Part shown: one piece after another, positions 1 through 64,000 of the stretch | Layout: each line of letters begins with the position of its first letter | How positions within the stretch are numbered: position 1 is the stretch's first letter | Assembly (NCBI GenBank): GCA_001899175.1 | Contig: MKVH01000025.1 | Coordinates: 124,001 to 188,000, forward strand | Direction: 5' to 3' | Source: Candidatus Kapaibacterium thiocyanatum | Lineage (GTDB): Bacteria; Bacteroidota; Ignavibacteria; Kapaibacteriales; Kapaibacteriaceae | Length of the DNA: 64,000 nucleotides | The notes under the pieces: generated by a model | The model's database searches: none | Told to the model about the DNA's origin: nothing | The model's input: only the letters and a program-made list of their open reading frames with translations | Translations under genes and position numbers: made by a program

Positions 1-1
1 C

Positions 2-523
2 GCCATCAGGGAGCCAGGTGCCACCGTACTGTCCGAAGCCATCAGGGAAATCCTGCTCAGCAACAAGCAATCCATCACGTCCACCGTCGAATTGCTGATG
101 TTCAGTGCCGCGCGTTCCCAACTGGTGGAGCGTGTCATCGTACCGGCGCTGGAAAAGGGCGAAATCATCCTGTGCGACCGTTTCGTGGATTCCACCACGG
201 CCTATCAGGGCTACGGTCGCCTGCTCGATATGGACGACGTCCGGGCCTGTAACAACATCGCCACGCGCGGGGTCATGCCTTCAGTGACGTTCTTCATCGA
301 CGTCCCCTATGAAGAGGCGCAGATGCGTATGCATTTCCACCCTGCTTCCGGCGAACCGGACAGGATGGAGCGGGCGGGACGGGATTTCTTCGAGCGTGTG
401 CGGGCAGGCTACCATGCGATCGCAGCGGCCGACGCAGCACGATTCCGGATCGTGGATGGCATGAGGGACCGTGCCGATATCCACGCCGAGATCACCACGA
501 TTCTGTCGGAAGTCCTCTCCTGA
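2..523 (+). CDS. tmk: Thymidylate kinase (dTMP kinase), 5' end cut off by window
   Basis: Phosphorylates dTMP to dTDP with ATP in the cytoplasm, on the path to dTTP. The frame is open from base 2 with no start inside the window, so about 173 C-terminal residues are visible and the Walker A loop is missing. The first codons read AIREPGATVLSEAIREILL, matching the REPGGT segment of the family. Later CDRFVDSTTAYQGYGR matches the DRY/FxxSxxAYQG motif that binds dTMP, and a lid-like segment PDRMERAGRDFFERVR follows. Stop TGA at 521-523. It is followed after 47 bases by an unrelated secreted protease with its own promoter-like element. Confidence 0.93.
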   Translation, partial: AIREPGATVLSEAIREILLSNKQSITSTVELLMFSAARSQLVERVIVPALEKGEIILCDRFVDSTTAYQGYGRLLDMDDVRACNNIATRGVMPSVTFFIDVPYEEAQMRMHFHPASGEPDRMERAGRDFFERVRAGYHAIAAADAARFRIVDGMRDRADIHAEITTILSEVLS

Positions 524-535
524 CACCGAGTTGTG

Positions 536-543
536 TATCTTTA
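536..543 (+). promoter_or_regulatory. Putative -7 promoter element (TATCTTTA) for the secreted protease
   Basis: TATCTTTA lies in GTGTATCTTTA, one base off the Bacteroidota-type TAnnTTTG. The same GTGTATCTT string precedes the nuclease/phosphatase gene (4136-4144) and the FKBP gene (60825-60834, minus). Transcription would start near base 550, just before the start codon at 571 or 592. No convincing -33 partner is seen. Confidence 0.4.
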
Positions 544-570
544 CAATCTTGGCAATTTCGACGTATATCC

Positions 571-3183
571 ATGATTTCTTTGGCGTTCCACATGATTCGA
601 CCCCCACGTATTGTGAGCACGATGATGGCTCTGGCCGTCCTGCTTCCTACGCTCCTCGTTGCAGGAACGGACAACCGTACGGTTGACATCCGTACGTTCA
701 TGACGCCCGTACCCGCATCGAAGATGGACCAGATGCAGATCACGGGCTTTCAGCGCAGCATGATGCTGTCCAACGATATGGCGAAGACCACCTTCGCCGA
801 CGCTCCCGCGACGTTGACGCTGAAGAACTTTCCCCTGCCGAACAACGAACAGTCGACGCTCGAACTGCGTCTCGGCCGTCAGGTCTTCGATGCCAATACG
901 AAGATCCTCGTGGCGACGGGACACGGCAAGGAACCGCTCAAGGTACGTCCGATCGTATCCTATGTTGGCAAGATCAGCGGCGATCCGAACAGCCGCGTTT
1001 CGCTGCACTACAGCGATGGCGACCTCACCGGCTTCGTCGAACAGTCCAACGGTCTGCGCACGATGATCGGTATCGATGTCTCCAGGCGCTCCACCGCCAC
1101 GGTGACGCCCCACCTCATCGCCGACGAGCAGACGGTGTTCCCGGGCGGCCTCAGCAAGTTCCTCTGCGGTAACGAATCGCTGCCGTTCGATGCCGATGCT
1201 CTCGGCCAGGCCATGGCACAGCCCTCGACCGTGAAGGACATGGACAAGATCCAGTCCACGACGGCTCTCAAGGAACTGCGTCTGGCCATCGTGCTCCGCG
1301 AAGACATCCATGAATACATGTCGGGCACCGGCAAGACCAACGAGCAGATCGTCCAGTACTTCGCCAAGTGCGTCGCCGCCTTCTCCCAGGCCTATGAAGA
1401 AGAACTCAACGCCACCTTCTACATCAGCTACGTGATGATGTGGACGGCCGATGAAGTCTCGGGCTATTCCGGTGACGGTACCAATCCCGGAACGCTTCTC
1501 GAGGAATTCTCGCGCGACTGGTCGCAGAACTACAACAACGTCGAACGCGACGTCGCACACTGCTATACGCGCATGATTCCCCAGGGCGGCCTCTTCATCG
1601 GCGGTATCGCCTACGGCGGCCAGGCCGGACCGAAGATCTGCTCCAAGCAGCATCAGGGCGCCTATGGCGTCAGCACGATGTATCTGAACCAGAACATGGA
1701 CGGTATTCCGGGGCGTCCGAACATGGCCAACGCCTTCGTGTGGGACGTCTTCGTGACGGCGCACGAAATCGGTCACAACGTCGGTGCTCCCCATACGCAC
1801 AACTGCTTCTGGTCGCCGCCAGTCGATACGTGCCAGGTCCAGTCCGATGGCACCGATGCATGCTACATGACCGGTCGTACGCCCCGCCCCGGTACGATCA
1901 TGAGCTATTGCCACCTCGTCAACGGCAGCACGACTCCGCTGACGTTCGGTACGCGTGTCGCCGAGCGCATGCGCGCATGGATCGATCAGTCCTGCGTGGT
2001 GCAGCCACCACGCCCGACGGTACGACTGACGTCGCCCCGCGGTACGGAAACCTTCGCCGGTGGTCAGCAGCTCACGATCAAGTGGAGCACGGCCCGCGTG
2101 GCCAACGTCAAGCTCCAGTATTCCGCGGACAACATGCAGTCCTGGAATCCGGTCAACCAGAACATGCTTCCCGCCGCCGATCTCTCCTATAACTGGACGA
2201 TCCCTGCCGTACAGACGAGCTATCTGTGGATCCGCATCTCCGATGCCTCCAACGACGCCGTCTCCGATACGTCACTGGTGGCCTACAGTGTCCGTCTGCC
2301 TCTCGCCCTGACGTCGCCCAAGGGCGGCGAGCGCTTCGCACAAGGAAGCGTGCAGAGCATCCGCTGGACGAAGGAAAGCAGCGTACCTTCCGTGAAGGTC
2401 GAATTCGCCCCTGACGGAACGACGTGGCAGACGCTCGAAGGTGCTGCTACCGGTGTATCGTACGAATGGACGGTACCCGCCGTCGTGACGAGCACGGCTC
2501 GTGTCCGCGTGACGTCGACGGGCAACGCCGCCCTGACGGCGACGTCGGAACCCTTCTCCATCGGTGTGGCGCGCTTCACCGTGCTCATTCCGGTCGAAGG
2601 CGACAGCATCTGCAATAACTTCGCCAATCAGTACCGCTGGTCGTCGGACTTCGTCGACAAGTTCAAGATCCAGTACAAGACGCCGACGGGTACCATCTGG
2701 CAGAATGCCGTGACGGAAATCGCCGTCGACGCTTCGAAGGAAGGCCAGCAGACGTTCGGCCGCAGCAACTCGCTCGGTAACGTCGAACCGGGAACGGTGA
2801 TCCAGATCCGTTTCGTTGACTATGCGAATGCCGAGAACATCCTGGCGACGCTCAGCAACATCCGTGTGGCGTCGTGCGATGCGGCCGTCTCCGTCGACGA
2901 GACCACGCCCGCACCCACCGATCTCCGTATCGTGCGTGTGACGCCCAATCCGGTCAAGACCGATGCCGCCATCGAACTGAACGCCGCCATGCCCATGACG
3001 GTCGATGTCCTGCTCGTAGCCCCGAACGGTGCCGTGACGACGCTGCTGGCTCAGCAGAACGTCGGTACCTCGGGTCCGCAAACGCTCAACGTCTCGTTGA
3101 ACGGCGTCGCCGCCGGAGCGTACCAGGTCGTGGTCCGTTCGGGCAGCGCACAGGTCTCCACTCCGCTCAGCGTCGTACGTTGA
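571..3183 (+). CDS. Secreted metzincin zinc metalloprotease with KNH-like repeats and T9SS-like C-terminal domain
   Basis: A predicted extracellular protease of 870 residues. A hydrophobic signal peptide covers about residues 13-32; the in-frame ATG at 592 gives a neater signal peptide and may be the true start. The catalytic motif HEIGHNVGAPH is at residues 398-408, the metzincin HExxHxxGxxH with zinc ligands His398, His402 and His408 and base Glu399, as in reprolysin-like M12B proteases. The middle holds two or three repeats of the Kre9/KNH-like type (LTSPRGTETFAGGQQLTIKW, LTSPKGGERFAQGSVQSIRW). The last 85 residues carry a VTPNP box and end in TPLSVVR, the form of a type IX secretion sorting domain. 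The substrate is unknown. Confidence 0.88.
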   Translation: MISLAFHMIRPPRIVSTMMALAVLLPTLLVAGTDNRTVDIRTFMTPVPASKMDQMQITGFQRSMMLSNDMAKTTFADAPATLTLKNFPLPNNEQSTLELRLGRQVFDANTKILVATGHGKEPLKVRPIVSYVGKISGDPNSRVSLHYSDGDLTGFVEQSNGLRTMIGIDVSRRSTATVTPHLIADEQTVFPGGLSKFLCGNESLPFDADALGQAMAQPSTVKDMDKIQSTTALKELRLAIVLREDIHEYMSGTGKTNEQIVQYFAKCVAAFSQAYEEELNATFYISYVMMWTADEVSGYSGDGTNPGTLLEEFSRDWSQNYNNVERDVAHCYTRMIPQGGLFIGGIAYGGQAGPKICSKQHQGAYGVSTMYLNQNMDGIPGRPNMANAFVWDVFVTAHEIGHNVGAPHTHNCFWSPPVDTCQVQSDGTDACYMTGRTPRPGTIMSYCHLVNGSTTPLTFGTRVAERMRAWIDQSCVVQPPRPTVRLTSPRGTETFAGGQQLTIKWSTARVANVKLQYSADNMQSWNPVNQNMLPAADLSYNWTIPAVQTSYLWIRISDASNDAVSDTSLVAYSVRLPLALTSPKGGERFAQGSVQSIRWTKESSVPSVKVEFAPDGTTWQTLEGAATGVSYEWTVPAVVTSTARVRVTSTGNAALTATSEPFSIGVARFTVLIPVEGDSICNNFANQYRWSSDFVDKFKIQYKTPTGTIWQNAVTEIAVDASKEGQQTFGRSNSLGNVEPGTVIQIRFVDYANAENILATLSNIRVASCDAAVSVDETTPAPTDLRIVRVTPNPVKTDAAIELNAAMPMTVDVLLVAPNGAVTTLLAQQNVGTSGPQTLNVSLNGVAAGAYQVVVRSGSAQVSTPLSVVR

Positions 3184-3199
3184 TAGCAGGAGGAACGAC

Positions 3200-4102
3200 G
3201 TGAGTCTATTCAACAAGCTGGTAGTCAGCGCACTTCCACTTGTACCCAAAGGCATCGTCAAAACAGTGGCCCGGCGTTATATCGCCGGGCCTGTTTTGTC
3301 TGATGCCGTTGCCTGTACACGTGATCTCATGGCCCGCGGGGCCTGCTCCACCATCGACGTTCTCGGTGAGTTCGTCCAGAATCGCGAGCGTGCCGTCCAT
3401 GAAACGGCAATGGCATCGAGTGTCATCGACGCCATCCACGAGCACAAGCTCGCCTCCTACCTGAGCGTCAAACCGACGTCTCTCGGCCTCGATATCGATC
3501 ACGACTTCGCCTATGCGAATATCACCGGTCTCGTGTCGAAGGCGAAGACACTCGGCCTCTTCGTCCGCATGGACATGGAGAATACGCCCTATACCGATAT
3601 CACCCTCGACTTCTATCGCCGTCTGCGGCGAGACGGATACGATAACGTGGGCGTCGTGATCCAGGCCTACCTGCGCAGATCCGAGCAGGACATCCGTTCA
3701 CTGCTGGACTATGCGCCGTCGGTACGGCTCTGCAAGGGCATCTACGTCGAAGCCGAAGAGCATGCCTTCAAGGATGCCGACGAGATCAGGGCCAATTACC
3801 GCAAGCTGCTGCGACTGCTGATCGACGCCAAGGCCCGTCCCCATATCGCCACGCACGACGAAGCCCTGATCGTCGATGCCGAACGGGTGATCGCCGAGCG
3901 CAAGCTCGACCGCTCGTCCTACGAATTCCAGATGCTGCTCGGTGTGCGCGAAGACCGCCGTGATACGCTGTTGCGGAACGGCCATGCCGTACGTATCTAC
4001 GTTCCGTTCGGTGAGGACTGGTACGGATACTCGACGCGCCGGCTGAAGGAGAATCCTGCAGTGGCCGGTTACGTAGCGAAGGCCATCCTTACAGGCAGAT
4101 GA
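3200..4102 (+). CDS. Proline dehydrogenase (monofunctional)
   Basis: FAD-dependent oxidation of L-proline to pyrroline-5-carboxylate, the first step of proline breakdown. The 300-residue length fits the stand-alone enzyme rather than bifunctional PutA. Family segments in order: SVKPTSLG, DMEN, VIQAYLRRS, RLCKGIYVE, IATHDE, EFQMLLGVRED and the C-terminal VPFGEDWYGYSTRRLKENP, whose YxxRRxxENP supplies the proline-binding arginines. The start is GTG at 3200 with a strong AGGAGG site at 3188-3193, seven bases upstream. Only 16 bases separate it from the protease gene, so read-through is possible. No P5C dehydrogenase gene is adjacent. Confidence 0.92.
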   Translation: MSLFNKLVVSALPLVPKGIVKTVARRYIAGPVLSDAVACTRDLMARGACSTIDVLGEFVQNRERAVHETAMASSVIDAIHEHKLASYLSVKPTSLGLDIDHDFAYANITGLVSKAKTLGLFVRMDMENTPYTDITLDFYRRLRRDGYDNVGVVIQAYLRRSEQDIRSLLDYAPSVRLCKGIYVEAEEHAFKDADEIRANYRKLLRLLIDAKARPHIATHDEALIVDAERVIAERKLDRSSYEFQMLLGVREDRRDTLLRNGHAVRIYVPFGEDWYGYSTRRLKENPAVAGYVAKAILTGR

Positions 4103-4130
4103 TACCGGCCATGGCCGGGCGGAAGAATGG

Positions 4131-4164
4131 AAAGGTGTATCTTCATCGTATGAGATACACCTTT
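4131..4164 (+). terminator. Hairpin with T-rich tail overlapping the next gene's start codon
   Basis: AAAGGTGTATC (4131-4141) pairs perfectly with GATACACCTTT (4154-4164), an 11-bp stem with a 12-base loop followed by more T residues (to 4170). It looks like an intrinsic terminator for the proline dehydrogenase gene. The ATG of the next gene (4150) sits in the loop and its possible ribosome site AAAGG is in the stem, so it could instead control translation. Confidence 0.55.
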
Positions 4165-5061
4165 TTCTTTTCGTCCTCTGCGCGACGTCACGCCGTCCGT
4201 CTTCTGATCACCGCCACGGCGACCGTCCTCTTCTCCTGTGCTTCGCCACAAGGCGTGCACGATACGGTGACGGTCGGTACGTTCAACATGGAATGGCTCG
4301 GCGATGGCCAGGGCGACAACAAGACGAGGAACGACGGCGACTATCTGAAGATCGCCGACGTGATCCTCAAGACGGAGGCAGACGTGCTCGGTATCCAGGA
4401 AGTGGAGAACGATCAGGCCCTTCGCAAGGTGCTTCGATACATGGAGGGCTACGACGGCTTCGTGGCGAACGGAGGTTCCGCACAGAACGTCGGCGTGATC
4501 TTCCGCAAAGGGATGACGGTGGAGAACAAGGGTCTCTACATGCCGCTGGCCATCAATCCTTCGCGCAATCGCCCAGGACTCGTCCTGGCATGCAGGAAGG
4601 GGGACTTCGACTGGCTGATGATGGTCGTCCACCTCAAGAGCACATCGCGATACGACAGTACGAACGCCCTGCGCGAAGAGTCGCGCACGGTGCGTGCGCA
4701 GCAGGCAGATGTCCTGCATGCATGGGTGGATTCCACGCTGCGGAGCGGCAAGGAAGCCGACGTCCTGATCGTCGGGGACATGAACGACTTTCCCGCCCGA
4801 CGTCAGCAGCCGACGCTGACGGCCCTGATCGAGGATCCCAACGTCACCTTCATCACGTCGCAACTCAAGAGCTGCAAGAACCAGAGCTGGTTCGTGATCG
4901 ATCACGTCGTGGCGTCGACATCGGCGATGAAACGGTACATCAAGGGAAGTGAACGCCTCGAGAACTTCCGCGCCTTTCTCGATGCAGCCGATTCCGACGT
5001 CGTCAGCGACCACTGTCCGGTCCTGGTGCGTTTCTCTACGGCAGGACCGGACAACGACTGA
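4150..5061 (+). CDS. Lipoprotein of the endonuclease/exonuclease/phosphatase family
   Basis: A predicted envelope-anchored metal-dependent phosphodiesterase of 303 residues; whether it acts on DNA, RNA or a phospholipid cannot be told. The N-terminus has an arginine-containing n-region, a hydrophobic stretch and the lipobox-like LFSC near residue 34. Family motifs in order: GTFNMEWLG, GIQEVEN (catalytic Glu), VVHLKSTS, GDMNDFP (Asp and Asn), IDHV and C-terminal SDHCPV (catalytic Asp/His). An ATG at 4099 overlaps the upstream stop, but 4150 gives a standard signal peptide. The stop codon abuts, with no gap, the stop of the convergent GAF/GGDEF gene. Confidence 0.85.
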   Translation: MRYTFFFSSSARRHAVRLLITATATVLFSCASPQGVHDTVTVGTFNMEWLGDGQGDNKTRNDGDYLKIADVILKTEADVLGIQEVENDQALRKVLRYMEGYDGFVANGGSAQNVGVIFRKGMTVENKGLYMPLAINPSRNRPGLVLACRKGDFDWLMMVVHLKSTSRYDSTNALREESRTVRAQQADVLHAWVDSTLRSGKEADVLIVGDMNDFPARRQQPTLTALIEDPNVTFITSQLKSCKNQSWFVIDHVVASTSAMKRYIKGSERLENFRAFLDAADSDVVSDHCPVLVRFSTAGPDND

Positions 5062-7542
5062 TCAACTGAAGACGGTAACCTTGTTGGTGGACTTCTGGCT
5101 CATCGCCAGGACGTCGTAGGCATTGTTGAGGAGTACGTCCCACGTATCGCGCGGAGTGGATTCCGCCACACCGATGCTGACCGTCACGCTGAAGCGCTTG
5201 CCGTCCATATCGATGATGGAGCTGGCGATCTCCTTGCGCAGCGTTTCCGTCCACATGTGCGCTTGTTGCGCACGCGTACCTACGAGACCGATGGCGATAA
5301 GGGAATTGTCGATCGTTCCGATGATGTCGTAGTCGCGCAACTGGTTCTGGATGCGTGAGAGGACGTGGACGAGGATACGCCCCGGACCGTGCTCGGCAGC
5401 CGAATCGAAGGCCCTGCTGCTGTCGATGCGGATGAGGCATACTGTAAGAGGCGTCTGGAAGTCGATGGCCCGCGAGAATTCCTCGCGCAGGCGCATTTCG
5501 AAGCCCTTCATGTTCAGGATGCCCGTTGCCGGATCGAGCATGGCGCCGGCCTGCAGCAATTCCGTGGCACGCAGATGTTCGACGAACGAACCGGCATGGT
5601 CGCCGATCGTCTCGAGAATCGAGATATCCTGCTGCGTCAACGTCGACGCATGGTTCTCCACGAAGAGCGCGCCGAAGCTGTGGGACAGCGAGCGCAGCGG
5701 TACGGCAACGAACTGGGCTCCGTCGATGTTCGGCTCGCCGCCGACGATGCGGACGACTCCCGGTGCGGCCGACGTCACGACGGTATTGCCCGACGTGAGG
5801 CAGTGGCCGATCGACGAGCGTTCGAGATCGACGACGGCACCACGGATGTCCTTGTACTCGTCGGAAACGGAGCGGACGTCGGTGATGGTCCATGCACCCT
5901 GATCCGCATCGAAGAGACAGACGCCGATGGTGCTCACGTCCATGTGCTGAACCGATACTTCGAGCAGGGCACGCGTGATGCGCTTGAGCGACAGTTCGTG
6001 ATCACGGAGCGAATTACGGAACTGCGTGATGGCATCGAGCGAACGTGCGGCCTGGAGCAGATCGAACTTGCCGGTATAGGAGTGGACGAGTCCACTTATG
6101 AGCTTGGTGAACTGACCGAAGAACCCGACCGTGATGGCATCGTAGGCATCTTCTTCGGTGGAGTCGGCACAGAGGACGCCGACGACCTTGCCGCCGAAGT
6201 AGACGGGAACGCCGATGAAGGATACGGTACCTGCGGACTGTGCGTAGTAGGGGAGCAGGTCGAGTTCGGCGCTCGGGCGAATGGCCGTGAGGATCTCGGG
6301 TCTGCCGTGGAGTGCGATCTGGCTGACGGCATCCGTGCCCATGGGCAGCTTGCGCTGCTCGATGAAGCGTGTGCCCGCATCCGTGATCTTCGATTCGACG
6401 ACGAGCTGCTGCTTCTCGACGTTGACCCAGAAGAACGCTGCCGTACGTGCGCTGGCCATCGAGCGGATGACCTGGAGCACACGGTTCAGGAGATAGTCGA
6501 ATTCCTTGCGCGGCTCGTCCTGGCCGAGGATTTCCTGGTCGTCCATGAAATCTTCGATGGTGATGCCCGAAATGTCACGCTTCTTCGACATGTCCTCGTC
6601 GTCATCGTTCTGCAGTGGTTGAGCAGCGGGAGCCTCCGCGACCATCCTGGCCGCAGGTTCGGCGACCGGTTCCGCGACCGGCGGAGGGATGGCTTCGACG
6701 GTCGGCCCGGCCACCGGTTCGGCGGGTTCCTCGACGGTCTTCCGCGGTTCGGGATCGGCAGCGGGTGGAGCTGCGACGGGCGAGTTCTTCGGTTCACGTA
6801 CCGCAGGTGCCTCCGTTGCCGGAGGTTCCGGTGCGGTGCGCGGTTTCTTGCGGATGATGATGTCCTCGTTCAGCTGGACTTCACCCTTCACGCCGAGATC
6901 GTCGAGCGACGACTGTTCGGTGTCGGCCGCGGCTTCCTTGCGGAGAGCTTCCATGCGGCGTGCGGCGCGTTGTGCCACCAGTTCGCCGTCTTCCGGGATG
7001 TTGCGCTTGCCCTTGCTCTTCTTGACGCCGATGACACGCACGCCGGATTCGCCGTCGGAGAATTCCTGGTCGATTGCGGGATTGGGAGCGGCCATGGTGG
7101 CCGGCCTCGTACGGGTGACGGCGGGTTCGGGCCTCATCGGTGGCGGTGCGGCGTGGCGTTCGATCATTTCCGGGAACAGTGCGCCCTGGTCCTTGTCGAC
7201 GAAGGTTTCATCCGAACCTTCATCGGCGCCGAACGTTTCGACGTAGCTCTTCGAATCGAAGATCTGCCGGCGTGAGCGGTCGTCATCCTTCGTCTCCGAT
7301 TCGATCTCCGGTGGCGTCGTCGGTCTCGGAGCCTTGCGGCCCTGCATGGACAGATCGGCGATGCGGGGAGATATCATCATGAAGAGGGCTACGCCACCGA
7401 GTATGGCGATGCATACGCCGATAAGGCGCACCGCCATCTCATCGAGGAACAGTGCGATGAAGAGCCCGAGTGCGATCACGACGAAGGCGATCGAATCACT
7501 CGGGACGAAAATCTTGCGTAGGTCTAGACGTGGTTTCGGCAT
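5062..7542 (-). CDS. Membrane GAF-GAF protein with degenerate GGDEF domain
   Basis: 826 residues. Two transmembrane helices lie at about residues 17-60, then a Pro/Ala/Glu-rich low-complexity linker (about 70-330), two GAF sensor domains (about 345-490 and 515-655) and a C-terminal GGDEF-fold domain (about 665-826). The entry motif DPATGILNMKGFEMRL and the late VTVSIGVAE strand are typical of diguanylate cyclases. The signature loop reads GTIDNS (742-747) where an active enzyme has GGDEF/GGEEF, so cyclic-di-GMP synthesis is unlikely; it may be a sensor or binding scaffold. It is last in an operon with NUDIX and two secreted proteins, five bases after the preceding gene. Confidence 0.82.
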   Translation of the reverse strand: MPKPRLDLRKIFVPSDSIAFVVIALGLFIALFLDEMAVRLIGVCIAILGGVALFMMISPRIADLSMQGRKAPRPTTPPEIESETKDDDRSRRQIFDSKSYVETFGADEGSDETFVDKDQGALFPEMIERHAAPPPMRPEPAVTRTRPATMAAPNPAIDQEFSDGESGVRVIGVKKSKGKRNIPEDGELVAQRAARRMEALRKEAAADTEQSSLDDLGVKGEVQLNEDIIIRKKPRTAPEPPATEAPAVREPKNSPVAAPPAADPEPRKTVEEPAEPVAGPTVEAIPPPVAEPVAEPAARMVAEAPAAQPLQNDDDEDMSKKRDISGITIEDFMDDQEILGQDEPRKEFDYLLNRVLQVIRSMASARTAAFFWVNVEKQQLVVESKITDAGTRFIEQRKLPMGTDAVSQIALHGRPEILTAIRPSAELDLLPYYAQSAGTVSFIGVPVYFGGKVVGVLCADSTEEDAYDAITVGFFGQFTKLISGLVHSYTGKFDLLQAARSLDAITQFRNSLRDHELSLKRITRALLEVSVQHMDVSTIGVCLFDADQGAWTITDVRSVSDEYKDIRGAVVDLERSSIGHCLTSGNTVVTSAAPGVVRIVGGEPNIDGAQFVAVPLRSLSHSFGALFVENHASTLTQQDISILETIGDHAGSFVEHLRATELLQAGAMLDPATGILNMKGFEMRLREEFSRAIDFQTPLTVCLIRIDSSRAFDSAAEHGPGRILVHVLSRIQNQLRDYDIIGTIDNSLIAIGLVGTRAQQAHMWTETLRKEIASSIIDMDGKRFSVTVSIGVAESTPRDTWDVLLNNAYDVLAMSQKSTNKVTVFS

Positions 7543-7547
7543 GTGTC

Positions 7548-8600
7548 CTAGCGGAGTAGCTCCACGGTATAGCGCATCACCGTCTGTTGGGAAACGTCTT
7601 CCTGTTGTCCCGTCGCCGTGTTGCGCACGGTTGCGGCAACGGATGTCGAAACTTCATTGTGCTTGGAGATCGTGAACCCCTTGACGACGTCGATGATGGT
7701 GCGTCCGGTGCCGACGATGGCGGAACGGCCTACCTTCACCTGTACCGGTGCCGTCCTGGGCAGGGGTACCGTGGTGATGCTACCCTTCATCGTGGCCGTG
7801 ACTTCGGCGATGCGATGTCCCTTGACTTCCTTCACGGCATCGATATGGTACTTGGCTTCACTGTGGATCATGAAGAGATCCATCAGGGGAGCGTCGGCCG
7901 TGAAATCCCATCCCTGCGTCGAATCGATGCCCTTCTTCGGGAAGCGGAGATATTCCTGCTCCGTGTAGGTGGCATAGATGGCGGCTTCGACCTGGCGCTC
8001 GAGGCCCTGACGTGCACGATCGCGCATCTCGGGCGTCAACTGCGTCTGCACGTCGAGCATTCTGTTGACGACGGGCTTGATGCCGCTGATCTCCTCGATC
8101 GTGGCCTGGGGGGTGAGCGTGATGGTCACTTCCTCGCCGAGCAGGGCATTGAACTGCGCATACTTCGGGTCCTTGCGCTGCGACGAATCGGAAGAGCTGT
8201 AGTGCTGTTCCTGGAGAACCTGATTGGTGAGCCTGTTGCGGATGATGGCGTCGACCTTGATGGATTCGAAGGTCATGCCGATCTCCATCGTACCGTCGCT
8301 GCGAACGCGCTTCACGCGTTTGAGGTAGGTATGCGAGCTCTTCGTTTCGGCGATGGCCGAGTCGGGGCCGGCAACGGCGGACTGCGTCATGCGATAACGG
8401 AAGACTTCGCCCGAGTCGAGACGGAGGGCGAATGCGTCGATACGTGCCTCACTGGCGGGTACGATCGTCGCCGATGCCGTATCGGCAGCGGTAACGACGG
8501 TTCTGTCGGTCGGCTCGTCGGCCGGTTGTTTCCCCTCTGATGCGCAGCCGGCGAGGATGCACGCGGTAACTGTCGTCAGGGCGAATGAGCGGATCACCAT
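7548..8600 (-). CDS. Lipoprotein of unknown function, DUF6263-like
   Basis: 350 residues. The N-terminus ends in a clear lipobox LAGC at about residues 16-19, so it should be lipidated and face the periplasm or outer membrane. The body is predicted beta-rich: a Y/F-RYRMTQS strand near the start, SSHTYLKRVKRV, and a C-terminal half with many VEV/VTAT strands. Architecture and several phrases resemble the upstream neighbour (8594-9559), suggesting paralogs. The DUF6263 assignment is from memory of this style of protein, not a search. The start overlaps the upstream stop by seven bases, so the genes are translationally coupled. Confidence 0.7.
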   Translation of the reverse strand: MVIRSFALTTVTACILAGCASEGKQPADEPTDRTVVTAADTASATIVPASEARIDAFALRLDSGEVFRYRMTQSAVAGPDSAIAETKSSHTYLKRVKRVRSDGTMEIGMTFESIKVDAIIRNRLTNQVLQEQHYSSSDSSQRKDPKYAQFNALLGEEVTITLTPQATIEEISGIKPVVNRMLDVQTQLTPEMRDRARQGLERQVEAAIYATYTEQEYLRFPKKGIDSTQGWDFTADAPLMDLFMIHSEAKYHIDAVKEVKGHRIAEVTATMKGSITTVPLPRTAPVQVKVGRSAIVGTGRTIIDVVKGFTISKHNEVSTSVAATVRNTATGQQEDVSQQTVMRYTVELLR

Positions 8601-9559
8601 TGAAATTGTCCGGTTAGCGTCCAGGTGGTGTTGGACTGCACGTGTTGCGTGAATACTTCATTGACGGCACGGGCCTTGAACCATGCCGTGACGTTCGATT
8701 CGACCTTGTTGATCGTGCCGGTGCTGGCGAGGTCCACTTCATGGCTGACGGCTGCCGCGCCGTCCAGTACTTCCGAGATGTAAGGGACGCCATAGACGTG
8801 GATGCGTTGCGGCTTCACGGCGGCGATGGTGTCCTTCGTCTTGAGGATGTACAGACCGCCGCTGTAGCTGTCGAAGACGGATCTGGCCTGGCCGTCGTAG
8901 ATCACGCCGTCGACACGGAGGGACATGCGATGCTTCCAGGACGAATCGACGGCCATGCGCAGCCCGGGCAGGACGCGCTTCTGGAGGTCGGCATACTGGA
9001 GCAGATTCGGATCTTCCACCGATTGTGTCCAGATCAGGGAAAGCACGGAGTCGATGTCGGAGGCGTTGTCCGAGAGATAGGTGCGTATCCAGTCGATCTG
9101 CTCGCCGGTTACGGATTGGATCTCACCGTAGGTGTTGACCTTCATCTCCAGGCTGCGGTTCATCGGGCCGACGTAGTTGTTGAGGTCGGCGAAATTCTTC
9201 GGTGTGATGTCCTTCTGCGAGTCGTAGGCGACGGTATCGCCGTTGGCCGTGAAGACGTACGTGAGGGAGTCGATGTTGGCCGTCAGCGAGGCGAAGCCGT
9301 TCATATTCTCCGTGCAGCGCACGGTCATCATGTACGTGATCTTGCGCGAATAGGTCTTCTTCGAGCTGTCGGAATGGGTGCGGACGACGGACGTCGTTTC
9401 CGTGACTTCGTAGTTCTGTGCGATACCCGCACGATACATCGCCTGAAGTCGGTATTCGCGTCCGGGTGAGGCCTTGGAGCCTGTAACGGTGCGTTCCTGC
9501 GCCCACGACGCCGAGGTGGCGATGAGCATTGCGGCGATGATGAGCATGCGATGGGTCAT
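8594..9559 (-). CDS. Secreted protein of unknown function, paralog-like to downstream lipoprotein
   Basis: 321 residues with a signal peptide (residues 1-20, cleavage after SASWAQ). No catalytic motif is visible. Like its neighbour it opens with a strand of the form YEVTETTSVVRT, then KKTYSRKITYMMTV, and continues as alternating beta strands; both fit a DUF6263-type fold. It overlaps the NUDIX gene by four bases (ATGA-type) and the next gene by seven, so all three are translated as one unit. Possible roles include sensing or binding in the periplasm; nothing in the sequence decides this. Confidence 0.7.
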   Translation of the reverse strand: MTHRMLIIAAMLIATSASWAQERTVTGSKASPGREYRLQAMYRAGIAQNYEVTETTSVVRTHSDSSKKTYSRKITYMMTVRCTENMNGFASLTANIDSLTYVFTANGDTVAYDSQKDITPKNFADLNNYVGPMNRSLEMKVNTYGEIQSVTGEQIDWIRTYLSDNASDIDSVLSLIWTQSVEDPNLLQYADLQKRVLPGLRMAVDSSWKHRMSLRVDGVIYDGQARSVFDSYSGGLYILKTKDTIAAVKPQRIHVYGVPYISEVLDGAAAVSHEVDLASTGTINKVESNVTAWFKARAVNEVFTQHVQSNTTWTLTGQFQW

Positions 9560-10104
9560 GGGCGGACTTCAGTAGGCGGTGTAAGACAACACAACATCCA
9601 GGCCGAGAGCGTCATGCCATCCCAGATATCTCCACGGCGGATGGCGGCGTCCACCTCTCCGGCCGTCAGGGACAGCAGTTCGAATTCTTCACTGTGATCC
9701 GGCGACGAGGGGACGTCGGCGAGGCCTTCGGCCAGGAATACGGTACACAGTTCGTCGGTAAGGCCCTTGCAAGGGTTGATGGTGCCAAGAGGCTTCAGAT
9801 GGAGGGGAGAGAGCCCTGCTTCCTCCTGAAGTTCAGCCCTTGCGGCCTGTTCCGGTGACGTTCCGGGGCGTATGCCACCACCGGGGAATTCAAGGCTCGG
9901 ACGTCGGTTAAGATAGCGATATTGTTGCACGAGGACAATGCGCCCGTCGGCCATTCTGGGCACGACGATGACGGATCCGGACGTATGCACGTAGTAGTAC
10001 GTGCCCGTCGATCCGTCGGGCAAGGTATAGGCATCCTGCCGCAGCTCGAAGTAGGGGTTCGAGTGCAGTGTTTCGGTAGATAGCTGATGCAGTTCGCGTA
10101 TCAC
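9556..10104 (-). CDS. NUDIX hydrolase, ADP-ribose pyrophosphatase-like
   Basis: A cytoplasmic hydrolase of nucleoside diphosphates linked to another moiety, most like ADP-ribose/ADP-sugar pyrophosphatases (182 residues). The NUDIX box is GGGIRPGTSPEQAARAELQEEAGL; the two catalytic glutamates of EExG are present, while the usual Arg of REL is Ala, as in several relatives. Preceding phrases VLVQQYRYLNRRPSLEFPGG fit the ADPRase subfamily. I chose the GTG at 10104 because GGAAGGG lies six bases upstream; the frame also allows a GTG at 10125, but that abuts the terminator hairpin. First gene of the operon ending at 5062. Confidence 0.88.
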   Translation of the reverse strand: MIRELHQLSTETLHSNPYFELRQDAYTLPDGSTGTYYYVHTSGSVIVVPRMADGRIVLVQQYRYLNRRPSLEFPGGGIRPGTSPEQAARAELQEEAGLSPLHLKPLGTINPCKGLTDELCTVFLAEGLADVPSSPDHSEEFELLSLTAGEVDAAIRRGDIWDGMTLSAWMLCCLTPPTEVRP

Positions 10105-10126
10105 GAAAGCCCTTCCCGAAAACACG

Positions 10127-10150
10127 TCGAGGGCGGTAGGCCGCCCTCGA
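10127..10150 (-). terminator. Intrinsic terminator downstream of ndk
   Basis: A perfect 10-bp stem TCGAGGGCGG / CCGCCCTCGA with a four-base loop, followed on the minus strand by CGTGTTTTC. It lies between ndk and the NUDIX gene and separates the two transcription units. Confidence 0.75.
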
Positions 10151-10180
10151 ACAACAACTGCGATGACGTTCCGGGTGTTC

Positions 10181-10606
10181 TTACTTCGTGTTGCCGATGA
10201 TTTCGGCGTCGCTGAAGAAGAAGGCGATCTCGTTGATGCCGTTTTCGACCGAATCCGAACCGTGGACGGCGTTCTCGCCCTTGTTGGCGGCGTAGAGCTT
10301 GCGGATGGTGCCGTCGGCAGCTTCAGCCGGGTCCGTCGAGCCGATCAGCGCGCGGTAGTCGGCGATGGCGTTGTTTTTCTCGAGGGCGATAGGGAAGATC
10401 GGTCCGCTGGACATGAAGTTCACGAGTTCGCCATAGAAGGGGCGTTCCTTGTGAACGGCATAGAATTCACCGGCCTGTTCCTTGCTGAGGCGCGTGAGCT
10501 TGCAGGCGAGAACCGTGAAGCCGGCCTTCTGGATCATTGCGAGGATGTCGCCGATGTTGTTCTTGCGGACTGCATCGGGCTTGACGATTGCGAGTGTACG
10601 TTCCAT
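10181..10606 (-). CDS. ndk: Nucleoside diphosphate kinase
   Basis: Exchanges the gamma phosphate between NTPs and NDPs through a phosphohistidine; cytoplasmic, 141 residues, the normal length. The N-terminus [12 protein letters not shown] is the family hallmark, and NAVHGSDS carries the active-site His115. It sits 48 bases downstream of sucD on the same strand, a sensible neighbour because some succinyl-CoA synthetases make GTP that Ndk converts to ATP. A terminator follows directly. Confidence 0.97.
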
Positions 10607-10654
10607 GGTCGGGTGTATTGGGGTTGTTGATTCGTTGTCGTGCGTTGGATGCGC

Positions 10655-11623
<969 letters not shown>

Positions 11624-11652
11624 GATGCTTCCTGTCGTAGAAAAAGAGACGC

Positions 11653-11660
11653 CAAAACTA
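11653..11660 (-). promoter_or_regulatory. Putative -7 element (TAGTTTTG) for sucD
   Basis: On the minus strand TAGTTTTG matches TAnnTTTG exactly, within TTTTCGTAGTTTTGGCG, nearly the same string as the dnaN promoter element (TTTCGTAGTTTCGCCG at 17782-17796). The inferred transcription start lies about 23 bases before the sucD ATG. Confidence 0.5.
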
Positions 11661-11694
11661 CGAAAACGGGACGTAACCCGGTCGTTGGTCTGCG

Positions 11695-11702
11695 TATATT
11701 AT
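11695..11702 (+). promoter_or_regulatory. Putative -10/-7 element (TATATTAT) for the OsmC gene
   Basis: CGTATATTAT lies 27 bases before the ATG at 11729 and shares the CGTATATT core with the elements before the ATPase (25158) and lytic transglycosylase (33297-33304, minus) genes. No clear -33 box is seen. Confidence 0.35.
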
Positions 11703-11728
11703 CGCTCAATCATGTACAGGAGCTTCCC

Positions 11729-12130
11729 ATGGTCGAAATGACGATTTCCTATGAAGGCGAACTGCGCTGCAAGGCCGTGCATGGTCCGAGTGGCGCCGTC
11801 GTGCTCACCGACGCTCCCGTCGACAACCACGGCAAGGGTGAAAGCTTCTCGCCTTCGGATATGCTCGCCGCTTCGCTCGGCGCCTGTATGCTCACCATCA
11901 TGGGAATTGCCGCCGAACGCCATGAGTGGGATCTGACGGGTACGCGCATCACCGTCAAGAAGGAAATGATCGCCGATCCGCTCCGGCGCGTCGGGCGTCT
12001 CGTCGTCGACATCCATCTGAACCGGGCATTCGACGACAAGGAGATGAAGATCCTTACCAATGCCGTCACGACATGTCCGGTGAAGCTGAGCATTTCGGAC
12101 AGGATCGAAGTGCCCGTTACCTTTCATTAA
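11729..12130 (+). CDS. OsmC/Ohr-family protein
   Basis: 133 residues, small OsmC-type protein. The family uses a pair of redox cysteines to reduce organic hydroperoxides; here the first is in ASLGACMLTIMG and the second in TTCPVKLSI, as in YhfA/OsmC-like members. The glycine-rich FSPSDMLAASLGACM segment is typical. The ATG at 11729 is chosen because AGGAG lies nearby upstream and the start leaves a complete OsmC fold. Transcribed divergently from sucD; its stop TAA overlaps the TAA of the convergent downstream lipoprotein gene in a shared TTAA. Confidence 0.9.
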   Translation: MVEMTISYEGELRCKAVHGPSGAVVLTDAPVDNHGKGESFSPSDMLAASLGACMLTIMGIAAERHEWDLTGTRITVKKEMIADPLRRVGRLVVDIHLNRAFDDKEMKILTNAVTTCPVKLSISDRIEVPVTFH

Positions 12131-13206
12131 TACCAGTACGGGTGCATCGCGACGCCGTCGAGCCTCGTGATGCTGCCGTCGGCGACCCGTACGACTTCCA
12201 TCCTGGCCTGCGAATAGTCCGGGCCTGGCCTGCCTCCCGTTGGAATCCGCAGGTAGGCGATGTATCCATTGTCCGCCGAAATGACCGGGGAGGCCAGTAG
12301 TTCATGCATATCGCTCCGGCATATCACGCGGCGGCCCGTGCCGTTCATGTTGACGATGGTGATCGTCGTCGCCGTACTGCCGTCGATGGCCGTCGGTGAC
12401 GTCGTGCTCGTGACCACGATCTGCGTTCCGTCGGGCGAGAACAGGCCGCCGTACTGCGCGTTCGAGTCGGCAGAGAGACGGCGTGTCGTGCCGGATGCGA
12501 CGTCGAGCAGGCGAAGATGGGTGTTCTCTTCGCTGAAGTTCGTGTAGATGATGGAGGCGCCGTCGGGCGACCACATCCATTGATCCATGTCGTTCGAGGC
12601 GATGGCCACTTCCGTGCTGACGAGGCGGCGTTCGCTGCCGTCCACGTTCACCACGTAGAGGGAGTCGGGGACGTCCGGATAGCGGCGACGCGTCATGTAA
12701 GCCACCGTCGTGCCGACGGGAGAGAAATGGGCGCCGGTTTCGTGAGCTACGTTGCCGGCGATATGCGTTCCCCCCGTTCCGTCCGCATTCATGACGATCA
12801 GGGCACCGTCGGCATAACTGCCACGGCTCAGCATCATCTGGCAGAGGATCTTCGATGCGGACCTGTCGAATTCGGCATGATTCAGCACGATATCGCCGGC
12901 AAGGACGTAGAGGTCCTTCCGATCCGTACCGGTCGTCGTCGTACTGAATAGCGTCGTCGCCGAGCCGGACGTCGTGCATCCGAGGAGGCGTCCGGCACGG
13001 GGACCGGACAGAAGCGTGGCATTCTGGACGATGACGTCGGCTTCCCCCGGCGAACCGGGCTCCCAGCGTACGATGCGCGGGGTACCGTCGATCCGTGAGA
13101 AGTAGAGATACTGTTCCGTACCGGGCGAAGGGTTGCTGCTACCGTCGGAGCAGCCGATTGCCACGAGACATGTGGCCAGGATGGCGAAGAGAGGGAGGCC
13201 TCGCAT
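12127..13206 (-). CDS. Beta-propeller lipoprotein (TolB/PD40-like repeats)
   Basis: 359 residues. The signal peptide ends in the lipobox VAIGC (about residue 19), predicting an envelope lipoprotein. The body has repeated blades of the WD40-like/PD40 type: HFSPVGTTVAYMTRR, WMWSPDGASIIYTNF, GLFSPDGTQIVVTST, VISADNGYIAYLRIP, each with the SPDG.xI.Y signature found in TolB and periplasmic propellers. It therefore probably binds a partner protein or ligand. The upstream in-frame codons are out because ATG 13206 starts exactly at a typical signal peptide. Its stop overlaps that of the OsmC gene. Confidence 0.85.
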   Translation of the reverse strand: MRGLPLFAILATCLVAIGCSDGSSNPSPGTEQYLYFSRIDGTPRIVRWEPGSPGEADVIVQNATLLSGPRAGRLLGCTTSGSATTLFSTTTTGTDRKDLYVLAGDIVLNHAEFDRSASKILCQMMLSRGSYADGALIVMNADGTGGTHIAGNVAHETGAHFSPVGTTVAYMTRRRYPDVPDSLYVVNVDGSERRLVSTEVAIASNDMDQWMWSPDGASIIYTNFSEENTHLRLLDVASGTTRRLSADSNAQYGGLFSPDGTQIVVTSTTSPTAIDGSTATTITIVNMNGTGRRVICRSDMHELLASPVISADNGYIAYLRIPTGGRPGPDYSQARMEVVRVADGSITRLDGVAMHPYWY

Positions 13207-13323
13207 CGTGCGTTCTTCTTGCAGTGATTGTGTCGATCTGAACATAGCAATGGCGCCCCGGATCCGTTGTTCCGGTATTGCTACTTCATCACAAACCATG
13301 AACAGAACGAAAGGTTACCTGAT

Positions 13324-14739
13324 TCAGGCAGCCGATTCCAGTCGTGCGGCAAGCTGCAGGAGGCGTTCGTCGCCGAACATCGGGCCCTGGAGTTGCATGC
13401 CGATCGGGAGTCCCTTGCCGTCCGTACCGGCCGGAATGGAGATGGCCGGAATCCCTGCGATGTTGGCGCTGACGGTGAAGAAGTCCGACAACCACATCGC
13501 CACGGGGTCGGCATTTTTCTCGCCGATTCCGAAGGCCGTGGTCGGCGTCGTGGGGAGGACCAGGGCGTCGACCTCGCGGTAGATGTCCGCGTAGGCTGTA
13601 CTGATCAGGCGACGTGCCTGCTGGGCCTTGCGGTAGTATGCGTCGTAGTATCCGCTGGAAAGGACGTAGGTGCCGAGCATGATGCGTCGCTTGACTTCGC
13701 TGCCGAAGCCGTTCGACCGTGTGGAGACCATCACGTCCGTCTCGTCAGACGTCATCGCGCCCCTGTTCCCGTACCGGACGCCATCGAACCGTGCGAGATT
13801 GCTGGACGCTTCGGCCGTGGCGAGAATGAAGTACGTAGGGACCCAGGTTTCCTTGTATCCGATGCTGACTTCCCTGATCTCGGCTCCGAGGGTCCGCAGG
13901 CGGTCGATCGTCGTTCGATAGGCGTCGAGGACGGCAGGTTCGCAGCCATCCAGGTCCGTCTCCGGAAAGACGCCGATGCGCAGGGGGGACGGAAGGGGGT
14001 CATTCAGTATCGCCATGGCCTTGCCGGCGGCATCGGGATGACTCGTGCTGTCCATCGGATCGTATCCGGTGATGACGTCGAACAGCGCCGCCGTGTCGTC
14101 CGCGCTCGATGCGAAGATGCCGATCTGGTCGAGGGAGCTCGCGAAGGCCGTCAGGCCATATCGCGACACCCGGCCATAGGTGGGCTTCATGCCATAGGTG
14201 CCGCAGAAGGCGGCGGGCTGGCGGATGGAGCCGCCGGTATCCGAGCCGAGGGCCGTATGGCACATCGCCTTCGCCACGGCGACTGCCGAGCCGCCGGACG
14301 ATCCGCCGGGCACCAGCGTGGTATCGAACGGATGGAGGACGGGACCGAAGGCCGAGGTCTCACTGGACGATCCCATGGCGAACTCATCCATGTTCGTCTT
14401 GCCGATCAGGATGGCACCTGCGTCACGCAGACGTTCGATGACGGTAGCGTCGTAGACGGGTCGGAAATTCTCCAGCAGCCGGGAACCGCACGTCATCGGC
14501 AGGCCCTTCATGGAGATGTTGTCCTTGACGGCGATGACCATGCCTTCGAGGGGCCGTGCGAGGCCGGCAGCGTACCGCTCGTCGCTTTCCCGTGCCTGAT
14601 TCCTCGTGCCATCTGCGTCGACGGCGAGGAAGGCATTCAGGTTCGCGCCATCGTCGATGGCCGACAGCATGGTATCCGTGCGCTCGGCGCAGGACGTCGT
14701 GCCGGAAGAGAAGCGGGGCTTGTCGGTACGTATGAACAT
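13324..14739 (-). CDS. gatA: Aspartyl/glutamyl-tRNA amidotransferase subunit A
   Basis: Amidase subunit of the GatCAB complex, which releases ammonia from glutamine for converting Glu-tRNA(Gln) and Asp-tRNA(Asn). 471 residues. The Ser-cis-Ser-Lys triad is visible: Lys72 in VIAVKDNIS, Ser147 in PGGSSGGSA and Ser171 in DTGGSIRQP, with spacings of 75 and 24 as in known GatA. Later DVLVLPTTP-type and QLQGPMFGDERLL segments are present. It is the last gene of a run that starts with psd; gatB and gatC are not nearby. It lies 32 bases downstream of the tat genes. Confidence 0.95.
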   Translation of the reverse strand: MFIRTDKPRFSSGTTSCAERTDTMLSAIDDGANLNAFLAVDADGTRNQARESDERYAAGLARPLEGMVIAVKDNISMKGLPMTCGSRLLENFRPVYDATVIERLRDAGAILIGKTNMDEFAMGSSSETSAFGPVLHPFDTTLVPGGSSGGSAVAVAKAMCHTALGSDTGGSIRQPAAFCGTYGMKPTYGRVSRYGLTAFASSLDQIGIFASSADDTAALFDVITGYDPMDSTSHPDAAGKAMAILNDPLPSPLRIGVFPETDLDGCEPAVLDAYRTTIDRLRTLGAEIREVSIGYKETWVPTYFILATAEASSNLARFDGVRYGNRGAMTSDETDVMVSTRSNGFGSEVKRRIMLGTYVLSSGYYDAYYRKAQQARRLISTAYADIYREVDALVLPTTPTTAFGIGEKNADPVAMWLSDFFTVSANIAGIPAISIPAGTDGKGLPIGMQLQGPMFGDERLLQLAARLESAA

Positions 14740-14771
14740 GGTCGTGGATGATGGCGGAGAAAACTGGGTGC

Positions 14772-15086
14772 TCAGGCCTGCGTCGGACCCTGCGCATCGT
14801 CGTCGTTTTCCGATGTAGCGCCGTCTTCCGCGGGAGGGGCGTCAGCCCGTGTCGTTCTGGGGATGGGGGTGACGACGGGAGGTGTCGTCACGGGTGTCAT
14901 GTCGACGGCTTCGGCAGCCTCGGTGGAGATGTCGCGTATCTGCTGCGTGAGATCTTCCTGGGCTTTGCGGAACTGCCGTATCCCCTTGCCGATCATCTGG
15001 GCTACTTCGGGAATCTTCTTGGGACCGAAGAGCAGGAGGATGGCAAGGAGTATGAAAAGAAGTTCGCCGCCGCCTACGTCAAACAT
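14772..15086 (-). CDS. Twin-arginine translocase TatA/TatB-family protein (long)
   Basis: 104 residues with the TatA/B plan: an N-terminal membrane helix (GGGELLFILLAILLLFGP), the FGP hinge, an amphipathic helix (KKIPEVAQMIGKGIRQFRKA) and an acidic/Pro-Thr-rich tail. It helps form the pore that exports folded proteins with twin-arginine signals. The long tail is suggestive of a TatB-like role, but the hinge is TatA-like, so I leave the symbol open. It starts six bases after the stop of a second, 59-residue TatA. Confidence 0.85.
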   Translation of the reverse strand: MFDVGGGELLFILLAILLLFGPKKIPEVAQMIGKGIRQFRKAQEDLTQQIRDISTEAAEAVDMTPVTTPPVVTPIPRTTRADAPPAEDGATSENDDDAQGPTQA

Positions 15087-15092
15087 GGGAGG

Positions 15093-15272
15093 TCAGGATT
15101 CCTTCTTCGTGTCGGAGGCGTTCGGCGTTTCTTCGCCGGTGGCAGCCTTCTTGAATTCCTTGATGCCGGAGCCGAGACCGCGCATGAGCTCGGGAATCTT
15201 CTTGGATCCGAACAGAAGAACGACGAGCAGGGCGATGAGAAGAAGCTCCGGGAGGCCGAGTCCGAATGGCAT
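15093..15272 (-). CDS. tatA: Twin-arginine translocase TatA, short
   Basis: 59 residues read from ATG at 15272 (minus). The protein begins [20 protein letters not shown], a single membrane helix, then the [20 protein letters not shown] amphipathic helix, a textbook TatA. The tail is short and charged, ending DTKKES. Tandem with the longer TatA/B-like gene six bases downstream, and 31 bases after purQ. The tatC gene, needed for substrate binding, is not in the window. Confidence 0.9.
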
Positions 15273-15303
15273 TGCGATCTCCGCAAATAGTGATGTCTGT
15301 GAG

Positions 15304-16014
15304 TTATACCAGCGAGGGCGACGCCTGGGTCACGACGTTCGCAAGGCTTTCGAAAACGCTGCGGCCATCGGCAGAACCGAGAAGCGCCTCGCAGGCGCGC
15401 TCGGGGTGGGGCATGAGCCCCATGACGTTGCCGCGTTCGTTGATCACGCCGGCGATGTTGTTGATGCTTCCGTTGGGGTTGGCATCGTCCGTAACGTCTC
15501 CCTGGGGGGTGACGTAGCGATACAGGACGTGGCCTTCGCCCTCCAGGCGTTCAATGACGTCCGGCGTGGCGATATAGCGTCCCTCGCCGTGGGCGATGGG
15601 TATCCGCAGGATGGAACCGGGCTCCACTGCATTCGTGAAGGCCGTGGTAGCGTTCTCGACGCGCAGGAAGACATCCTTGCAGGCGAACGACAGATCGGCG
15701 TTGCGGATGAGGGCGCCGGGCAGCAGGCCTGCTTCCGTCAGGATCTGGAAGCCATTGCAGATACCGAAGACGAGTCCGCCCTTGTTGGCGAAACCGATGA
15801 CTTCGTTCATGATGGGCGAGAAGCGGGCGATGGCGCCCGTTCTCAGATAGTCGCCATAGCTGAAACCGCCCGGAAGGATGACGACGTCCAGCCCGTTGGG
15901 CAGGGCCGTATCCTTGTGCCACAGCGGGAACACCTCATGTCCCAGCAGGGCCGAGGCATGTTCGGCATCCCTGTTGCAGTTGGAACCGGGAAACGTTACG
16001 ACGCCGATCTTCAT
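15304..16014 (-). CDS. purQ: Phosphoribosylformylglycinamidine synthase, glutaminase subunit
   Basis: Class I glutamine amidotransferase subunit of FGAM synthase in de novo purine synthesis. 236 residues, the usual size of stand-alone PurQ. N-terminus [15 protein letters not shown], nucleophile Cys86 in GICNGFQ, and the His/Glu pair in GLMPHPERA complete the triad. It works with PurS (next gene upstream, overlapping by four bases) and PurL, which is not in the window. The three-part form is typical of bacteria outside the gamma- and beta-proteobacteria. Confidence 0.97.
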
Positions 16015-16286
16015 GCCGTTACTCCTGCGGAGACAGGCTCGAGGATCTGCACCGTATAGTCTTCCATGACGGGATTGGCCAGCAGCTTGCGGCAGGCGTC
16101 ATCGACGAGTCCGGCCGCGGTGTCCCTGTCGGGAGCCTGGACCTGGAGTTCGATGTGCTTGCCGATGCGGACGTCCGAAAGGGCGGGCATGTGCAGGCTG
16201 TGCAGGGCGTGTTCGACCGTCTTTCCCTGTACGTCAAGAATGGCTCGGCGAAGGGTTACGGTGACGTGGGCGGTGTAGGTCTTCAT
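16011..16286 (-). CDS. purS: Phosphoribosylformylglycinamidine synthase subunit PurS
   Basis: 91 residues; the small subunit that bridges PurQ and PurL in the FGAM synthase complex. [20 protein letters not shown] matches the conserved N-terminal strand with the ILDPQG-type motif (here ILDVQG), and IGKHIELQV and a C-terminal NPVMEDY segment also fit. Stop and PurQ start overlap in ATGA, indicating coupling and one-to-one synthesis. Confidence 0.95.
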
Positions 16287-16292
16287 GTTGGC

Positions 16293-17063
16293 TTACAGTT
16301 CGAACGGATCGGGGTCTGGTTCTTCGAGGGTATCGTCGAGGTCGTCCTCCCTGTTGCGTGTACGCAGCAGGTGCACGGCGTGTCGTATGGCGCCTCCGAT
16401 CATGTACAGGGCCATGAAAGGAAACAGGGCCTTGCCACCCGTAACGATGGCAGCGACGACACCAGCCAAAAATACGAGAAAAACGAATGGCCTCTGTTTG
16501 ATGCCGCGCCATGTAGGACGCGGCAGATTGTCGTATTTGATGGTGCTCACCATGGCTCCCGCCGTGAGCAGCGTCACCAGGACGATGCCAGGGGTCTTCC
16601 ACTCGGCAGGCAGGGTGTCGCGCTGATGGAAGAAGACCAGGTAGGAGATGATCGTCAGCGCTCCGGCCGGGATGGGCATGCCCCGGAAGTAGAGCTTGTC
16701 CTCCATGCTCGTGAGCTGGACGTTGAACCGAGCGAGGCGCAGGACGCCCGCGAGCGCGGGCAGGGAGGCGAGTAGGAGTCCCCACGAATGCCATGCATGG
16801 AAGAAGGCCATGTAGAGCATCACGCTCGGCGCTACGCCGAAGCTGACGGCATCGCACAGGGAGTCGAGTTCCACGCCGAATTCGCTCGTGCTCTGGGTGA
16901 GGCGTGCCACCACGCCGTCGAGCATGTCGAAGATGCCGGACGTCAGGATGAGCAGTGCCGCCCTGTAGATGTCGCCTTCGGTCGCCGCGATGATGGCAGC
17001 GAACCCGCAGAAAAGATTCGCGAGCGTGAACAGGTTCGGGACGATGGAGCGGGTGACGCGCAT
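16293..17063 (-). CDS. pssA: CDP-diacylglycerol--serine O-phosphatidyltransferase
   Basis: Inner-membrane enzyme making phosphatidylserine from CDP-diacylglycerol and serine. 256 residues with about six to eight hydrophobic helices. The CDP-alcohol phosphotransferase motif is intact: DG..AR........G...D...D in DGVVARLTQSTSEFGVELDS and the following LCD. N-terminus SIVPNLFTLANLFCGFAAI is typical of PssA. The C-terminus is charged (REDDLDDTLEEPDPD). It lies one base downstream of psd, giving a two-gene route to phosphatidylethanolamine. Confidence 0.95.
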   Translation of the reverse strand: MRVTRSIVPNLFTLANLFCGFAAIIAATEGDIYRAALLILTSGIFDMLDGVVARLTQSTSEFGVELDSLCDAVSFGVAPSVMLYMAFFHAWHSWGLLLASLPALAGVLRLARFNVQLTSMEDKLYFRGMPIPAGALTIISYLVFFHQRDTLPAEWKTPGIVLVTLLTAGAMVSTIKYDNLPRPTWRGIKQRPFVFLVFLAGVVAAIVTGGKALFPFMALYMIGGAIRHAVHLLRTRNREDDLDDTLEEPDPDPFEL

Positions 17064-17064
17064 G

Positions 17065-17745
17065 TCAGGCTGCCGTGCCTCGTGCCGCCGGAAGCCGGGC
17101 GATGATCGTATCGTTGCTCACGACCTTCTGTCCGGTGCGGACGTTGATTTCCGTGCCTTCGGGGACGAGGATGTCCATTCGGGAACCGAACTTCATCATA
17201 CCGAACCGTGCTCCGGCCTTGATCACGTCGCCGGTCCTGGTTTCGTAGACGACGCGGCGTGCCAGGAAGCCCGTGATCTGCTTGAAGATGAGCGGTCCGT
17301 GTGGCGTGGCCACGCTGATGACGGAGCGTTCGTTCTCTTCCGACGCCTTCGGGTTGAAGGCCATCAGGTACTTGCCGGGAATGTAGCTGACGTCCGTCAC
17401 CGTGCCGCTCACCGGATAGCGATTGACGTGCAGGTTGACGGGCGACAGGAAGATCGTGACCTGCGTCGCAGGGCCGCCGATGCCGGCCACATGATCCATG
17501 GCGACGATTTCGGTGACCGTGCCGTCGGCAGGGGAGACGACGATGGCCGTATCCGTTCGGGCCACATCGACGAGCGGGCGTTCCGGGTCGCGGAAGAACC
17601 ACAGCGTGAAGCCGATCAGGACGGTGCCCAGGACGCCGAACAGAAGCGGGAAGACAAGGCCGGAGAGGGTGAAGGCCAGGATCAGCAGACACACACCCAC
17701 GCCGAGCATCAGGAAGGCGTTGTCATAGCCGTAGGGCGTGATCAT
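17065..17745 (-). CDS. psd: Phosphatidylserine decarboxylase family protein
   Basis: Converts phosphatidylserine to phosphatidylethanolamine with a pyruvoyl cofactor made by self-cleavage. 226 residues, the short proenzyme class. Two membrane helices at the N-terminus (about residues 10-50), FFRDPER, VSPADGTVTEI, FLSPVNLHVNRYP and the cleavage region FGMMKFGSRMDI, where Gly-Ser is the processing site that yields the pyruvoyl group. First gene of the seven-gene minus-strand run and divergent from dnaN across 72 bases. Confidence 0.93.
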   Translation of the reverse strand: MITPYGYDNAFLMLGVGVCLLILAFTLSGLVFPLLFGVLGTVLIGFTLWFFRDPERPLVDVARTDTAIVVSPADGTVTEIVAMDHVAGIGGPATQVTIFLSPVNLHVNRYPVSGTVTDVSYIPGKYLMAFNPKASEENERSVISVATPHGPLIFKQITGFLARRVVYETRTGDVIKAGARFGMMKFGSRMDILVPEGTEINVRTGQKVVSNDTIIARLPAARGTAA

Positions 17746-17761
17746 TTCAGGCCTGAAGCGG

Positions 17762-17793
17762 ATTGTACAGTCATCTCGGGTTTCGTAGTTTCG
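17762..17793 (+). promoter_or_regulatory. Putative dnaN promoter (ATTG, 20-base spacer, TAGTTTCG)
   Basis: ATTG at 17762-17765 and TAGTTTCG at 17786-17793 resemble the Bacteroidota pair TTTG/TAnnTTTG at the right spacing, one mismatch each. Transcription would start about 19 bases before the dnaN ATG. No DnaA box cluster was seen in the 72-base gap. Confidence 0.45.
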
Positions 17794-17817
17794 CCGGTCA
17801 AATTACTGAAATGCGCC

Positions 17818-18939
17818 ATGAAATTCACGGTAGCGCTGCCTGAGCTCCAGAAGGCCCTGCAAAAGATTCTCCCTGCCATTCCGGCAAAGTCCACGATTCC
17901 CGTCCTCGAACACGTTCACGTGTCTCTTGCGGGTTCGGAACTCACGTTCACGGCCACCGATCAGGAAATCACGATCGCGTTGACCATTCCCGTGGCCGGT
18001 GAGGCCGACGGCGACGTACTGATTCCCGCACGGCAGTTCAACGACCTCGTCAAGGAACTCGGCAACGCCGGAACCATCGAGGTGCATGCCGACGAGGATG
18101 TACAGGTCATCATTGTACGTACCCCTACCGGGACGTACGAGATGAAGGGGCTCGACGCCGGTGAATTTCCCAGCATCCCGCCCTTCCCCGAAGCGCAGAA
18201 GGCCCTGGTCAGCGGTGCCGACATGGCACGCATGTCGAACAAGACCGTGTTCGCCGTTTCTACGGAAGAGTATCGTCCGAGCATGACGGGTGTCTTCTTC
18301 AGGTTCGACGAGAACAAGATCACGGCCGTGGCTACGGACGGTTTCCGTCTGTCGCGCGTCATCGTCGATCGTTCTGAAGACGAGAGTTTCCCGAACGGCC
18401 TGGAGTGCATCGTTCCGGCACGCGCCGTGGAACTGCTGCGCAAGGTCGACAGCGACGTCGTGATGGAGGTGAGCCGTACCCATGCGCGCTTCACCATCGC
18501 CTCGCAGACGATCACGACCCGTATCATCGACGAAAAGTATCCTCCGTACCAGAACGTGATTCCGTCCGACAACGACAAGTCCCTGATCATCAATCAGCGT
18601 GAAGTCCTGTCGGCCATCAAGCGCGTATCACTGTTCGCCAACACGAATACCCGTCACGTACGCTTCCGTATCAACGAGCGTACGCTGGCCGTGCACTCGG
18701 AAGACGAGGATTCGGGCGGCAAGGGTACGGAAACCATCCCCTGCGAATTCTCGGCCGAGACCTTCGAAGTCGGTTTCAACTACCGCTTTCTGGAAGAAGC
18801 CATCAAGAACATTTCGGTGGACGACGATCCGGATCTCAACGTCCGGATGACGTTCTCCACACCGATCCGTGCCGTACTCATCACGCCTGGTGCGGGGAAT
18901 GACTCGCTCCTGATGCTCGTGATGCCGGTGAAGATCTGA
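17818..18939 (+). CDS. dnaN: DNA polymerase III beta subunit (sliding clamp)
   Basis: Ring-shaped clamp holding the replicative polymerase on DNA; 373 residues, the usual size. The protein opens MKFTVALPELQKALQKILPA and shows the three-fold clamp pattern, with PVLEHVHVSL, TDQEITIALTIPV, PARQFNDLVKEL, FAVSTEEYRPSMTGV, ATDGFRLSRV and the C-terminal LITPG.....LLMLVMPVKI. ATG 17818 is the only start that gives the conserved N-terminus. It heads dnaN-recF-DUF721-gyrB with 15-28 base gaps or overlaps. The usual preceding dnaA gene is absent here. Confidence 0.97.
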   Translation: MKFTVALPELQKALQKILPAIPAKSTIPVLEHVHVSLAGSELTFTATDQEITIALTIPVAGEADGDVLIPARQFNDLVKELGNAGTIEVHADEDVQVIIVRTPTGTYEMKGLDAGEFPSIPPFPEAQKALVSGADMARMSNKTVFAVSTEEYRPSMTGVFFRFDENKITAVATDGFRLSRVIVDRSEDESFPNGLECIVPARAVELLRKVDSDVVMEVSRTHARFTIASQTITTRIIDEKYPPYQNVIPSDNDKSLIINQREVLSAIKRVSLFANTNTRHVRFRINERTLAVHSEDEDSGGKGTETIPCEFSAETFEVGFNYRFLEEAIKNISVDDDPDLNVRMTFSTPIRAVLITPGAGNDSLLMLVMPVKI

Positions 18940-18954
18940 CCGGTTCCCGGCAAC

Positions 18955-20084
18955 ATGGTGATCCACACCGTAGCCTTGTCCAACCTGCGCAACCACGGCC
19001 ATTCGGAACTCGTCTGCGCGCGTGACGTCACGATCCTGACCGGTCGTAACGGAGCAGGCAAGACGAGCGTGCTGGAAGCCATCAGCATGTCGGCCCTCGG
19101 AAGAAGCTTCGTGCCCGTACCCGAAAGCGCACTCGTGCGGCACGGTGCGGAGATGTGTTCGGTGACGGTCGTGGCGGAACGTGACCGCGACGTTCCCTAC
19201 AAGGTGAGTATCGCCTACCGCGAAGGTATGCGCAAGCGCATCGAAACGTCGATCGGTTCGAACCTCACGGCACGCGACCTGATCGGTGAGCTTCCGATCG
19301 TTGCCCTGTCCCCGGATCACAAGAGTATCACGTTCGGCGCTCCGTCCGACAGGCGCGCCTTCATCGATGCCGTGATGGCCCAGGCCAGCAAGCGGGTGAC
19401 GGATCTGCTCTACGAACACCGCCGATTGCTGAAACAGCGCAACGCCCTGCTCGCCCAATGCGGTGGCACGATGCCGCCGTCGTCGATGATGGCGGCATGG
19501 ACGGAGGCCCTGGCGACATGCAGTGCGGAACTGGTGCGCAGGCGCCGGGACTTCCTCAAGGATTTCGGGCCACGCGTCCATCGATCCTATGCGGAAGTGT
19601 CGGGCGCGGCCGAAGAGATCGAGCTCAGATACGAGCCGGACGGTATTGCCGACGTCGACAATTTGACCGACGATGAAATCGTCTCTGCCATGCTGGCCGC
19701 CGCCGAACGGAATGCCCAGCAGGAAGTGCGCCGGGGGCTGACGCTGTTCGGCCCGCAACGTGACGAACTGACCTTCCTGATCAACGGTGGCCTGGTGAAG
19801 GAGACGGCGTCGCAGGGACAGCACAAATCCTTGCTGGTGGCGCTGAAACTTGCCGAATGCACAATCCTCCGGGATCTGCGTGACGAACGGCCCGTGGTGC
19901 TGCTCGACGATGTCTTCAGCGAATTGGACCGCGACCGTTGTGCCCGTGTAATGAAGCTGATTCTCGCCATGGGCATGCAGTGCTTCGTGACCACGACCGA
20001 CGGTGACGAGATCGCCGCACTGGTTCCCGCAGGAACGGATGTGCGACTCGTGACCGTCGACGGAGGTACATTCAAGGAGGCTGC

Positions 20085-20088
<4 letters not shown>
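18955..20088 (+). CDS. recF: DNA replication and repair protein RecF
   Basis: SMC-like ATPase that loads RecA at single-strand gaps with RecO and RecR. 377 residues. Walker A is GRNGAGKTS (30-38), followed by LEAI; then ALSPDHKSITFGAPSDRRAFID, LFGPQRDELTF, the ABC signature SQGQHKSLLVALKLAE and Walker B PVVLLDDVFSELD. The start lies 15 bases after dnaN. Its last four bases overlap the DUF721 gene. Confidence 0.96.
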
Positions 20089-22401
<2,313 letters not shown>

Positions 22402-22428
22402 GCGTCATCGACGACCGAACATCATCAG

Positions 22429-22451
22429 GAGCCAGTCATCGTGACTGGCTC
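22429..22451. terminator. Terminator after gyrB, possibly bidirectional
   Basis: GAGCCAGTCA / TGACTGGCTC is a perfect 10-bp stem with a three-base loop, followed by TTGTCATTT. It lies between the convergent gyrB and the small membrane protein gene and could serve both strands. Confidence 0.75.
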
Positions 22452-22454
22452 TTG

Positions 22455-22607
22455 TCATTTCAGGATCTTGCGTCCCTGGATGATGCGGATCAGAACGACG
22501 ACGATGGCCAGGACGAGAAGGATGTGAATGTATGCGCCGATGGATTGGAAGCCGATGAGACCTATCAGCCATAGTACCATGAGGACGACGAAGATTGCCC
22601 ACAGCAT
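22455..22607 (-). CDS. Tiny two-helix membrane protein, lmo0937 family-like
   Basis: 50 residues from ATG at 22607, with GGAGG seven bases upstream. It begins MLWAIFVVLMVLWLIGLIGF and continues with a second hydrophobic helix (IHILLVLAIVVVLIRIIQG), ending in basic RKILK. This two-helix pattern with the final IIQGR is that of the lmo0937 family of small membrane proteins, of unknown function and often stress-induced. Divergent from the chromate transporter gene across 90 bases. Confidence 0.8.
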   Translation of the reverse strand: MLWAIFVVLMVLWLIGLIGFQSIGAYIHILLVLAIVVVLIRIIQGRKILK

Positions 22608-22697
22608 GACTGCCTCCGCATTGTGTTGTTGGTATGAAGCGTTGACGTCGGTGTGGACCCGTGGAATGACCTTTGGTTCCATCTTCCCGTCATCACG

Positions 22698-23747
22698 ATG
22701 AAAGAGATACTCATCCTGTTCCTCCGTCTCGGTCTGACCGCCTTCGGCGGACCTGCCGTACATCTGGCCATGATGCGCGATGAAGTCGTGCGCAGGAGGA
22801 AGTGGTTCACCGACGGCGAATTCCTCGACATGGTCGGACTCACCGGCCTGATACCCGGGCCGAACAGCACGGAAATGGCCATGCACGTCGGCCTCGTCAG
22901 GCGGGGCTGGAAGGGTCTGTTGACGGCGGGGCTCGCCTTCATCGTCCCTGCCGCGACGATCACCCTCGTTCTTGCCATGTCCTACATCGCCTACGGCATG
23001 TTGCCGGACGTTGCATCGATACTCGCAGGACTGCGATGGGCGCTGGTGCCGATCGTCCTCGTGGCACTGGCCGGCCTCGCGTCGAGCATCGCTTTCCGAC
23101 CGGAGATGATCGTGGTCGCCATGGCTTCCGCTCTTGCAGCCATACTTGGAATGGACGAGGTATTCGTGCTGCTCTGTGCGGGAGGTATTGGCACCGTTGC
23201 CGGACTGATACGTATCCGCATGAACGAAGTGGCGACCACCGGAGCGCTTCTGTGGTTCTTTCTCAAGACCGGTTCGGTGCTCTATGGCAGTGGCTACGTT
23301 CTCGTGGCCTATCTCGACGGTGGGCTCGTCCGCGAGCGGGGCTGGCTTACCGCACGTCAACTGGCGGACGCCGTGGCAGTAGGGCAGTTCACACCGGGCC
23401 CCGTTCTGTCCACGGCGACCTTCGTGGGATACCTCGTCGACGGTCTGCCGGGTGCCGTTGTCTCGACGCTGGCCATCTTCGCACCGTCCTTCGTCTTCGT
23501 CGGACTGCTCGGTCTCATGCGTCGCTATCTGGCTTCCTCACAGGTCATGCGAACCTTTCTCGACGCCGTCAATGCCGCATCTCTCGGCCTCATGGTGTCG
23601 GCATGCTGGACGCTCGCACGCACGGCCTATCACGATACCTTCGGCGTGCTGGTCGGTGCCGTCGCCTTCGTCGTTCTGTGGCGATGGAAGGTGAATCCGG
23701 TGTGGGTCATGCTGGCGGGAGCGGTGTTGTCGTTCATTGGGACATGA
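22698..23747 (+). CDS. chrA: Chromate transporter (CHR family, long form)
   Basis: Inner-membrane carrier of the CHR family; ChrA exports chromate with proton antiport, though many family members are not proven chromate carriers. 349 residues in two homologous halves: the first has RLGLTAFGGPAVHLAMMRDE and GLIPGPNSTEMAMHVG; the second has KTGSVLYGSGYVLVAYL and AVGQFTPGPVLSTATFVGY. About ten hydrophobic segments. I picked the ATG at 22698 since it matches the family N-terminus; no clear ribosome site is seen. Convergent with nothing; a long intergenic stretch follows. Confidence 0.88.
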   Translation: MKEILILFLRLGLTAFGGPAVHLAMMRDEVVRRRKWFTDGEFLDMVGLTGLIPGPNSTEMAMHVGLVRRGWKGLLTAGLAFIVPAATITLVLAMSYIAYGMLPDVASILAGLRWALVPIVLVALAGLASSIAFRPEMIVVAMASALAAILGMDEVFVLLCAGGIGTVAGLIRIRMNEVATTGALLWFFLKTGSVLYGSGYVLVAYLDGGLVRERGWLTARQLADAVAVGQFTPGPVLSTATFVGYLVDGLPGAVVSTLAIFAPSFVFVGLLGLMRRYLASSQVMRTFLDAVNAASLGLMVSACWTLARTAYHDTFGVLVGAVAFVVLWRWKVNPVWVMLAGAVLSFIGT

Positions 23748-23803
23748 CCGCCGATGGATTGGAATTCGGCCGAAGAATATCTGCAATGCGCCATGGACAA
23801 ACG

Positions 23804-24227
23804 ATGAAGAGCACCCTCTACATGCTCGGCGGCTCGATGCTGCAATTGCGTCGTTCGGACTGCATCCCCGACTGGCACGCGTCGTCTTCGTGGGTGGCAG
23901 CGACGTGATGCTCCTCGCGCATACACTCGTCTACGTAGGTATAGGTATGGGGCCGTGGCCTTTCCTGGAATGGTGGCCTTGTTTCCATACGGTCGCTTGA
24001 GTACGGGATGGTTCTATGCCGAACCCCACAGAACGGAGGTTTGCAGCGGGCCCGGCGATTGTGAAGAAGCGTACCTGCGGCAGACCTCTTGCCGGAACGT
24101 ATGGCCGTGGTCCTGCATGGTCACGAACGGAACCATCGACGAACGATTGTTCGTCGGTCCGTTCATGAGCGATGCGGTTGGAAACATCTTCTCCGGGCAC
24201 TTCTCCAGCGTCCACGATGTGGAATAA
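23804..24227 (+). pseudogene. Possible frameshifted small membrane/secreted protein gene
   Basis: This stretch of the 589-base gap has no single convincing frame, yet three successive segments look coding. An ATG at 23804 reads MKSTLYMLGGSML; a second frame then reads ARVVFVGGSDVMLLAHTLVY and GIGMGPWPFLEWW to a stop at 24000; a third frame from about 23985 reads TGWFYAEPHRTEVC and on to DERLFVGPFMSDAVGNIFSG, stopping at 24227. The last part has the C/G-ending codons typical of the surrounding genes. Joined, the pieces would make one protein of about 140 residues with one or two membrane segments. Alternatives are a real small gene from 23955 only, or chance. Confidence 0.3.
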
Positions 24228-24336
24228 GGAGGCGTCCGTTCATCCATAGTGGAAGGACTGTTCCCGTCGTACGGTTCCATGGAGTAATTTATTCCGCATG
24301 AGCAGTGCGATACGTCGAACCTGAATCGGAGGAGTT

Positions 24337-25008
24337 ATGCCACTGAACGTGATACTCACCGGAGCCACCGGAATGGTAGGTGAAGGGATACTGCTCGAGA
24401 TGCTCGACGATCCTTCCATCGCGAAGGTTCTGATGGTGAACCGACGCCATGTCGATCTGCAGCATCCGAAGCTGCAGGAACTGGTGGTGCAGGACTTCAT
24501 GGAGTTTCTGGATGCCGATCGGTATACCGCCGGATTGAGCGGATACGACGCCTGTTTCTATTGCGCGGGCATCAGTTCGATCGGACTCGACGAAGCCAGC
24601 TATACCGAGATCACCTACGATACCACGATGACCTTCGCGAAGGCGCTCCGGAAAGCGAACCCGGAGATGGTCTTCATCTATGTGTCCGGACGTGGTACCG
24701 ATATCGACGGCAAGCGGGTGTGGGCGCGTGTGAAGGGGAAAACCGAAAACGGTCTGCGGACGACAGGCTTCAAAGCCGTCTACAATTTCCGTCCTGCCCT
24801 GATGAAGCCGGCGAAGGGCCAGCGCAACGTGAAGCCGCTGTTCCGTCTGGTGACGTCGCTGTATCCCGTGTGGGCCCTCCTGCTTCCAGGCAGTTGCAAT
24901 ACCCTGCGCGAGGTGGCCTTGGCGATGATCCGTTGCGTGGAACGAGGTTATCCGACCTCGACGCTCGAAGTGACGGACATCCGGAAGGCGGCGCACAAGG
25001 GTATGTGA
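24337..25008 (+). CDS. NAD(P)-binding Rossmann-fold protein (atypical SDR/epimerase family)
   Basis: 223 residues. The N-terminus MPLNVILTGATGMVGEGILLE carries the TGxxGxxG dinucleotide-binding loop; YDACFYCAGISSIG and FIYVSGRGTDIDGKRVWARVKGKTE follow, in the place of the SDR active-site strand, with a Tyr-less S..(K) arrangement, so catalysis is uncertain. Many relatives are annotated as nucleoside-diphosphate-sugar epimerases or oxidoreductases. GGAGGAG ends two bases before the ATG. The TAATTTAT in a near-palindrome at 24281-24295 may be its promoter element. Confidence 0.82.
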   Translation: MPLNVILTGATGMVGEGILLEMLDDPSIAKVLMVNRRHVDLQHPKLQELVVQDFMEFLDADRYTAGLSGYDACFYCAGISSIGLDEASYTEITYDTTMTFAKALRKANPEMVFIYVSGRGTDIDGKRVWARVKGKTENGLRTTGFKAVYNFRPALMKPAKGQRNVKPLFRLVTSLYPVWALLLPGSCNTLREVALAMIRCVERGYPTSTLEVTDIRKAAHKGM

Positions 25009-25099
25009 CGATGAAGGTTGGTCCCGCGCAGCGCCTGCGGGTTCGAAGGTATCGTCGTTCGTCGGATACCATGTCCTGACTGGTGTCATGTGCGAATTA

Positions 25100-25128
25100 T
25101 ATCGATATTAGCGAGTTTATCGATATTA
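25100..25128 (+). repeat. Two direct repeats TATCGATATTA in the ATPase control region
   Basis: TATCGATATTA occurs at 25100-25110 and again at 25118-25128, starts 18 bp apart (under two helical turns), in a strongly AT-rich patch within a G+C-rich genome. The second copy lies inside the inverted repeat described separately. Likely protein-binding sites. Confidence 0.6.
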
Positions 25129-25151
25129 TCCAGATTCGATAAATTCGCTAA
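25108..25151. promoter_or_regulatory. 16-bp inverted repeat, candidate operator of the AAA ATPase gene
   Basis: TTAGCGAGTTTATCGA (25108-25123) and TCGATAAATTCGCTAA (25136-25151) are inverted copies matching at 15 of 16 positions, 12 bases apart. The right arm ends seven bases before the -7 element at 25158, so a bound dimer would block RNA polymerase. The ATPase has a C-terminal winged-helix-like part and could bind here itself (inference). Confidence 0.65.
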
Positions 25152-25157
25152 ACTCCG

Positions 25158-25165
25158 TATATTTG
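25158..25165 (+). promoter_or_regulatory. -7 element TATATTTG, implying a leaderless ATPase mRNA
   Basis: An exact TAnnTTTG, with TTCG 19 bases upstream as a near -33 box. It ends four bases before the ATG at 25170, so the transcript would begin at or within a base or two of the start codon. Confidence 0.55.
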
Positions 25166-25169
25166 ATGT

Positions 25170-26363
25170 ATGGACCCAGTTCGAAACCCATATGCTCCCG
25201 GAGCCGGAACCCCGCCGCCAGAATTAGCCGGGCGCGATGACTTGCGTGAAACGGTGAGGATCGCACTCGCCCGGATTCGTGAAGGAAAGTCCGCGAAGTC
25301 CGTTCTGATGGTTGGGCTCCGTGGTGTCGGCAAGACCGTACTTCTGGATCGCCTGCGCAGCGATACTGATGAGGCAGGGATGTATACGATGTGGATTGAG
25401 GCCCCTGAGAACCGTTCACTACCGTCGATTCTTGCGCCCCAGTTACGGAGTACGCTGCTACGGTTGTCCCGTATCGAGAAAGCAAAAGATACTGCAGCAC
25501 GCGCGCTACGGGGTCTTGCCGGATTCGCACGGGCGTTGAAGGTCAAATTCAACGATATCGAGATCGGTTTCGATGCCGAACCCGAGCCCGGCCTGGCCGA
25601 TAACGGAGACCTCGAGGGCGATCTCGCGACTCTGCTGCTTCTGGTCGGGGCTGCTGCGCGTGACGCCAGAACGGCGGCCGTCATGTTCATCGACGAGCTT
25701 CAGTACGTCGAGGAAGCGGAACTCGCGGCCCTGATTTCCGCGTTGCACAGGGCGGCTCAACGATTGGTTCCGATCACACTCGTAGGTGCGGGCCTACCGC
25801 AGCTTCCCGGACGAATGGGGAATGCGAAATCCTATGCCGAGCGATTGTTCGATATTCAGGACATAGGACCGTTGACGGATGAAGCGGCACGTACGGCCAT
25901 CGTCGTACCTGCAGAGCATGAAGGGGTGGTGTACACGGAGCCTGCTATCAGGCTCATTCTTCACGAAACGCAAGGATATCCGTACTTCCTTCAGGAATGG
26001 GGCAAGCATTCCTGGGACGTTGCCGACGAATCGCCCATTGACGACTCCGATGTAAGAACCGCTTCCATTGCAGCGATCGCCGCATTGGATGGGTCATTCT
26101 TCCGTATACGGTTCGATAGACTTACGCTGAGCGAGAAGAGATATCTCCGTGCAATGGCAGAACTGGGGCCAGGGCCACATCGATCAGGCGATATCGCTGC
26201 GCAGCTTGGTCGTAAGGTGACGGATTTGGGGCCGATACGAAGTCAGTTGATCACGAAGGGAATGGTGTGGAGCCCGAGTCATGGCGATACGGCATTCACT
26301 GTCCCACTGTTCGATCGGTACATGCAGCGTATCATGCCCGGCGATACATGGCGTACCCGGTGA
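25170..26363 (+). CDS. AAA-type ATPase with winged-helix-like C-terminus
   Basis: 397 residues. The start MDPVRNPYAPGAGTPPPELA is a highly conserved opening of a widespread, mobile ATPase family. Walker A is GLRGVGKT (49-56), Walker B AAVMFIDELQ (about 167-176), then a sensor-like ITLVGAGLPQLPG and a lid region ending in ETQGYPYFLQEWGKHSWD. The C-terminal third (LSEKRYLRAMAELGPGPHRS and IAAQLGRKVTDLGPIRSQLI) reads as a winged helix. The fold resembles Orc1/Cdc6-type and archaeal ATPases; the biological role is not known to me. Codon use is less G+C-biased than the neighbours, and the control region is AT-rich, so recent acquisition is likely. Confidence 0.85.
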   Translation: MDPVRNPYAPGAGTPPPELAGRDDLRETVRIALARIREGKSAKSVLMVGLRGVGKTVLLDRLRSDTDEAGMYTMWIEAPENRSLPSILAPQLRSTLLRLSRIEKAKDTAARALRGLAGFARALKVKFNDIEIGFDAEPEPGLADNGDLEGDLATLLLLVGAAARDARTAAVMFIDELQYVEEAELAALISALHRAAQRLVPITLVGAGLPQLPGRMGNAKSYAERLFDIQDIGPLTDEAARTAIVVPAEHEGVVYTEPAIRLILHETQGYPYFLQEWGKHSWDVADESPIDDSDVRTASIAAIAALDGSFFRIRFDRLTLSEKRYLRAMAELGPGPHRSGDIAAQLGRKVTDLGPIRSQLITKGMVWSPSHGDTAFTVPLFDRYMQRIMPGDTWRTR

Positions 26364-26385
26364 GACCGGGACTGGAATGTCTCCC

Positions 26386-27015
26386 CTACTTCTTCGCCTC
26401 GAGCAGCAGGTCGATCTTGTCATGCAGCATGCGGATCTCCACTTCGGCCTTGAGATTGACCTTGTAATCGGCGCGTGCGCGCTGACGGTCGCGTTCCTCC
26501 TGCCTGTTCTGGCTCATCATGATGATCGGTGCCTGGATGGCGGCCAGGCACGACAGGAAGAGATTGAGGAGGATGAACGGGTAGGGATCGAATGGCCGGG
26601 CGCTCAGTACCCACACGTTGAGGCCGATCCATCCCATGATGAGGATGCCGAAGATGATGAGGAAGGTCCAGCTTCCTCCGAAGTCCGCCACTACGTCGGC
26701 AACCTTCTGACCGACGGTGAGATGCTCGTCCGAATGGTCGTCGAGTTCGTCGGAAATGAGCTCGTCCTTCGTGATGCGATCCAGCACTTCGCGTTCTATA
26801 TCGCTCAGCGGATCGTTGCTGTCGGGAACGAGAAGGCGTGTGATGTACTGTTGTCGCATCAACTGTACTTCGGCACGTGCGATAACGCCGTTGGCCGGAA
26901 TGCTGGACTTCGTGTTGAGAATCTCGTTCCGTACGGTAGGGCGCAACGACGAGAGCTCGATGCGCTGATCGATGGGGTAGGTCTTGCCGGACAGATCGGA
27001 GATGAAGGTGGACAT
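26386..27015 (-). CDS. DUF1003 membrane protein
   Basis: 209 residues with two transmembrane helices. The DUF1003 hallmark is complete: ADFGGSWTFLIIFGILIMGW, then FDPYPFILLNLFLSCLAAIQ, APIIMMSQNRQEERDR and a C-terminal coiled coil (KVNLKAEVEIRMLHDKIDLL). Function unknown; the family is found in the inner membrane of many bacteria and may be structural or stress-related. Convergent with the ATPase gene across 22 bases with no terminator between them. Confidence 0.9.
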   Translation of the reverse strand: MSTFISDLSGKTYPIDQRIELSSLRPTVRNEILNTKSSIPANGVIARAEVQLMRQQYITRLLVPDSNDPLSDIEREVLDRITKDELISDELDDHSDEHLTVGQKVADVVADFGGSWTFLIIFGILIMGWIGLNVWVLSARPFDPYPFILLNLFLSCLAAIQAPIIMMSQNRQEERDRQRARADYKVNLKAEVEIRMLHDKIDLLLEAKK

Positions 27016-27076
27016 GGTGCCCTCGTGGAACTTGTTCGATGTGCGAAGTTACTTCACCGTCCGATCATGAAACGCA

Positions 27077-27103
27077 AAAGGGCCGGCTTGTGGCCGACCC
27101 TTT
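27077..27103 (-). terminator. Intrinsic terminator of the ahcY transcript
   Basis: On the minus strand AAAGGGTCGGC pairs with GCCGGCCCTTT (11 bp, one G-U pair, five-base loop), followed by TGCGTTT after the stem's own T run. On the plus strand the wobble becomes a C-A mismatch, so it is built for the minus strand. Confidence 0.85.
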
Positions 27104-27128
27104 CGGAGATGACGATCGTCGATCGATA

Positions 27129-28577
<1,449 letters not shown>

Positions 28578-28633
28578 CTGGTTGAAGTCCTGTTTGAATG
28601 GTTGTGTCGTTGTTGTGTCGGTGGATTCGCAGC

Positions 28634-29776
28634 TCAGGCGAACTGGGCGCGGAACATGTCGACGAGATTGAGATGCTCCCACGGGAACTCGTGGCGACCG
28701 AAGTGACCATAGGCAGCGGATGCACGGTAGATCGGGCGGCGCAGGTTCAGCCGCTCGATGATGCTCGCCGGCTTGAGATCGACGTTCTTCACGATGAAGT
28801 CTTCGATGAGGTGGGACGGTACCGTGCCCGTGCCGTGCGTATCGACGAGGATGCTGACGGGGTCGGCCACACCGATGGCGTAGGCGACCTGGATCGTGCA
28901 TTCGCGGGCGATGCCTGCGGCGACGATGTTCTTCGCGAGGTGGCGTGCGGCATAGGCAGCCGAACGGTCCACCTTCGTCGGATCCTTGCCGGAGAATGCA
29001 CCACCACCGTGCGGAGCGCGGCCACCGTAGGTGTCCACGATGATCTTGCGTCCGGTAAGACCCGTGTCACCGTGCGGGCCACCGATTTCGAACTTGCCCG
29101 TTGGGTTGATGTGATACTGTGTGGCGGACGTGATGAGGTGCTCGGGGATGACGGCCTTGACGACGTTTTCGACGACGTCTTCCTTGATACGCGACTGCTT
29201 GACGTCGGGATCGTGCTGCGTCGAGACCACGACGGTCGCGACGCGCTTCATCTCGCCGTTGTCTCCGTACTCGATGGAGACCTGGGCCTTCGCGTCGGGA
29301 CGCAGATAGGGCATGACGGCAGGGGAGTTCTTGCGGATGTCGGCCAGACGCTTCACGAGGTGATGTGAATACTGGATGGTGGCCGGCATGTATTCGTCCG
29401 TTTCCGTATTGGCGTAGCCGAACATCATGCCCTGGTCCCCGGCGCCACCGGTGTCCACACCCTGGGCGATATCGGGGGACTGACGGTTGATGACGTTCAC
29501 GACGGCACACGACTCGCTGTCGAAGCGATACTCCGCCTTCGTATAGCCGATGTCGCGGATGACGCCACGCACCAGCTCGGGGAGGTCGATGTAGGTCGTT
29601 GTCGTGATCTCGCCGCCGACGACGATGAGGCCGGTGGTGGCGAAGCATTCGCAGGCGACACGGCCCGTAGGATCTTCCTGAAGGACGTAGTCGAGGACCG
29701 CGTCCGATACCTGATCGCAAACCTTGTCCGGATGGCCTTCGGATACGGACTCGGAGGTGAAGATGAAGGAACTCAT
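28634..29776 (-). CDS. metK: S-adenosylmethionine synthase
   Basis: Makes S-adenosylmethionine from methionine and ATP; cytoplasmic tetramer. 380 residues, standard. N-terminus [19 protein letters not shown] with the ATP-binding His; [12 protein letters not shown], the signature [19 protein letters not shown] and the end DRGLD-like segment replaced here by [13 protein letters not shown], which is normal for the family. It lies 56 bases upstream of ahcY on the same strand, so SAM synthesis and SAH removal are probably co-transcribed. Confidence 0.97.
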
Positions 29777-29811
29777 GAGGGATACCTGAATACGAAAACT
29801 GTTCGTCGCGG

Positions 29812-30789
29812 TTATTGGGACAGCCTGATCACCGAGGCGTCGCCGATGTTGATGGAAGCGAAGCGCCCGCTCACGTCGGCGTTCTCGCCGACGATGGACT
29901 GCTCCAGCGTGATGTCGTTCACCGTCGCATTGTCGCAGATGATACTGTCACGAACGATGCTGTTCCTGACCACCGATCCGCGCGAGACCGATGCATAGGG
30001 TCCGATGACGCTATGCTCCACCACTGCGGTAGGATCGATGTGGACGGGGGGGATGACGACGCAACCCGGCGGCGTGGCCGGCGCCGAACGCTGGTTCAGC
30101 AGGAAGCGGTTCGTTTCGAGCAGCGTTTCGGGCTTGCCGCAATCGTGCCAGCCGTCGACGGCGAACGTGGTGAACTTCTCTCCCCTGTCGACCATCAACT
30201 GCAATGCATCGGTAAGCTGGAATTCGTCCTTCGTGCGCATGTCCTTGTCGATCAGCTCCTGCAGGCATTCACGCAGCAGGCGCGGATGCTTGATGTAGTA
30301 GAGACCGACGATGGCCATCGTCGACACGGGCGTTTCCGGCTTCTCGACCAGGCGCGTCACGAACGGACCGTCCTGGATCACGACGCCGAAGCGACGTGGG
30401 TCGTCGACGTGCTTGACGCCGAGAGAGGAAAATGCCGACGTATGGAGGACGGAGAGGTCGACGTCGAACACGGTGTCACCGAGGATGATGAGAACCGGTT
30501 CATCGGCGAGGGATTCGCGTGCGACCCATATGGCATGACCGAGGCCGAGCATTTCTTCCTGCTCGATGAAGGTGCATGGCAGATCGTAGGTCGACCGCAC
30601 GTAGTCCTCCACAAGGTCGCCCTTGTAGCCGGTGATGATCGTGGCGCTTTCTACGTTCTGCGCCATCAATGCGTCCATGATGTGGCCGAGGATGGGTTTT
30701 CCGGCTACATTGACGAGTACCTTGGGCAACGTATGGGTAAACGGCCTGAGCCGGGTACCAATGCCCGCAACGGGGATCAGGGCGTGCAT
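29812..30789 (-). CDS. NDP-sugar pyrophosphorylase with left-handed beta-helix tail
   Basis: Activates a sugar-1-phosphate with an NTP for polysaccharide or glycan synthesis. 325 residues. The nucleotidyltransferase signature is near the start: [20 protein letters not shown] with the GxGTRxxP(xx)K loop; [18 protein letters not shown] (metal Asp) and [10 protein letters not shown] follow. From about residue 245 hexapeptide repeats ([28 protein letters not shown]) form a beta-helix. Most like glucose-1-phosphate thymidylyl- or uridylyltransferases; the exact sugar and nucleotide are not decided. Possibly leaderless (see 30796). Confidence 0.9.
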
Positions 30790-30795
30790 AGGCGC

Positions 30796-30803
30796 CCAAT
30801 TTA
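30796..30803 (-). promoter_or_regulatory. Putative -7 element TAAATTGG before the NDP-sugar gene
   Basis: On the minus strand TAAATTGG sits six bases before the ATG at 30789, one mismatch from TAnnTTTG. If active, the mRNA starts at the initiation codon. Confidence 0.35.
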
Positions 30804-30838
30804 CGGAAAAAGGGGTGCGGGCAGGTGTCGCTTCCTGC

Positions 30839-33253
30839 TTACTGGAGGCGGATGATCTGGCCCGAGCGGACGATGTCCGAAGCGCGGAGGGAGCGGTTCT
30901 TGCTGCGCAGGATGTCGACGCTCACACCGAACTTGTCGGCGATGCTCGACAGGGAGTCGCCCCGGCGAACCTTGTAGGTCTTGGGGAGGCGCTTGGCGCT
31001 GCTGGTGCTCGAGCTGCCCTTGGAGAGCTGCGTTCCGCCGTAGACCTTGAGGCGTGTACCGGCGAAGACGGTCCGGCCTTCCACGACGTCGGCATTCCAG
31101 CGGCGCAGGTCGGTTTCGTCCACGCCGTAGAGGGCCGCGATACCGCTGAGGTTCTCGCCCTTCTGGACCTTGTGCGTGATGGCCTTGCCCGTGGGCGCGC
31201 TGCGCGTGATGGCGGCCACTTCGTTCTTGCCGAGGGAGGTTTCGACCTTGATGTTCGAGCCTACCTTGATGGTGGCTCGCTTCGTCATGCGGTTGAGATC
31301 GCGGATGCGTTCCACCGACGTGCCGTAGAGCGTGGCGATGGAGGCCAGGCTTTCACCACGGGCTACATTGTGCTGTACGGTGCGGGTGACGCGGATCTTC
31401 TCGACCGATGCCGTGGACGTCGGGCGGGTAGCCTCATCCGTAACGGCCACGATCAACGTGTCGCCGATGTGGATGTTCTCGCGGTCGTACGGAATGTTGT
31501 TCCAGTTGCGGAGGTCCGTGAGGCGGACGCCGTATCGCCGTGCTACGCTGTAGAGATTGTCACCGTTCACCACGACGTGGGTGATGGAACTGCGCCGTGC
31601 CGTGCTCTGCGTCGTCGATGCGGGGTCGGTGCTGGAATCGACGGCCGGTATGCGTGACGACGTCATGTCCTTGTCCGGACGCGTAGCGGTGGTCGTGGTC
31701 GAGCGCTGGTCATTGGCCGCGAGCTGGCGGTCTCCGCCGCCGCCGATGGGAATGCGGAGCGTGGTGCCGCGGCGCAGCTTGCTCTGATAGCCACGGATCT
31801 GGTTGACGCTGCTGATGTCGTTGCTCGATACGCCGTATCGCCGTGCGATGGACGCGAGCGTCTCGCCCTTCGATACGGTGTGGGTCATCCACGGACGCTT
31901 CTCTTCGTCGGTGAGGGCGGCATAGCGGCGTTGTACGTTCTCCAGCGTGCCCTTGGGGATCTTGAGCGGATAGGCATCCGATCCCGGAGGCGTGCATGTG
32001 CGCACGAGCTCGGGGTTCAGCTGCTTCAGGGAGTCGAGGGTAAGATCGGCACAACGGGCCAGTGCCGAGAGGTTCGTCGGCTCCGGTACCATGTAGAGAT
32101 CGTAGTCGTAGGTAGGGTGGAAGCTCAGCGAGTCGTCCGTGAAGCCGTATTGTTCACGGTTGAGCGTCACGAGCGTCGTGGCGATGTAGAGCGGAACGTA
32201 GTTACGTGTCTCGCGGGGCAACTGGGGCTGGATGTCCCAGAAGGTGCCGTTGACGACGCCTGCCTTGCGCATGGCGCGCTTGACGCCGCCGGCACCGCAG
32301 TTATAGGCTGCGAGTGCGAGGTGCCAGTCCCCGAGATCGCGGTACAGGTCCTTCAGGAACTGCATGGCGGCTCTCGTGGCTTTCTCCGGATCGCGTCGTT
32401 CGTCCACCCAGAAGCTGACGTTGAGGTCGTAATCGAGGCCGGTGGGCTGCATGAACTGCCACATACCGACGGCCTTGGCCCATGAAACGGCGTTGGGGTT
32501 GAGACCCGACTCCATCATGGCAAGGTAGACGATCTCCTCGGGCATGTTCTCTTCCTTGGCGACGCGCTTCAGAAGGTCGAACCAGCGGCCGCTGCGTTCC
32601 AGCCACTTCTTCATGAACTTGCGGCCCTTGGGCGACGTAAGCAGCGTGATGTGCTTTTCCACGTGCTCGTTGATCGGCAGGGGAATCACCGTATTCGGAA
32701 CGATGGAGGGCACCTGTACCTTGGGAACGGCGATGGTCTCCACCATTCCCGGTGCACGCGTCTTGTCGACTTCCTCGAAGAGGCGTTCACGAAGAATGAA
32801 GACCGACGAATTTTCGTCGAGCTGGTCGATGTTCTGTACGTAGGACTCGTAGTCCTCGATGACGGACTGCGCAAGGTCCGTGAAGTCGGCATTCTCCTCG
32901 ATGCGGGGATAGCTCGCGAGATCGTTCAGGAGGACGATTGCGAGTTCGAACTGCTGTGCGGCGAGTGCGGTATCCTTCTGTTCGACGAGGGAGAGAGCCT
33001 TGAGATAGCGCTGGCGGGCCTTTTCGAGCTGGTCAACCAGCCCTTTGTCCCATTGACCGGATGTGGAAGAACCTTCGTCGAGATCGGAGAATTCATCCGG
33101 GAAAACTGTCTTGGACGGTTGGGGTTTCGACGACGGTTGGGGATTTACCTGTTGTGCTTGGGCTGCCGACTGGGCAGTCAGTGAAAGCAACGTGACTGAA
33201 GTACCAGTCATGATGCTCAGCATCCATAAACGGCGAATCCTTGCTACGGTCAT
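30839..33253 (-). CDS. Membrane-associated lytic transglycosylase with five LysM domains (MltD-like)
   Basis: Cuts the glycan chains of peptidoglycan, leaving 1,6-anhydromuramyl ends. 804 residues. A hydrophobic N-terminal signal (about 11-33) is followed by a Gln/Pro/Ser-rich stretch and helical region; the SLT/GH23 domain (about 225-350) has catalytic Glu248 in MMESGLNPNA, the AVGMWQFMQPTGLDY motif and LALAAYNCGAGGV. Five LysM repeats follow from about residue 460 to the end (THTVSKGETLASIARRYGV, THVVVNGDNLYSVARRYGV, HNVARGESLASIATLYG, THKVQKGENLSGIAALYG, YKVRRGDSLSSIADKFGV). E. coli MltD has two or three, so five is generous. A good promoter lies upstream. Confidence 0.95.
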   Translation of the reverse strand: MTVARIRRLWMLSIMTGTSVTLLSLTAQSAAQAQQVNPQPSSKPQPSKTVFPDEFSDLDEGSSTSGQWDKGLVDQLEKARQRYLKALSLVEQKDTALAAQQFELAIVLLNDLASYPRIEENADFTDLAQSVIEDYESYVQNIDQLDENSSVFILRERLFEEVDKTRAPGMVETIAVPKVQVPSIVPNTVIPLPINEHVEKHITLLTSPKGRKFMKKWLERSGRWFDLLKRVAKEENMPEEIVYLAMMESGLNPNAVSWAKAVGMWQFMQPTGLDYDLNVSFWVDERRDPEKATRAAMQFLKDLYRDLGDWHLALAAYNCGAGGVKRAMRKAGVVNGTFWDIQPQLPRETRNYVPLYIATTLVTLNREQYGFTDDSLSFHPTYDYDLYMVPEPTNLSALARCADLTLDSLKQLNPELVRTCTPPGSDAYPLKIPKGTLENVQRRYAALTDEEKRPWMTHTVSKGETLASIARRYGVSSNDISSVNQIRGYQSKLRRGTTLRIPIGGGGDRQLAANDQRSTTTTATRPDKDMTSSRIPAVDSSTDPASTTQSTARRSSITHVVVNGDNLYSVARRYGVRLTDLRNWNNIPYDRENIHIGDTLIVAVTDEATRPTSTASVEKIRVTRTVQHNVARGESLASIATLYGTSVERIRDLNRMTKRATIKVGSNIKVETSLGKNEVAAITRSAPTGKAITHKVQKGENLSGIAALYGVDETDLRRWNADVVEGRTVFAGTRLKVYGGTQLSKGSSSTSSAKRLPKTYKVRRGDSLSSIADKFGVSVDILRSKNRSLRASDIVRSGQIIRLQ

Positions 33254-33296
33254 CGGCTGCTTTCCAGTTTCGAATGGGTTCCTTTTCCACCGGGAG

Positions 33297-33329
33297 GCAA
33301 TATACGGCCCTCGGCCTGTAGACTACAAA
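33297..33329 (-). promoter_or_regulatory. Promoter of the lytic transglycosylase gene
   Basis: On the minus strand TTTG (33326-33329) is followed after 21 bases by TATATTGC (33297-33304). This is the best full match in the window to the Bacteroidota TTTG-N19-21-TAnnTTTG pattern. Expected leader about 37 bases. Confidence 0.6.
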
Positions 33330-33411
33330 CGAACGGCCGAATTGTTCCATGAACGGAAATTCATGATGGTGAAGCAGTTACCTCCATTCCGCTCACGTCG
33401 TTCGCCGTGTT

Positions 33412-33894
33412 TCAGGGCAGGGACGTCGTGAATCTGCGTAGTCCCGAACCCGTGGACGGAATGCTACCCGATCCGGTTTGTGCCATGACGGCGAGATTGG
33501 CCATGCCGACGAATCGATTGGGGACATGGTCGGCCACCGATCGTCGTACTCCTGTACGGTTGCCGCGTACCGACGCTGCAGGACGGTTCACCGCCGGGAT
33601 GCGGGTCGCCGTATCCGTAGTTCCACGGATGGGAGCGTCCAGTACGACGGTATCGATCCGCGTCACGATGGCCGGCGGAACCGGAGCTCGGCCCGTCGAA
33701 AGACGCCCGCCGAAGAAGGCGGCGATCGCCACGGTGGCTGCCGCGGCATACTGCCACCACGAGGGGCCCCGCGTTCCGGATGGACTCCGCCTCCGCGAAG
33801 GTCCGGTATCGAATGCCGGATTCGGTGGGGTCAGGGAATCGCGTTCTTCACGGGCCAGCCGTCCATAGGTTCGGAAATCATCGTGCAGGTTCAT
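33412..33894 (-). CDS. Single-pass membrane protein, putative anti-sigma partner
   Basis: 160 residues. A short cytoplasmic N-terminal part (43 residues, DDFRTYGRLAREERDSL), one membrane helix (about 46-64, QYAAAATVAIAAFFGGRL) and an outside domain of about 95 residues rich in Thr/Arg/Pro. No zinc-binding anti-sigma motif is seen. The case for an anti-sigma role is the four-base overlap with the ECF sigma gene just upstream and the parallel pair at 35815-37049. Ends in RRFTTSLP. Confidence 0.55.
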   Translation of the reverse strand: MNLHDDFRTYGRLAREERDSLTPPNPAFDTGPSRRRSPSGTRGPSWWQYAAAATVAIAAFFGGRLSTGRAPVPPAIVTRIDTVVLDAPIRGTTDTATRIPAVNRPAASVRGNRTGVRRSVADHVPNRFVGMANLAVMAQTGSGSIPSTGSGLRRFTTSLP

Positions 33895-34466
33895 GGCAGA
33901 TCCGTCGGTTGATGGCGTGGGTCGTACATATGGAGGCGGTCGGCAAGGCGGCGCTGTGTGGTGAAGAGCCGTGACTTGACGGTTCCGAGTGGAATGTCCA
34001 GGGCGTCCGCGATGTCCTGGAGCGACAGCTCCTCGACGTATCGGAGGTGGAAGACGGTACGGTGCTCGACGGACAACGTGGCCAGCTCGTCGTCGAGCAC
34101 CTTGCGGAACTCCTTCATATCGAGTCGATGTTCGATGTCCGGCGGTTCGAAGCCATGAACTTCCTCGTCCATGGCTTCGTCGTTCCGCAGCGACTTCCAG
34201 CGGTATTCGTTCTTGCAGAGATTCCAGGCGCATGAGAACAGCCAGGTGACGAAGGGACGCGTTTCGTCGTAGAGATCCGGGCGCTCCACGATGCGGAGGA
34301 AGAGGTCCTGCAACAGGTCGCGTGCCCGTTCCTCGTCCCTGCGAAGCATGGTCGAGAGATAGTAGAGAATACGCCTGGAATGACGGCGATACAGCTCGTG
34401 CAGGGCGGCATGGTCGCCGCCCCGTACGAGCTGCATCAAGGTTTCGTCAGGTAGGGGTCGATTCAC
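33891..34466 (-). CDS. ECF-type RNA polymerase sigma factor
   Basis: 191 residues with regions 2 and 4 only. Region 2: [35 protein letters not shown] and [20 protein letters not shown] (the DLLQD-FLR and WLF.IA.N motifs). Region 4: [20 protein letters not shown] and [17 protein letters not shown] (helix-turn-helix). The start is GTG at 34466, overlapping the stop of the upstream gene as GTGA; its own stop overlaps the membrane protein gene. The three genes form one coupled unit. Confidence 0.92.
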
Positions 34467-35644
34467 TGCTGGGTGCGCTTCCGTGCGTCACGGAGATAGG
34501 ATTCCACGTCGTCCAGATTGCCGCAGATCGTCCCGAAGCGCGTCGCGATGGTGCGGAACCGTTCGGCCTGACCCGCGTCTCCGCCCTCGAGGGCATGCTC
34601 GAAGAGGGCGAGGCAGGGGGCGAGATAGTTCTGGATGAACTGCCGATACGATCCGGCGTAGAACGGATGGCGGCCGGGATACCACGGTGCCATCGTATCG
34701 TCGAGCCGGAACGTGTTCCATATCCTTGCCGTCCGTGCGAGATGATCGATGCGTTCCTTCGAATATTGCCAGGACAGACCGACGATGTGGAGGTCGGACT
34801 TGATCCTTTCGTAGACGGACGTATCGACCGTGAGTGCGAAGTGGATCGGACGGTTCACCGTCCGCGTCGCGACGCTTTCGATGAAGGCCTGCATGGCCTC
34901 TTCGGAGTCGTTGTTCGACTTCGGAAGAAGGGAATCGCCGCCGATACCGTGCTGGCGCATGAACGATGACCGGTAGCCATCTTCGGCGATGAGACCGAGA
35001 TTCATCACCGTCACGTCCTTGCGGACGCCCATGACGGCCTGCAGCATCCAGACCGGGAAGGTATCCGAGTCACCGGCCGTGATTAGTACTGCATTCGGCG
35101 AACAGGACTGCAGCATGTTGTAGGCATGGTCCAGAAGGACGGGTGAGATGTTTCCGGTCTCGTGCCAGTGCTTCAGGAATTCGTCCCGTTTGGTCCGGTC
35201 CATCATCAGTTCGTAGTACGGCACGAAGTGGCTGCTGAGGATGGCGTAGTCCTTCCTGAGTTCGAAGGCCTTCTGGAGATAGCTGAATCGTGCGCCATCG
35301 TTGCCGCCGGCGATCCACATGCACAGGTTGTATTCGAAGGTGCCGGGAACGGCTTCCTTCATGCGTGCGAGAATCGTCGCGAGTTCGTCGACCTGCGGAT
35401 CCTTGAAGATGCTGCCACGGAAGCCCACGTACCGCCGGGCGCGGAAGAGATTGTACCATGCCTTCGCGTTGCCGGGATCGGATTTCACCACGCCGTTCCA
35501 TGCCTCCACCTGATCCTGATACCACTTCTGCGACATGTTGATATCCACCATGCTCGGGATATCCTTCGGCTCCGTACCCATCGCGAGGGGCGGTTGGTAG
35601 AGGAGGCCGATGAGGATGACCGACAGGAGCATTGCCTTGAACAT
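34463..35644 (-). CDS. Secreted protein resembling the C-terminal part of DUF2723 proteins
   Basis: 393 residues with an N-terminal signal peptide (about 1-22, ending LAMG). TPR-like segments ([39 protein letters not shown]) precede a core [40 protein letters not shown]. That core matches what I recall of the soluble tail of DUF2723 membrane proteins ([21 protein letters not shown]). Here the membrane part is absent. No enzyme motif is visible. AAGGA lies eight bases before the ATG. Coupled by GTGA overlap to an ECF sigma factor, so it may signal to it or be a linked envelope factor. Confidence 0.7.
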
Positions 35645-35676
35645 GTTCGTTCCTTGTACTGTAACTATTGGCGTTG

Positions 35677-35749
35677 TTTCGACTTGGTTGTATCATGGTT
35701 CCCGGTACCCTGGAACCTCGTACGATACCCTGTACACGCCAGGTCGAAA
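35677..35749. promoter_or_regulatory. Shared control region between the two sigma modules
   Basis: The 170-base gap between divergent units holds nested inverted repeats: TTTCGAC (35677-35683) with GTCGAAA (35743-35749), and inside them GGTTCC (35697-35702) with GGAACC (35712-35717). These are plausible binding sites for sigma-dependent or regulatory proteins; no sure promoter could be read. Confidence 0.35.
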
Positions 35750-35814
35750 AAGGTTCATTCTGTAACCGAACACCCATCCGGGCGTTGTGTGCCTGGTCCA
35801 CAATACTTGCGCGC

Positions 35815-36369
35815 ATGGCCAAAGCTGAGACGATACGGGAGGAAGTGCTGCCTGGGCTTTTCGCCAAGGTACGTGATGGTGATGAACAGGCCTTTGCCGC
35901 GATGTATCGACATCTGCGTCGCCCGTTGATGGCATACTGCATCGCCATCACCAACGACTATGAAGTCGCCCAGGATGCCTTCCACACGACGGTCCTGTCG
36001 GTATTCGAACACCGGCATGACTACCGCAACGGAAACCTGATGGGGTGGATCTTCACCATTGCAAGGAACACATGCCGCTCGATGGCGCGGCGTGACAGGA
36101 AGCGCGTACCGATGGACGTCGTACCGGAACCATCGATCGATGCATCGAATCAGATGGCCGGCGATGAGAAGCAGTTGATCCAGGAGTCGATCATGAAGCT
36201 TCCCGAAGAATTCAGACAGGTCATCCTGTTGAAGTACTTCGGTGACATGTCCGTGGAAGAGATCGCAGCTTCGGAAGAAATATCGACGGATCTCGTCAAG
36301 GTCCGCCTCTATCGCGCGCGCAAGCGCCTCGACGTTCTACTTCGTCCCCATTTCGAGCCACATACATGA
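35815..36369 (+). CDS. ECF-type RNA polymerase sigma factor
   Basis: 184 residues from ATG 35815; upstream in-frame codons do not fit the family. Region 2: DGDEQAFAAMYRHLRRPLMA, VAQDAFHTTVLSVFEHRHDY and GNLMGWIFTIARNTCRSMAR. Region 4: LPEEFRQVILLKYFGDMSVE and IAASEEISTDLVKVRLYRAR. It is not a close copy of the sigma factor at 33891. The stop overlaps the next gene (ATGA). Confidence 0.92.
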   Translation: MAKAETIREEVLPGLFAKVRDGDEQAFAAMYRHLRRPLMAYCIAITNDYEVAQDAFHTTVLSVFEHRHDYRNGNLMGWIFTIARNTCRSMARRDRKRVPMDVVPEPSIDASNQMAGDEKQLIQESIMKLPEEFRQVILLKYFGDMSVEEIAASEEISTDLVKVRLYRARKRLDVLLRPHFEPHT

Positions 36370-37049
36370 TTCCAGACGACAAGCATCTCCAGGAAGCACT
36401 CGACGACCTCCTCGCCAGGATGGAGCCGCAGATGCTGCATACGAGAGACGTCGTGATCGACGGAATGAAGCGACGGAACAAGCTCCGCCGTTATGTCGTC
36501 GGTGGCGGCACGGCACTCGCCGTTTCGCTGCTCGTCGGTACCATGCTGTTCGCACCGACGACCGGACCCGATGATCCGACGTCGGTTTCGCCACGATCCA
36601 CGACCGAACGCATCGTCGCACGGGAAGCCGATGTGACGAACGCGAACGGACCTGTCGCGGAGCCGGAGGAAACGCCTTCGCAACGAGTAGCACCTCAACA
36701 GAAGAACACTGCCTATACCATGATTCCGACAGCGGATTCACAACGGATCGTCAAGGAACGGGAGCGTCTGCTCATGGACCGTGACGAGGATGGCTTCATC
36801 GAAGAGAGTACGCGTATCTCTTCACGGGCCATGACGGCGGTACGTGCGAACGATCTCGTCCAGGCTGCACAGACGTACAAGGGACTGGCAGGGCTGTGCG
36901 CCAAGCGCGCGCATTGGACGCAGTCCGTCGCAGCCTACGATTCGGCTCTGGTCTATGCGAACATGATCGGTGACGATGCTCTGATCCATGATCTGCGCAC
37001 CCGCCGCACGATGGCCGCTCATCGACGCGATTCGAGCATGGCCAGATAG
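36366..37049 (+). CDS. Single-pass membrane protein, putative anti-sigma partner
   Basis: 227 residues: a cytoplasmic N-terminal 41 residues (LQEALDDLLARMEPQMLHTR), one membrane helix (about 43-62, VVGGGTALAVSLLVGTMLFA) and an outside part with a Thr/Pro-rich linker and a helical TPR-like end (AMTAVRANDLVQAAQTYKGL, VAAYDSALVYANMIGDDALI). Four-base overlap with the sigma gene and the same layout as the pair at 33412-34466 support an anti-sigma or sensor role. No zinc motif is seen. Confidence 0.55.
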   Translation: MIPDDKHLQEALDDLLARMEPQMLHTRDVVIDGMKRRNKLRRYVVGGGTALAVSLLVGTMLFAPTTGPDDPTSVSPRSTTERIVAREADVTNANGPVAEPEETPSQRVAPQQKNTAYTMIPTADSQRIVKERERLLMDRDEDGFIEESTRISSRAMTAVRANDLVQAAQTYKGLAGLCAKRAHWTQSVAAYDSALVYANMIGDDALIHDLRTRRTMAAHRRDSSMAR

Positions 37050-37079
37050 ATCGATATCGTATCGTAGTGAAGATCGATG

Positions 37080-37112
37080 GACGGGAATCGTGCTCATGGT
37101 ACGGTTCCCGTC
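37080..37112 (+). terminator. Hairpin after the second sigma module
   Basis: GACGGGAA (37080-37087) pairs with TTCCCGTC (37105-37112), with partial pairing inside the 17-base loop. There is no T run, so termination is only possible. It lies between convergent genes. Confidence 0.4.
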
Positions 37113-37140
37113 GTCGTATGGACCATGTTCGTCGATGGTC

Positions 37141-38424
37141 TCACTCTTCCCGATGCCATGTCGCCCCGACTTTTTCACGGGTGATCCTGAGCCTGCGTAT
37201 CATGGCTTCCTGTCGTTGACCGATGACGTCCACTACGACGCCATGAACCTGGATCGTCAATGGTGAACGGGACTTCGCCCATTCGGGTAATGACGACAAC
37301 GGCCAGCGCAATGTCCTGCCGAGTGCCGTCGTAGCGTCGGCGGACCATACGACGGAATCGTCGACCACGGCATCGACGGTCACGAAGCGGATGGACGTAT
37401 CGCTGACGACGTCGACCCTCACGAGGATATCGGGGTCGGTGGCCTTCATCACGGTGTCCACGTCGACGTCGAGGATGATGCTGAGGAAGGGAGGGGGCGA
37501 CGGGAGATGCCGTTCGACGACGATACGAACGCGTTCGTTCATCACGAGTCCTTCGCTCGTCATTACGCTGTCCCTCGTCTTCGTCCGTGAGCGTTCGACC
37601 AGGATCGTGTCCTGCCGTCCGGTGCGGTATGGATCGATGATCGTGATCGTATCCGTCGTTTCCGAACGGTATTCCATACGGCGAAGTTCCGGTGTCGATA
37701 CGACGGTGTTCCAGTGGATATCCACCGAAAGTCCGAGCTCCGTCGGTGAGACGGGAGCATTGCCGATCAACGAGCCGAACGTCGCCGATACGAAGAGCCC
37801 TGGCTCCAGGGCCATGCGTCGTGAAATGTCGATGGTGGTCATGGCCCGCAGGAAGGCCAGGGGGCGAACGCTCAGACCGTCGATCGAGCCTTCCGTTCGT
37901 ATGCGCTCGCGTCCGCCGCCGAGATAGGATACGCCGTCGGGATCGCGGATGCGTTCGACGTCGCGGATGGAAGCGCTCAGTGGAATGACGATTCCGCCAC
38001 CGCCTTCGAACGAAAGATGACGACCGATGCGCAGGACTGCTGACAGTGATGCCGACATGGTCGTCCATGACGTCGACAGTTGATGCACGAACGTGCCTGG
38101 AACGGCTGCACCGTCGACGTTGAACGTCGTGGGTTCCGTCGTCTCGTAGTCCAGACGCATGAACGAGCCGCGCAGCCGTGTGCGGAACGACAGGACATCG
38201 TCGAACGGGAGCGATGCTCCAATGCCTCCGCCGTAGATCGTACCGATGCTTCCCGAGATCGTATTGCTGTTCGGTGAAAGCTGAACGGGGCCGAAGGTGT
38301 GGTCGGCTGCGCCCGCCACGGCATAGCCGATCGACATACCGCCGAACAACGTCGGTGTATCCGATGCATACGCAGTCGATACTGCGGAAAAAATGAACAG
38401 GATGGCGACGACGATGAAGCGCAT
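37141..38424 (-). CDS. Predicted outer-membrane or surface beta-protein
   Basis: 427 residues. Signal peptide MRFIVVAILFIFSAVSTAYA; the ATG at 38424 is chosen since it begins exactly there. The first 220 residues alternate Gly-rich and amphipathic strands (GGMSIGYAVAGAADHTFGPV, VLSFRTRLRGSFMRLDYETT, GRHLSFEGGGGIVIPLSASI), like porin-type barrels in this phylum. The second half (TILVERSRTKTRDSVMTSEG onward) is a set of beta-rich segments without known motif. No final aromatic residue, so a standard BAM barrel is not certain. It is not in an obvious operon. Confidence 0.6.
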   Translation of the reverse strand: MRFIVVAILFIFSAVSTAYASDTPTLFGGMSIGYAVAGAADHTFGPVQLSPNSNTISGSIGTIYGGGIGASLPFDDVLSFRTRLRGSFMRLDYETTEPTTFNVDGAAVPGTFVHQLSTSWTTMSASLSAVLRIGRHLSFEGGGGIVIPLSASIRDVERIRDPDGVSYLGGGRERIRTEGSIDGLSVRPLAFLRAMTTIDISRRMALEPGLFVSATFGSLIGNAPVSPTELGLSVDIHWNTVVSTPELRRMEYRSETTDTITIIDPYRTGRQDTILVERSRTKTRDSVMTSEGLVMNERVRIVVERHLPSPPPFLSIILDVDVDTVMKATDPDILVRVDVVSDTSIRFVTVDAVVDDSVVWSADATTALGRTLRWPLSSLPEWAKSRSPLTIQVHGVVVDVIGQRQEAMIRRLRITREKVGATWHREE

Positions 38425-38544
38425 GGATGCCCGCTGCTGTCGGAAATGCACGGTCAGAACATCTCCATCATGGATCTGTGTCATGCACCGATACCGTGAT
38501 CATGGAAGAGCAACAATCATGCCGACACATGACGTTCGGAACGA

Positions 38545-40620
38545 TCATCTCACGATCATCGGCACGACGATCGTCGATCTTCCTGCGCTCAGTCGTACGA
38601 AGTATGTTCCCCCGGCCAATGCACCGGTTTCGACGGCGAGAGATCCGGATGACGGAGACGTCAGGATATCCGGTGTCAGATCCATGACGACATGGCCGGT
38701 GTTGTCGTAGACCACGAGCGATGTCGCCCTCTTGTTCGTAAGGTCGTACGTGAAGGACGCTCCGTCTTCGACTGGTGCCGGACGGATGGAGAGCATCAAG
38801 CCACTATCGTTGGCATTGACGAGCCGGCCCTCCGCGTCGTCGACCGAGATCGTGGCTTCACTGCCGGAGGTCGCGATATCCACCGGCATTCCCGTAGCCG
38901 AATACCATCGGATGTTGTCAATGATGATTCTCGTCGAGCTCGCATCGCCCAGTGTGAGCATGTAGTCGTTCGAGACGAGGATCGATCCCGTTCGTCTGCC
39001 GGATGGCGCGAAGCGGTGTCTCGTCCATCTGCGTCCATCGGCGATGGAGTCCGTGATGTAGGATGTGAGCGGAATGATAACCGAAGCGTTGTGGTGGATG
39101 GTCAACTGGCAGGTCCGTATCGAATCGGGAAGATCGAAGCCGAGTACGACGTCCATCCTGACGGTGCTGCCGATGTTGCCATGTCCCGTTTCGGTCGCGA
39201 AGCGCAGGTTTGGATGAGGCAGCAAGGTGGAATCGACGAGGCCCTGCAGCGGGATGCGATACTCTTTCGGAGCCGATCCGTTGACGGCCTTGATCACGAG
39301 TGTCGCATGACGGGCGTTACTCGCGCTGCGCGGGTCATAGGCGATGCCGATGTTCAGGGATGATCGCTCCGACATGACCAGCGGGAACGCAGGAAGGGAT
39401 AAGGTCCGGAAGTGCGCTGAGTCAGGTCCTGTGATGATCGCCGATACGACGACGATATCCGGTCCCGACGTCACGGTGAACGTGGCGATGCCATCGCGGA
39501 TACTGTCCACGGCGGGGCTGACGATCGTCAGCCTATCCGGAACGCCGATGACGGTCGTATCGGGTAGCGGTGGCAGTGACGGTTCGACACGGCCGATGAT
39601 GGTGGACGGGAAGTTCTGTTCCTGGCCGTTGATGAGCGCCGTAACCCAGAGACGGATGGTATGCTGGGCCGCGGTACCCTTCGGATCGTGCCGGACATCG
39701 ATACGGTAGGTAGAGAAGGGTGGTACTACGATAGGGGGCGGTTCCCGCGATATACTGAAGTACCCCGCATCCGGTCCCGACATGAAGATGTCCATGATCG
39801 AAATCTCGCCGACGTCGGACTGGAACATGATCGTCTCGGTGCCGACGCTGTCGACCGATCTGCTGACGATCTGCAGGGTGTCTGGAGTGAAGCCGATCTT
39901 GCCGGGTTCGGGAATCGGGCGGCCCTTTCCGATGAAGAGGACATCCATGCCGTCGACCCCGTCCGTTGCGGATATGACGTTCAGCGCATAGCCCGGGGCT
40001 TGGGGTGTGAACGTATAGGGAATCTCGTTCAATCCGGGTTTGATCACCACGGTATCACTGGTGCCGATGCGCAGGAAATTCCTGTTGACGTTATGGAACG
40101 AGACGGTGACGTCCTGGTCCGATGTCCCTACGATCCATCCGTAGCTGGTGGAGGATGTGCCGACGTCGACGGTGCCGGCATTCCACGTGCCATGCATGAC
40201 CGTGAATGCGCGAAGCCTTCCGACTGCCTTGCCCTCCATGACGTAATACTTGACATACGGGCCACTGGTGATCACGAGCGTGTCGGTATGTGCACCGATG
40301 GATTGCGGGGCGAAGACGATGGGAATGCTGAGGGTGTCATCGCCACCGGATGGCTCGAGCAGTACTTCCGTGGCGCTGGCGAGGTCGGCGGAGAAATGTG
40401 GTCCGGGCGTGCCACTATGCCATGCGACCGATATCGTCCGGTCGACGGTATATCCGTTCCTGATGATGATGGTTTCCTGTCTGCTGTCCCCGACGATGCA
40501 ATCGAGAAAGTGCAGGATGCCTTCTACCGGACTGATGTGAACCGAGTCCAGTTGTGCGGACGACGTGCCGAAGCCGAGCAGGATACAGCCGATCAGTATC
40601 GATGTTCTCATGAAACGCAT
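38545..40620 (-). CDS. Secreted HYDIN-like repeat protein with T9SS-like C-terminal domain
   Basis: 691 residues, signal peptide MRFMRTSILIGCILLGFGTS (ATG 40620; the fourth codon ATG is also possible). Repeats of the choice-of-anchor-D/HYDIN type fill the centre (TPDTLQIVSRSVDSVGTETI, ISGPD/MSGPDAGYFSISREPP, IITGPDSAHFRTLSLPAFPL). A cohesin-like stretch (NIGSTVRMDVVLGFDLPDS to DIATSGSEATISVDD) follows. The C-terminus has IRPAPVEDGASFTYDL, LVVYDNTGHVV and the final GGTYFVRLSAG..VVPMIVR, typical of type IX sorting domains. Expected to be surface-bound or released. Confidence 0.8.
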   Translation of the reverse strand: MRFMRTSILIGCILLGFGTSSAQLDSVHISPVEGILHFLDCIVGDSRQETIIIRNGYTVDRTISVAWHSGTPGPHFSADLASATEVLLEPSGGDDTLSIPIVFAPQSIGAHTDTLVITSGPYVKYYVMEGKAVGRLRAFTVMHGTWNAGTVDVGTSSTSYGWIVGTSDQDVTVSFHNVNRNFLRIGTSDTVVIKPGLNEIPYTFTPQAPGYALNVISATDGVDGMDVLFIGKGRPIPEPGKIGFTPDTLQIVSRSVDSVGTETIMFQSDVGEISIMDIFMSGPDAGYFSISREPPPIVVPPFSTYRIDVRHDPKGTAAQHTIRLWVTALINGQEQNFPSTIIGRVEPSLPPLPDTTVIGVPDRLTIVSPAVDSIRDGIATFTVTSGPDIVVVSAIITGPDSAHFRTLSLPAFPLVMSERSSLNIGIAYDPRSASNARHATLVIKAVNGSAPKEYRIPLQGLVDSTLLPHPNLRFATETGHGNIGSTVRMDVVLGFDLPDSIRTCQLTIHHNASVIIPLTSYITDSIADGRRWTRHRFAPSGRRTGSILVSNDYMLTLGDASSTRIIIDNIRWYSATGMPVDIATSGSEATISVDDAEGRLVNANDSGLMLSIRPAPVEDGASFTYDLTNKRATSLVVYDNTGHVVMDLTPDILTSPSSGSLAVETGALAGGTYFVRLSAGRSTIVVPMIVR

Positions 40621-40826
40621 GCCGACATTCCCGCTGTTGCTGAAGCTCGTCCCGTTCGTCGATATGATGCCCAATGCTGCGAGTGCATAACGCCTGAAAA
40701 ATAGCGCGGTTACATTCATGATCGTACGTCTTCGGATGTCCATGATGTACGGGAACTTGCGACATCCGATGCGCTTGCCCGACCTGCGGCCCGGGGAGGC
40801 CCCGTTGCCGATCCGGTTCTTGGCGA

Positions 40827-41315
40827 TCATCTCGATGGCGAGAGTATGCCCTTACCCGGATGAGTACACGATGCCATGTAGTCGATGCGCATGCGTAGCA
40901 GTCTGTTCATGGTCGCACGGAATCCATGGGCATCGAGGACATGGACGTCGGGCTCGATGAATCGGAAGAGCTGATGATCGTTGTCGTTGAACCGTGTGAT
41001 GTTGAGGAACCGGCCTATGGCGTTGCCGATCCGTCTGCCCATATCGGTCGTGTCGTATCTGTGTGGAACGACGATGAGAATATCGACGTCGCTGCCGATG
41101 GCGGCATGACCGTAGAGCGCTCCGTCGAGAAAGCGTATCAGCGGATCGAGGACGTCGCGTAATGCCCTGTTGTCCTGATGATCGAACAGCCATGCCGGCG
41201 ACGTGTCGGAATGATAGACGAGATGGAGGCGATGTTCGATGGCGTCGTTGCATGGATCGAACCAGGCGCCGTCGTTCGGCTGCTCACCGGCATTGCCGTC
41301 GAGTGAATGGATCAT
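40827..41315 (-). CDS. Hypothetical protein with a nucleotidyltransferase-like DxD motif
   Basis: 162 residues from ATG 41315. GALYGHAAIGSDVDILIVVP resembles the polymerase-beta superfamily motif G(S/G)...D(x)D, with an SDVD pair and hydrophobic strands around it, but the first part has GH instead of GS. The rest (MGRRIGNAIGRFLNITRFND, FIEPDVHVLDAHGFRATMNR) has no match I recognise. It could be a minimal nucleotidyltransferase or a degenerate one. It lies between two T9SS cargo genes; codon use looks normal. Confidence 0.45.
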   Translation of the reverse strand: MIHSLDGNAGEQPNDGAWFDPCNDAIEHRLHLVYHSDTSPAWLFDHQDNRALRDVLDPLIRFLDGALYGHAAIGSDVDILIVVPHRYDTTDMGRRIGNAIGRFLNITRFNDNDHQLFRFIEPDVHVLDAHGFRATMNRLLRMRIDYMASCTHPGKGILSPSR

Positions 41316-41388
41316 GGCCGCTCCGGATGAATGGTGAAGGACTGTTCCTGCACCATCGTATTCCCGAAGCGGCGAAATGTGACGGATG

Positions 41389-43908
41389 CTACTTGACGAT
41401 GAACGTACCGTCGGGAACGGAGTGAATGTACGTGCCCGGTTCGAGCGTCGCATCCACGATCGTACCGAGCCACCGACCCAGGAGATCGTATGCATCGAGA
41501 TGGACGTACTTCTGTTCCGTCACCGTGAGATGCAGTCGCCCATCCGTCGTCCGTGTGCACGATACGCCCGGCGACGTGACGTCGATGACCGATAGCGGAC
41601 CGTCTTCGAGACGGCCGAGACTCCTGAGTGTACGCCCGGCGAGTTCCGGACCGTCACCGTCATACTTCGTAGCTCTGAAAACGGCGTTGTTCACCGGAGT
41701 CTGTCCTTGCCGATAGATGGTGCCGTTCCCGACCGGGCTGACGTAACGCCATACTTCGTCGCCGTTCATGGTGACCTCCACGAACGAACCGCTCGGATCG
41801 AGGCAGACCAACGTGTTGCCGTTGCGCAGCCGTGCCGCGCTTCCGCCGATCGTCGCATAGAAATGCGTGTTCCGAGGTGCCTGGAATGACCATGCGGGAG
41901 TTGACGGCCCGAACGGTGCCGGCGACGTCGTGACGTACTTCCCGTCCGTACCGAGCGGCGGGATGATTTCCTCGACGGTCGAATAGGAGCTGTCTCCACG
42001 CCCACGGCCGTTATTGAAGATCATGATGTTGCCTTCACCGGGCATTCCTTCGCCGATCCATCGCGCATCGTGCTGGACGTAGAGCCTGCGGTCGGCCGTA
42101 TCTCCGGCGCGATAGTTGACGGCATTGCCCCAGCGGTAGACGATGTTGCCGGTCTTGCGGTCGATGACGATGACTTCGTTCATGTTGCGCATGCTGACGA
42201 GGATCTCGTCACGCGCAGCATTGTAGCGAACGCTGTTCATGTGCAGCCAGTCGGCGGTGACGGGCCCGGTGTTGATGTCGATGCGCTCGCGGAGCGCCGC
42301 CACGTCTCCGAAATTGGCGCGTGCAGGATTGGCATCCTGGACGAGGTGATCCCACGCCTTCCATTCCCATACGATTTCGCCCGAGCGTCCGCCGGTCGGC
42401 TTGACTTCGACGATGCGTTCGGTCCATACGGCATTCTCCGTGATCCGCTTCGGAATGCGGCCGGCAGAGAAGGCACTGTCCCAGGACTGCCGTTCGCGTA
42501 CCAGCAGCAGGATGTTGCCGTTCGGTAGTAGCTCGACGTCGTGGTGGGCGCGCTGGTCCTGTCCCTGGTATTCATAGCGCCAGATGACGTCGCCATCCCA
42601 ACTGATCTTTTCCACGATTCCGCCGGCACCCTGGTCGTCGAGCGGGAGACCGTCACCCGGTGTCGCTGTGCGAAGCAGCACTCCGCCTTCCATCAGCATC
42701 GCTGACTGCGCCGGTCTGAAACTGCCCGACCATGTATGAACGATCTCGCCCTTGTTGTTCATCAGATACGTTATAGTGGAGTTGAGCGGTGCGAAGAGCG
42801 TATATCCGTTCATGGCGCGTTCTTCGTCGAGAACGACGGTGCCTACCGTCTGCGCCGACGACGGGCGGACATTCGCTTCGAGTCGTACGTCGATGCGTTT
42901 GCCTGTGGATGTCGTGACCGTCAATGTGCCGTGCAGCAAGCCGAAACGATCGGGTGTGCAGCGAACCCATACCGTACATGGTGCCGTCGGTTTGACGGTA
43001 TATGGAAGCCGGGGTGGCGACGACAGTTCGAAACACTCCGATCCAGTGACGGCGACGCCATCGATGACGGCACTTCGCGACGGTATGCTGAAGACGACGG
43101 GCAGTACCGACGATCTGCCCGGTACGGCATTCGCGAACGAAAGGAACGCTGCGGAATACCTGAGAGTGTCTTGTGGCCGTGCACGGCCGGTGAGGAAGGC
43201 GATGTACGGGCTGAAGCTCCACGAGGTTTCGATCGCGATGGTCGCCGTATCCGCGTTGGCTTGCGTCGGAACGTAGGCGACGGTGAGGGTGAGGGAATCG
43301 CCCTTGCCGATACGATACGGGAGCTCGGGCATGCGCTTATACGTGAATGGCGTTTCGGACAGATCGTAGATGTAGTGGATCCATCCGGGGGCGTTGCCGG
43401 TATTGACGATCTTGAACGTGCGTTCGACCGTATCGCCCGCGACGATAGTGCCGAAGTCGACGACCGCCGGACCCGACAGCGCGGCAGAGCGTGTGCTCGC
43501 ACCTCGGATCGAGATCTGCGTTTCGACGGTACCGCCGTCGGGTTGCCTGTATTGGAAGGAGCAGGTCCAGAGGATGCTCGCAGCGGGCTGTATGGGCAGG
43601 ATGGCGAACGTCGCCGTCGCTGAATCGTGCGCCTTGATCGTCTGGGGCAGGGCGAATCCATGAAGCACGTAGGGATTCGCATCGCCATCGCAATACGATT
43701 GCGGTGCGGAGAGAAGAACGTCCCCGTGATTAGCCAGACTGAAAGTGAAACTAGTCGTGTCACCGACGACAATATCGCCGAGTTCAATGACGTCAGGTGT
43801 CACATTCAGTTGGGCTTGTGTACGTAACGTATAGGACAGAAGAAGCGCGATGACGATGCACGACGTTCGCAACGTTCGCATCATGTCTGGTTGTTGTAGT
43901 CGCTTCAT
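41389..43908 (-). CDS. Secreted arylsulfotransferase-like protein with HYDIN-like N-terminus and T9SS-like C-terminus
   Basis: 839 residues. Signal peptide about 1-32 (CIVIALLLSYTLRTQA). Residues 33-350 are HYDIN/choice-of-anchor-D-like repeats (LNVTPDVIELGDIVVGDTTS, GPAVVDFGTIVAGDTVERTF). From about 355 an ASST-type beta-propeller: YTLFAPLNSTITYLMNNKGE, VHTWSGSFRPAQSAMLMEGG, HHDVELLPNGNILLLVRERQ, DWLHMNSVRYNAARDEILVS, FVEVTMNGDEVWRYVSPVG. The His pair HHD and WLHMNSV are as in arylsulfotransferases, which move sulfate between phenols via a phospho/sulfo-histidine, but catalysis is unproven. The C-terminus (LDAYDLLGRWLGTIVDATLE, TYIHSVPDGTFIVK) is T9SS-like. Confidence 0.8.
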   Translation of the reverse strand: MKRLQQPDMMRTLRTSCIVIALLLSYTLRTQAQLNVTPDVIELGDIVVGDTTSFTFSLANHGDVLLSAPQSYCDGDANPYVLHGFALPQTIKAHDSATATFAILPIQPAASILWTCSFQYRQPDGGTVETQISIRGASTRSAALSGPAVVDFGTIVAGDTVERTFKIVNTGNAPGWIHYIYDLSETPFTYKRMPELPYRIGKGDSLTLTVAYVPTQANADTATIAIETSWSFSPYIAFLTGRARPQDTLRYSAAFLSFANAVPGRSSVLPVVFSIPSRSAVIDGVAVTGSECFELSSPPRLPYTVKPTAPCTVWVRCTPDRFGLLHGTLTVTTSTGKRIDVRLEANVRPSSAQTVGTVVLDEERAMNGYTLFAPLNSTITYLMNNKGEIVHTWSGSFRPAQSAMLMEGGVLLRTATPGDGLPLDDQGAGGIVEKISWDGDVIWRYEYQGQDQRAHHDVELLPNGNILLLVRERQSWDSAFSAGRIPKRITENAVWTERIVEVKPTGGRSGEIVWEWKAWDHLVQDANPARANFGDVAALRERIDINTGPVTADWLHMNSVRYNAARDEILVSMRNMNEVIVIDRKTGNIVYRWGNAVNYRAGDTADRRLYVQHDARWIGEGMPGEGNIMIFNNGRGRGDSSYSTVEEIIPPLGTDGKYVTTSPAPFGPSTPAWSFQAPRNTHFYATIGGSAARLRNGNTLVCLDPSGSFVEVTMNGDEVWRYVSPVGNGTIYRQGQTPVNNAVFRATKYDGDGPELAGRTLRSLGRLEDGPLSVIDVTSPGVSCTRTTDGRLHLTVTEQKYVHLDAYDLLGRWLGTIVDATLEPGTYIHSVPDGTFIVK

Positions 43909-44235
43909 GCGGAAATGCGGTGAGGACGAAGGAACATTCTGTTATCTGGAGTAGTAGACAACGATTGGTGCCTGTTGTGTGAGAATGGCGTCATCGATGT
44001 GTTACGGAGAGGCAATGAAGAAAAAAATCATTTCTGATCGTACTCTGCAATCGCTTGCAATTCAATCTCTTGCAGGGTCCACTTGGTCATCAGTTGACCG
44101 GTCGGTCGGAAATTATTGTCTGTCCTTCAGTAACGAATTCGCAAATTGTGAATCTATTGAGCAAACAGCAACGTGGCAATCGTCTTTCACAGGACGAGTT
44201 TCACAACCCAGTGCAACAATTCGAAAGGTCTATCC
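43909..44235. other. Non-coding divergent gap, AT-rich
   Basis: 327 bases between the divergent arylsulfotransferase-like and Ig-repeat genes. It is markedly richer in A+T than its surroundings. The only short frames lack coding character. A short inverted repeat CTGCAA (44045-44050) / TTGCAG (44070-44075) and several TTG boxes are present, but no promoter can be assigned with confidence. Probably the control region and leader for the 44236 gene. Confidence 0.4.
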
Positions 44236-46893
44236 ATGAGGATCAATACCTCTATGGCCGTCCCGTATTCGGACCGGTCCAAGCCGTGGTCAGCCATGCT
44301 GACGATGGTTACAATGTTCCTGCTGATGTCCATTGCGGCATTCGCCCAGACAGGTGAAATCAAGGTCACGGATCCTGCGGAAGGCAAGCAATTCGACGTA
44401 GGATCGGAAGTGACGATCCGCTTCTATCTCACGATGCCGAAGGAAGTGATCGAACGCGGTAACTATTTCACCATCGAGTACACGACCGACAAGGAGCAAT
44501 GGTACACGATCGTCGAAGAAATCCGCAATGAAGGCGAGGAAGTCGTTTACAACTGGAAAACATCGGAAAAGCTGGAAAGCGGTAAGTATCTGATACGTAT
44601 CCGCGAGATGCCGAACCGTGAGCTGAAGCCCCTGATCTACCATCAGGATGGCTATAGCGGCTGGTTCGAACTGATCCGCCCGTGCGATGTCCCGGCAATC
44701 AACACGGAGTTGAAGTCCGTCCGTGTCTGTGAAGGTGATGCCGTTGAGTTCAGCCTCAAGGTTGATGCACGTGAACCGGTCTATGAATGGTACCGTGATA
44801 ATGAAGTATATGCGATCACGCAGGAACCTTCGCTGCTGGTCGAAAGTGCCGGTCCCAAGACGGTCGGCGAATACTACGTCATCGTCAAGGAGGCTTGCGG
44901 TGTCGAATCGAAGTCCAACCGTGCCCGCATCGATACCTACGTCAATCCTTCGATCACGCAGCAACCTGTTTCGTCGGTCGCGATGTGCGAAGGCGAGTCC
45001 ATCACGCTTAACGTCAAGGCCGCGGGTAACATCGCTTCCTATCAATGGCGCCACAATGGCAAGGATATCGAAGGCGCAACGGGAACGTCGCTCTTCATCG
45101 ATCCTGTCAACACGTCGACGATCGGCGAATACGATGTCGTCGTGACGGGCATCTGCCCAGTCTCCGTCACATCCGAACCGACGACCATCACGGCACGCAT
45201 GCGCCCCGTCTTCACGAGCCAGCCGGAAGGCGCCGCTCTCTGCGCAGGTACGACGACGACGCTGTCCGTTACGGCTGAAGGCGAAAATCTCGCATATCAA
45301 TGGTATCGCGACGAAGTGCTCGTTCCCAACGCAACGTCGTCTACGCTCGAAGTTCGTGCCGAGGAACCGGGCGCCTACGTATGCATGATTCGCTCGATGA
45401 CGCCGAATCCCCAGAACTGTGCACAGGATATCTATTCCAGTATCGCTCGTATCGCACAGTTCACGCCTCCGGCCATGGTCATCCAGCCGACGTCGCAAGA
45501 TGGCTGTCTCGGCAGCTCCGTCACCTTCGTCGCTTCGGCACAAGGTAACGGCCTCTCCTACGAATGGTACAAGAACGGTGTGAAGGTTCCTGGCGGCAAT
45601 TCCTATGCTCTCGTCCTCAGCAACCTGACACCTGCCAATGCCGGTAACTATTCCGTCCGTATCACGGGTACGTGCGATCTTTCCATCGAAAGCCAGGTCG
45701 CTACGCTGACGATCATCAAGCCCGTGACCCTCGTTACGAATCCTGCCGATCAATCCGTCAATATCGGCGAGCGCGTCGAACTGACGGTCGCCGGTACGGA
45801 CGTTCGCGATATCCAGTGGTACCGTAATTCGCAGCTCATCCCGGGCGCGACGAACGACACGCTCGTTATCGAGAATGCCACTCTCGCAAATTCGGGTGTC
45901 TACAATGCCATCCTCCGCAATGGCTGCGGTGCCGTCACGTCGGGATATGCCCGTGTACGTGTCAAGGATCCGGCTTCGCTGCGCCCCGAACTGACGCTGT
46001 CCCAGGCTTCCGCGGACTTCGGTGAAATTCCGAAGGGCTACGACAAGGAAATGACGATGACGAACGTGATCAAGAATACGGGCAAGGCTCCGCTCGAGAT
46101 CAGCTCCATCGTCGTTACCGGTGAAGGCTTTGCAGTCGTGACTGCGCCCGCACTTCCGCTCACCATTCCCGTCGATGGTACGGCTACGGTCGTGCTTTCC
46201 GCTACGGCTGCCAACGTCGGTGCATTCACGGGTCTGATGACGGTATCGTCGACGAACGCTCCCGTTCCCAGCGAAGCCATGGTACTCAACGCCCAGGGCG
46301 TGGTGCGCTATGGTCACTCCGACAAGCTCGACTTCGAGAAGGTCATCGAAGATGCTTCGAAGGAACTGTGCGTCACGCTGACGAATACGTCTTCGGTCGC
46401 TATCAAGATCGACAACGTGACGATCGACGGTACGGACAAGGCGCTCTTCACGGTCGTTTCCACGATGCCGATCGACATCGCTGCCGGCGCAACGGCTGAA
46501 GTCTGCGTCAAGTTCGCGCCGGGTTCGCAAGGTCCGAAGGATGCCGTCCTCAACATCATGTCGTCGACGGGTGGTAATTCGTCGCTCGCTCTCGTCGGTA
46601 CCGGCGACAAGTCCGTATCGGTCGAAGAAGGTGATGATGTGAGCCGTACGCTCGCAGTATTCCCGAATCCGGCTACGGACAACGTGACGGTTCGCCTCGC
46701 CGATTCCAATATCCTCGGCGTCGATATCGTTAACGTAACGGGCATGCGTATCGTCACGCTCGAAGGATCGTCGCAGGAACTGCGCTGGAATACCCGCGAT
46801 GCTTCCGGTACGCTCGTTCCCACCGGTATCTACACGCTCGTCATCCGTATGGCCAACGGCACCAGGATGGTACCCGTAGCTATCGTACGATAA
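44236..46893 (+). CDS. Secreted protein with five Ig-like domains, HYDIN-like modules and T9SS-like C-terminal domain
   Basis: 885 residues from ATG 44236. A signal peptide (MLTMVTMFLLMSIAAFA, about residues 21-37) follows a long n-region. A KNH-like domain (GEIKVTDPAEGKQFDVGSEV) leads into five Ig-like domains, each with a Cys or Gly-Glu strand then W(Y/R) (EPVYEWYRDNEVY, IASYQWRHNGKDIEG, LAYQWYRDEVLVP, LSYEWYKNGVKVPG, DIQWYRNSQLIPG). Two HYDIN-like modules (ADFGEIPKGYDKEMTMTN, LDFEKVIEDASKELCVTLTN) follow. The tail has VFPNPATDNVTVRLAD and TGIYTLVIRMANG..MVPVAIVR, an archetypal type IX sorting domain. Probably a surface adhesin. A strong terminator follows. Confidence 0.88.
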   Translation: MRINTSMAVPYSDRSKPWSAMLTMVTMFLLMSIAAFAQTGEIKVTDPAEGKQFDVGSEVTIRFYLTMPKEVIERGNYFTIEYTTDKEQWYTIVEEIRNEGEEVVYNWKTSEKLESGKYLIRIREMPNRELKPLIYHQDGYSGWFELIRPCDVPAINTELKSVRVCEGDAVEFSLKVDAREPVYEWYRDNEVYAITQEPSLLVESAGPKTVGEYYVIVKEACGVESKSNRARIDTYVNPSITQQPVSSVAMCEGESITLNVKAAGNIASYQWRHNGKDIEGATGTSLFIDPVNTSTIGEYDVVVTGICPVSVTSEPTTITARMRPVFTSQPEGAALCAGTTTTLSVTAEGENLAYQWYRDEVLVPNATSSTLEVRAEEPGAYVCMIRSMTPNPQNCAQDIYSSIARIAQFTPPAMVIQPTSQDGCLGSSVTFVASAQGNGLSYEWYKNGVKVPGGNSYALVLSNLTPANAGNYSVRITGTCDLSIESQVATLTIIKPVTLVTNPADQSVNIGERVELTVAGTDVRDIQWYRNSQLIPGATNDTLVIENATLANSGVYNAILRNGCGAVTSGYARVRVKDPASLRPELTLSQASADFGEIPKGYDKEMTMTNVIKNTGKAPLEISSIVVTGEGFAVVTAPALPLTIPVDGTATVVLSATAANVGAFTGLMTVSSTNAPVPSEAMVLNAQGVVRYGHSDKLDFEKVIEDASKELCVTLTNTSSVAIKIDNVTIDGTDKALFTVVSTMPIDIAAGATAEVCVKFAPGSQGPKDAVLNIMSSTGGNSSLALVGTGDKSVSVEEGDDVSRTLAVFPNPATDNVTVRLADSNILGVDIVNVTGMRIVTLEGSSQELRWNTRDASGTLVPTGIYTLVIRMANGTRMVPVAIVR

Positions 46894-46923
46894 GCTTCCC
46901 CTAGTCTCCCTCCCTCCCTCATC

Positions 46924-46964
46924 ACGACGGGCTTGTATTCACTCTGTGAATATGAGCCCGTTGT
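46924..46964 (+). terminator. Strong intrinsic terminator after the Ig-repeat gene
   Basis: A long stem of about 18 bp (46924-46941 with 46947-46964, core ACGGGCT/AGCCCGT and TATTCA/TGAATA) with a five-base loop, followed by CTTTTTGG. Confidence 0.9.
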
Positions 46965-47198
46965 CTTTTTGGTATATCCATCTCGCAGGCGACGGCACTC
47001 GGCGATATGGTCACGATGACGCATATGATGATATGTCATCGTTGGTACGTAAGGCCGACAAGAGAAACGCGGAGTATGTAGCTACGGCGCGAGGCACCTG
47101 TTCCTTGCCCGGATACATTCGTTCGATAGGAGGACGAGCGGCCAGGATGAAGGGGTGTGCAGCCATCGCCGGAACAACGATAGAGGCCGGACCTTCCT
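46965..47198. other. Intergenic stretch with no recognised feature
   Basis: With the terminator this completes a 305-base gap between convergent genes. Short open frames are present but have no ribosome site, motif or codon bias that supports a gene. ATATGATGATATGTCAT near 47022 is a partial inverted repeat of no clear meaning. Confidence 0.5.
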
Positions 47199-49781
47199 TC
47201 ACTTGGAGTACTTCGCGAAGAACAACCGCTTGGTGAACTCTGCCGCACCGATATAGAGAATGACGATGCAGGTCATCATCGCCAGGAATGCCGGTGGCAG
47301 AGGGATGAAGGAGAACCATGCGCCCGCTGGAGTATAGGGCAGGATGAGCGTGACGGCGACCACGCATAGTGTCGTCACGAGCAGAGGCGCAGAAGGTCTG
47401 CTCCTGAAGAAGGGAAGTCGCGTACGGACGACCAGGACGATGAGGGCGGCCGATACGACGGATTCGACGAACCATCCTGTCCGGAATTCATCGGGGCCTG
47501 CATGGAGCACCAGCATCAGCGCACCGAACGTCAGGTAGTCGAATATGGAGCTGAGCAGCCCGAAGACGATCATGAAGCGACGGATGAAGGCGATATCCCA
47601 TTTATGCGGCTGCTGCGTCCAGTATTCGTCGACACGGTCCGACGCGATCGTCATTTCCGGAAGGTCGGTGATGAGGTTGGTCAGCAGGATCTGCTTCGGA
47701 AGAAGGGGCAGGAAGGGTAGAATGAGGGAAGCTCCTGCCATGCTGAACATGTTGCCGAAGTTGGCGCTGGTCGCCATGAAAATGTATTTAAGCGTATTGG
47801 CGAACGTCGTTCGTCCCGCACCTATTCCTTCGATGAGCACGGCCAGATTCGGTTCGAGAAGGACGATGTCCGCGGCATCCTTGGCGACGTCCACCGCATC
47901 CTGGACGGAGATGCCTACATCCGCGCTGTGCAATGCCGGTGCATCGTTGATGCCGTCACCCATGTAGCCGACGACGCAGCCGGTCTGCTTCAGCGCACGT
48001 ACGATGCGTTCCTTCTGATTGGGTTCGATTTCGGCGAAGATGTCGGTGTCGAGCGCACGGCGAGGGAGGGCCGCATCGCTCAGCGTATGCAGATCGGATC
48101 CTGTCAGGATTCTCGTCTCCGCCAGACCGACCTGGGCGCCGATCCGTTTCGCCACCAGTGCATTGTCGCCGGTGATCATCTTGAGCTGTACGCCCAGCCT
48201 CAGCAACGATGCTACGGTATCGGCGATATCCTCCTTCAGTGGATCGTTCAATACCAGAAAGCCGAGGAAGGTCATGCCCGCTTCGTCGTCCTTCCGGATG
48301 GTCTGCGTATCGTTCATGTCACGGATGGCGACGCCGAGCGTCCGGAAGCCCTGTTCGCTGAGTGTGGAATACTGCTTCCTCACGACATCCAGCAACTCGT
48401 TCGTCATCTCGGTCACCGCATCACCCTGTTCGATCCTGGTGCAGACGTCGAGGATGTTGAGTACGGCACCCTTCGTGACCATGACATGTCGTCCGTCATT
48501 CGACGCGAGGATGCTCAGACGTTTGCGTACGAAGTCGTACGGTACTTCGTCGAGTCGCTGCCAGGCATCGATGCCATCGACCTTCTGCTGACAGATGGCG
48601 GTGTCGATAGGATTTGTGAATCCGCTCTGCAATCTGGAATTCAATGCCGCATGGAAGAGGACGTTCTCGCTCGGTTGTCCATCCACCGACAGGGCTCCAT
48701 GAAGGTGGACCGTTCCCTCCGTCAGCGTGCCGGTCTTGTCCGAACACAGGATATTCATGCTGCCGAAGTTCTCGATGGCCGTCAATCGTTTGACGATGAC
48801 CTTCTTCGTCGCCATCACGCGTGCACCTTTCGAAAGATTGACGCTGATGATGGCAGGAAGGAGCTGTGGAGTCAGACCTACGGCGAGTGCCAGGCCGAAA
48901 AGGAAGGAGTCGAGAATCGGCTTCGCGAGATAGACGTTGATGGCGAAGACCGCAATGAGAAGGAGGAGCGTCAGCTCCATGAGCAGGAAGCCGAAGCGAT
49001 GGATGCCGCGTTCGAAATCCGTCTGCGCCGGACGCAGGCGCAGGCGATCCGATATCGCACCGAATGCGGTGTTGCGCCCCGTCTCGACAACCAGAGCCTT
49101 GCCGTTACCGCTCACGACATGCGTTCCCATGAACAGTGCGTTCGTACGATCGGCGAGCGGTGTGTCCACTGCAAGGACGGCGGGAAGTTTTTCGACCGGA
49201 AACGTTTCACCGGTCATCACCGCTTCATCGACGAACATATCCGTCGATTCCAGCAATGCGCAGTCGGCCGGTATGCCGGAGCCTGCGGAGAGGGTGACGA
49301 CGTCTCCCGGAACAACGTCCGTTATCGGAATCCTAACCGTTGTCCCATCCCGTATTACCGACGCCGTCAGCTTGACGATGGCGAGCAGCTCTTCCACGGC
49401 AGTAGCGGCCCCATACTCCTGCCAGAAGCCGAGCAGGCCGCTGATGAGTACGATGCAGCAGATGACGATGGCGTCGATGGTGTCGCCGAGAAGCAGCGAC
49501 AGGATGGTCGCTGTAAGGAGCATGAGCACGATCGGATTCATGAACTGTCGTGCGACGAGGATCGGAATGTTGCTGCGCTTGCGCTGGTTCAGGGTATTGG
49601 CGCCATAGCGCTGCAGACGTTCCCTGGCTTCGGCGGATGAAAGACCGGACGCACCGGTGCCGAGCATGCTGTACAGCTCCGTTGCCGACAGGGACCAGAA
49701 CCTGTGCCCGTCGTTCGTTGTGGTGGTGTCGGGCGACGTACCGTTCGTCCGGCGATGCTGTCCGTCCGTCATGATGCTCAC
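47199..49781 (-). CDS. mgtA: Magnesium-transporting P-type ATPase
   Basis: Inner-membrane P-type (P-IIIB) ATPase importing Mg2+. 860 residues. Actuator motif TGE at 190-192, the M4 signature AVGLTPQLLPAIISVNLSKG (about 300-319), phosphorylated Asp348 in CSDKTGTLTEG, KMITGDNALVAKRIGAQVG, and MGDGINDAPALHSADVGISV of the hinge. About ten membrane helices, with the C-terminal six after residue 660. QLLP in M4 is typical of MgtA/MgtB rather than Ca2+ or K+ pumps. ATG could be 49781 or three codons later. No Mg riboswitch could be recognised in the 190 bases upstream. Confidence 0.93.
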   Translation of the reverse strand: MSIMTDGQHRRTNGTSPDTTTTNDGHRFWSLSATELYSMLGTGASGLSSAEARERLQRYGANTLNQRKRSNIPILVARQFMNPIVLMLLTATILSLLLGDTIDAIVICCIVLISGLLGFWQEYGAATAVEELLAIVKLTASVIRDGTTVRIPITDVVPGDVVTLSAGSGIPADCALLESTDMFVDEAVMTGETFPVEKLPAVLAVDTPLADRTNALFMGTHVVSGNGKALVVETGRNTAFGAISDRLRLRPAQTDFERGIHRFGFLLMELTLLLLIAVFAINVYLAKPILDSFLFGLALAVGLTPQLLPAIISVNLSKGARVMATKKVIVKRLTAIENFGSMNILCSDKTGTLTEGTVHLHGALSVDGQPSENVLFHAALNSRLQSGFTNPIDTAICQQKVDGIDAWQRLDEVPYDFVRKRLSILASNDGRHVMVTKGAVLNILDVCTRIEQGDAVTEMTNELLDVVRKQYSTLSEQGFRTLGVAIRDMNDTQTIRKDDEAGMTFLGFLVLNDPLKEDIADTVASLLRLGVQLKMITGDNALVAKRIGAQVGLAETRILTGSDLHTLSDAALPRRALDTDIFAEIEPNQKERIVRALKQTGCVVGYMGDGINDAPALHSADVGISVQDAVDVAKDAADIVLLEPNLAVLIEGIGAGRTTFANTLKYIFMATSANFGNMFSMAGASLILPFLPLLPKQILLTNLITDLPEMTIASDRVDEYWTQQPHKWDIAFIRRFMIVFGLLSSIFDYLTFGALMLVLHAGPDEFRTGWFVESVVSAALIVLVVRTRLPFFRSRPSAPLLVTTLCVVAVTLILPYTPAGAWFSFIPLPPAFLAMMTCIVILYIGAAEFTKRLFFAKYSK

Positions 49782-49972
49782 CCTTCATCGTTGATGATCC
49801 GGAATGGTATGCTTCGACAGGGGATCGCACATAAGGTCGAGTCCGGTTCACGATGGATTCGGGTACTCCTTCATGACCGACGTGCTATCCAATGTACGAT
49901 ACTATCCACGGACGGGAACGATGGACGATTCGGGTGTTGGGACCCGGCCCCGTCATGACGCGTGCAGTATGA

Positions 49973-50482
49973 TCAAACGTCGACCATCGCGAAGACCTTG
50001 CTGTACTTGACCAGTCCCGCGACGTTGTCGAGAGCGCCGTCCTGTAATGTCATGACCATGAACGGATCGTCGACGCCGTATTCGTTGTCGAGACCGAACC
50101 TGCTGGCCTTGACGAATCCGAAACGTCCGTAATAGTCCGGCTCACCGAGTACGACGACGAAGTCCGCGTTCAGGCCGCGTGCGCGGTCGAGTCCCTCGCG
50201 GATCAGATCCGAGCCGATGCCGCTGTTCTGGAGATCGGGCAATACCGCAACCGGGGCGAGGCCAAGGCCACGGATCGGATGGGCGCCGATGGTTACGGGA
50301 CTGAACATGATGTGACCGACGACGAAGCCCTCCACGTCGGCGACGAGGTTGATGACGGCATCACCTGCATTGCGCAATGCGTCGACGAGGTTCGATTCGA
50401 GGACGGTCGGAAATGCGGAGCGATTGACGTTCCGTACGGCTTCGATATCAGCGGCCGTTTCGGGTCTGATGACGATCGTCAT
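49973..50482 (-). CDS. GNAT-family N-acetyltransferase (YhbS-like)
   Basis: Transfers acetyl from acetyl-CoA to an unknown amine. 169 residues from ATG 50482. It begins MTIVIRPETAADIEAVRNVN, with the acetyl-CoA loop in LAPVAVLPDLQNSGIGSDLI (the Q/RxxGxG/A form, here QNSGIG) and DFVVVLGEPDYYGRFGF, a signature of YhbS-like acetyltransferases. Located between aconitase and the Mg ATPase, with no operon partner. Confidence 0.88.
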   Translation of the reverse strand: MTIVIRPETAADIEAVRNVNRSAFPTVLESNLVDALRNAGDAVINLVADVEGFVVGHIMFSPVTIGAHPIRGLGLAPVAVLPDLQNSGIGSDLIREGLDRARGLNADFVVVLGEPDYYGRFGFVKASRFGLDNEYGVDDPFMVMTLQDGALDNVAGLVKYSKVFAMVDV

Positions 50483-50624
50483 GATGATCGTGAAATGATT
50501 ACTGGAAGAACGTGACATCGGCGGTGTGGTGCGCATCATGAAGGGGAGGCCCACCCGGTCACGTCAATATATCCCGGTCGCAGTGAAATCGTATGCCTGT
50601 CGTAGGAATGCCGTAGTAACGGAA

Positions 50625-50653
50625 GACCCGGTCCGAGAAACTCGGACCGGGTC
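50625..50653 (-). terminator. Terminator after the aconitase gene
   Basis: A perfect 13-bp stem GACCCGGTCCGAG / CTCGGACCGGGTC with a three-base loop, 45 bases after the aconitase stop on the minus strand, followed by TTCCGTT. Only a weak T run, but the stem is very stable. Confidence 0.75.
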
Positions 50654-50697
50654 GGGGCTTCATCATTCCGAATGCGTCGAACGTTTCGTCTCAGGGC

Positions 50698-52944
50698 TCA
50701 CTTCGCATGCGAAGCGATGAGATTCAGCGCGCTACCAGCCTTGAACCAGCCGATCTGCTGATCGTTCATCGTGTGGCGGAGCTGGATGGTTTCCGACGAG
50801 CCATCGCTGTGCGTGATGACGACAGGCAGGAGTTGTCCGGGCGTCAGCAGATCGATGTCGATGTTGAAGCGATCGTCTTCCTTGATCCTGTCGTAGTCGG
50901 CAGGATTGTTGAAGATCAGAGGCAGCATGCCCTGCTTCTTGAGATTCGTTTCGTGGATACGGGCGAAGCTCTTGACGATGATCGCCTTGCCACCGAGGAA
51001 ACGGGGTTCCATGGCGGCGTGCTCGCGGGAGCTGCCTTCGCCGTAGTTCTCGTCACCGACGACAACCCAGTTCACACCGCGTGCCTTGTAGTCGCGGGCG
51101 ACGGCAGGCACTTCACCGTAGTCGCCGGTGAAGGTGTTCTTGATGTTGTTGGCGGTATCGTTGACGTAGTTGATGGCGCCGATGAACATGTTGTTCGAGA
51201 TGTTGTCCAGGTGGCCACGGAAGCGGAGCCACGGTCCTGCCATCGATATGTGGTCCGTCGTGCACTTGCCCTTCACCTTGAGGAGCAGGGGCATGGAGCT
51301 GTATTCTTCCTTCCTCGGTGCCGTGAAGGCCTTCAGTGCCTGGAGGCGCTGGCTTTCGGGAGCGATGATGACGTCGATGCCCGATCCGTCTTCGGCAGGT
51401 TTCACGTATCCGTCAGGATCGGGGACGAAGCCGCCTTCAGGCAGTTCGAGACCTTGGGGGGCTTCGAGCATGACGCCGTTCACGGGCTCCTTCATGAAGT
51501 TGACGGTGAGATTGCCGGCGAGAGCGAAGGCTGCCACCGTTTCTGGTGAAGCGACGAAGGCGTGCGTTTCCTTGATGCCGTCGTTCCGTCCGGTGAAGTT
51601 CCGGTTGAAGGACGTGATGATGGAGTTCTTGTCGCCGGGCTGTACGTCGTGGCGCTTCCATTGTCCGATGCACGGACCGCAGGCATTGGCGAGCACGGTA
51701 CCGCCGATGGCTTCCATCTTCGCGAGGATGCCGTCGCGTTCGATCGTCGCGCGCACCTGCTCCGAACCGGGCGTGATGGTGAATTCGCTCTTGGCCTTCA
51801 GGCCATGCTTCGCGGCGAAGTCGGCGATGGCGGCAACGCGCGACATGTCCTCGTAGGACGAGTTCGTGCACGAGCCGATGAGGGCCACGCGAAGTTCTTC
51901 GGGCCAGTTGTTCTCCTTCACGGCCTTGACGAATTCGCTGAGTTCCATGGCACGGTCGGGCGTGAAGGGACCGTTGATATGGGGTTCGAGTGCATCGAGA
52001 TCGATATGGATGACCTGGTCGTAGTAGGCGTCGGGATTGGCGATCACTTCATCGTCGGCGCGGAGGTGCACTGCGACGCCGTTGGCGAGATCCGCCACGT
52101 CGTTGCGTCCCGTTGCCCTGAGATAGCGTTCCATCGATCCATCGTAGGGGAAGATCGACGTCGTGGCACCGATTTCCGCACCCATGTTGCAGATGGTGCC
52201 CTTGCCCGTTGCGCTGAACGAGGCCGTTCCGTCACCGAAGTACTCGACGATGGCACCCGTGCCGCCCTTGACGGTGAGGATGCCGGCGAGTTTGAGGATG
52301 ACATCCTTCGGGCTCGTCCATCCGTTCATCTTGCCGGTGAGCTTCACACCGATGAGTTTGGGCATCTGCAGTTCCCAGGGCATACCGGCCATGACATCCA
52401 CCGCATCGGCACCACCCACGCCGATGGCGACCATGCCGAGGCCACCCGCATTCGGCGTGTGGGAGTCGGTGCCGATCATCATGCCACCGGGGAAGGCGTA
52501 GTTTTCGAGGACGACCTGGTGAATGATACCCGCGCCCGGCTTCCAGAAACCGACGCCGTACTTCTGCGATACGGAGGCGAGGAATTCGAATACTTCCTTG
52601 TTCTCGACGAGGGATTTCTCCATATCCTGCTTCGCTCCGTGCTCCGCACGGATCAGGTGGTCACAGTGTACCGTGGACGGTACCGCCACCTTGGGAATGC
52701 CGGCGCTCATGAACTGGAGCAGTGCCATCTGTGCCGTCGCGTCCTGCATGGCGACACGGTCGGGATGGAAGTCTACGTAGGACCTCCCGCGTTCGTGCGG
52801 ATGTGCGGGCATCTCGCTCATGTGCGAATACAGCACTTTCTCGGCGAGTGTCAACGGCTTGCCCAGCGTCGTACGTGCTGCCGAAATGCGGGCGGGAAGC
52901 TGTTCGTATACCTTCCGGATCATGGAAATATCTTGGGTGCTCAT
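50698..52944 (-). CDS. acn: Aconitate hydratase
   Basis: Citrate-isocitrate isomerisation in the citric acid cycle with a [4Fe-4S] cluster. 748 residues, the mitochondrial-type aconitase length. The cluster ligands lie in [14 protein letters not shown] and [10 protein letters not shown]; other family segments are [51 protein letters not shown] and [20 protein letters not shown] at 52944 matches the family start; upstream in-frame codons lie next to the PIN gene. Possible promoter in the 39-base gap or read-through from the toxin-antitoxin genes. Confidence 0.95.
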
Positions 52945-52983
52945 GGCTGTGTCAGGAAATGGTGGGTAGTTGACGTTCAATGT

Positions 52984-53370
52984 TCATCGTTGACGAAGGT
53001 ACATCACATCGGGCAAGCCCTCAAAATCGATGTCCTGCGTGATCAGTGTGGCGTGATGGGCGAGTGCGGCGGCGTATACGATGGAGTCGGCCATCGCGAG
53101 CTTGTATTCCCTGCGGATGCTGGCGGCCTGGAGCGCCCTGTCGACGGTGAGCGCATCCACGCGTTGTTCCCGCATGTTGGCGGCGACGAGGCGTGCGGCT
53201 TCCGCATCGATGCGTCGTTCCACGGCCAAGGCGACTTCGAAGGCGCATACACTCGGAACGATGATCTCGTTCGCGCGCAGACGGTCGATGATGAGGTTCC
53301 TGACTGTGTCGTTGCCGAGGAAGAATTCGACCCAGACGGAAGAATCGAGGACGTAGGGAGGTGTGATCAT
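52984..53370 (-). CDS. PIN-domain toxin (VapC-like)
   Basis: 128 residues. A PIN-domain ribonuclease of the VapC type: Asp in YVLDSSVWVEFFLG (metal-binding Asp), a conserved Glu in AFEVALAVERR, then YKLAMADSIVYAAALAHHA with the D-S/A pattern and LITQDIDFEG. These residues bind Mg2+ for cutting tRNA or rRNA in relatives. Start ATG overlaps the antitoxin stop by one base (TGATG), the standard toxin-antitoxin arrangement. Confidence 0.87.
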   Translation of the reverse strand: MITPPYVLDSSVWVEFFLGNDTVRNLIIDRLRANEIIVPSVCAFEVALAVERRIDAEAARLVAANMREQRVDALTVDRALQAASIRREYKLAMADSIVYAAALAHHATLITQDIDFEGLPDVMYLRQR

Positions 53371-53582
53371 CAGTCCCTGTCCTCCTTCTCCCGCTCGACA
53401 CGGATGTCGTAGCCCTTCAGGAAGCCGAAGGCATCGTCCGGACTGAGGACAGGAACGATAAGCATGCCGCCACGCCATTCGAGGAAGGTGACGCGCTGAC
53501 CGGGCTTGATGTTCATCCGTTCCCGGATCTCCTGGGGAATCACGATCTGATATTTCGGAGATACGGTGACTGTCGTACTCAT
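53370..53582 (-). CDS. AbrB/MazE-type antitoxin
   Basis: 70 residues. The swapped-hairpin DNA-binding domain reads TVTVSPKYQIVIPQEIRERM, NIKPGQRVTFLEWRGGMLIV, as in SpoVT/AbrB and MazE proteins. The C-terminal part (DDAFGFLKGYDIRVEREKED) should bind and neutralise the PIN toxin. It probably represses its own promoter; a CGATA-CAAA-TATCG inverted repeat lies at 53620-53633, about 40 bases upstream. Confidence 0.87.
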   Translation of the reverse strand: MSTTVTVSPKYQIVIPQEIRERMNIKPGQRVTFLEWRGGMLIVPVLSPDDAFGFLKGYDIRVEREKEDRD

Positions 53583-53950
53583 GATGGATCGTCCTTTCTT
53601 CGTTGTACGGACGTGCTATCGATACAAATATCGTATGACGAAGGAGGAGATGCAAAGAAAATTCGACCGACGGGGCCATCAGGTGGCTCCCATCCCGAAC
53701 GCGGCGGACGGTGCGTGGGCCCGATGGTCGAGGGTATCGTGTTCAGTCACTGCACCGATCATCGGGTGCGAGCCGCCCGCAGGAGGTCAACAAAACAAAA
53801 CGGTTGGGCCTCAGGATTGCGGTTGGAACATATGCGACGGTCATCGTATGTTCGCCCCGTTTGTGGAGTCCGATAACCACATCATCAAACGGGGCGGTTG
53901 CCGAAAAGCCAATAGAGTAGGCATATATTCATTTTTATTGTTGGTGAAAG
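53583..53950. other. Non-coding divergent region with several inverted repeats
   Basis: 368 bases between the antitoxin gene and the TRL-like lipoprotein gene. It holds the inverted repeat CGATA..TATCG (53620-53633), GAACATA (53826-53832) with TATGTTC (53847-53853), and the perfect 11-bp pair CGCCCCGTTTG (53853-53863) / CAAACGGGGCG (53886-53896), with a GTGG/CCAC pair inside. No convincing protein frame. CATATATTC (53920-53929) may be the promoter of the lipoprotein gene. A structured RNA or regulatory site is possible. Confidence 0.4.
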
Positions 53951-54232
53951 ATGAATAAACTCAAGATCTTCGCAGCCGTCATGGTTGCATCGGCCTCGCT
54001 GACGGCCTGCTCTCTCACGCTTCCGGTCGCTGCCACGAGCAACGCCGTAGGCAGCAAGGTCGGAACGGCTACGGCCACCGGCTTCCTGACGGTTCTGTAC
54101 TTCAATGGCGATGCCAGCATCCGCACGGCAGCCAAGAACGGTGGTATCAGCAAGATCTCGACGGTAGATCTGAAGCATACGAGTATCCTCGGTCTCGTCG
54201 ATACGAAGGAATGCATCGTTACGGGTGAATAA
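53951..54232 (+). CDS. TRL-like family lipoprotein
   Basis: 93 residues. Signal peptide with lipobox LTAC (about residue 20). The rest matches the TRL-like pattern as I recall it: NAVGSKVGTATATG, NGDASIRTAAKNGGISKIST and the end VDTKECIVTGE. Function unknown; TRL stands for tRNA-associated locus, but no tRNA is visible here. First of three consecutive small lipoprotein genes on the plus strand, ended by its own terminator. Confidence 0.85.
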   Translation: MNKLKIFAAVMVASASLTACSLTLPVAATSNAVGSKVGTATATGFLTVLYFNGDASIRTAAKNGGISKISTVDLKHTSILGLVDTKECIVTGE

Positions 54233-54255
54233 GAAATATTCTTCGGAAATTTCAC

Positions 54256-54287
54256 ATGCAAGCACCTGGGAAACCAGGTGCTTGCAT
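54256..54287 (+). terminator. Terminator between the TRL-like gene and the next lipoprotein gene
   Basis: A 14-bp perfect stem ATGCAAGCACCTGG / CCAGGTGCTTGCAT with a GAAA loop (54270-54273), followed by CGTTTAAAG. The GNRA tetraloop makes it very stable. It lies just 16 bases before the next start codon. Confidence 0.85.
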
Positions 54288-54303
54288 CGTTTAAAGGGAT
54301 GTT

Positions 54304-54810
54304 ATGCATAGAGCGCTTCTGTCCGCCCTGACCGTAGCGATGGTCCTGACGGCCTGTTCGTCCACCGACAACAACACGGTTCCGCTGTTGAACGGTAGCG
54401 TATTCACGATCGCCGAACACGAGCAGTTGCGGATGCCTCTCACGAAGAAGGTGACCGACGAATACGGCGGCCTCCTGAATTCCTACGACTCGCTGCAGGT
54501 TCCACTTTACAGGCACGTGGCAGGCAATGGCTATGACATCTATCTTGCCGTTGCCCTGGGAGCGGTGAAGGGACAGGAGCCCGCATCCGTCATCGGAGCG
54601 GATACGGCGGCCATACTTATCGACGATCGTACGGCGAAGGGAAGCTCCCGGAGTTTGTTCATGAAGAAGAACGGGTATTTCGTCAATGCTGTCATTCCCG
54701 AAAAGCTGGTCGATCCCCAGATCGTCATCGCCGTCGTGGGGAACGACAGTGTCATGATCAGAGGATTCCATGATCGAGGCGAGGTCATCAGGCGTGTGGT
54801 CGGTGAATAA
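54304..54810 (+). CDS. Small lipoprotein of unknown function
   Basis: 168 residues with a signal peptide and lipobox LTAC (about residue 18). The mature part is about 150 residues, with alternating strands (YDIYLAVALGAVKGQEPASV, QIVIAVVGNDSVMIRGF). No motif recognised. It overlaps the next lipoprotein gene by 41 bases if that starts at 54770. Confidence 0.72.
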   Translation: MHRALLSALTVAMVLTACSSTDNNTVPLLNGSVFTIAEHEQLRMPLTKKVTDEYGGLLNSYDSLQVPLYRHVAGNGYDIYLAVALGAVKGQEPASVIGADTAAILIDDRTAKGSSRSLFMKKNGYFVNAVIPEKLVDPQIVIAVVGNDSVMIRGFHDRGEVIRRVVGE

Positions 54811-55354
54811 GGTCGGTCGGCTGACGGCCGCGCTCGCAGGGCTGTTCGTAGCCGGTGCTCTTGCCGGTTGCGTGTCGGGTCGTGGGATGAGCGACGGCGG
54901 TGGGGGAGGAGACTATCATACGTTCTTCGTCTCCGAGGGCGTGACGCAGTACTACATCAAGCCGATGGAATTCGAATCGGATGACGAGGACATGAATCTC
55001 GACATCACCTTCAGGGTTGGACCGGCTACCAGCGACTCCGCCGTGGTGAACTTCACGGTCGAAGGCGACCGGATCCTGAAGAAGGTGGATGTCCTGACCA
55101 TCGACAACGGAATGGATAGCGTGTCGACCACTGCGACGCGCAACATGTTCACGGAGGATCGGTCAGGTACGATCTTCGCGCGCTTCACGAACAGCGTGCC
55201 GCGAAGCGGGCTGCTTTCCCTGTTTCAGAAGCCCGAGTGGAAGGTCCGTCTGAGGACCGGCGATACGACGGTGATCTACAAGGCAACGGGTTCCACCCGG
55301 AGTACGATCTCCTCGATGGAGCGCTCGTTGTTGCGGATCCTTCGTGCGGAATGA
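54770..55354 (+). CDS. Small lipoprotein of unknown function
   Basis: 194 residues with lipobox LAGC (about residue 34). AGAGGA five bases before the ATG at 54770 supports that start, though a GTG at 54803 gives a more usual signal peptide (VNKVGRLTAALAGLFVAGAL). After a Gly/Ser linker the body is beta-rich (EGVTQYYIKPMEFESDDEDM, VVNFTVEGDRILKKVDVLTI, EWKVRLRTGDTTVIYKATG). No known motif. With the two preceding genes it forms a small lipoprotein cluster. Confidence 0.7.
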   Translation: MIEARSSGVWSVNKVGRLTAALAGLFVAGALAGCVSGRGMSDGGGGGDYHTFFVSEGVTQYYIKPMEFESDDEDMNLDITFRVGPATSDSAVVNFTVEGDRILKKVDVLTIDNGMDSVSTTATRNMFTEDRSGTIFARFTNSVPRSGLLSLFQKPEWKVRLRTGDTTVIYKATGSTRSTISSMERSLLRILRAE

Positions 55355-55480
55355 CGACGTTGGCGAATATCTCCTGCTTTCACATCGGCCGAAGTCGACA
55401 TCGAATGTTGTCACCAGACCCGTGACGATTCCGCGTCGGGTATTCCGATACCGCTACTTTCTGTCGTTCGTTACCTTGTA

Positions 55481-56884
55481 TCAGCGGACGAAGGCGATGG
55501 AGCGTGCGCGGACCGTTTTTCCGGAGACATAGCGAACGACGTACGTTCCCGATAGCAGTGAACCGGCGTCGAGCGACGTGGTGCTCGCACCCGCTTCCAC
55601 GCGTTGGCTGAGTATCGTGCGGCCATCCACTCCGATCAAACCCACTTCCCCGTCGTCGTCGACTCCTGACGGGAGGTCTACATGAATGGCGTTCCCGACA
55701 CGCCATGCGGCAAGGTCGCCCGGTGCATCCGCCGACATCGTTCCGGCAGTGACGGAGGTGACGTCGGCACCGTAATAGACATCGGCCAACGCCTCCACTG
55801 TCTTGCGGACCGCTGCGGCGTCGGCGTCCATGCCGTTGGGAACGGGAGCGAGGACGGGCATGGCGAAGACGATGGTCGCGGCGATGCGGATTCGCTGACC
55901 CGGTGCGACCGTGAAGGGACCGGTGGACGTAAGCGTCCGCACATCGGCCGGGCCCGCATCCTGCAACGTCGTTCCCTTCGCCGACAGCATGTCCCATCGT
56001 TGGGCATTCGTATGGATCGCGGATGTGGACGTGAAGATCTGCACGGATCGGGAACCGTTCCGTCCTGACGGTGTCTCGATCAGTCCCGTAGCGACGTAGC
56101 CCATCGGAATGCCGTATTCACCACGATCGACACCGCTCCACGAGAGAGCGACGGGAATGTCGCCGGCAGTCGTCATCGTGCGGCTGTGATCGTTCTCGGC
56201 ACCGTAGATGCGCGATCCCGTACGGCCGATGTCCGGGTCGCACATGAGACCCGCATGACACGGCCCCACCGGAGACGACGTCGGATTCACGATTTCGTAG
56301 ACGATGAGGACGGCATCCTTCAGCGGGCCGTCGTTCCATGTGAACGTATGCTGTGTGACGTCGAGCGGCAGAGGCGTCAGGTTCGTCTGGAAATGCCACG
56401 ACGAAGGCTCGCGCAACCGGATGGAGCCTGCCGTGTAGACGCTGACATGATGCTCATCGGCATGCAGAGGTTGTCCCGGAGGAAGAACGGCGGCGCGCAG
56501 GGCCATACCCGACGGATCGTTGTCGTCCATACGCAGCGTCGGGAATCTCTGCAGGCGTTCGGCGTCGGACAGTGCCGTATCCGTCATGCGTCCGGGGAGC
56601 ATCCACGAACGGCCGCTCATGGGGTTGTAGGTCATCGCCACAGGATGGTCGACGCCGTTCTCCGTCGTGACGGTGGCGCCGATCCACAGGCCGGCGCCCT
56701 GGAGGTACGTCAGGATGCCACCACGGGGCCAGATGATTCCATCCCGTTCGGGAGCCGATGCGAGAAGACCGTGTCGCGCAACCGACATCGCGACGGGCGA
56801 CGTCGCAGTTGCCGGTTCCTGGGCGGAGAGCGGATGGTACAGGGCGGTCAGGATCAAACAGCAGGCGAGCGGTATCGAGCGCAT
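55481..56884 (-). CDS. Secreted protein with T9SS-like C-terminal domain, function unknown
   Basis: 467 residues from ATG 56884 with GGAGG upstream; signal peptide MRSIPLACCLILTALYHPLS. The body reads as one large beta domain (ILTYLQGAGLWIGATVTTEN, DVTQHTFTWNDGPLKDAVLI, YEIVNPTSSPVGPCHAGLMC, DPDIGRTGSRIYGAEND) that resembles secreted proteins of this phylum with a periplasmic ligand fold, but I do not recognise the family. The C-terminus (GLIGVDGRTILSQRVEAG, SGTYVVRYVSGK..RARSIAFVR) is T9SS-like. Convergent with the lipoprotein gene across 126 bases. Confidence 0.75.
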   Translation of the reverse strand: MRSIPLACCLILTALYHPLSAQEPATATSPVAMSVARHGLLASAPERDGIIWPRGGILTYLQGAGLWIGATVTTENGVDHPVAMTYNPMSGRSWMLPGRMTDTALSDAERLQRFPTLRMDDNDPSGMALRAAVLPPGQPLHADEHHVSVYTAGSIRLREPSSWHFQTNLTPLPLDVTQHTFTWNDGPLKDAVLIVYEIVNPTSSPVGPCHAGLMCDPDIGRTGSRIYGAENDHSRTMTTAGDIPVALSWSGVDRGEYGIPMGYVATGLIETPSGRNGSRSVQIFTSTSAIHTNAQRWDMLSAKGTTLQDAGPADVRTLTSTGPFTVAPGQRIRIAATIVFAMPVLAPVPNGMDADAAAVRKTVEALADVYYGADVTSVTAGTMSADAPGDLAAWRVGNAIHVDLPSGVDDDGEVGLIGVDGRTILSQRVEAGASTTSLDAGSLLSGTYVVRYVSGKTVRARSIAFVR

Positions 56885-57109
56885 GGAACCTCCGGAAAAG
56901 TCTACGGCAACCAATATGCGACTTGTTTCGAATTCGACGTCGGAGCGTATGCAAGGATCACGTCATGATCGCATGACGCCGGCCGATACGTGTGGGGCCT
57001 CGTATACCTTCGCCGGCACGCGTTCCGCGCGTCATTGCTCCCCAGCATAGACGCATCAGATGCGATCCCGTTACCGTTCGGTACGTGCGTGCATGATCGG
57101 CATCCGGAC

Positions 57110-58909
57110 TCAGGCCCGCTCGCCGAGTTCGAGCCAGCGCAAGGTTGCCGTATCGATGGCATCGGTGGTCTGTTGCAGCTCCTCGCTCAGCGTCTGGATC
57201 AGACGATAATCGGCCGAGCCGCTTCCGATCTGTTCCTCTATCTCCTGCTTCCGTGACTCGAGCGTCGCGATCGAACGTTCGAGATCTTCGAACTCGCGCT
57301 TCTCGTTGAAGGAAAGTTTCTTGCGTGTGGCTTGCGGCGTACTGCCGGCATCCTTCGCCTTCGGCTGCTCGGCGGATGGTTGGCCTGCGGCCGAAGCGCT
57401 CCCGCCTTTCTCGCGTTTCTCGAGATAGGCCGAATAGTTGCCGGGATATTCACGGATGCGTGCATTCTCCTCGAACGACCATATCGTGTCCACCGTCGCA
57501 TCCAGGAAGGCGCGGTCGTGGGAGACGACGAGCAGGACACCCTTGAAGAACTGGAGATAGTCTTCCAGTGCGCCGAGCGTCGCGATGTCGAAGTCGTTCG
57601 TCGGCTCGTCGAGGAAGATGACGTTCGGATTGGCCATCAGGATGCGCAGGAGGGACAGGCGGCGGCGCTCGCCGCCGGACAGCGTATGGACGTAGGCGTT
57701 CTGTTGCTTGGGTGTGAACTGGAAGCGATCGCACAGTTCACGTGCCGAGATGTACCGTTCGCGTCCCACACCGGTATCGATATATTCGGCGACGGCGCGG
57801 ACGTTGGCCAGGACGGTCTCGTTCTCCTGAAGATCCTTCGGCTCCTGTTCGAAGAAGCCGATGGTGGCCGTATCTCCGACGGTCACGTATCCGGTGTCGG
57901 GTGGTATGCGGCCGGCGAGTACCTGGAGCAGGGTGGACTTGCCGGCGCCGTTGGCGCCGATGATGCCGATCTTGTCGCCCGGTTTGGCGCGCCATGTGTG
58001 TGCGGTGAACAGAAGCGTGTCGCCGATGCTGCGCGAGATGTCGACGGCGTCGATGATACGCCCGCCGAGGAAGCGCGATCCGACTTCGATCTTGATGTCG
58101 CGTTGTTCCGTGCGTGCCGGTTCGGCCTGCATCTTCGCGATCCAGTCGATGCGGCTCTTCTGTTTGGTACGGCGGGCCTTGGCGCCCTTCTGCAGCCATG
58201 CCAGTTCCTGTCTGAGCTTGTTTCTCAGATGCTCTTCGGTGGCATCCTGCGTGGCTACCATCGACTCCTTGCGCTCGAGGTATTTCTCGTAGCTGCCATC
58301 ATAGAAATAGAGCTTGCGCTGGTCCAGCTCGATGATACGCGTGCTCACGGCGTCGAGGAAGTAGCGGTCGTGCGTCACGAGCAGCAGGCCCTTGGCGGAG
58401 TTCTGCAGCTGGTCCTGCAGCCATTGCACGGAATCGGCATCGAGGTGATTCGTCGGCTCGTCGAGGATGAGCAGATCGGGATCGGCCAGGATGGCCCGTG
58501 CGATGGCCACGCGCTTGCGCTGCCCTCCGCTCATCGTCCGGACGTTCTGATGCATACCCGTGATGCCCAGACGACCGAGGGTGATGCGGGCATTGGTTTC
58601 GAGCTCCCATTCCTCCCAATGTCCGTGCGTGGACTTGTAGCCATTCATCACGGCGTCGAGAGCCGTGGCGTCGACGTCCCACAGGGGCTGCTGGGAGAGA
58701 TATTCGATGCGTACTTCGCGATTGATGGCCACCGTGCCGGCGTCGGGTTCTTCCAGTCCTGCCACGATGCGCAGGAGGGAGGATTTGCCGACACCGTTAC
58801 GACCGATGATGCCACAGCGTTCGCCATCCTGCATGCCGAAGGAAATGTCCTCGAACAGGATCTTCTCGAAGTAGGCCTTGGTAAGGGAGGTGCAGGAGAA
58901 AAGCGTCAT
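57110..58909 (-). CDS. ABC-F family ATPase (Uup-like)
   Basis: 599 residues from ATG 58909, with two ABC domains and no membrane segments. ABC1: Walker A GRNGVGKSS, signature MSGGQRKRVAIARAI, Walker B DLLILDEPTNHLDAD. A linker follows (YEKYLERKESMVATQDATEE, ABC-F signature). ABC2: GANGAGKST, LSGGERRRLSLLRIL, NVIFLDEPTNDFDI. The C-terminal coiled coil (EDLERSIATLESRKQEIEEQ) is like Uup. Members act on stalled ribosomes or DNA; antibiotic resistance is less likely here. The upstream in-frame codons are probably not used because 58909 matches the ABC1 start. Confidence 0.92.
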   Translation of the reverse strand: MTLFSCTSLTKAYFEKILFEDISFGMQDGERCGIIGRNGVGKSSLLRIVAGLEEPDAGTVAINREVRIEYLSQQPLWDVDATALDAVMNGYKSTHGHWEEWELETNARITLGRLGITGMHQNVRTMSGGQRKRVAIARAILADPDLLILDEPTNHLDADSVQWLQDQLQNSAKGLLLVTHDRYFLDAVSTRIIELDQRKLYFYDGSYEKYLERKESMVATQDATEEHLRNKLRQELAWLQKGAKARRTKQKSRIDWIAKMQAEPARTEQRDIKIEVGSRFLGGRIIDAVDISRSIGDTLLFTAHTWRAKPGDKIGIIGANGAGKSTLLQVLAGRIPPDTGYVTVGDTATIGFFEQEPKDLQENETVLANVRAVAEYIDTGVGRERYISARELCDRFQFTPKQQNAYVHTLSGGERRRLSLLRILMANPNVIFLDEPTNDFDIATLGALEDYLQFFKGVLLVVSHDRAFLDATVDTIWSFEENARIREYPGNYSAYLEKREKGGSASAAGQPSAEQPKAKDAGSTPQATRKKLSFNEKREFEDLERSIATLESRKQEIEEQIGSGSADYRLIQTLSEELQQTTDAIDTATLRWLELGERA

Positions 58910-59015
58910 AGGAAGCGCAAAGATCGGCAACTCTCGAGAGCTGGCCGCATACGGATGATCCGGCGCCGTGACTTCCCGAACATGAGAGGATGGATCGGGG
59001 TGTCCTGTGACGAAA

Positions 59016-59046
59016 AACTCCCCGCCGGCAGAGCCGGCGGGGAGTT
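59016..59046 (-). terminator. Very strong terminator after the desaturase gene
   Basis: On the minus strand AACTCCCCGCCGGC pairs perfectly with GCCGGCGGGGAGTT (14 bp, three-base loop) followed by TTTCG. The stem is almost all G/C. Confidence 0.92.
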
Positions 59047-59078
59047 GGAATGGACGTCGTGATCCGGATTCGTATCGG

Positions 59079-59939
59079 TCAGGGCGCTTCCTTGTCCTGG
59101 GCCAGAGCGATCTGGCGCGACAGATACGCCGTGGGGATGCGAACGACACCGCTGACGAGACCGACCTTCTCGAAGATGCGGATCATGTAGGCAGTGATGT
59201 CGATCTGCCACCAGCGCAGACCATGGAATGCCGAGCTCGGGAATGCATGGTGGTTGTTGTGCCAGCCTTCGCCCAGGGCGAGCAGGCCGACGATGAAGTT
59301 GTTCCGGCTCTGGTCCGTGGTCTTGAACATGCGTCCGCCGACGATATGGCAGACGGAGTTGACGCTCCACGTGACGTGGGACGTCAGGAAGATGCGGATG
59401 AGGCCACCCCAGAGGAGACCTTGCCAGCCTCCGAGAAGGAAGGGCAGGATCAGGCTGAAGGCGCTCCAGAGCAGGAAGGTTTTGTCGAACCATACCAGCA
59501 TCGGATCCTTCGTGTAGCGCGACTCGTACTTGGAGCGGATGGCGGCCATGTCCGTGGACGTCATCTCGATCAGCCACTCGAAGTGGGCGAAGATGAAGCC
59601 GCGGAACGTCGGCGTATGCGGATCGCCTTCCTGGTCCGACATGGCGTGGTGCTTCGTATGGACGGAAGCCCAGTTGATGACGGGACCCTGGAATGCCATC
59701 GAGCCGAAGGCGAGGACGATTGCCTTCAGGATGGGATGTGCGGTGAAGGCCTTATGGACGACCATGCGATGATAGCCGAAGGTCACGCCGAATTCGGTCA
59801 GCGCGCCGAGGGCCAGCATCATGACGATTTCGTATATGCCCACGCTGCCGGTGAATAACTGCACGATACCGTAGATGGTGGCGGCAGCGGGTAACAGCAC
59901 GAGCGGGACGACATAGTAGTTGGCAAGGCGAGGCATCAT
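59079..59939 (-). CDS. Acyl-CoA (stearoyl-CoA type) desaturase
   Basis: Membrane di-iron enzyme adding a delta-9 double bond to fatty acyl chains. 286 residues, four membrane helices. Three histidine boxes are intact: HRMVVH (in GYHRMVVH), HTKHH and HNNHH, with GWHNNHHAFPSSAFHGLRWW. The start ATG 59939 or the next codon (59936) both fit. The preceding in-frame codons are not used. It ends close to a strong terminator. Confidence 0.95.
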   Translation of the reverse strand: MMPRLANYYVVPLVLLPAAATIYGIVQLFTGSVGIYEIVMMLALGALTEFGVTFGYHRMVVHKAFTAHPILKAIVLAFGSMAFQGPVINWASVHTKHHAMSDQEGDPHTPTFRGFIFAHFEWLIEMTSTDMAAIRSKYESRYTKDPMLVWFDKTFLLWSAFSLILPFLLGGWQGLLWGGLIRIFLTSHVTWSVNSVCHIVGGRMFKTTDQSRNNFIVGLLALGEGWHNNHHAFPSSAFHGLRWWQIDITAYMIRIFEKVGLVSGVVRIPTAYLSRQIALAQDKEAP

Positions 59940-60033
59940 AGGAATACTGTCAGCAGTGAGCGTTGAACCTTGAGGGACGTGGACCGGAAGTCCACGTCGA
60001 TGGAGAGAGGGGTTGATGGGCAGGATGGACAAA

Positions 60034-60063
60034 GGGGACTACGAGCGATGCTCGCAGCCCCCC
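60034..60063 (-). terminator. Terminator after the FKBP gene
   Basis: On the minus strand GGGGGCTGCGAGC pairs with GCTCGTAGTCCCC (near-complete stem, loop ATC) followed by TTTGTCC. Confidence 0.7.
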
Positions 60064-60094
60064 TGAATTGTTCACTGTACTGTCGATAACGACA

Positions 60095-60787
60095 TTACTT
60101 CTTGATTTCGAGCAGTTCCACTTCGAAGATCAGCGCTTCGTTCGGTCCGATGGACTGACCGGCGCCATTCTCGCCGTAAGCGAGATTCGAGGGGATGTAG
60201 AGCATGTACTTCGAGCCTACCGGCATGAGCTGGAGGCCTTCCGTCCAGCCGGCGATCACGCCGCCGAGCGGGAATTCGATGGGTTCACCACGTTCGTAGG
60301 AGCTGTCGAAGACCTTGCCATCGATGAGCGTGCCCTTGTAGTGGACCTTGACGGTGTTTTCCTTCGTGGGCTTGGCACCCGTACCTGCCTTGATGACCTT
60401 GTACTGGAGGCCACTGGGCGTGGTCATGACGCCTTCCTTCTTCTTGTTCTCGGCCAGGAATTGTTCGCCGCGCGTCTTGGCCTCGCCACCCTTCTTGGTG
60501 CGTTCTGCCTGGGCTTTTTCCTGTGCTTCCTGCTGGAGGGCCATGAGGGCGGTGCGGACTTGCTCTTCGGTGAGGAGGGCCTTGTCGGCCAGAGCATCAC
60601 GCAGGCCTGCTGCCAGCATGTCGGCGTTGAGATCGATACCTTGTTGCTTTACACTTTGGCCGATGTTCACGCCGATGGCGTAGCTGGCCGTGTCCTTCTT
60701 GTTCTGGGGCTTCACGGAATTAACCTGGGATTCGGCAGTGCACGAAATGAAGATAATGGCGCTAAGTGCGGCCACAAGAAATTTCAT
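60095..60787 (-). CDS. FKBP-type peptidyl-prolyl isomerase lipoprotein (FkpA/Mip-like)
   Basis: Folds proteins by proline isomerisation in the periplasm. 230 residues: signal peptide with FISC lipobox (about residue 16), a dimerisation domain (SYAIGVNIGQSVKQQGIDLN, then a long helix AEKAQAERTKKGG), and a C-terminal FKBP domain (VKVHYKGTLIDGKVFDSSYE, IEFPLGGVIAGWTEGLQLMP, IPSNLAYGENGAGQSIGPNE, ALIFEVELL) with the usual Tyr, Asp, Phe and Trp pocket. The start ATG is 60787. Its promoter has an exact TATCTTTG. Confidence 0.95.
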   Translation of the reverse strand: MKFLVAALSAIIFISCTAESQVNSVKPQNKKDTASYAIGVNIGQSVKQQGIDLNADMLAAGLRDALADKALLTEEQVRTALMALQQEAQEKAQAERTKKGGEAKTRGEQFLAENKKKEGVMTTPSGLQYKVIKAGTGAKPTKENTVKVHYKGTLIDGKVFDSSYERGEPIEFPLGGVIAGWTEGLQLMPVGSKYMLYIPSNLAYGENGAGQSIGPNEALIFEVELLEIKK

Positions 60788-60824
60788 ACTCCGTCTTTCG
60801 GCAGATTGGAAAACTGTTGAAAAA

Positions 60825-60832
60825 CAAAGATA
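60825..60832 (-). promoter_or_regulatory. -7 element TATCTTTG of the FKBP gene
   Basis: On the minus strand an exact TAnnTTTG in GTGTATCTTTG, about 38 bases before the ATG, giving a leader of about 31 bases. No clear -33 partner. Confidence 0.5.
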
Positions 60833-60887
60833 CACCGTTTTCGGCGAATGCCGCCGACGGCATAACTACGGTATCTGCAGGCGTTAA

Positions 60888-61211
60888 CTACGGCATCCAC
60901 AGGTGGTTGGCCATGTCCACCGCCTCGCCGTCGAAGCGTACGCCTTCGGCCTCAAGACGCTCACGCATCACGAATGGTGTTTCGAAGTGCATCCGACCCG
61001 TCAGCAGGCCATTGCGGTTCACGACGCGATGCGCGGGAACGTCGAGGCGGTCGGGATGGCCTACGGCATTCATCGCCCAGCCTACCATACGGGCCGACGA
61101 AGCCATGCCCAGGGCACGGGCGATATGGCCGTAGGTCGTGACCTTACCACGGGGAATACGTCTGACGATCTCGTAGACACGTTCGAAGAAGTCTGATCTG
61201 TCGGTGGACAT
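60888..61211 (-). CDS. Alkyltransferase-like protein (ATL, MGMT family without active Cys)
   Basis: 107 residues. The DNA-binding domain of O6-alkylguanine alkyltransferases: IVRRIPRGKVTTYGHIARAL, ARMVGWAMNAVGH and the active-site segment VPAHRVVNRNG, where the catalytic Cys of PCHR is Ala60. So it cannot remove alkyl groups itself; known ATL proteins flag such lesions for nucleotide excision repair. Divergent from a FAD enzyme, with start codons only 19 bases apart around a perfect palindrome. Confidence 0.9.
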   Translation of the reverse strand: MSTDRSDFFERVYEIVRRIPRGKVTTYGHIARALGMASSARMVGWAMNAVGHPDRLDVPAHRVVNRNGLLTGRMHFETPFVMRERLEAEGVRFDGEAVDMANHLWMP

Positions 61212-61214
61212 GGT

Positions 61215-61226
61215 CGTAAATTTACG
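61215..61226. promoter_or_regulatory. Perfect palindrome CGTAAATTTACG between two divergent start codons
   Basis: A 12-bp palindrome with TAAATTTA, close to the TAnnTTTG box on both strands. It ends four bases before the plus-strand ATG (61231) and three bases before the minus-strand ATG (61211). A symmetrical promoter for two leaderless transcripts, or an operator, is suggested. Confidence 0.55.
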
Positions 61227-61230
61227 GCAT

Positions 61231-62814
61231 ATGAAAGTTCGTGTCGACATCGCCCTTACGCCGGCCCAGGCCGCCGATCCCGTCACGGTGCACCATTCCG
61301 CCGCCGCCGAAGCAGGTATTCCGTTCGACGACGTGACGTCGGTGCGCCAGGTGCGTCGTTCCATCGATGCCCGTGCACGCATTCCGCGCATCAGGATCCA
61401 GGCCGACGTCTTCGTCCACGAGGAGCCTCCGGCCGAACCATCGCTGATCGACAGCCTCCGCGAGGCCGACCCCGGCCGCCGCGTGATCATCGTCGGTGCC
61501 GGTCCGGCAGGATACTTCGCGGCCCTGGAACTGCTCGAACACGGCATCACACCCATCGTGGTCGATCGCGGCAAGGACGTACGCACGCGGCGCAAGGATC
61601 TGCGCGCCATCCAGCAGTTGGGCGTGGTGAACGAGCATTCGAACTATTGCTTCGGCGAGGGCGGTGCAGGGACCTATTCCGATGGCAAGCTCTATACGCG
61701 GTCGCATAAACGCGGCAGCATCGACAAGGTGCTGAAGCTGCTGGTGGATCATGGTGCTACCGGCGAAATCCTCGTGGAGACGCATCCTCACATCGGCTCG
61801 AACAAGCTGTGGCTCGTCGTACAGAGGATCCGCGAGACGATCCAGCGGTTCGGGGGCCAGGTGCTGTTCGACGCGTGGGTGACCGATCTGGTGATGACGG
61901 AGCGGGATGGTGCGCAAGGCGTGGTGCTGGCCGACGGCCGGGAGATCACGGGCGATGCCGTGATCCTCGCGACAGGGCATTCTGCGCGGGACATCTTCCG
62001 TCTGTGCCGCCGCCGCGGGATCACCATCGAGGCCAAGCCGTTCGCGCTGGGCGTGCGTATCGAACATCCGCAGCCCCTGATCGACGAAGTGCAGTATCAT
62101 CAGTCGCCGAGAGACCCGAACCTTCCCGCGTCGTCGTACAAACTCGTATGCCAGGCCGATGGCCGTGGCGTATTCTCCTTCTGCATGTGTCCCGGCGGGC
62201 TCATCGTTCCGTCGGCGACGGAACCCGGCGAGATCGTCGTGAACGGCATGAGCATGTCGCGGCGCGATTCACCCTTCGCCAACAGCGGGACGGTCGTGAC
62301 GGTGGAACGTGAAGACTGGGCCGACTACACGGCATCGGGCGAACTCTCGGCCATGGAATATCAGGCGGCGGTCGAACGACGTGCCTTCGACGTCGTAGGG
62401 GACGGTTCGCAGAGAGCTCCCGCTCAACGGATGATCGACTTTCTCGACGGGCGTGTATCGGCATCCATCCCGCAGACGTCCTACATTCCCGGGCATCGTT
62501 CCGTCGACATGCGTGCCGTGGTGCCGCATGGAATCGCGTCGCGCCTTCACGACGCCATACGTCAGTTCGGCCGTTCGATGCGCGGCTATCTCACGAACGA
62601 AGCCGTGCTGGTGGGTGTGGAGTCACGCACGAGTTCACCGGTGCGCATTCCGCGAGACAAGGAAACGTACGAACACGTCACCGTGCGGAATCTCTATCCC
62701 TGCGGAGAGGGAGCGGGCTATGCCGGAGGTATCGTCAGTGCCGCCCTGGATGGTCAGAACGTGGCCCGTGCCATCGCAGCACGGATGCCCGTCGCCGCCA
62801 GACGTCCCGTCTGA
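61231..62814 (+). CDS. FAD-dependent oxidoreductase (COG2509-like)
   Basis: 527 residues. The dinucleotide-binding motif is VIIVGAGPAGYFAALELLEH (about 86-105), after an N-terminal domain of 80 residues that may bind the partner. FGEGGAGTYSDGKLYTRSHK, VILATGHSARDIFRLCRRRG and a CMCPGG segment are as in the uncharacterised COG2509 FAD dehydrogenases; the end NLYPCGEGAGYAGGIVSAAL is the FAD-binding C-terminal part. Substrate unknown. ATG 61231 directly follows the palindrome. The last 61 bases overlap the convergent amine oxidase gene. Confidence 0.85.
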   Translation: MKVRVDIALTPAQAADPVTVHHSAAAEAGIPFDDVTSVRQVRRSIDARARIPRIRIQADVFVHEEPPAEPSLIDSLREADPGRRVIIVGAGPAGYFAALELLEHGITPIVVDRGKDVRTRRKDLRAIQQLGVVNEHSNYCFGEGGAGTYSDGKLYTRSHKRGSIDKVLKLLVDHGATGEILVETHPHIGSNKLWLVVQRIRETIQRFGGQVLFDAWVTDLVMTERDGAQGVVLADGREITGDAVILATGHSARDIFRLCRRRGITIEAKPFALGVRIEHPQPLIDEVQYHQSPRDPNLPASSYKLVCQADGRGVFSFCMCPGGLIVPSATEPGEIVVNGMSMSRRDSPFANSGTVVTVEREDWADYTASGELSAMEYQAAVERRAFDVVGDGSQRAPAQRMIDFLDGRVSASIPQTSYIPGHRSVDMRAVVPHGIASRLHDAIRQFGRSMRGYLTNEAVLVGVESRTSSPVRIPRDKETYEHVTVRNLYPCGEGAGYAGGIVSAALDGQNVARAIAARMPVAARRPV

Positions 62815-64000
62815 GCAGCGCCGTTCATGTAGCCACGGAATTCGGGACTGCAATGTTCGCCGGCGAAATACAGATTGTTCGCGGGTTCGGCTTCGCGACC
62901 GTAGAAGTCCGTCCATTGTCCGGGGCCGTATCCCGAATAACTGGCAAGGGACCATGGATAGGTCGGCCAGTGGAATCGCTCCACGCGTCCGGGCTGCATC
63001 CTGCGGGCCTCGGGCCATACCTTGCAGAGATGGTCGTGGAGTTCGCGTCCTGCCCGTTCCTTCGACATCTCGCCGATGACGCGGCACATGGAGCCACCGC
63101 TGAAGAACGTGAGGCCTGCGGCATTCACACCCTGCATGGCCGTATTGTCCCAGACGAGTTGCAGGGGCAGGTCCGTATAGATCACACCGTCCGCATTGAC
63201 GTCGTGCCAGAACGGACGTTCGTATCCTACGACGACCTTGCCGTTCTGTCCATAGCGGAGTTCGTTGATGGCCCGCCGTTTCACGGCAGGAAGGTCGACG
63301 TCGATCTTCACGGTACGCAGGAGGGTGAAGGGCAGGGCGAGCACGACGATGTCCGCATCGACATCGACGCTCGACAGGTCCTTGCGGAAGGTGAGGCTGT
63401 AGGTCGACCCCTTGCGTCCGATGCGTTCGAGGATGTGCGAGGAATGGATCTGCGTGTGGATGTCGGCCGCGAGCCTGTCCGTGATCTGCTGATTTCCTCC
63501 TCTGACCTTGTACCGTTCGTCACTGTCGCCGAACTGGTGGAAGGCTCCGTCACCGATATCCGTGGATATCAGTGAAAGGAAGTTCAGGGCACTCTGCTCG
63601 CCGAGTTCCAGACCGTTCTCCGTGATGAAGGCGACGTCCAGGAAGGAACGCAACCATCCGGTGATGCCGAGCGACGTGAAGTAGGCTTCGATCGAAATGG
63701 CATCGAAGCCGCGCGCCGGGCTTTCGGCAAGATGACGGTAGTTCTGCGGGAGCAGGGAGATGTCGCGGCGGAGCCGCTCGAGCAACGGACGTATTTCGCG
63801 GACGATATCGGCAGGCGTATAGCTGCGGCCATCGAAGAAGAACGTCTCGTTACGGCTGGCATACGGTTCGTTGTGCAGGTCGATGAGGTCCAGCCCGAAG
63901 GCCTTCACCAGCGTGAGCATGTCGGAATGGACGGAGTCGATGTATTCGCCACCGAGTTCGGTCACGGCGCCCTGGACGAGAAGGTCCCTGGCGCTGAAGA
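62754..64000 (-). CDS. Flavin-containing amine oxidase (monoamine oxidase family), 5' end outside window
   Basis: About 415 C-terminal residues are visible; the frame remains open to the end of the window. TELGGEYIDSVHSDMLTLVK matches the region after the first FAD motif, ADIVVLALPFTLLRT and WPTYPWSLASYSGYGPGQWT are substrate-domain landmarks, and the C-terminal NLYFAGEHCSPEFRGYMNGA and AAQTGRLAA are the FAD-binding end. The N-terminal GxGxxG motif is missing because of the window edge. It overlaps the convergent COG2509-like gene by 61 bases, and both C-termini look real. Confidence 0.88.
   Translation of the reverse strand, partial: FSARDLLVQGAVTELGGEYIDSVHSDMLTLVKAFGLDLIDLHNEPYASRNETFFFDGRSYTPADIVREIRPLLERLRRDISLLPQNYRHLAESPARGFDAISIEAYFTSLGITGWLRSFLDVAFITENGLELGEQSALNFLSLISTDIGDGAFHQFGDSDERYKVRGGNQQITDRLAADIHTQIHSSHILERIGRKGSTYSLTFRKDLSSVDVDADIVVLALPFTLLRTVKIDVDLPAVKRRAINELRYGQNGKVVVGYERPFWHDVNADGVIYTDLPLQLVWDNTAMQGVNAAGLTFFSGGSMCRVIGEMSKERAGRELHDHLCKVWPEARRMQPGRVERFHWPTYPWSLASYSGYGPGQWTDFYGREAEPANNLYFAGEHCSPEFRGYMNGAAQTGRLAATGIRAAMARATF

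Follow-up and report, generated by a model that had tools for sequence, protein, structure and literature searches.

A mobile single-gene unit with a 9-bp half-site operator and a probably autorepressing AAA+ ATPase in Candidatus Kapaibacterium thiocyanatum and relatives in many phyla

The ATPase gene and its upstream array

The window, that is, the whole 64,000-nt stretch of contig MKVH01000025.1 that was analysed, carries a gene for a AAA+ ATPase with an array of repeated half-sites in front of it (Table 1). As the original prediction had stated, the ORF translation contains a Walker A (GLRGVGKT) and a Walker B (FIDE) motif, and the winged-helix tail is present in the AlphaFold2 model. In 92 aligned proteins, G49, L50, R51, G52, G54, K55 and T56 of Walker A, and D175 and E176 of Walker B were invariant. 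The protein passed the Pfam cut-off of AAA_16 (PF13191; 61.7 bits vs. 32.6, E 1.6e-16, residues 18–204) and likewise that of AAA_22, missed that of the archaeal ATPase family PF01637 (15.4 bits vs. 33.2), and stayed far below that of the NCBIfam model TIGR02928 for Orc1/Cdc6 initiators (20.6 bits vs. 181.3, residues 16–62 only). Its PHROGs match was phrog_6841 (5.8e-11), a family whose function is not known. PADLOC-DB 2.0.0 (2023) gave no clear match to an anti-phage system, the best being mad8 (18.9 bits, E 2.2e-4, residues 44–214); no sequence match was found to solved structures at E up to 0.01, and no paper on this ATPase family was found among the literature matches listed.

Table 1. Positions in the window of the ATPase gene and its control elements
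Feature	Position	Strand	Basis or remark
AAA+ ATPase gene, Orc/STAND-like core and C-terminal winged helix, 397 aa	25170..26363	+	Pfam, AlphaFold2, fold matches
-7 box TATATTTG	25158..25165	+	Four bases before ATG
Left operator arm, half-sites TATATCGAT / ATTAGCGAG / TTTATCGA, 9 bp apart	25095..25123	+	Arm model (89 upstream regions), pairing
Right operator arm, repeating the left one in inverted orientation; outer half-site and -7 box overlap	25136..25164	-	Arm model, pairing
First TATCGATATTA copy, within the left arm	25100..25110	+	Repeat search
Second TATCGATATTA copy, one extra half-site between the arms	25118..25128	+	Arm model, repeat search

The AlphaFold2 model, built with an 80-sequence alignment (mean pLDDT 92.6, pTM 0.89), has an ATPase core followed by helices and, at the C-terminus, a winged helix (helices 339–346 and 354–362, strand 373–376), of which helix 354–362 is the recognition-type one; no further domain was present. 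When the model was compared with known structures, Foldseek placed Orc1/Cdc6 on top (2qby, 4.4e-11), with RuvB, SSO1545 and PABY2304 close after, while VIA-align placed PABY2304 (PDB 2qen; Z 24.3, rmsd 4.3, 323 aligned) and SSO1545 (PDB 2fna; Z 23.3, rmsd 4.0, 320 aligned) in the lead, followed by Orc proteins, plant and animal STAND ATPases and TnsC. The two leading proteins, which we take to be members of PF01637, nevertheless share only 15–16% sequence identity with the ATPase. Orc1/Cdc6 proteins (PDB 1w5t, 2qby, 2v1u), of which DNA-bound structures are among the top matches, resemble it in the AAA+ core and winged helix and, by inference, in a site array adjoining the gene, but the ATPase falls below the TIGR02928 cut-off, its bacterial copies are scattered and its array overlaps the promoter. 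The STAND regulator MalT, with one structure among the VIA-align matches, likewise combines a related ATPase core with a DNA-binding domain. The ATPase domain of IniR is compared to SSO1545 in PMC5760070; IniR differs in being an 818-aa protein with a MalT-like domain, a LuxR-type end and another operon as its target, whereas the present ATPase has 397 aa and shows no additional domain in its model. We group the window ATPase with the solitary SSO1545-like mobile ATPases; its self-control region is unusually explicit.

The predicted drop in G+C was clear at third codon positions (0.595 vs. 0.744–0.808 in six nearby genes), while for the gene as a whole it was only slight (0.578 vs. 0.598 for the window). 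The dN/dS values, computable for three of six close pairs, two of which share one locus, were 0.133, 0.082 and 0.058; these low values indicated that the gene is kept rather than decaying and, as judged from the three pairs, under purifying selection. Together with the invariant catalytic motifs, they speak against the earlier suggestion of a remnant. Across the ATPase stop codon (26356–26370) lies a perfect 6-bp hairpin, CCCGGT GAG ACCGGG, which is terminator-like and has no T run.

Upstream of the gene, the two direct repeats of the original prediction were recovered as exact copies of TATCGATATTA 18 bp apart; at one mismatch or fewer, three occurrences were found in the window vs. 0.43 expected, a number reached in none of 100 shuffles. 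The inverted repeat near the -7 box (25108–25123/25136–25151; 15/16 paired) was confirmed as well, and it extends to 29-nt arms with 23/29 paired; its score was reached by 0/40 dinucleotide shuffles of the 110-nt upstream stretch. Six bases separate the 16-nt arm from the -7 box, whose form, TAnnTTTG, is presumably of the Bacteroidota type. The operator unit is a 9-bp half-site, present about six times per operator, and the 16-bp inverted repeat is a part of this larger operator rather than the unit. In the own genome, the pattern TTAGCGARTTTATCGA occurred exactly at the two window arms only; one other place came within 2 mismatches, and the reversed control pattern had no match. Similarly, in the genome of one relative (L014) the left arm occurred exactly once, with five other places at 2 or 3 mismatches and none for the control. 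The site is therefore rare in these two genomes, each searched with one pattern, and no regulon is apparent.

The operator in relatives and co-variation of its half-sites

Upstream regions of relatives were lined up by eye and with an iterative arm model (89 regions). They have a common layout of three half-sites per arm, 9 bp apart, with outer TATAnC and inner TTAnC and the second arm inverted, and the outer half-site of the right arm and the -10 element overlap. Among the 89 loci, the gap between the arms was 5 bp in 49, 6–8 bp in 24 and 14 bp (5 + 9) in 3 including the window, while it took other values in 13, where the register is possibly wrong. When only gaps of 5, 6, 7 and 14 were permitted, gap 5 was found in 68 of 96 loci and gap 14 in 3. 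Since the window gap is 14 bp and not the usual 5, the second TATCGATATTA copy is explained as carrying an extra half-site.

The operator was scored as detected when both arms reached at least 3 in an arm model that ignored the variable positions. On this basis it was detected in 76/81 first-set loci, which are the model's own training set, and in 26/31 held-out loci with at least 55% identity (27/1620 shuffles), so that the comparison of homologs' upstream regions for the inverted repeat came out mostly in favour of the original prediction. It was not detected in five first-set loci (L035, L045, L048, L057 and L071) and five of the 31 held-out close homologs, and the model fitted just 2/32 held-out loci below 55% identity. 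A model-free inverted-repeat test, in which at most 2/40 shuffles reached the observed score in 53/81 loci, revealed a strong inverted repeat in L045 (21/25 paired, 0/40 shuffles) with a gap outside the model's permitted set. By eye, L107–L126 and other loci below 55% identity carry AT-rich repeats of a different sort before the gene, with TATA-type units at a spacing of ~9–10 bp.

The distance from the end of the best -10 hexamer to the start codon was exactly 6 nt in 35/81 loci and 5–9 nt in 58/81, and a Shine-Dalgarno-like 4-mer was found in 6/81 ATPase loci vs. 67/402 neighbour ORFs, whose mechanically picked starts make them a poor control. Given a -10 element so near the start codon and few Shine-Dalgarno-like 4-mers, the ATPase mRNA is probably leaderless.

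Between the TTA cores of the half-sites, the letters vary among loci, and their co-variation was quantified in 96 loci, obtained from 150 upstream regions (107 with both arms) after near copies and distant proteins were removed. The excess identity between the arms was 0.111 in register vs. 0.008 out of register, and that between unit 1 and unit 2 was 0.099 vs. 0.005 at non-equivalent positions. The corresponding z values were 8.4 for arm–arm, 6.7 for cross-arm and 6.5 for same-arm comparisons, each with 0/5000 permutations, and the signal was already visible in 70 loci. In 23 held-out loci the arm–arm co-variation replicated (z 3.8, 0/5000), the cross-arm signal of units 1 and 2 was weaker (65/5000), and the same-arm signal was not significant in these loci alone (604/5000); the permutations leave some relatedness in, and for certain held-out proteins the identity to a first-set protein reaches ~91%. 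Base composition alone is disfavoured, because it would lift the non-equivalent positions also, and these stay flat. These data are most simply read as a single protein recognising all half-sites, its specificity drifting from one copy to the next. The ATPase is the only protein observed accompanying the operator and would, as we infer from the sequences, bind it; the co-varying half-sites suggest that the protein switches its own gene.

A residue-to-base recognition code was also considered. In the first 72 loci, residue 354 gave z 14.3 with operator position 20, followed by residue 18, which lies far from the helix (6.5 and 6.4), and helix residues 359 and 351 (6.3 each). Counted by locus, G354 went with A/T in 40/42 and A354 with G/C in 16/20, with ten ties excluded. 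In the held-out loci, a small set chiefly of one residue type, the G354 rule fitted 11/11 and the A354 rule 1/7, with four ties, and for position 20 residue 354 ranked 117 of 211 columns, residue 359 ranked 122 and residue 351 ranked 12 (p 0.06) over the 23 loci. In the pooled loci, 354, 351 and 359 were the top three columns for this position, and a helix-wide Mantel test was null (239/1000). Phylogenetically independent pairs on well-supported branches numbered only 5, which does not suffice for significance; of these, an average of 2.7 changed the same way, 0 the opposite way and 2.3 showed no difference. The code is kept as a lead and is not claimed, as residue 354 fails in held-out loci and the Mantel test is negative.

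Distribution and mobility of the unit

The own genome contains one ATPase copy, as do 9/9 further gene-bearing genomes, while some genomes carry two. A scan of one genome per species returned at least 582 relatives, of which 80 with 65–74% identity over nearly their full length were kept; judged by their records, they span Verrucomicrobiota, Pseudomonadota, Acidobacteriota, Planctomycetota, Gemmatimonadota, Bacteroidota, Chloroflexota and others. Presence across genome samples was patchy. With the gene-bearing centre genome of each sample included, the gene was found in 10/149 near relatives at E up to 1e-20 (two at just 28% identity), in 29/395 genomes of the own phylum at 1e-40, and in 23/392, 10/398, 14/317 and 19/308 genomes of the phylum samples around four other genomes at 1e-100. 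In the one genus mate examined (G001), neither the gene nor the 1.4 kb upstream of it nor the downstream neighbour had a match, so that this comparison yielded no empty site for the window. Matches to the ATPase were found in 109/72,556 plasmid records and 1/50,697 phage records, and, when an alignment served as the query, in 40 viral contigs, with many distant matches among these; a distant relative is also carried by a 5.9-kb phage clone (L104). The low plasmid count and the lack of a recurrent partner speak against the plasmid-maintenance role that had been proposed. On an 89-protein tree, phylum labels needed 27 changes (minimum 11, shuffle mean 44.6) and well-supported branches forced few changes per phylum; since the labels cluster more strongly than shuffled ones do, both transfer and shared descent have played a part.

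The boundaries of the transferred segment were seen in two unlike viral contigs, L133 and L134, which have 1397 bp in common at 91.6%. The shared unit runs from 92 nt upstream of the start to ~116 nt past the stop, and their 11-kb windows have just one further matching stretch, of 106 bp; L135 and L136 are near-identical to L134. No inverted pair was found at the unit ends among the repeats listed for L133 and L134. Operator and gene are hence a mobile, self-contained 1.4-kb unit, with its boundaries shown in this one clear case. Four Verrucomicrobia loci (L004, L007, L008 and L010) also have the unit in common; homology to L004 extends from 178 nt upstream to ~12 nt past the stop, and the other three share somewhat more. 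The fossil 3′ end (~30 codons) of a DNA methyltransferase-like gene is seen ~50–155 nt before the start in these four loci, and in L015 the ATPase is preceded by a relative of that gene, a 979-aa ORF that contains a DNA methylase domain and ends in the tail seen in the fossil.

On a plasmid of Vibrio sp. HDW18 (L099), 129-nt repeats (3764–3892 and 5256–5384), which we take to be attC (VCR) sites, enclose the operator region and the gene in an integron-like array. Flanking repeats of attC type, as in an integron cassette, were found for this locus only, and its operator fits the arm model poorly. The spread over many phyla, the bounded unit and the integron-like cassette bear out the original prediction of a transferable element.

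The gene was solitary, as predicted: with one copy in the own genome, its relatives have no recurrent neighbour, no cluster being found in more than 6/81 loci, and among 148 mechanically called neighbours 111 Pfam families were matched at 1e-6, none in more than 5. A PADLOC scan of these 148, run with no control set, gave scattered matches, restriction-modification genes included. In four Acidobacteriota loci (L057, L061, L076 and L080), the unit lies between a pheS-like ORF upstream and a pheT-like ORF 9–112 nt downstream, and so splits the phenylalanyl-tRNA synthetase genes, which usually form one operon; in L004, which belongs to another phylum, the end of a pheT-like ORF lies 219 nt upstream. 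In L058 and L077, a downstream ATPase resembles the AAA_14/DUF4143 kind, another family of solitary mobile ATPases.

Proposed autorepression and possible role

The unit is a mobile, self-contained and probably autorepressed gene. As a whole, the data are best explained, with rather better than even confidence on our part, by a self-contained mobile unit made of an operator, a probably leaderless promoter and an autorepressing AAA+ ATPase. The winged helices of the ATPase would occupy the inverted array of 9-bp half-sites overlapping the promoter, and an ATP-dependent oligomer would cover the promoter and so repress its own gene. A change in nucleotide state, or a ligand, may then release the promoter, with a fast rise of the ATPase. 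Since the regulator moves along with its operator and promoter, and the mRNA probably does without a ribosome-binding site, the unit would be functional across hosts from many phyla. As in an autoregulated gene, a conserved operator with co-varying half-sites lies at the gene's own promoter; its presence before most close homologs, the co-variation and the unique exact site in the own genome make the layout fit the autoregulation originally predicted. Counting against this explanation, no benefit is stated for a gene that regulates itself and has no other known target.

A host regulator could instead bind the operator, with the ATPase as ordinary cargo under its control. This is unlikely, although the residue-to-base code failed in held-out loci and binding by the ATPase is argued from sequence comparison. 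The operator accompanies the gene across many phyla, viral contigs and an integron-like cassette; its letters differ among loci and agree within a locus, which a fixed host factor would not track; and the exact site is unique to the window in its own genome. We regard as quite improbable that the array consists of origin-like iterons and that the ATPase is an Orc1/Cdc6-like initiator replicating or amplifying the unit, with autorepression a by-product. The Orc1/Cdc6 fold with its winged helix and the inverted iteron-like array directly before the gene would suit such a role, but the promoter overlaps the array, the TIGR02928 score is far below the cut-off, the own genome and the nine others have one copy each, though some genomes carry two, and none of the 60 plasmid records listed of the 109 is smaller than 58 kb.

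A hairpin function of the inverted repeat, whether in RNA or in single-stranded DNA (as an attenuator or recombination site), seems very improbable. The arms co-vary as pairs would, and the held-out loci are strong for the arm–arm signal only; neighbouring direct half-sites, however, co-vary also over the 96 loci (z 6.5), as pairing does not require, and if the -10 assignment is correct the array lies upstream of the transcript start. The autoregulated layout and the matches in 109 plasmid records would also suit a toxin-antitoxin or plasmid-maintenance remnant whose partner was lost, to which we give hardly any credence in view of the solitary neighbourhoods, the catalytic residues invariant in 92 proteins and dN/dS of 0.06–0.13 in three pairs.

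With the autorepressed mobile unit as the preferred reading, its viral neighbours bear on a possible role. Twenty chosen neighbours in nine viral contigs were scanned with no control, one or two per contig in six of them. A CI-like repressor precedes the unit at a distance of one or two ORFs in L133 and L134, and the ATPase gene of L137 lies one ORF behind a Sie-like gene, a relative of superinfection-exclusion proteins. Among the scanned neighbours of L094, L138, L139, L141, L142 and L168, no CI-like or Sie-like gene was directly upstream; in L168, however, a CI-like repressor is found ~2 kb downstream. Within a few kb of the ATPase, L134, L142 and L015 carry DNA methyltransferase genes. Prophages keep lysogen-protecting genes of the rex or superinfection-exclusion type behind cI, and the placement in L133 and L134 is alike, whereas the ATPase is an unrelated protein with its own operator and promoter. 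From these few cases, we tentatively suggest that the benefit of the ATPase might lie in conflict with phages or other mobile DNA. The fuller picture of a phylum-crossing one-gene unit, in which an Orc/STAND-type ATPase with an evolvable 9-bp address code and a widely working leaderless promoter guards against phages or mobile DNA, is more doubtful and is offered as speculation.

If true, the guard would be a minimal one-gene system missing from the 2023 PADLOC catalogue, and an initiator-like protein would have turned into a portable immunity switch. It is unusual for a family ~70% identical between phyla and widely transferred that no characterised member was found. With dozens of copies that each spell the operator in their own way, the family is a naturally replicated experiment on protein–DNA specificity and promoter portability, and the role of solitary mobile ATPases of the SSO1545 kind becomes testable in a bacterial form.
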